From a virus: a DNA stretch of 20,102 nt. Each line of letters begins with the position of its first letter. The stretch's first letter is position 1. The notes under the pieces are model-generated. The model worked only from the letters and a program-made list of their open reading frames with translations, did not search any database and was not told the DNA's origin. Positions 1 through 20,102 of the stretch are shown in pieces. The stretch lies in IMG/VR virus record IMGVR_UViG_3300033145_002484, positions 1 to 20,102 of that record; one strand, 5' to 3'. The translations under genes and the position numbers were made by a program.

Positions 1-303
1 AGCTTTGGGCCATCTCTTAAGAGCATCTGTTAACAATTTATATTTTTTACTTTTATCACATGTGTTCCATATCCAAGGAGAACCTGCCAAGACTATTATA
101 TCTATATCTCCCCATGCATACTCTTTAATATACGTAGTGGGCTCAGTATCGTGTGCCCTTATCATATCGAATTGTACAATATCTAGATTTTGAGAACCCC
201 TAAGAGCTTTAGTAAGTAGATACTTTGCCCCCCAATATGTAAGTAAGTCACCTGCATTATAATCATTATTGGGATGAAGAATGAGTGCACGTTTTGGTTT
301 CAT
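1..303 (-). CDS. Polysaccharide pyruvyl transferase-like protein, N-terminal part (runs off window)
   Basis: The frame opens with ATG at 303-301 and stays open to the window edge, so only the first 101 residues are seen. The N-terminus (MKPKRALILHPNNDYNAGD, then LLTYWGAKYLL) resembles the N-terminal Rossmann segment of the polysaccharide pyruvyl transferase family (PF04230), which has an asparagine/GD loop followed by a helix. A second segment, DIDIIVLAGSPWIWNTC at about residues 69-85, matches the family's hydrophobic strand ending in a glycine-rich turn. The start overlaps the stop of the upstream glycosyltransferase as ATGA (303-300), so the two are probably translationally coupled. Inferred role: adding pyruvyl ketals, or a related transfer, to a glycan built by the neighbour. 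The C-terminal half that would confirm the family is outside the window. It could also be another nucleotide-binding Rossmann protein. Confidence 0.6.
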   Translation of the reverse strand, partial: MKPKRALILHPNNDYNAGDLLTYWGAKYLLTKALRGSQNLDIVQFDMIRAHDTEPTTYIKEYAWGDIDIIVLAGSPWIWNTCDKSKKYKLLTDALKRWPKA

Positions 304-1646
304 TTTTTATTTACCTTGTATTTTTTAATACATGAATATATACTACTTAACACTATATTCGGTGTAATGGTTCTAGTACATGGCGGTATACCGTATCTAT
401 TACAGCTCACAAACTGAAAGTCAATGCACGGACAGCATTTGGTTTTACCTTGAATACCTATACTTCTATAATATTTATTTCGCCATTCTGCTGGAATTAC
501 CGTATATATTATTACTGATGGTATATCAAATATTGCAGCAATATGTCCATATAATGAATCCGCAGCTAATACTACATCCATCCTGGAAGTGAGTGCAATC
601 ATCTGCCTTAGCGTTGTTTTTCCAACATAGTTATTTATATCTGCAGGCACTCTGTCATCTAACTTAATGAATTGACCTTGCCCAAATAGATATATCTCAA
701 AAGTATATTTATTACTTCTATTCAATAAAGTTATTAACTTTAATAGGTAATCGTATGTCCAGCGTCTTGACGGCGAGGTGGCTTCGACGTTTATGCCTAT
801 CTTGATGTTACTATTGTCTTCTGATATCTGTTCGCGACTCCACGTTGATTCAGCCTCGGTTAAATAAAATTTTGGATGTTTGTCTTTATCTGCTAGATTT
901 ATCATGAAAAGTTCTTGCATAGAATCATATCTGTTTTGACGATTCCTAACTATTTTATAATCTTCAGTATGTCGTATGAGGGGTAAGTGGTACGTATAAT
1001 TCATTACATCTGCATCTTCATATTTAGTGATTACTTTTGAAATAGTTGGATTACATTCTAATAAGGGTACTGCTCTCGGTTTACACACATAAGTGATATC
1101 GGCATTAAATTTTTTCTTTAATCCTTCTAAAATAGCGGTTGTCATTAGAATGTCGCCCAAACCTCTATCTGAACATTGATATATGGTATCAAATAATATA
1201 GTCGTCTTTTCATTTTTGCGTTCGACAATTTGCTTAGTTACTCTTTTAATGTCCTCTACCTTATATATCAAAGGTTTGTGAAATTTTCTAGCATATTGTG
1301 CTGCTACTACTTTTCCTTTTCTACCCGTACCCGAAACACAACTGAATAAATTAACATCTTGAATTGTATTCGTGTCAAAATATCTCCAGGGAGATAATAT
1401 ATAAATTATATTCTTGTGTATTGTTGGATTATTGGGAAGTTTATCGCAGAAATATATAATTATAAAATTTTTATTAATTAATTTATTGATAAGTTTCGTT
1501 TGGTATTCTCGATTAAAAAGATGACTAGCATAAATTAATGCATACGGATGAGATTCAAATGGCGTGACCACTGTTGATGTTGTTTGGTCTATCAGTTTAC
1601 CTTTTCTGGCGTGATAAATCGTAAGAGCTACTGACAATCTTAACAT
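300..1646 (-). CDS. Glycosyltransferase family 9 (heptosyltransferase-like)
   Basis: This 448-residue protein has recognisable GT9 (ADP-heptose:LPS heptosyltransferase-type) landmarks. GLGDILMTTAILEGLKKKF at about 162-180 is the N-terminal donor-domain motif. IGINVEATSPSRRW at about 283-296 opens the second Rossmann domain. VGKTTLRQMIAL followed by AADSLYGHIAA at about 341-371 is the conserved donor-binding segment. A cysteine-rich C-terminal loop (CCPCIDFQFVSC) follows, as in many GT9 proteins. The first 150 residues are an extra Rossmann-like region ending in a PLIYKVEDI segment, so the protein is longer than a usual GT9 of about 350. The ATG at 1646 has a weak AAGG upstream. The gene follows the capsid terminator and is coupled by ATGA to the next gene. 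Probable role: transferring a nucleotide-activated sugar to a phage or host glycan. The substrate cannot be predicted. Confidence 0.85.
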   Translation of the reverse strand: MLRLSVALTIYHARKGKLIDQTTSTVVTPFESHPYALIYASHLFNREYQTKLINKLINKNFIIIYFCDKLPNNPTIHKNIIYILSPWRYFDTNTIQDVNLFSCVSGTGRKGKVVAAQYARKFHKPLIYKVEDIKRVTKQIVERKNEKTTILFDTIYQCSDRGLGDILMTTAILEGLKKKFNADITYVCKPRAVPLLECNPTISKVITKYEDADVMNYTYHLPLIRHTEDYKIVRNRQNRYDSMQELFMINLADKDKHPKFYLTEAESTWSREQISEDNSNIKIGINVEATSPSRRWTYDYLLKLITLLNRSNKYTFEIYLFGQGQFIKLDDRVPADINNYVGKTTLRQMIALTSRMDVVLAADSLYGHIAAIFDIPSVIIYTVIPAEWRNKYYRSIGIQGKTKCCPCIDFQFVSCNRYGIPPCTRTITPNIVLSSIYSCIKKYKVNKK

Positions 1647-1694
1647 ACTATATAACCTTTATTTTACTAAACCTAGTAATTTTCTTTGAAAATT

Positions 1695-1721
1695 GGGAGC
1701 CAACAAAAATTGTTGGCTCCC
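1695..1721 (-). terminator. Intrinsic terminator after the capsid gene
   Basis: A perfect 12-bp inverted repeat, GGGAGCCAACAA / TTGTTGGCTCCC, with a 3-nt loop lies 18 bases past the capsid stop. On the minus strand it is followed by AATTTTC. On the plus strand it is followed by GTAATTTTT, so it could also stop transcription from the other side. A second, AT-only palindrome (AATTTTC-TTT-GAAAATT, 1678-1694) abuts it directly. The placement fits separating the highly expressed capsid gene from the glycan genes. Confidence 0.85.
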
Positions 1722-1739
1722 GTAATTTTTACATTCTCA

Positions 1740-2687
1740 TTAAGATGCCTGGTCTATGAGCACGATTGCGTCATAAGTTGAACTGGTCATGTGTTGTAGT
1801 CTGAAATCTACACTCTCATAAGCGTAGTAGTTCATCGCATCTGATGCTGGGTCTGCGTCGGGTGTTACTTTGAACTGACGTCTGTCACCTATGATAGCTT
1901 CAGATTTAGGTATCAATATCGCACAAGCTTTATTACTACCCTGTCCTTGACCAAAAACTTTAGGTAACTCGCCTTTTCTAATAACCTCGGCACTACCGTA
2001 CATATTATCTCTTAGAGATTTATCCCTTCTCATATAATCACAAAAATCAGGTGAACCGATTAATACTAGGTCCCCTTTATTTCTGCCATATACTCCCAGT
2101 TCTTTAATAGCTGAACTAAGACAATCTGCAACAGCATAAGCCGTTGCAGGATTATATGTAACCGCAGTAGTGGTTGAATGGTCAGCTGCTATAGTGTAGA
2201 GTCCTAAGAAAACTGATAGCAAAGCAGTCTTTGTTCTATCTCTCTCAACACCTAATAACATAGCCCTCTCTTCAGCCCTACCAAAAGCTATAGCGAAATT
2301 CTGAAGTAACAAATCAATAACATCAACAGAAGAATCATTAATATCATCAATCTGAAGAGCTCCTTTAGCCGCTAATTTGCCCGGTTCTAAAAGAATACTA
2401 CCCACTGATGGTGCTGTATTAGATAGGCCACTCGGTGCGTAACCTGTCTTTGCCTGTAAGACGCCTGAGTAATCTAAGGTAACTGTAGGGATAGTTAATG
2501 TTCTCGCAGGAACTTTTATAGTACGAAAAATCTTGCGCATCCAATTAGTTTCCTCAATAACTCTAATCATCTCATCAGCAATAGGTTTCGGTAACAATCC
2601 CGTAGCCTGCGCTGAACCTTCAGTTTCCACTGCATCTGGAACTAGTAATCCCTTTAAGACTTTTAGTTTGAGTTCTTTATTTAGCAT
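1740..2687 (-). CDS. Major capsid protein, HK97 fold
   Basis: This 315-residue protein has the layout of HK97-type major capsid proteins. A short leader is followed by TGLLPKPIADEMIRVIEET and a beta-rich N-arm/E-loop region with repeated small residues (VPARTLTIPTVTLDYSG, then KTGYAPSGLSNTAPSVGS). A spine helix follows (LLLQNFAIAFGRAEERAML, about 128-146). After that come an A-domain with GDLVLIGSPDFCDYMRRD and a C-terminal strand ending in YDAIVLIDQAS. Only about 25 residues precede the predicted fold, so there is no HK97-type 100-residue delta domain and scaffolding must come from another protein. The gene directly follows the prohead protease, the classical order. It has the best ribosome binding site here (AGGAGGTG, 7 nt before the ATG) and a strong terminator downstream, both consistent with very high expression. 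Confidence 0.88.
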   Translation of the reverse strand: MLNKELKLKVLKGLLVPDAVETEGSAQATGLLPKPIADEMIRVIEETNWMRKIFRTIKVPARTLTIPTVTLDYSGVLQAKTGYAPSGLSNTAPSVGSILLEPGKLAAKGALQIDDINDSSVDVIDLLLQNFAIAFGRAEERAMLLGVERDRTKTALLSVFLGLYTIAADHSTTTAVTYNPATAYAVADCLSSAIKELGVYGRNKGDLVLIGSPDFCDYMRRDKSLRDNMYGSAEVIRKGELPKVFGQGQGSNKACAILIPKSEAIIGDRRQFKVTPDADPASDAMNYYAYESVDFRLQHMTSSTYDAIVLIDQAS

Positions 2688-2728
2688 TTTATTACACCTC
2701 CTCTTAATATACTTTCCTTAAACTTTTA

Positions 2729-5116
2729 TTATTTAATCATACTTAATTTATATTGTTTTTTAACCTCTTCTTGAATATCTTCAGGTAATGATGCAAATAA
2801 TGTTTCATCGTTTATAACCTGAGATAGTGTTTTACCTTCAAGCTTTTTAACCACTTCATTGTCTACATCTTCTTCCTTTTCCTCTGCCTGAACTCCTTTT
2901 CTTGTAGCTGCCTCTTCTTTAACTTCAGGCTTCTTTTCCTCTACAACATCTTCCTTTTTATCTTCAACTACTTCTTCTTTCTTCTCTTCCGGTTTTTCTT
3001 CTTTCTTTTCTTCCTTGACTTCTACTGTTTCCTCTTCCACTTTCTTGGTTGTTAAAGCATCTGCTAAAGATTTAATCGCCTCTAAAATAGCATCTAACTT
3101 AACATTAAATTTTTTAACCAATCCGACTTCTTCTTCAGAAGTTTTAGTTACCAAATCTTCTGTTTTCTCCTCCTTGACCTCTTTAACTCCAGGATTTTCT
3201 TCCTTAATCTCTTCCTTGACTTCTTCTTTCTTTTGTGATTTTTCTTTAGCCACTTTTTCCCCCTCATTTTCTTTTTTAATTACAGGTATCTTTTTTACAG
3301 AAATTTCCTCTACATATTTCTTCTTATCCCCGATAGAAGATATTAATTCTCTGGTCTTTTTGACCTTATCTAAAGATTTTACCAAATCATCGATTATAAT
3401 ATCTTCTCGATTATCGTCTGAAGCTAATAGTATACTGTATATAATCACTTCCTTTAAATGAGCTCCGGTTAGTCCATCGGATTCTTTTGCTATTCTTTCT
3501 AAAATACTTTCTCTGTCCACTATATTTTGATTTTTAGCATGTATATTTAAAATTTTGTATCTCAAATCCTCATCTGGCAAATCAAATTTTATAATATCAT
3601 CAAATCTACTCGGTCTATCAATTAAAGCTTTTGGAATATTTTCAGGATAGTTAGTACATAATATTGTAACTACACCTTCATTAGAGTCCAATCCATCCAT
3701 TTGTCCCTTAATGGCATCAATTGCGCCCGATGTTTCTAAATAATTATCTATGTCCTCTGCAAAAATAATAGACGGTGCTAATTCCTTCGCCATATCTAAA
3801 ATATATTTAAAATAAGATGAATCCGCATATCTACCAAAATAATCTGCTGTAACCCAAATAAATGTACTGTCAGAATTCGACATTAAAACTTTACCCGTTA
3901 ATGTTTTACCCGTGCCAGGCTCACCTGCAAAAATAAATCCTCTCTTAAATGGAATATTATTTTTTAAATATGTTTCTTTCTTCTTAAAAAATTCTAAAGC
4001 CCCTAGTTTTATTGCTTTCTTTTTATCAACTGGTATTTGCAACATTTCAAAGTCTGTATTAATATAATCTAAAAAATGACCCTTCGGTGTAATTTTTTGA
4101 TTCTTATAAAAATTATGCTCTCTCATCCAGGTGTCAAACTGCTTTGCATATTCTACAGCTAATTCAGAATCTTCAGATTTATAATAAATATCAGTTGCAA
4201 AATCCCACATTCTTGGATAAATATTTACTATTAATCGGCTCTTTCCCTGTTTTAAAAACATAAAGCCATTTACTAGCAACTCTTCTTTTTTATTTCTACC
4301 TGTTTCTAAAAATGAATATACTGGACGTGTTGGACTACCACTATATGTAAAATCAACCACCCTTGTGATATCCCAACCAGATGAGGTTATCTCCTTTAAG
4401 GCTTTTGAAACAAGGGCCATTTTAAAATAAGGATAATTTTTAGTAAGTACCTTTTGATTATAGGCGGGTATTCCTAAAAAATTATCAATACTGATAGTAT
4501 TTCTTTTTATTAGTGCAATATCTTTAGCGGTTTTATTATATTTATCTATTTCTTTAACATCTACTACAAGTTTTTCTATGATATCCGGGTTTTTATAGCT
4601 TAATGTGTCTTTTCCTGCTTCTTTTAAGGCTTTTCTGATATAATCTGTTACTTTAGCTTCTGCATTAGCGGGCACGCCTACTAGAGATACTTCAAATAAT
4701 TCTAAATCTAAAACTCTTGCGGCTTCCTTTCCTAAATCAGGTGCCGGTTCCATTTCTAAAATTCTTCCACCTATAGAAAACCTATTTAAAATACCCTCTT
4801 CTATAAGGGTACGTATATCAGGTTGTGTTTTTGAAATATATGCTTCAATAAATAATCCAACTTCATCTACTTTACTCTTTACTACTCTTCCAATAGGTTT
4901 ACCGTAATTATGGTCAAAGAATAAAGTACTATTTTTAACTAAGTGGTCTTCAACCTTTTTAAGAGCTTCCCAAGTAATCAATTCATCTTGTCTATCTAAA
5001 TCAGGCGTAGAAGCATAACCTCTTACATAAAACTTTTCATCTGTTTTACCCTGACCCTTTGATAAACTACCGAATTCTAATTTATTAGTAAAAAATTCAA
5101 ATTTAACCGGTTCCAT
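2729..5116 (-). CDS. Prohead protease (S78/XkdF-like) fused to AAA+ ATPase and acidic scaffold-like tail
   Basis: This is a 795-residue, three-part protein. Residues 28-165 form an HK97-type prohead serine protease: FYVRGYAST, FFDHNYGKPIGRV with candidate catalytic His69, NRFSIGGRI with candidate nucleophile Ser113, and FEVSLVGVPANAEA. Residues 170-385 are a linker of unknown family. Residues 386-590 are a full AAA+ module: Walker A GEPGTGKT (398-405), Walker B IIFAEDID (450-457), sensor-1 TNYP (488-491), arginine-finger region DRPSRFD (500-506) and sensor-2 GLTGAHLKEV. Residues 600-755 are low-complexity Glu/Lys sequence, and the last 40 residues form a separate amphipathic segment. The start is placed at the ATG at 5116, 5 nt after GGGAG. 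An upstream in-frame TTG at 5128 lies on the 5' side of that site. The capsid gene follows 41 bases later. Role: head maturation. The ATPase role is inferred. Confidence 0.88.
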   Translation of the reverse strand: MEPVKFEFFTNKLEFGSLSKGQGKTDEKFYVRGYASTPDLDRQDELITWEALKKVEDHLVKNSTLFFDHNYGKPIGRVVKSKVDEVGLFIEAYISKTQPDIRTLIEEGILNRFSIGGRILEMEPAPDLGKEAARVLDLELFEVSLVGVPANAEAKVTDYIRKALKEAGKDTLSYKNPDIIEKLVVDVKEIDKYNKTAKDIALIKRNTISIDNFLGIPAYNQKVLTKNYPYFKMALVSKALKEITSSGWDITRVVDFTYSGSPTRPVYSFLETGRNKKEELLVNGFMFLKQGKSRLIVNIYPRMWDFATDIYYKSEDSELAVEYAKQFDTWMREHNFYKNQKITPKGHFLDYINTDFEMLQIPVDKKKAIKLGALEFFKKKETYLKNNIPFKRGFIFAGEPGTGKTLTGKVLMSNSDSTFIWVTADYFGRYADSSYFKYILDMAKELAPSIIFAEDIDNYLETSGAIDAIKGQMDGLDSNEGVVTILCTNYPENIPKALIDRPSRFDDIIKFDLPDEDLRYKILNIHAKNQNIVDRESILERIAKESDGLTGAHLKEVIIYSILLASDDNREDIIIDDLVKSLDKVKKTRELISSIGDKKKYVEEISVKKIPVIKKENEGEKVAKEKSQKKEEVKEEIKEENPGVKEVKEEKTEDLVTKTSEEEVGLVKKFNVKLDAILEAIKSLADALTTKKVEEETVEVKEEKKEEKPEEKKEEVVEDKKEDVVEEKKPEVKEEAATRKGVQAEEKEEDVDNEVVKKLEGKTLSQVINDETLFASLPEDIQEEVKKQYKLSMIK

Positions 5117-5188
5117 TTTTTCTCCCAATAGTTGACTATAAATATCCTTAAAGTAAAGAAACTATATACGCTTACTTTTTTTATCTTT

Positions 5189-6064
5189 TTATATCCCTAT
5201 TTTTAATATATCACCTTTGAATAAGGTATCTACTTTTATTGTTGTTCCTTTCAGAGTACCCTGTATTTTATAATGTTTAAATGTACCTAAGAAATAAATA
5301 TGCTTTATCCCATAATCTTTAAATTCTTTTAATGTGTTATATATTGATTTATGGTCTTGATAGAGTTCTTTCTTTTTATAACCACCATCAATAATTAATA
5401 CATCTATTCCTTTTAAATATTCCATCGATTTTTTAGGGATTCTATGACACGGTGATATATAAGCTACTTTTTTATTAAATATAAATCCCAAACAATCATC
5501 TCCGTATATTTCCTGGACTTGATGCTTTATTATAATTGGCATTACTTCTAAACCTTCAATTTCTACATTCTTATATTCTTTAATAAGAGTTGTATTATAT
5601 TTTTGGTCATATCCTTTTACATGATAATCTAAAAAGTGAAGATGTTTTTGAGTATCTAAGACATACAGATTTTTTACTTTTGCCTTATCCATTCCTTCTA
5701 AATTGATGCTGTGACAATGTGTTAATAATAAATTATCTACTTCTATATCTTTTTCAACTTTAGGGGCATTAATTAAAATAGAATCATTAATTAAAATAGA
5801 GGGTTCACTTTTTTGAATATTATGATTAATTATTTTTACTATTAAAGATTTATTACCCTTAGAATTTTTACCTACCATAGAAGAACCACAATCAGGACAC
5901 GCAGTTTTAGCACAAGGTGTTCCCTTAACGTGGGATATTTCTTTACCACAATCTGGACATACACATTTACTAGCGCCACCGTCACCTTGGCGGGAACCCC
6001 CCTGACCTTGTCCATCACCTCTACCTTTATTCATAATTTCTTCTTGTTCTTTAGACACTAGCAT
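5189..6064 (-). CDS. Zinc-ribbon plus degenerate metallo-beta-lactamase-fold protein
   Basis: This 291-residue protein opens with a Gly/Gln/Asp-rich stretch (GRGDGQGQGGSRQGDGG). A zinc ribbon at about 34-59 follows, with Cys at 34, 36, 39, 51, 56 and 59 (CVCPDCG then CPDCG). From about 72 on it resembles a PhnP-like metallo-beta-lactamase fold: LLLTHCHSINLEG (114-124), a later His181, YISPCHRIPKKSMEYLKGIDVLI, an Asp226 strand (IIDGG), and a final FLGTFKH. The canonical HxHxDH motif is reduced to HCHSIN, so the second-metal ligands are missing. The enzyme may bind one metal or be inactive. The ATG overlaps the preceding stop (TAATG). A second start at residue 11 would give the usual ribbon N-terminus. 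It sits just upstream of the head protease, but a role in assembly is only inferred from position. Confidence 0.65.
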   Translation of the reverse strand: MLVSKEQEEIMNKGRGDGQGQGGSRQGDGGASKCVCPDCGKEISHVKGTPCAKTACPDCGSSMVGKNSKGNKSLIVKIINHNIQKSEPSILINDSILINAPKVEKDIEVDNLLLTHCHSINLEGMDKAKVKNLYVLDTQKHLHFLDYHVKGYDQKYNTTLIKEYKNVEIEGLEVMPIIIKHQVQEIYGDDCLGFIFNKKVAYISPCHRIPKKSMEYLKGIDVLIIDGGYKKKELYQDHKSIYNTLKEFKDYGIKHIYFLGTFKHYKIQGTLKGTTIKVDTLFKGDILKIGI

Positions 6065-6357
6065 TATCCCCTCCCATCATTTTTATGTCTTTCCTCGCAA
6101 ATAGCATCCCTAGCTACTTGTTTCTTACCTAATTCATCAATAGTTGTCCATATCTTATTCACTGTCGTAGTTATTTCTACGACATTCGTTTTTACCTCTT
6201 TAACATCTGCTGATAAATGTTTTAAATCATTATTCATAATTTTAGTATTTGTTTTTTTAGCAGCATTACTTGATATAATGCTACCAATCTGTCCTATAAT
6301 ATTACCCGTTAATAATACTAACAATCCTAAAAATTTCCAATCTGTATACCAAACCAT
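6064..6357 (-). CDS. Small membrane-anchored coiled-coil protein
   Basis: This 97-residue protein has one hydrophobic segment near the N-terminus (FLGLLVLLTGNIIGQIGSII, about 9-28). A predicted helical, coiled-coil-like region follows (NDLKHLSADVKEVK and VVEITTTVNKIWTTIDEL), then a charged tail with one Cys. The layout fits a type-II membrane protein with a long exposed helix. This is seen in phage holin accessories, spanin-like proteins and some baseplate-associated proteins, but no family was recognised. It is joined by TAATG overlaps both to the 28-residue ORF upstream and to the zinc-ribbon/MBL gene downstream, so all three are probably translated together. Confidence 0.7.
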   Translation of the reverse strand: MVWYTDWKFLGLLVLLTGNIIGQIGSIISSNAAKKTNTKIMNNDLKHLSADVKEVKTNVVEITTTVNKIWTTIDELGKKQVARDAICEERHKNDGRG

Positions 6358-6443
6358 TATTTATTCCCCCTTATTTCATTGGCTGTATATATCCTAATAT
6401 TTTGACCTTGCTCTTTAAGTAGAAAATCTAGCTCTCCTGACAT
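6357..6443 (-). CDS. 28-residue micro-ORF
   Basis: A 28-codon frame (MSGELDFLLKEQGQ and onward, ending IRGNK) starts at ATG 6443-6441. The site AAGGAG lies 5 nt upstream, one of the better ribosome binding sites in the window. Its TAA stop overlaps the ATG of the membrane protein (TAATG), the same coupling as between bona fide genes here. No family was recognised. It may be a leader-type peptide that couples translation, or a small helical accessory protein. Confidence 0.5.
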   Translation of the reverse strand: MSGELDFLLKEQGQNIRIYTANEIRGNK

Positions 6444-6520
6444 ATTAACTCCTTATTGTTTTTACCAAACATAGGATTATTTTTACCCACATTATAATGA
6501 TTTTTGGGTAATTCATTCAT
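6428..6520 (-). CDS. 30-residue micro-ORF
   Basis: A 30-codon frame starts at ATG 6520-6518 after AAAGGATAATTAAT and overlaps the next micro-ORF by 16 bases. It encodes a Lys/Asn-rich peptide with GKNNPMFGKNN in the middle, reminiscent of the NUMOD3 repeat of phage homing endonucleases. It is far too short to be one, so the resemblance may be accidental. It begins 20 bases after the tail-fibre stop. Evidence is limited to the ribosome binding site and packing. Confidence 0.35.
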   Translation of the reverse strand: MNELPKNHYNVGKNNPMFGKNNKELICQES

Positions 6521-6540
6521 ATTAATTATCCTTTATTTTA

Positions 6541-9500
6541 TTAAGCTGCTTCGTACCAAAATTCACCACGAACATCTTTAGTTCCACTTGCTGTCCACGC
6601 ACCATCGGCTGCATCTGGAAAGGAATAAACCTGTGCAGTATTGGCTGGCATAGCAAAAGTTGCAATGCCGTTTATTCTTGCCCCATTGTCCATAGCGTAA
6701 GGGTGAATTCCATTAAATTCAACTGTTGTATTAGCTGCGGTGTAAGGAAGTGTAAAAGTAACAGTGCCTGCATTACTTACACCTGTTAATTTGAAAGCAA
6801 CAAATACTAAGTTACCGACCTTTTTATACATTATAACTTTAGTTGTAAAACTTGACCAACCAATTACAGTAGATGTTCCACTGTAATCTGTCCAAGCTGC
6901 GGTATATAAATCACCAGAAACTATAACATCACCAGCAATATCTACATTACCGTCTTTATCTACCGCAAATTTTTCTACACTATTTACTCCACAATTAATA
7001 AAATCTCCACCAAATCCAGTTTGCATATCGGCATGAAACGCAACTGCTCCTGCATTAACTGAATCTCCTGTAACCTGAATACCTTCCATTGCTTCATCAG
7101 CAGCACCAATATCAATTCTTAAAAGTTTAGATGCGCCTGATTGGGTATCTGAAATCATTAAATTAACTAATGCAGCAGAGTTTATATTATTCGCACCAGA
7201 AATCGACATTCCAGTTCCGCCAACACCTTTTTGACGAATATGTAATGCACTCCCCCAAGGTTGTGTATCAGCATCCCAATCTCCACCTTGAGCATTTTCG
7301 TTAATTAATATTATTCCAGAATTAAACCCTGCTCCTACGTTATTTTGTATAATCGCTTCCATTAAACATGTATTTGCTGCTGAATCTGTATTTTCAGTAT
7401 CTAAATTAATTAAACAAGTTTCACTATCTGCATTTCCATCTACTACTATTGTTAAACCATCTCCAGATTTTCCAGAAATACTATCCCCCCAAACTAGACC
7501 TACTTCATTATCATCAACATATTTTTTAGTTGCAGCGTCTTGGTTATCTACGGGGTCAACAACTCCTGTGATTTTATGAGTGTTCATATCTAAATTTTCT
7601 GCTTGAGCACCTAATGCTGTATCTGTTCCTTGTGTATGTTTTTTTGTAACTGCGTCTTCAATATCGGCTCCAGCCGATGTAATATCTGATAAAACATTAA
7701 CAGTGTCAGTCTTCTTAACAAAGGTCGCTTCAAATGTTGTGTCTAAATCGGTATCACTATTTTGTGTATGTTTTGCTAATGTATTTGCTACAATTTCATC
7801 CCATTTATCAGCACCAAGTAAACCAGCAACGTCTGTAGTTGCTTCTGGTAATACAATGTCATCCACACCACCATCTGAAGTAATTCCATATGTGGTAGCA
7901 TTAACTGTTCCAGCTTCTAATGTCGTAGAAACATTTGTATCCTTTGCTGTATTTAAACCAATTGCAGTTAACATTGTTTCTATTTGGTCTCTAATAGCAT
8001 TCTTTGTAGCTGCATCAGAATTAGCATCCCAACTGTCTACATTATAAGCTGTGTCATCGGTTGCTACATTACTTACATTATTTAAACTTAAATCAGTTTT
8101 TGTTTCTGCAATAGTTCTAATAGCATAAGTATCTTCTGCTGTTATTTTAATGAAGGAATCGGTAACATAACCTAAGGCAGCTAAACTATCTAATCCATTA
8201 TCGTGTGCTTGTACATCGGTTCCAATAATAAGACTTAATTCTGTCGGTGTTACGCTATGCGGATTTCCAGAACCTACCTGCGAGTGTGAATAAGCAGTTT
8301 CAAAATTAGTCTCTTGTGTTAATGTTATAATTGCATTTGTAGAACCATCAACTATTGAATCAGCATCTATACTATCACCGTTATTCCATTGTGTAGTTCC
8401 AATAGTAAAATTCTGTCCTGTAGGTAATGTCAAAGAACCACTTGCACCTAATGTTACATCATCCATCCATTGTGTTAATTCATCATGTTCTGCTTGTGTT
8501 AAATGTTGATAATCTCCACTATCTAATCCTGCAAGGTCATTATGATTAGTAACTAAATTAAAAGATTCTTCACTTATTCCAGCTCTTATATCTTGCCATG
8601 TTGTATTTGTAAAATCTGTATTATTTGAATTATAAACTATTGCGGTTAATTTTGGGGCTATAGCTAATCCAGTAGGTATTTGAGGTAAAGCTGCATCTAA
8701 AGCTTGTGCCTTATTATTAAAATACTCTGTAGGATAAATCCAACCTATTTTACCATTCATAAAAATAAAATAAGATTTAACCCATTTATTTGAGGGTAAG
8801 GCTTCTAACCCTTGTCCACCAGCTTTATCTGGATTATCATAATTAGCCATGTCAACTTCATCATCAGTATCATAATCTAATACACCTGCTGTGTGAAAAT
8901 GTCTTACTAATGCAGTATCATGCGACTTAATTTCCGATGGTGTTTTTCTTTCAATACCATCCTTATATACTACTCCAGCACTCATTATAACATCTAAATC
9001 TGCTGGAGGGTCATAAACATTAGTATCTTCACTAATAACCATTCCGCTAATTATTCTTGTTGGAAATGATTCTCTTAAAGCTCTTCGAGTATTTGCTATT
9101 GTTTCGTTCATTAATGATGTTTCTCTATAAGCATTTACAACATTGTCATAAACAGTAAATTTCGCTATTAAAACTTCATCACCAGAGGCATCATCTGTAG
9201 AAATAGTAAGTGCAGTTCCACTTACCCATTTAAGATAATTAACTTGATTATCAGATACATTTCCACTTCCTGAATCCGTAGCAACAAATAAAGTATTAGC
9301 TTCATCATAAAGTTCACCTGAAGTCCAACTAATTCCAAGACCGCCTGTTAATGATACTGTGATAGTAGAAACCACCCCTCTATTAAGTATATGATTAAAG
9401 GTATCTAAAACAGTATGTCCATTATGGTCAGGAATGCTGCTTGAATCAACTTGATTAGCTCCACTTCCCCAATCTATTAATGTTTCATCAATTCCATTAG

Positions 9501-12500
9501 CTTTTATTTGTAAATTATTTCCATCTAATCCAAAATGATTACTGTCATAATTAAATGTTATTTCTTGTGTAGATAATGTTAATGGTGCTCCCGCAACTGT
9601 AACTGCTGGATGTAATTCAGCGTATTCTGCTGCTGATAAATGTAAATAATCCCCTTCATTTAAGTTAGACAACGAATTATGCGCATAGGATGTAAGGTCC
9701 GTAATATCGATTGCGTGGGGATTCCCTACTACAATCTGACTATGTGAATAAGCCGTTTCAAAATGTGTTTCCTGGGTAGATGTAATTAAAACCAATCCCC
9801 CACCATCAGTTAAATTATCAATTCCGAAAACAGGAGTAGCACCGCTTACAACACTTTGGTCTATATAACTATGGTCAACACCACTAGAGGTTCTATGGGT
9901 AGTATTTAAACCTATTGCAGTGTCCTGGGTTCCACCGTCATGTTTCTTATCAACTGCATCTTTAACATTAGCAACTGTAACTTCATTTACTCCACCATCA
10001 TCTAATTTTTGGTCTGTGCCTTGGGTATGGTCGCTTGCATCGCTATGTTTTAGGTCTATAGCACTTTCTAAATTTACTTCGGTTATTTTAGTTGTTGCTC
10101 TTATTGAATCCCCGTTTGCACTCGGTACTGCTAATGAAACTATTTTATGGGAATTCATATCGAGATTTTCTGCTTGGGCACCCAATGCTGTGTCCGAACC
10201 TTGAGTGTGTTTCTTAGTAACAGCGTCTTCTATATCAGCACCTGCAGAGGTGATATCATGTAAAGCGTTTATATCTATAGAATTTAAAGCAGTAGTCACA
10301 TTAGTGATATCAGTAATATCGGCTGATTCTTCTATAGTATCTAACTTTATACCATCTACGGAAATATCTCTACCGTCTATTTTAAATCCTTCATCTACGG
10401 GTAAATTACTTTTTAGTGTTCCGTTATTAAATATATTAGTGGAGGATATTTCTACATAAACCTTAAAATAAAAATCATAATCATGATACGCTGCCCAATT
10501 TTCTGCACCTTTATCAGCATAAACATAAGCACCATCAGCGTAGGCATCTGTATCATTGTCATTATCAATCATATATTTATCAGAATCTATGGTGCGAAGT
10601 ACAACAGCATATAAAGTGCCACTTACAACAGCAGTGGGTGCAGCGAATTCAATAACTTTATTAGTCCATGTTTGATTACTTGTAATCTCAGAAGCTTGCA
10701 TTGTATATGTTGCTAAAACGCTTGCCGTAGGTAATCCGGCACTTGTTTCTCTAATTTCAATAATCAGAGGGTCTGTAGAATTATCTTTATATAAACGTAA
10801 TTCAATTTTTGTTAAATCACCGGTTTGTCCAGCCATGAAAGTTTGTCCAGCATCATAACTATTATTAGTATAAACGCTATAATTACCATTAGTAATCTCT
10901 TGCTGCTGGTCTAATAATTCCCCCTCTCCTTTTAATATTGTATCAGTATCTCGTGTATGTAATTCTGCAAACTCGGCAGCTGTTAGATGCATGTAATCAC
11001 CGACATTTAAATCGGATAAATCATTGTGAGTAAAATCAGATGATACTTGGTCATCAGAACCACTTGCATGTCTTTTTGTAACAGCATCTTCAATGTCAGC
11101 ACCCGGTGAGGTGATGTCAGAGAGTACACTTATTATATCTAGTTTTTTAACAAAGGTTGCTTCAAAGGTTGCATCTAAATCTGTGTCTGAATTTTGAGCA
11201 TGTTTTTTTGTTACTGCATCAGATACATTAGTCGAGGTTAATAAAGAATCTTTGATTAATTTACCTGTTATACCATCAAAGGCTACTAGATTACTATCTA
11301 CAGCGGAAGCACAGCCTATTACAGCACCGTCTAAATTCGTTTGTATAATATTCCAATAAGCTCCTACGGTAGCTTGGTCACCCGATGCCGTACTATCAGT
11401 ATTACACAGTACTAAATCACCTACTTCAACATTTATTCCAGAAGCTCCACCAATCTTTCCAGCCACACTAATTCTGTATGTATGACCTGCATCTGCAGCA
11501 GGGTAATTAGGATTACCACTTGCATCGATGACTCCTTTATAAACCATAGCATCTTGTGCTGCTATTAAGGCATCAATATAAGTTTTTGCTGCTTTTTGTG
11601 AAGGAACTTTTACATCGGAATCTGCTGCTAAAGTAACATCTGTATCTAAATAAGTTAATGGCATTTGCTGAACATTATCTACATTATTTAAACTTAAATC
11701 TGACTTTGTTTCAGCTATTGTTCTGACTCCGTAAACATTTTCTGCCGTCATTTTAATAAATGAATCGGTTACATAAGTTAATCCTGCGATACTTGATAAC
11801 GCTTCATCATAGGCTTGTACATCTGTGCCAATAACTAAAGATAATTCAGTAGGAGTCACACTGTGGGGGTTTCCTGATGTCAGACCCCTATGCGTTGTGT
11901 TTAAACCAATTGCAGTATCTTGTGTACCACCGTCGTGTTTTTTAGAAACAGCATCTTCAATATCAGCTCCTGCTGAGGTAATATCCGACAATACATTTAC
12001 AGTATCTACTTTTTTGACAAAAGTTGCTTCGAAAGTTGCATCTAAATCTGTATCGGTATTTTGGGTATGGTCTAAAGCATTAGAGTGTTTTAATGAAATT
12101 GCAGAAGCTATATCAACATCACTTTTTACTTCAGTTAATGTTAAGTCTGATTTAGAATCCCATGTTGATTTTTCTGAATCGGTAACTAATCTATGTGTAG
12201 AATCATCACTTAATTCAGATAATGCTGTTGGAATAGTAGGTTTATTTAATATTTTACTATCACCAGATACCGCATCCCAATCACTTTGTACGTTTACTTC
12301 TGCACCTGCTTCTATTGCATCTAGTTTCGATTTATCTCCTGTGGCAAAATTAGCTGCTTCCGAGGCTAAAAATATTGGGTCTGTCTCAACTGTAAGATAT
12401 CCCGCTAAGGCGTGGTCCCCCCAACCGTAAGCCGTGTCCCAATTAGTTGAATTCGCTATTAAAGCGTTTACTTCCGTTTGCGTATACTTATCAAGGTCAG

Positions 12501-13095
12501 TAATTTGGGCTTCTGTATGAGTATGAACCACTGCTGCCTTCGCATCCAGCGCCAATTGTAAATCTATTTGGTTAGAAAGTGTTCCCGTGATAGCTCCCCA
12601 TGTTCCTGCTCCACCACTCTCATCTTTGCATTCCCACTTACTAGTAGCAGAATTATATTTTAAAATTTTATCATTAGCAATTAAAGTAACATCTACATCA
12701 GATAGTTCTGCTATAGAGCCTTTCCCAATTGCAGCGATTAAAGCATCTACTTCTACTTGTGTATATTTATCTAAATCTGTGATATTTGATTCGGTGTGTG
12801 TGTGTATTAAAGCTGCTTTTACATCTAAAGCATTTTGTAAATCAGTTTGGTCGTCTAGGGTTCCTGTAATACTTCCCCAAATAGCACTTGTTGGATATTC
12901 GGCTACTTCCCATTTCTTAGTACTTAGATTATATTGTAATAAGTTACCATCAACTAACCCTGTCAAATCAACATCTGTTAAATCTGACATTGCAGTTGAG
13001 CCATCTGCTGAAATTGCTACGGCTATTATTTCCTCGGTAGTTTGAACCTGTATTCCTTCTTCTTCTACTATTTCTACATTAATATCATCTGACAT
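6541..13095 (-). CDS. Giant repetitive tail fibre / receptor-binding protein
   Basis: This 2184-residue protein is about a third of the window. It is built of phage tail-fibre repeats rich in Asp, Thr, Ser and Ala, with short signatures such as HTHTEAQITDLDKYTQTEV, LSDITSAGADIEDAV, VPSQKAAKTYIDA and DAATKKYVDDN, typical of trimeric fibres. A non-repeat insert around residues 715-880 (AGQTFMAGQTGDLTKIELRL onward) looks like a carbohydrate-binding beta-sandwich. Another around 1180-1500 contains TRRALRESFPTRIISGMVI and is of unknown type. The last 130 residues (from about DIAGDVIVSGDLYTAAW) form a distinct beta-rich tip, probably the receptor-binding head. The ATG overlaps the BppU-like stop as TAATG, with AAGGAG upstream. 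There is no frameshift over 6.5 kb. No chaperone or lectin-like accessory gene is evident immediately downstream. Confidence 0.9.
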   Translation of the reverse strand: MSDDINVEIVEEEGIQVQTTEEIIAVAISADGSTAMSDLTDVDLTGLVDGNLLQYNLSTKKWEVAEYPTSAIWGSITGTLDDQTDLQNALDVKAALIHTHTESNITDLDKYTQVEVDALIAAIGKGSIAELSDVDVTLIANDKILKYNSATSKWECKDESGGAGTWGAITGTLSNQIDLQLALDAKAAVVHTHTEAQITDLDKYTQTEVNALIANSTNWDTAYGWGDHALAGYLTVETDPIFLASEAANFATGDKSKLDAIEAGAEVNVQSDWDAVSGDSKILNKPTIPTALSELSDDSTHRLVTDSEKSTWDSKSDLTLTEVKSDVDIASAISLKHSNALDHTQNTDTDLDATFEATFVKKVDTVNVLSDITSAGADIEDAVSKKHDGGTQDTAIGLNTTHRGLTSGNPHSVTPTELSLVIGTDVQAYDEALSSIAGLTYVTDSFIKMTAENVYGVRTIAETKSDLSLNNVDNVQQMPLTYLDTDVTLAADSDVKVPSQKAAKTYIDALIAAQDAMVYKGVIDASGNPNYPAADAGHTYRISVAGKIGGASGINVEVGDLVLCNTDSTASGDQATVGAYWNIIQTNLDGAVIGCASAVDSNLVAFDGITGKLIKDSLLTSTNVSDAVTKKHAQNSDTDLDATFEATFVKKLDIISVLSDITSPGADIEDAVTKRHASGSDDQVSSDFTHNDLSDLNVGDYMHLTAAEFAELHTRDTDTILKGEGELLDQQQEITNGNYSVYTNNSYDAGQTFMAGQTGDLTKIELRLYKDNSTDPLIIEIRETSAGLPTASVLATYTMQASEITSNQTWTNKVIEFAAPTAVVSGTLYAVVLRTIDSDKYMIDNDNDTDAYADGAYVYADKGAENWAAYHDYDFYFKVYVEISSTNIFNNGTLKSNLPVDEGFKIDGRDISVDGIKLDTIEESADITDITNVTTALNSIDINALHDITSAGADIEDAVTKKHTQGSDTALGAQAENLDMNSHKIVSLAVPSANGDSIRATTKITEVNLESAIDLKHSDASDHTQGTDQKLDDGGVNEVTVANVKDAVDKKHDGGTQDTAIGLNTTHRTSSGVDHSYIDQSVVSGATPVFGIDNLTDGGGLVLITSTQETHFETAYSHSQIVVGNPHAIDITDLTSYAHNSLSNLNEGDYLHLSAAEYAELHPAVTVAGAPLTLSTQEITFNYDSNHFGLDGNNLQIKANGIDETLIDWGSGANQVDSSSIPDHNGHTVLDTFNHILNRGVVSTITVSLTGGLGISWTSGELYDEANTLFVATDSGSGNVSDNQVNYLKWVSGTALTISTDDASGDEVLIAKFTVYDNVVNAYRETSLMNETIANTRRALRESFPTRIISGMVISEDTNVYDPPADLDVIMSAGVVYKDGIERKTPSEIKSHDTALVRHFHTAGVLDYDTDDEVDMANYDNPDKAGGQGLEALPSNKWVKSYFIFMNGKIGWIYPTEYFNNKAQALDAALPQIPTGLAIAPKLTAIVYNSNNTDFTNTTWQDIRAGISEESFNLVTNHNDLAGLDSGDYQHLTQAEHDELTQWMDDVTLGASGSLTLPTGQNFTIGTTQWNNGDSIDADSIVDGSTNAIITLTQETNFETAYSHSQVGSGNPHSVTPTELSLIIGTDVQAHDNGLDSLAALGYVTDSFIKITAEDTYAIRTIAETKTDLSLNNVSNVATDDTAYNVDSWDANSDAATKNAIRDQIETMLTAIGLNTAKDTNVSTTLEAGTVNATTYGITSDGGVDDIVLPEATTDVAGLLGADKWDEIVANTLAKHTQNSDTDLDTTFEATFVKKTDTVNVLSDITSAGADIEDAVTKKHTQGTDTALGAQAENLDMNTHKITGVVDPVDNQDAATKKYVDDNEVGLVWGDSISGKSGDGLTIVVDGNADSETCLINLDTENTDSAANTCLMEAIIQNNVGAGFNSGIILINENAQGGDWDADTQPWGSALHIRQKGVGGTGMSISGANNINSAALVNLMISDTQSGASKLLRIDIGAADEAMEGIQVTGDSVNAGAVAFHADMQTGFGGDFINCGVNSVEKFAVDKDGNVDIAGDVIVSGDLYTAAWTDYSGTSTVIGWSSFTTKVIMYKKVGNLVFVAFKLTGVSNAGTVTFTLPYTAANTTVEFNGIHPYAMDNGARINGIATFAMPANTAQVYSFPDAADGAWTASGTKDVRGEFWYEAA
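8061..8270 (-). repeat. Fibre long repeat, copy 2
   Basis: About 70 residues running from GNPHSVTPTELSLIIGTDV through YVTDSFIKITAE to RTIAETKTDLSLNNVSNV. It is the near-identical partner of the copy at about 11675-11877, more than 3.5 kb away in the same gene. Boundaries are approximate. Confidence 0.75.
11675..11877 (-). repeat. Fibre long repeat, copy 1
   Basis: GNPHSVTPTELSLVIGTDV through YVTDSFIKMTAE to RTIAETKSDLSLNNVDNV, matching the copy at about 8061-8270. Shorter dispersed motifs (SDITSxGADIEDAV) recur near 7640-7690, 10210-10262, 11075-11125 and 11945-11990. Confidence 0.75.
12457..12981 (-). repeat. Tandem ~84-residue duplication at fibre N-terminus
   Basis: Two consecutive units (about residues 39-120 and 131-213) share the same order of motifs. 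Each has an L(T/S)DVD start, a K(Y/W) strand ending in KWE, WG(S/A)ITGTL, DLQxALDxKAA, HTHTE, ITDLDKYTQ and EV(D/N)ALIA. The protein match is high while the DNA has diverged (third positions differ), so the duplication is not recent. Confidence 0.8.
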
Positions 13096-13436
13096 TAACT
13101 TACACTCCTTGTTGCATCATATTTAACAACAACAAAACCACTTGTTACGGTGCGTATACTGCCACCTACTTTTTTAGCCTGTATACCATAAAAATATTTA
13201 CCTAGTAACTCATCGGTCACTTCATGTGATAATGTAACCCTCGCTTTTCCAGCATCAGGGTCTGTTAACACAGCTGTTTCTTGTACTGCTGCTTCGGCAT
13301 CGGTATCGTGCGGACTTGATTTAAAAGTCATTAATATTAGCCAGCCTGGAATAGGTATTGGGTTGCCTTCACTATCAGTAAAGGTTAAATTATATACTTT
13401 AGTATCGCCTCGATAAAAATCATTCAAGTTAGCCAT
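13095..13436 (-). CDS. BppU-like baseplate/tail protein
   Basis: This 113-residue protein has the form of the small beta-sandwich N-terminal domain of phage upper-baseplate (BppU-type) proteins. It opens with a short FYRGDTKVYNLTFTDSEGNP strand pair and a WLILMTFKSS strand. DPDAGKARVTLSHEVTD follows, then the closing YFYGIQAKK and TVTSGFVVVK strands. Such proteins act as adaptors that attach fibres to the baseplate. Its stop overlaps the ATG of the giant fibre (TAATG) and its start lies 2 nt after the holin stop, so holin, adaptor and fibre are likely one translational unit. The family call comes from overall pattern; the sequence is short and the assignment moderate. Confidence 0.65.
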   Translation of the reverse strand: MANLNDFYRGDTKVYNLTFTDSEGNPIPIPGWLILMTFKSSPHDTDAEAAVQETAVLTDPDAGKARVTLSHEVTDELLGKYFYGIQAKKVGGSIRTVTSGFVVVKYDATRSVS

Positions 13437-13438
13437 AA

Positions 13439-13768
13439 TTATTTTTTCCCTTTTAGTCTCTTAAATGTATTCAGCGTAGCTTCGATTACCTTTTGTATAT
13501 CTTCTGGTTCAATCTTGCAACCCCATACATCTAATTTATCCTCTACATACTTATATACTAAAGAATATTTATTAGTATTGACATCATTAAAATGTTCTTG
13601 TTCCACCCAAGATACTGCTACACCTACTACTCTTGCTAATAATTCTTGTTCAATTTCAATATTTTTTTTATTGAATAATCTATTTAATTTAATAGTAAGG
13701 GAGATAACACTTACACATAATATTAGCAATAAAATTTTTATAAGAATTGGGATTAAAATAGTTTCCAT
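13439..13768 (-). CDS. Holin, LLH family (superfamily 6 type)
   Basis: This 109-residue protein has an N-terminal membrane segment (ILIPILIKILLLILCVSVIS, about 4-23). A helical cytoplasmic part with the LLH-holin pattern follows: AVSWVEQEHF, a lysine-rich YSLVYKYVEDKLDVWG helix, and a C-terminal IEPEDIQKVIEATLNTFKRL helix. This family is typical of phages and prophages of Bacillota and forms the membrane lesion that starts lysis. The ATG is preceded by TGGAGTTTATAAT. No endolysin gene is in the window, so its partner must lie elsewhere. Placement beside baseplate and fibre genes is common in Gram-positive phages. Confidence 0.75.
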   Translation of the reverse strand: METILIPILIKILLLILCVSVISLTIKLNRLFNKKNIEIEQELLARVVGVAVSWVEQEHFNDVNTNKYSLVYKYVEDKLDVWGCKIEPEDIQKVIEATLNTFKRLKGKK

Positions 13769-13845
13769 ATTATAAACTCCAAGTTATACTAAACTAATAA
13801 TAAAGAAACATTAAATGGGGGTGTGTTTTATAACTAAGATTAATA

Positions 13846-14067
13846 TTACAGGTGGGTTTCTGATAAATTCTTCCACTTTTTCTTTTCACGACATCTCCAA
13901 CATACCCAATGTTTAATTACTTCTTCGGTATATGTCTTTTCCCAGTCGTAATTTACGCGTATAGACGATAACTCCTTACAGGTATTACATTTCAGTTTTA
14001 TTGTATTACTATAAGCCTCCTTTGGATATCTAACATACTTGGCTTCTTTCTTTTTTCTTTTTTTCAT
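13846..14067 (-). CDS. Small basic zinc-knuckle protein
   Basis: This 73-residue protein starts with a very basic stretch (MKKRKKKEAK) and has two CxxC pairs (CNTC at about 27-30 and CWRC at about 56-59), the spacing of a zinc ribbon. It has no recognised family. The start has AAGGATG upstream. A 77-base gap follows before the holin; it shows no hairpin or ORF that I can support. A nucleic-acid-binding role is plausible from charge and zinc pairs but not shown. Confidence 0.6.
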   Translation of the reverse strand: MKKRKKKEAKYVRYPKEAYSNTIKLKCNTCKELSSIRVNYDWEKTYTEEVIKHWVCWRCREKKKWKNLSETHL

Positions 14068-14080
14068 ACCATTAACATCC

Positions 14081-14317
14081 TTATAGTTCTTTCCTTAACT
14101 CAACATTCTTCATTATCTCTTGGGATAATTGTTCTTTAGCCTTGGCGGCTTCGGCTTGCAAATCTCTTGTTACTTCACATTCCCCCATACACATTTCCAA
14201 CCCCTCACATTTATCTTTAAATTTATTTCTATCTGTAAGCAATACCGCAGAGGTTGCTTCTAATATTTCAATTTTAGCTGTAAGGTCGGCTTCTCGGCTT
14301 AACATCGCTGTTATCAT
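14081..14317 (-). CDS. Coiled-coil protein, probable 3' part of a longer gene
   Basis: The ATG-initiated frame gives 78 residues, nearly all helical heptad-like (READLTAKIEILEA, later LQAEAAKAKEQLSQEIMK), with three Cys in a CEGLEMCMGEC segment. The ATG at 14317 has no good ribosome binding site. The same frame is open and protein-like for 20 or more codons upstream (FKDNFKDGVSQVAELAYADK). A well-placed start (GGGAGTGAT-ATG at 14411) lies in another frame, and removing one T from the four-T run at 14375-14378 joins the two into a 109-residue protein. The gene carries one copy of a 25-bp repeat also found in the HicB-like gene. Function is unknown. Confidence 0.6.
   Translation of the reverse strand: MITAMLSREADLTAKIEILEATSAVLLTDRNKFKDKCEGLEMCMGECEVTRDLQAEAAKAKEQLSQEIMKNVELRKEL
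14273..14297 (-). repeat. 25-bp direct repeat, copy 1
   Basis: Exact match to 14663-14687 in the same orientation. It starts TTTAGCTGTAAGGTCGG on the plus strand and encodes READLTAK in the coiled-coil gene. Confidence 0.9.
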
Positions 14318-14372
14318 TTTATCTGCGTAAGCTAATTCCGCAACCTGGCTAACCCCGTCCTTAAAATTATCT

Positions 14373-14411
14373 TTAAAATCTATAAATTCTTATCTTCTCC
14401 CTTGTATCCAT
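14373..14411 (-). CDS. Short 5' frame (12 codons), probable start of the coiled-coil gene
   Basis: ATG at 14411-14409 follows GGCGGGAGTGAT, a strong ribosome binding site. It encodes MDTREKIRIYRF and stops at TTT-TAA. The +1 frame beginning in the same T run continues as KDNFKDGVSQVAELAYADK into the coiled-coil gene. This is either the intact start of a gene broken by one extra T or a possible +1 recoding site. Confidence 0.4.
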   Translation of the reverse strand: MDTREKIRIYRF

Positions 14412-14453
14412 ATCACTCCCGCCTTAGTTTTATTTTACTTCTTTAAATTATAT

Positions 14454-14591
14454 TCAATTAATATAGACAAAAAACTCTTTTTCATCAACATCAACTATTA
14501 ATTTAGCATTTTCCCTAGATGTGCCATAATATATTTCCTTATCCTTGTTGTAAATCTGCTCTAATTTCCAGATTAAATCTTTTATATTCAT
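14454..14591 (-). CDS. 45-residue small phage protein
   Basis: The ATG at 14591 is preceded by GGAGGATAAAA, one of the best ribosome binding sites in this region. The protein begins MNIKDLIWKLEQIYNKDKE, continues with IYYG, and ends in an acidic DVDEKEFFVYIN strand. The helix-then-strand layout resembles small phage proteins of the MTVKELIEKL type, but I cannot assign a function. Its start lies 2 nt after the stop of the alternate frame of the HicB-like gene (14594-14596). This supports that alternate frame being the true end of that gene. Confidence 0.65.
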   Translation of the reverse strand: MNIKDLIWKLEQIYNKDKEIYYGTSRENAKLIVDVDEKEFFVYIN

Positions 14592-14662
14592 TTTTATCCT
14601 CCGACCCCTGCTCCAGCTTTATCTTGTCCTAAATTTATACATTGTTTCTCCAACTCCTCACA

Positions 14663-14687
14663 TTTAGCTGTAAGGTCGGCTTCTCGG
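14663..14687 (-). repeat. 25-bp direct repeat, copy 2
   Basis: Exact match to 14273-14297. It overlaps the stop of the HicB-like frame. In the alternate frame it encodes the same READLTAK segment as copy 1, showing which frame is ancestral. Confidence 0.9.
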
Positions 14688-14888
14688 TTCTCGGTCTTGA
14701 TAAAATTTACTATCCCACATATACTGTTCTAAGACCATAACTAATGCAGTTCCTAATTCAATGAGGGCAGATTGGCTTGTATCGCCAAACCCTGAAAAAT
14801 GTTTAATTTTAGCAATGTAACCCTTATCTTCTTCACTAAAAAATACAGTTATCTTTTCATCAAAAAACTTCTTCTCCCTCTTATCCAT
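14664..14888 (-). CDS. HicB-like small protein, C-terminus probably frameshifted
   Basis: Residues 10-55 (EKITVFFSEEDKGYIAKIKH, then GFGDTSQSALIELGTAL) follow the pattern of the HicB partial RNase-H fold: a strand, a Glu/Asp turn, GYIAxI, a GDT turn and a helix. The ATG at 14888 (5 nt after AGGTGAG) is preferred over an in-frame GTG at 14897. The visible end, YQDREPRSRPYS, is unlike the family. Skipping one T in the run at 14702-14705 gives KFIKTENREADLTAKCEELE and a 97-residue protein stopping at 14594, just before the next start. No HicA toxin lies beside it, so it is more likely a lone HicB-like fold than a complete toxin-antitoxin pair. Confidence 0.6.
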   Translation of the reverse strand: MDKREKKFFDEKITVFFSEEDKGYIAKIKHFSGFGDTSQSALIELGTALVMVLEQYMWDSKFYQDREPRSRPYS

Positions 14889-14917
14889 TTCACTCACCTG
14901 CTTTCTTTATTTATTTG

Positions 14918-15181
14918 TCATAGTTCTTCTTTACTTAGTTTGTTTTTATGGTATTCCTCGCAAGAATGAAAATCACAATCACTGTGTGGACAGTGACAAG
15001 CATTGCAACTTTCGGCTGTTCTTGGGATAAATTCACCCTTGTAAAATGGGTTGTCTTTATTATAATAAGGGTTCATTGACATTGAGGCTAAAATTTGTCT
15101 TGAAGCCCAATTATTTGCAAGATGCCATTTTTCATTTAAGGGTATTCCGCAACTACAAAATTCTCTTTTCCTCTTCTTCAT
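14918..15181 (-). CDS. Cys/His-rich small protein
   Basis: This 87-residue protein has CSCG near the N-terminus and a dense cluster at about 59-75 (CNACHCPHSDCDFHSCEEYH), enough ligands for one or two zinc ions. It starts with MKKRKREF, a basic end like that of the 73-residue knuckle protein. The ribosome binding site is GAGGGA 6 nt upstream. It lies in a run of similarly sized Cys-rich genes. No family is recognised. Confidence 0.65.
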   Translation of the reverse strand: MKKRKREFCSCGIPLNEKWHLANNWASRQILASMSMNPYYNKDNPFYKGEFIPRTAESCNACHCPHSDCDFHSCEEYHKNKLSKEEL

Positions 15182-15192
15182 TTTATTCCCTC

Positions 15193-15438
15193 TTAATCAG
15201 TCAACTTAAAGAGTCTTTCAACCTCTTTATTAATATCCTTTAAAGCCTGTAATTTACCTACGAACAACCTATCTAAAATCTTTTTACAATTTCCACAAAT
15301 TTCTTTTCTGTCTACATCATATAAATTATTTATTTTAGGTATAGCGTAACTATCATCACTTGTTCCTTTTACTATCAACATGAAATACCTTGTATCGCGT
15401 ACAGGTGCACCGCATAAATCGCAGTATGACATTCTCAT
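15193..15438 (-). CDS. Small two-CxxC zinc protein
   Basis: This 81-residue protein has CDLCG at about 6-10 and CGNCKK at about 48-53. These flank a beta-rich middle (YFMLIVKG) and are followed by an amphipathic helix (LQALKDINKEVERLF). The pattern matches many uncharacterised phage treble-clef/zinc-ribbon proteins. The ATG overlaps the upstream stop (TAATG), with GGGGG upstream. Confidence 0.7.
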   Translation of the reverse strand: MRMSYCDLCGAPVRDTRYFMLIVKGTSDDSYAIPKINNLYDVDRKEICGNCKKILDRLFVGKLQALKDINKEVERLFKLTD

Positions 15439-15686
15439 TACATATACACCCCCTTTTCACATTTATCGCAAACTACGAGCTTTTTTCCGTATAGTAAAAA
15501 GGTTCTTGAAATGTGAATTCTTCTTTTACACAAATAACAATGCATCCCTTTATGCTTACTCTCAAATTCCTTAACTTGCTTTAATGTAAAGAAGAGTTTT
15601 CCATTAGGACATTTTGATTTTGGACGATAACCGTCTCCCTTACCTGCCTGATTATTCCCTATATTTATGTGTCCGGCATATTTCAT
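15438..15686 (-). CDS. Small CxxC zinc protein
   Basis: This 82-residue protein has CYLCKRR at about 50-56 and CDKCEKG at about 73-79, plus an extra Cys in KCPNGK. The spacing suggests one treble-clef zinc site. A GKGDGYRPKSK segment precedes it. The stop overlaps the next ATG, and the start lies 2 nt after the upstream stop. Unknown function. Confidence 0.7.
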   Translation of the reverse strand: MKYAGHINIGNNQAGKGDGYRPKSKCPNGKLFFTLKQVKEFESKHKGMHCYLCKRRIHISRTFLLYGKKLVVCDKCEKGVYM

Positions 15687-15688
15687 AA

Positions 15689-15904
15689 TTAATCAAGCCT
15701 CTCCTCGATGTCTTCTTGCTCAGGTAATTCTTTAGATTTCTTTTGAAGTATTTTCTCAAATGGGTTTATATTCCAGGCTCTCCTTACGGTTTTATCAGGT
15801 CTTTCTTTCTTAATATAACCGCAATAAGGGCACATTTGCTTAGTCGTACCCTCGATAACTACTTTCTGACCACATTTAGGACATTTGAATTTAGTTTTTA
15901 ACAC
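15689..15904 (-). CDS. Zinc-ribbon protein
   Basis: This 71-residue protein is classical zinc-ribbon in its first 30 residues (FKCPKCGQKVVIEGTTK, then MCPYCGYIKK). A charged helical tail ends ELPEQEDIEERLD. The start is GTG at 15904, chosen because GGGAG lies 8 nt upstream; it overlaps the stop of the 60-residue gene by 7 bases. It may bind nucleic acid or serve as a protein-protein zinc module. Confidence 0.7.
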   Translation of the reverse strand: MLKTKFKCPKCGQKVVIEGTTKQMCPYCGYIKKERPDKTVRRAWNINPFEKILQKKSKELPEQEDIEERLD

Positions 15905-16080
15905 TTTTGCGACTCCCGTTTAATCTGTACTAAAAACTCCTTATCGGAAATATCGTACAATTCTTTTTTTAAATCAGCATTGAGCACAGTTATAACTTGA
16001 CCCAACCTCAACTTAGGATGACTTTTCCACAGGGTATATAGATTTTGTAATACGTCTTTCATAACTGTAGCTCTGCTCAT
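15898..16080 (-). CDS. Small conserved phage-type protein
   Basis: This 60-residue helical protein has LYTLWKSHPKLRLGQVITVL and ELYDISDKEFLVQI. The W..xP.LRLGQ and D.eF pattern is seen in many short, uncharacterised phage and bacterial proteins. No enzymatic motif is seen. It is packed 3 nt after the 69-residue gene and overlaps the zinc-ribbon gene. Confidence 0.65.
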   Translation of the reverse strand: MSRATVMKDVLQNLYTLWKSHPKLRLGQVITVLNADLKKELYDISDKEFLVQIKRESQKC

Positions 16081-16083
16081 ATA

Positions 16084-16293
16084 TTATTCACTCTTTTCTA
16101 TTCTATAAATATCTATATCGAGTGCATGGTGCACCTTATCTAATCCTGTTATGCATTCATCAAGACTTTCTTTCATTGCTTTTGCAAATATGTGCTTATC
16201 TTCAAACTCAACTAATCTTGCAGCATATTCTCTTAGTTTTAAAGATATTTCTCTAAGCTCTAATAATTCTGATAACCTAATGGGTTGACACAT
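16084..16293 (-). CDS. Helical hypothetical protein
   Basis: This 69-residue protein is mainly Leu/Glu/Arg/Lys helix (LSELLELREISLKLREYAAR) followed by an acidic helix and the ending DIYRIEKSE. A GGAG lies 11 nt before the ATG, and the previous small frame stops only 1 nt before it. No family recognised. Confidence 0.6.
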   Translation of the reverse strand: MCQPIRLSELLELREISLKLREYAARLVEFEDKHIFAKAMKESLDECITGLDKVHHALDIDIYRIEKSE

Positions 16294-16294
16294 T

Positions 16295-16360
16295 TTAGAA
16301 TTTACTCCAAATTATATTAGAAACTGTATAACTATTTGTATTATTCATTTGCCACATCAT
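16295..16360 (-). CDS. 21-codon frame, probable 3' part of the preceding gene
   Basis: It begins MMWQMNNTNSYTVSN and ends WSKF. The first ATG overlaps the stop of the 59-residue frame as ATGA. The same frame, however, is open and protein-like for about 25 codons further upstream (HYNQRYEATCFLFKEGQIT) with no start codon. This suggests the C-terminus of an 80-residue protein broken by one missing T at 16428-16431. Confidence 0.4.
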   Translation of the reverse strand: MMWQMNNTNSYTVSNIIWSKF

Positions 16361-16536
16361 AGTGATTTGCCCTTCTTTGAATAAAAAACATGTTGCTTCA
16401 TATCTTTGATTATAATGTCTAAATAGGAAAAGTGATGTATTTTACAATCAGTAGTGGCTTCCAATATTGTTATTTGATTATTAAAATTATCAACTACTTG
16501 GTCTAATTTCTTTTTTATCTTTAATACTTTCTTCAT
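16357..16536 (-). CDS. 59-residue hypothetical protein (possibly 5' part of an 80-residue gene)
   Basis: The ATG at 16536 is preceded by AAGGTGAGGGAA and overlaps the end of the 112-residue gene by 47 bases. The first 36 residues (basic MKKVLKIKKKLDQVV, then NNQITILEATTDCKIHHF) look genuine. After HHF the frame may have slipped: adding one T to the four-T run at 16428-16431 continues as FLFRHYNQRYEATCF and ends at 16295. Function unknown. Confidence 0.55.
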   Translation of the reverse strand: MKKVLKIKKKLDQVVDNFNNQITILEATTDCKIHHFSYLDIIIKDMKQHVFYSKKGKSL

Positions 16537-16828
16537 TTTCCCTCACCTTAGATTTAGGTTTGCCCTTGACGACCCAAATTAAAATGTCTTTAAGTAAACT
16601 AGAACTTCCTTTGTTTTTAACCATATCCTCAAATACTTTATCGATGTTAAGATTCATAATATCTGTTTGAATCCTCTTACGCTCACTACTTAAAATGTGA
16701 TAGAATAGATTATTTAAACTTGTGACCCACCTCATTTTAAGACACAGCTTACACTCATTAAGTAATGCTTTACAATCGCCGCATATTATTTTTTTAATTT
16801 CTTCTACTACGTTTTTTCTTTTTTCCAC
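16490..16828 (-). CDS. Cys-containing helical hypothetical protein
   Basis: This 112-residue protein starts at GTG 16828 (AAGGA about 8 nt upstream) inside the end of the ClpP-like gene, a 35-base overlap. It has an N-terminal CGDCKALLNECKLC cluster that could hold one zinc ion. A hydrophobic helical region follows (LLKDILIWVVKG), then a charged tail. No family was recognised. The overlap with the protease suggests coupled expression. Confidence 0.6.
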   Translation of the reverse strand: MEKRKNVVEEIKKIICGDCKALLNECKLCLKMRWVTSLNNLFYHILSSERKRIQTDIMNLNIDKVFEDMVKNKGSSSLLKDILIWVVKGKPKSKVRENEESIKDKKEIRPSS

Positions 16829-17393
16829 TTTTCAATTCCTTACCTAGTATGACTTTTCTTTTATCAATAATACCTGTTGCAATATTGTACTTAATAGCCT
16901 CTTCCGTAGTTAGCCAAATATCTGTAGCAGGTAATAATTTTTCCTTAATAACTTTTTCAGGTAACCCTATACGTTCTTTATAATACCTTACTAATCTCAT
17001 ATAAAGTAAATCCTGCTCTTTTCTCACTCCTTTTAATTCATGATGTTTACCAAACGTATACCAAAAATATTGATGACTTAATATTGCAGTATTCTTTGTG
17101 ATAAACCTGTGGTTGCCCGCTAAAAATAAAAGTAAGCCACAACTACATATTTCCCCAAAGCCGATTGTGTTTACATTTAATCGCATATTATCAATTATGT
17201 CTAATACCCCAAAACAAGCGGACACATCCCCTCCGGGTGAATTTATCTCTAAGGTAATATTATCTCTAAAATTCAAATCTGTATCTAATTTGATTAACTT
17301 TTCAGCTAATATTTGCATAGATTCTTGTGTAACATCACCCGTAAAATAAATTATCCCCTTATTTAATAACTCCTCTCTTATGCGATTAATCAT
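16794..17393 (-). CDS. ClpP-like (S14) serine protease
   Basis: This 199-residue protein has the ClpP/crotonase-like protease signature. EINSPGGDV (49-57) is the substrate-binding loop. GEICSCGLLLFLAG aligns with the ClpP nucleophile loop and keeps Ser84. AILSHQYF keeps His107. ATDIWLTTEEAIKYNI keeps Asp158. The catalytic triad is therefore intact. A strongly basic tail (SGKKKKRSRRN) extends past the fold. The start is taken at ATG 17393 because AGGAG lies 7 nt upstream; an in-frame ATG at 17417 lacks a site. ClpP-like proteases act as head-maturation enzymes in some phages, but an S78 protease is also present here. Its role could be capsid processing, effector maturation or host-protein turnover. 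Confidence 0.85.
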   Translation of the reverse strand: MINRIREELLNKGIIYFTGDVTQESMQILAEKLIKLDTDLNFRDNITLEINSPGGDVSACFGVLDIIDNMRLNVNTIGFGEICSCGLLLFLAGNHRFITKNTAILSHQYFWYTFGKHHELKGVRKEQDLLYMRLVRYYKERIGLPEKVIKEKLLPATDIWLTTEEAIKYNIATGIIDKRKVILGKELKSGKKKKRSRRN

Positions 17394-17397
17394 CTTA

Positions 17398-17589
17398 TTA
17401 CTCCTGTTTAGTAACATCTAACCAAAAATGATTAGGGTGTTTTTTAAGTTTATCGTCTGTTAAAATTAGTGAACTGCGTTGAAATTTTATAAATAATGAT
17501 TCGCTACATCTATAAATAGAAGGATGTTTAGAATCCTGGCAAAAATGATTTTTACATCTATCATCACGTATAATTTTTATTTGAAACAT
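17398..17589 (-). CDS. Small Cys/His hypothetical protein
   Basis: This 63-residue protein has a CKNHFCQDSKH cluster near residue 12 and an isolated Cys later, possibly a single metal site. It has a good GAGGAG ribosome binding site. Its stop lies 4 nt before the preferred ClpP-like ATG. Unknown function. Confidence 0.55.
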   Translation of the reverse strand: MFQIKIIRDDRCKNHFCQDSKHPSIYRCSESLFIKFQRSSLILTDDKLKKHPNHFWLDVTKQE

Positions 17590-17632
17590 TACAATGTCTC
17601 CTCTTCAAATTAGTTTTATCACTCACTAATTA

Positions 17633-17956
17633 TTAACTTCTTTTTGCAGCTTTCTTTCTAATTGGTGCCATTGCATTTGGTTGTTGTGAACCCTGCTGTA
17701 CTTGCTTTTTATCGGTGTTAACTGTAAATGTTTTTTTGCATATAGGACATGTTGTATATAACTGAGTACTTATCCTTACAGGAGCACCTAATAACTTTAT
17801 AGCTACTTGACAATTATGCATCAATGGTATAATATTAAAAAATTTTAATATTTTATAATATTTCCTTTGTTTTATAATAAGTTGCATTCTTGCTTTGAGT
17901 TGTGCTGCCTTAAGTGCCGCATCTTCCCCCATACTTTTTTTTACTTCTTCTGCCAT
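17633..17956 (-). CDS. Helical protein with C-terminal CxxC
   Basis: This 107-residue protein has an N-terminal Ala/Lys-rich helix (DAALKAAQLKARMQLIIKQR), a hydrophobic middle (ILKFFNIIPLM) and one CPICKKTF pair at about 70-77. A basic, Gln-rich disordered tail ends RKKAAKRS. The site GGGAGGG lies upstream. One CxxC plus Cys49 is too little to be sure of zinc binding. No family recognised. Confidence 0.6.
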   Translation of the reverse strand: MAEEVKKSMGEDAALKAAQLKARMQLIIKQRKYYKILKFFNIIPLMHNCQVAIKLLGAPVRISTQLYTTCPICKKTFTVNTDKKQVQQGSQQPNAMAPIRKKAAKRS

Positions 17957-17984
17957 TTTCTTAACCCTCCCTTTAAATCGGTTA

Positions 17985-18200
17985 TTATTGAACTACTCTC
18001 CAAACTGTTATGTTATTTGATAATGTAAAAAATGAAGCTGCTGTTTTTAAAAAATCTGCTGTTAAAATTTGTTCACATTCATAACAAATATCAAAACGAT
18101 ACTCAGTATCAAATCCGTCAATTATTTCATGTATTTTTCCTTTCCAATCTTTTTCATTAAATTCTTTTTTACATTTATCACATTTAATTCTTTCACTCAT
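17985..18200 (-). CDS. Small zinc-ribbon-like protein
   Basis: This 71-residue protein has CDKCKKEF (8-15) and CYECEQIL (39-46), a typical treble-clef spacing, with an aromatic-rich middle between them. The ATG overlaps the stop of the 90-residue gene (TAATG), so the two are probably coupled. Unknown function. Confidence 0.65.
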   Translation of the reverse strand: MSERIKCDKCKKEFNEKDWKGKIHEIIDGFDTEYRFDICYECEQILTADFLKTAASFFTLSNNITVWRVVQ

Positions 18201-18472
18201 TATTCTATTGTCATTCCCATTTTATTCTGCAAAACATCTAATAAGACTGCATCTACATAACTCTCATCACCCGGTTTTAACGTTACGGCTTCTGATGTAT
18301 AAATTACTGCGTTTTTAATCTTTTTACTACTACCCGTAATTGTTTCTAAGGGTTTTTCAAAATAAGGTTTGATTAATTGAATAAGTGTTTCATCCCCCTT
18401 ATATTCCTTAACCTTATCTTTACCGTGTATAACAGTTACTTCTTTTCCTCTTAATATAATTTTATTTTTCAT
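18200..18472 (-). CDS. Hypothetical protein, beta-rich
   Basis: This 90-residue protein alternates short strands (KIILRGKEVTVIHGK) with a helix (LIQLIKPYF) and ends with LKPGDESYVDAVLLDVLQNK. The ribosome binding site is AGAGGATAAT. It sits directly after the MuF gene, in the place where head-completion or connector genes occur, but I see no motif to support that. No family assigned. Confidence 0.6.
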   Translation of the reverse strand: MKNKIILRGKEVTVIHGKDKVKEYKGDETLIQLIKPYFEKPLETITGSSKKIKNAVIYTSEAVTLKPGDESYVDAVLLDVLQNKMGMTIE

Positions 18473-18489
18473 ATTATCCTCTATATATA

Positions 18490-18693
18490 TTATATACCTT
18501 TTAATACATATTCTTGGAAAAACTTATACTTTTCCGGACATATTCTCTTAACCTTACTTGGGTCTAACATTATTTCTGCAAAGGTTTCTGCGAAATCCTC
18601 AGTTAGATTTTTTGTTGCATAAGATGATATGTAGTTGTTAGATGCTTTACCATTCACACCATTCATCACTATATTGAAGATACTTACCATCAT
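18490..18693 (-). CDS. Third piece of MuF-metallopeptidase gene (C-terminal end)
   Basis: The ATG-initiated frame is 67 residues. From NNYISSYATKNLTEDFAET onward it matches the C-terminal half of a zinc metallopeptidase, with the EDFAETFAE helix that supplies the third zinc ligand (Glu). It is in the same frame as the main MuF ORF but separated from the HEQAH segment by a single-base shift at about 18647-18665. The first residues (MMVSIFNIVM) are probably an out-of-frame reading of the upstream segment, so its own start is doubtful. It is best read as the end of one large gene. Confidence 0.55.
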   Translation of the reverse strand: MMVSIFNIVMNGVNGKASNNYISSYATKNLTEDFAETFAEIMLDPSKVKRICPEKYKFFQEYVLKGI

Positions 18694-18856
18694 AAGTATG
18701 TGCTTGTTCGTGTAAGAATGTTTGACTTAAGTGTCTATTTATACCCTCTCTTGAAATACTTATCTCAAAGTTATTAGGTATCAATCTTGTTTTTCCTAAA
18801 ATTTCTTTATTTTCATCGATTATTGCTTGATATCTTAGTGTCTTAATGTTGGGCAA
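18647..18856 (-). CDS. Middle piece of MuF-metallopeptidase gene (HExxH segment)
   Basis: This 69-residue frame from a TTG contains FLHEQAHTYDGKYL, a zincin HExxH active-site helix, preceded by the beta-hairpin region ISISREGINRHLSQT. The frame is open upstream to about 18955 (KTKTATREIDSVYALHN), beyond any start codon. It ends abruptly after SDEWCEW. It therefore looks like an internal slice of one protein, in the -1 frame relative to the MuF ORF on its 5' side and restored by a +1 shift on its 3' side. Confidence 0.6.
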   Translation of the reverse strand: MPNIKTLRYQAIIDENKEILGKTRLIPNNFEISISREGINRHLSQTFLHEQAHTYDGKYLQYSDEWCEW

Positions 18857-18879
18857 TTTTTTTATAATAGTTCTTTGTG

Positions 18880-20085
18880 CTAAGAGTCTGGAATTTTTAA
18901 TATTATGTAATGCATAAACACTATCAATTTCCCTAGTTGCTGTTTTAGTTTTGAATATACTTTAGCGTGCCCCTTATTATTATCCAATCCAAAATACGAT
19001 AAGTGCCTTTTGTATCTTAATATATCTGCAGTAGTTTGTGCAATTCCTTCAGGTATTCCTACGGGTGAAGTATTTACGACTTTACTTATATCATCTACTT
19101 CATATCTCTCTTGAATTTTTTCTTTATCTTCTTCATCACCCAAATACTCGTGAATTGTCCAAGTGCATCTGCACATGGCGTGTATCGGTATTACCGCTTC
19201 AGCTTCTGCTAAACTAAAAATTTGTCTATCTAAAGGTTCACATATGTCACATACTCTATTATCTCCTGCGGTTAATACTTCTACACTTTTCACGACCTCG
19301 CTTTTTTTATAAGAATCTATTCTACCCATATTTACTGCTTTGCTTGTTTCTGTTCTAGCTATTATTTCTGAGTATCTCTTACTTGAAATATCATACTCAT
19401 ATCCTTTACGTATTATTGCACCTGTTTTAGGGTCTAACTTAGGAGGTACTGCTACATGTTTGGGTGTATCTTGAACTCTCCTTAATCTTTTAGCTATTTT
19501 ACTTGTACCTTCACCCGCCCTTATACCATCTACTATCGCTGTACGCATATCTAGTTGTAGTTCTTGGTTTATATGTTGTAGTAATAATATATTTTTTAAT
19601 CTTGGAACCTGGTGCACATCCATATACATCCAATTGGTATTAGGTTTAACTCCTACATCTTCCATTGCTTTCTCAAAACCTTTTCCATAAGATACTGATA
19701 CAGGCATAACCATTTTATTTGCAAAATCTTGACGTACCTGACCCATCTTGTCATTTATTTCTCTATTCCATCTTTCAAATTGTTGCCAGGAATATGCTTT
19801 GGATAAATCAATTGCTTTGGTTTCTGTTACTACGGGTGAGATTTCTATTTGAGGTTCTTCTTTTGTTGTGGTGAGAAGATTTATACCTACTGAAATACTT
19901 TCTCTAATATATGCTCTTACTAATTTAATTATTTCTGCTTCTTCTCTATCTAAATTAATTAAAGATTTCTTATCTCTACTGACTATTTTATCAAAGGGGG
20001 TGTAATATTTATCATAGTCTATCGAATCTTCTAATTCTTCTAATAGGTTTAATAATGTAAATAGGTTTTCTTGTTTATTTTTCAT
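18880..20085 (-). CDS. Mu F / SPP1 gp7-type head morphogenesis protein with broken C-terminal extension
   Basis: This 401-residue protein has an N-terminal helical portion (about 1-150) and a C-terminal MuF domain. That domain carries the signature ARTETSKAVNMGRIDSYKKS (about 254-273), TAGDNRVCDICEPLD (about 282-296) and IPIHAMCRCTW (about 310-320), the Cys-His cluster of PF04233. MuF-type minor head proteins attach to the portal and can be injected. After about 378 the natural continuation appears in another frame (KTKTATREIDSVYALHN), so the final residues (QQLGKLIVFMHYIILKIPDS) are probably artefactual. The repaired gene would run to 18490, about 530 residues, ending in a metallopeptidase domain. 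The ATG overlaps a possible upstream stop as ATGA, the usual place for a portal gene. Confidence 0.8.
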   Translation of the reverse strand: MKNKQENLFTLLNLLEELEDSIDYDKYYTPFDKIVSRDKKSLINLDREEAEIIKLVRAYIRESISVGINLLTTTKEEPQIEISPVVTETKAIDLSKAYSWQQFERWNREINDKMGQVRQDFANKMVMPVSVSYGKGFEKAMEDVGVKPNTNWMYMDVHQVPRLKNILLLQHINQELQLDMRTAIVDGIRAGEGTSKIAKRLRRVQDTPKHVAVPPKLDPKTGAIIRKGYEYDISSKRYSEIIARTETSKAVNMGRIDSYKKSEVVKSVEVLTAGDNRVCDICEPLDRQIFSLAEAEAVIPIHAMCRCTWTIHEYLGDEEDKEKIQERYEVDDISKVVNTSPVGIPEGIAQTTADILRYKRHLSYFGLDNNKGHAKVYSKLKQQLGKLIVFMHYIILKIPDS

Positions 20086-20102
20086 AGCTTTACCAAACTA
20101 TT
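20082..20102 (-). CDS. Possible 3' end of upstream gene (edge fragment)
   Basis: The six codons before a TGA that overlaps the MuF ATG (ATGA) read NSLVKL in one frame. Position suggests the end of a portal gene, but nothing in seven codons can confirm it. Confidence 0.25.
   Translation of the reverse strand, partial: NSLVKL

Follow-up and report, generated by a model that had tools for sequence, protein, structure and literature searches.

Up to the start of packaging, the procapsids of tailed viruses are commonly regarded as assembling and maturing by proteolysis without a dedicated ATPase, host or phage chaperonins apart, and the S78 prohead proteases of HK97-type phages work without one. 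HK97 packs about 60 copies of its protease (PMC12749128), and a C-terminal propeptide has been proposed to target the SPN3US protease to the prohead (PMC7411985). AAA ATPases have nevertheless been tied to virion assembly. BCS1-like and MoxR ATPases of jumbo phages were proposed as virion-assembly chaperones by context alone, with a MoxR cochaperone fused to a peptidase domain and BCS1 suggested to handle folded head cargo (PMC7824862), and p618, a MoxR-type AAA+ ATPase of the archaeal virus ATV, is found in virions and has been assigned a role in virion development (PMC4124505).

The window analyzed here is a DNA stretch of 20,102 nucleotides from an uncultured tailed virus (IMG/VR record IMGVR_UViG_3300033145_002484). 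One frame on its minus strand, opening with an ATG at 5116, closing with a stop at 2731-2729 and containing no internal stops, encodes an S78 protease-scaffold that is interrupted, after the S78 domain and ahead of the acidic tail, by an AAA module of about 430 residues (Table 1). The order of parts is thus S78 prohead protease, N-domain with classical AAA ATPase, acidic Glu/Lys stretch and conserved C-terminal motif. In its His, Ser and Glu residues, its acidic tail and the HK97-type capsid gene directly downstream, which follows the fusion in relatives as well, the protein resembles the S78 prohead proteases with scaffold tails (PHROG 80); the usual protease-scaffold differs in having no AAA module between the two. 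Both enzymatic halves were recovered by profile searches. The Pfam Peptidase_S78 model matched residues 27-159 (numbered from the ATG) with 46.6 bits against a curated cut-off of 21, the PHROG 80 head maturation protease matched with E=3e-26, and the Pfam AAA model matched with E=2e-18 (67.6 bits against a cut-off of 21.2). A preliminary description of this DNA had placed the 795-residue frame correctly, directly before the capsid gene, leaving its strand unstated. It had also read S78 motifs, an AAA+ module and a Glu/Lys-rich tail from the letters. His69 and EVSLVGVPAN (residues 142-151) stood, while the serine, which lies in the motif FSIGG, is residue 114 and not 113; GEPGTGKT, IIFAEDID, TNYP (within CTNYP, residues 487-491) and DRPSRFD are all present; and the tail proved as charged as described, with 44 E+D and 32 K+R among the 135 residues 601-735.

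Table 1. Coordinates of features in the window (aa, residues of the fusion protein).
Feature	Position	Strand	Basis or remark
S78-AAA-scaffold fusion gene	2729..5116	minus	795 codons + stop; homologous fusions in other contigs
Ribosome-binding site GGGAG of fusion gene	5122..5126	minus	sequence
S78 prohead protease domain, aa 25-165	4622..5044	minus	Pfam PF04586 E=5e-12; alignment
S78 residues His69, Ser114, Glu142	4910-4912, 4775-4777, 4691-4693	minus	invariant in 4/4 full fusions aligned
N-domain of ATPase module, helix + alpha/beta, aa 167-352	4061..4618	minus	AlphaFold2 model, pLDDT 85
Classical AAA ATPase core + lid, aa 353-600	3317..4060	minus	Pfam PF00004; Foldseek PDB
Walker A GEPGTGKT, aa 398-405	3902..3925	minus	motif; 16/16 alignment rows
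Tyr430	3827..3829	minus	aligns with Tyr of the Cdc48 D2 WYG pore loop (HMMER alignment)
Walker B IIFAEDID, aa 450-457	3746..3769	minus	acidic pair ED, canonical DE
DRPSRFD, putative arginine fingers, aa 500-506	3599..3619	minus	motif
Scaffold-like acidic stretch rich in Glu and Lys, aa 601-735; holds helix motif EDLVTKTSEEEVGLV	2912..3316	minus	
Conserved C-terminal motif RKG...KKLEGKT...IQEEVKKQYK, aa 736-795	2732..2911	minus	also in ATPase-less relatives
Stretch differing between window and L021, 1.6 kb, holding the ATPase module	3014..4609	minus	blastn: identity ends at 4610, restarts at 3013
HK97-type major capsid protein	1740..2687	minus	Pfam PF05065 Phage_capsid E=9e-11; next gene downstream of fusion
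Metallo-beta-lactamase-fold gene with N-terminal zinc ribbon	5189..6064	minus	upstream neighbor in window, L008 and L021

The search for homologues revealed S78-AAA fusions in five further distinct viruses (L008, L046=L047=L048, L052, L058 and L061). An independent 10-kb contig, L008, has the same gene order and a fusion 59% identical to that of the window, with an additional zinc ribbon in its tail. A capsid-based scan yielded a second fusion group (L046, L047 and L048, together with L052), and a scan with the ATPase brought in L058, L061 and L078. Since independent contigs carry the same fusion, and since L046, L047 and L048, from three metagenomes, hold an identical fused frame of 844 residues, an assembly join of two genes is ruled out. 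L078 also has a fused ATPase, but the N-terminal part of its fusion is unassigned; this part stands at the site of the protease, between portal and capsid, and its profile comparison with S78 gave a probability of 1.7%. The arrangement was judged unusual in the preliminary description, and our searches agree: no annotated phage searched has it, the genome-contig scan returned generic AAA proteins only, and no fusion of a prohead protease with an AAA ATPase appeared in the literature searched, a coverage that excludes most subscription journals. AAA chaperones for phage assembly have been proposed before; a prohead protease-scaffold with an internal AAA module was not encountered in the literature and annotated phages searched. 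The jumbo-phage BCS1-like and MoxR ATPases resemble the window ATPase in being tied by context to virion assembly; however, they are separate genes, whereas the ATPases of the window's clade are fused into, or lie directly beside, the S78 protease-scaffold gene. ATV p618 is unlike the window ATPase in acting in tail development, in being of the MoxR type and in lacking a protease fusion. As a separate observation, a metallo-beta-lactamase-like frame and the S78-AAA frame of L052 (2827-5955) are continuous, with 1043 codons open and no intervening stop.

The ATPase also occurs unfused. Eight viruses (L059, L062, L063, L064, L065, L082, L115 and L117) encode it as a separate gene upstream of the S78-scaffold and capsid genes, overlapping or near S78 in six of the eight and set apart from it by an HNH-type gene in L082 and L117. 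Because the separate gene lies upstream, but the ATPase follows S78 inside the fusions, the fusion arose by insertion and not by end-to-end joining of neighbors. The ATPase clade (at least 43% identical to the window) comprises 15 distinct members: six S78 fusions (the window included), L078 and the eight separate genes. All 15 lie in a protease-capsid head module. The clade is monophyletic (support 99/98), with the separate-gene members nested within it at 99/99. Distant homologues at 34% identity or less (L084-L086 and isolates including Littlefix and KPP25) are not beside S78, and none of the isolate homologues examined is in a head module.

Near relatives show that the ATPase may be missing altogether. 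L021 shares about 80% DNA identity with the window on both flanks, and 93% (S78) and 91% (capsid) protein identity, with no ATPase in the stretch corresponding to window positions 3014..4609; 39 of 57 residues of the C-terminal motif are identical between the two. L045, L049 and L053 have no ATPase and are sisters of the fused L046 in the S78 tree (98/89). The 106-kb contig L112, whose capsid protein is 87% identical and whose upstream gene is that of L062, holds no ATPase anywhere, with positive controls recovered in the same search; nor was an ATPase found elsewhere in other ATPase-less contigs. All these contigs may be fragments of their viruses, so the absence holds for the contigs. Even so, the ATPase has been repeatedly gained or lost beside almost unchanged protease and capsid genes. 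Such turnover would be expected of a mobile passenger, an ATPase without head function that is kept for some other role in infection and sits here by chance insertion, and zinc-ribbon cassettes likewise move between neighboring genes. This explanation must however accommodate that all 15 clade members keep to the head module, whether as fusions or as neighbors, across viruses with no more than 40-45% identity between their capsid proteins, and that distant homologues are located elsewhere; we consider it quite improbable.

Because close relatives manage without it, the ATPase would be an accessory helper of head assembly and not an essential motor. That a head can be built without it fits packaged cargo equally well: the ATPase could be an internal head protein that enters the procapsid with the protease-scaffold, is cut free and is delivered to the next host. 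The model here is T4: its prohead protease cuts the internal proteins, which are then ejected (PMC7411985). Together with Alt, these exemplify head proteins delivered to the host. An accessory and patchy ATPase, fused to a protein that is expected to enter the prohead, accords with such a fate, as does the occupation of the same region in relatives by other modules, namely zinc ribbons, a beta-rich domain and GARGG-type segments. Pure cargo, though, need not stay beside S78, and in at least eight viruses a separate ATPase gene without a visible targeting tail still does. We rate delivery as cargo, the chief rival of the reading preferred below, as rather unlikely. Other observations concern the protease-scaffold genes of relatives. 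A GARGGVDIPDAD-type segment occupies the site of the ATPase in L050 and L055. The ATPase-less gene of L021 (803-1930) contains a frameshift within a KPEEKKED repeat, either real or an assembly error. In L005 (7353-8669), one frame holds ClpP-like and S78 domains (Pfam CLP_protease 19-183, S78 234-348), and in L002, L003 and L031 the gene ahead of the capsid gene continues past S78 with a second module, by eye possibly Mu gpI-like, and then an acidic Glu/Lys tail.

The predicted structure provides clues to the kind of ATPase involved. A good AlphaFold2 monomer model of residues 167-600 (pLDDT 85), derived from 16 sequences, shows, besides a long helix, an alpha/beta N-domain plus an AAA core with its lid; a full-length model from a four-sequence alignment was poor (pLDDT 45) and was set aside. 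Foldseek placed Bacillus subtilis YjoB (7w42) first in the PDB, aligned over both N-domain and AAA (E=3.5e-19, TMq 0.54, rmsd 7.6, 405 columns), with PAN, FtsH and the proteasomal ATPases ranked behind it; to YjoB and BCS1 alike the match is one of fold only. In VIA-align, however, YjoB was tied with these three (Z 21, 347 residues aligned), its Z being no higher than that of the proteasomal ATPases, and YjoB and BCS1 differ from the window ATPase in that identity is about 19% and the N-domain is unmatched by sequence. Since this N-domain found no sequence relative in the PDB, and since no trans-membrane helix of the kind that BCS1 possesses is seen in the window protein (the top 19-residue hydropathy, 1.18, falls within the S78 domain), the modeled ATPase is best described as YjoB/BCS1-like in fold and not as a member of BCS1. 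The BCS1 model was likewise absent from the Pfam matches of every fusion scanned. Standalone phage AAA proteins, Littlefix gp69, KPP25 ORF048 and cr10_1 (PHROGs 10440, 30773 and 3757), are homologous in the AAA core, and in Littlefix gp69 homology also reaches part of the N-domain; they differ in being only about 26-31% identical, unfused and outside the head module.

The motifs of a classical AAA domain are all present: Walker A, Walker B and, with its putative arginine fingers, the second region of homology. Both Walker motifs and RPSRFD, the arginine-finger motif, are intact in 13 of 13 aligned clade members. The acidic pair of Walker B reads ED in all 16 alignment rows, distant relatives included. 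BCS1 probably carries the same pair. The ATPase is under purifying selection. Four separate-gene ATPases gave dN/dS of about 0.12-0.16; for the ATPase core of the window against L008 the value was about 0.09, which is indicative only, as dS was saturated. The AAA core was about 67% identical in comparisons of groups with capsid proteins 40-45% identical. The pore-loop position is aromatic (Tyr or Trp) in most head-module members, and in L065 it is a His with an adjoining Tyr.

This aromatic residue bears on the proposal of the preliminary description that the protein may serve capsid maturation in cis, in the manner of Lon or FtsH, as an ATP-driven unfoldase that feeds the S78 protease on its own chain and is needed for maturation. 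As in Lon and FtsH, protease and AAA share one chain, and the best-scoring PDB sequence relatives of the ATPase are VCP/Cdc48, PAN and FtsH. Nevertheless, this is the reading we favor least, and we consider it very improbable, because the ATPase partner is both separable, being encoded on its own in at least eight viruses, and dispensable, being absent beside near-identical S78 and capsid genes and from the whole L112 contig. ATPase-less relatives with capsid proteins 87-91% identical, together with the separate-gene viruses, indicate that maturation can proceed without the ATPase and that the ATPase does not have to be in cis. Moreover, the S78 proteases of HK97-type phages do without an ATPase, the pore loop is short in most members, and the peptidase of Lon and FtsH is unrelated to S78 and stands in the reverse domain order. 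Pfam and PHROG searches found no Lon- or FtsH-type peptidase in the fusion, S78 being its sole protease domain. The proposal is accordingly unsupported, while the prohead packing and self-cleavage also envisaged in that description are plausible. A ClpP-like protease gene elsewhere in the window (16794-17417, minus strand; Pfam E=5e-26) was considered as a partner of the ATPase and found unsupported: ClpP-like genes turn up in three related contigs whether or not the ATPase accompanies them, so in ATPase-less relatives too, and several fused fragments lack them.

The reading we prefer, and to which we give about even credence, is that the ATPase is a BCS1/YjoB-like AAA chaperone that plays an accessory part in assembly and is tethered to the protease-scaffold. 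The invariable head-module location, the monophyly of the clade, the conservation of motifs, the low dN/dS and the YjoB-like fold all count for it, as does the earlier proposal of such chaperones for jumbo phages. As proposed for the SPN3US propeptide, the C-terminal tail would target the fusion protein to the procapsid as it assembles, and the occurrence of the C-terminal motif in ATPase-less relatives, which also share the EDLVTKTSEEEVGLV helix motif, fits a targeting or scaffold element. A YjoB/BCS1-like AAA ring might then remodel, or help to deliver, scaffold, capsid or other head proteins, after which the protease may free or destroy the ATPase during maturation; a separately encoded ATPase would do the same job in trans. 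More specifically, and only tentatively, since we rate it as rather unlikely, the AAA ring of a transient scaffold-protease may spend ATP, inside the procapsid or at it, on remodeling subunits of the scaffold or capsid. If this were true, procapsid assembly or maturation would in these viruses be energy-driven before DNA packaging. The fused, split and deleted versions in close relatives offer a direct handle on the question whether head assembly involves AAA chaperones.

Several minor features of the neighborhood deserve mention. No tRNA was found in the search for host clues. A 2184-residue protein with phage tail repeats is encoded at 6541-13095 of the window (minus strand), and RecA-like, SbcC-like and DNA polymerase-like frames were recognized by eye in related contigs. 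Finally, a zinc-ribbon cassette (GDGQGxGG...CxCPxCG...CPxCG) recurs in differing neighboring genes: in the window it belongs to the metallo-beta-lactamase-fold gene, but in relatives to protease-scaffold tails, and its sites comprise the window, L008 (2009-4681), L023, L025, L058, L078 and L112.
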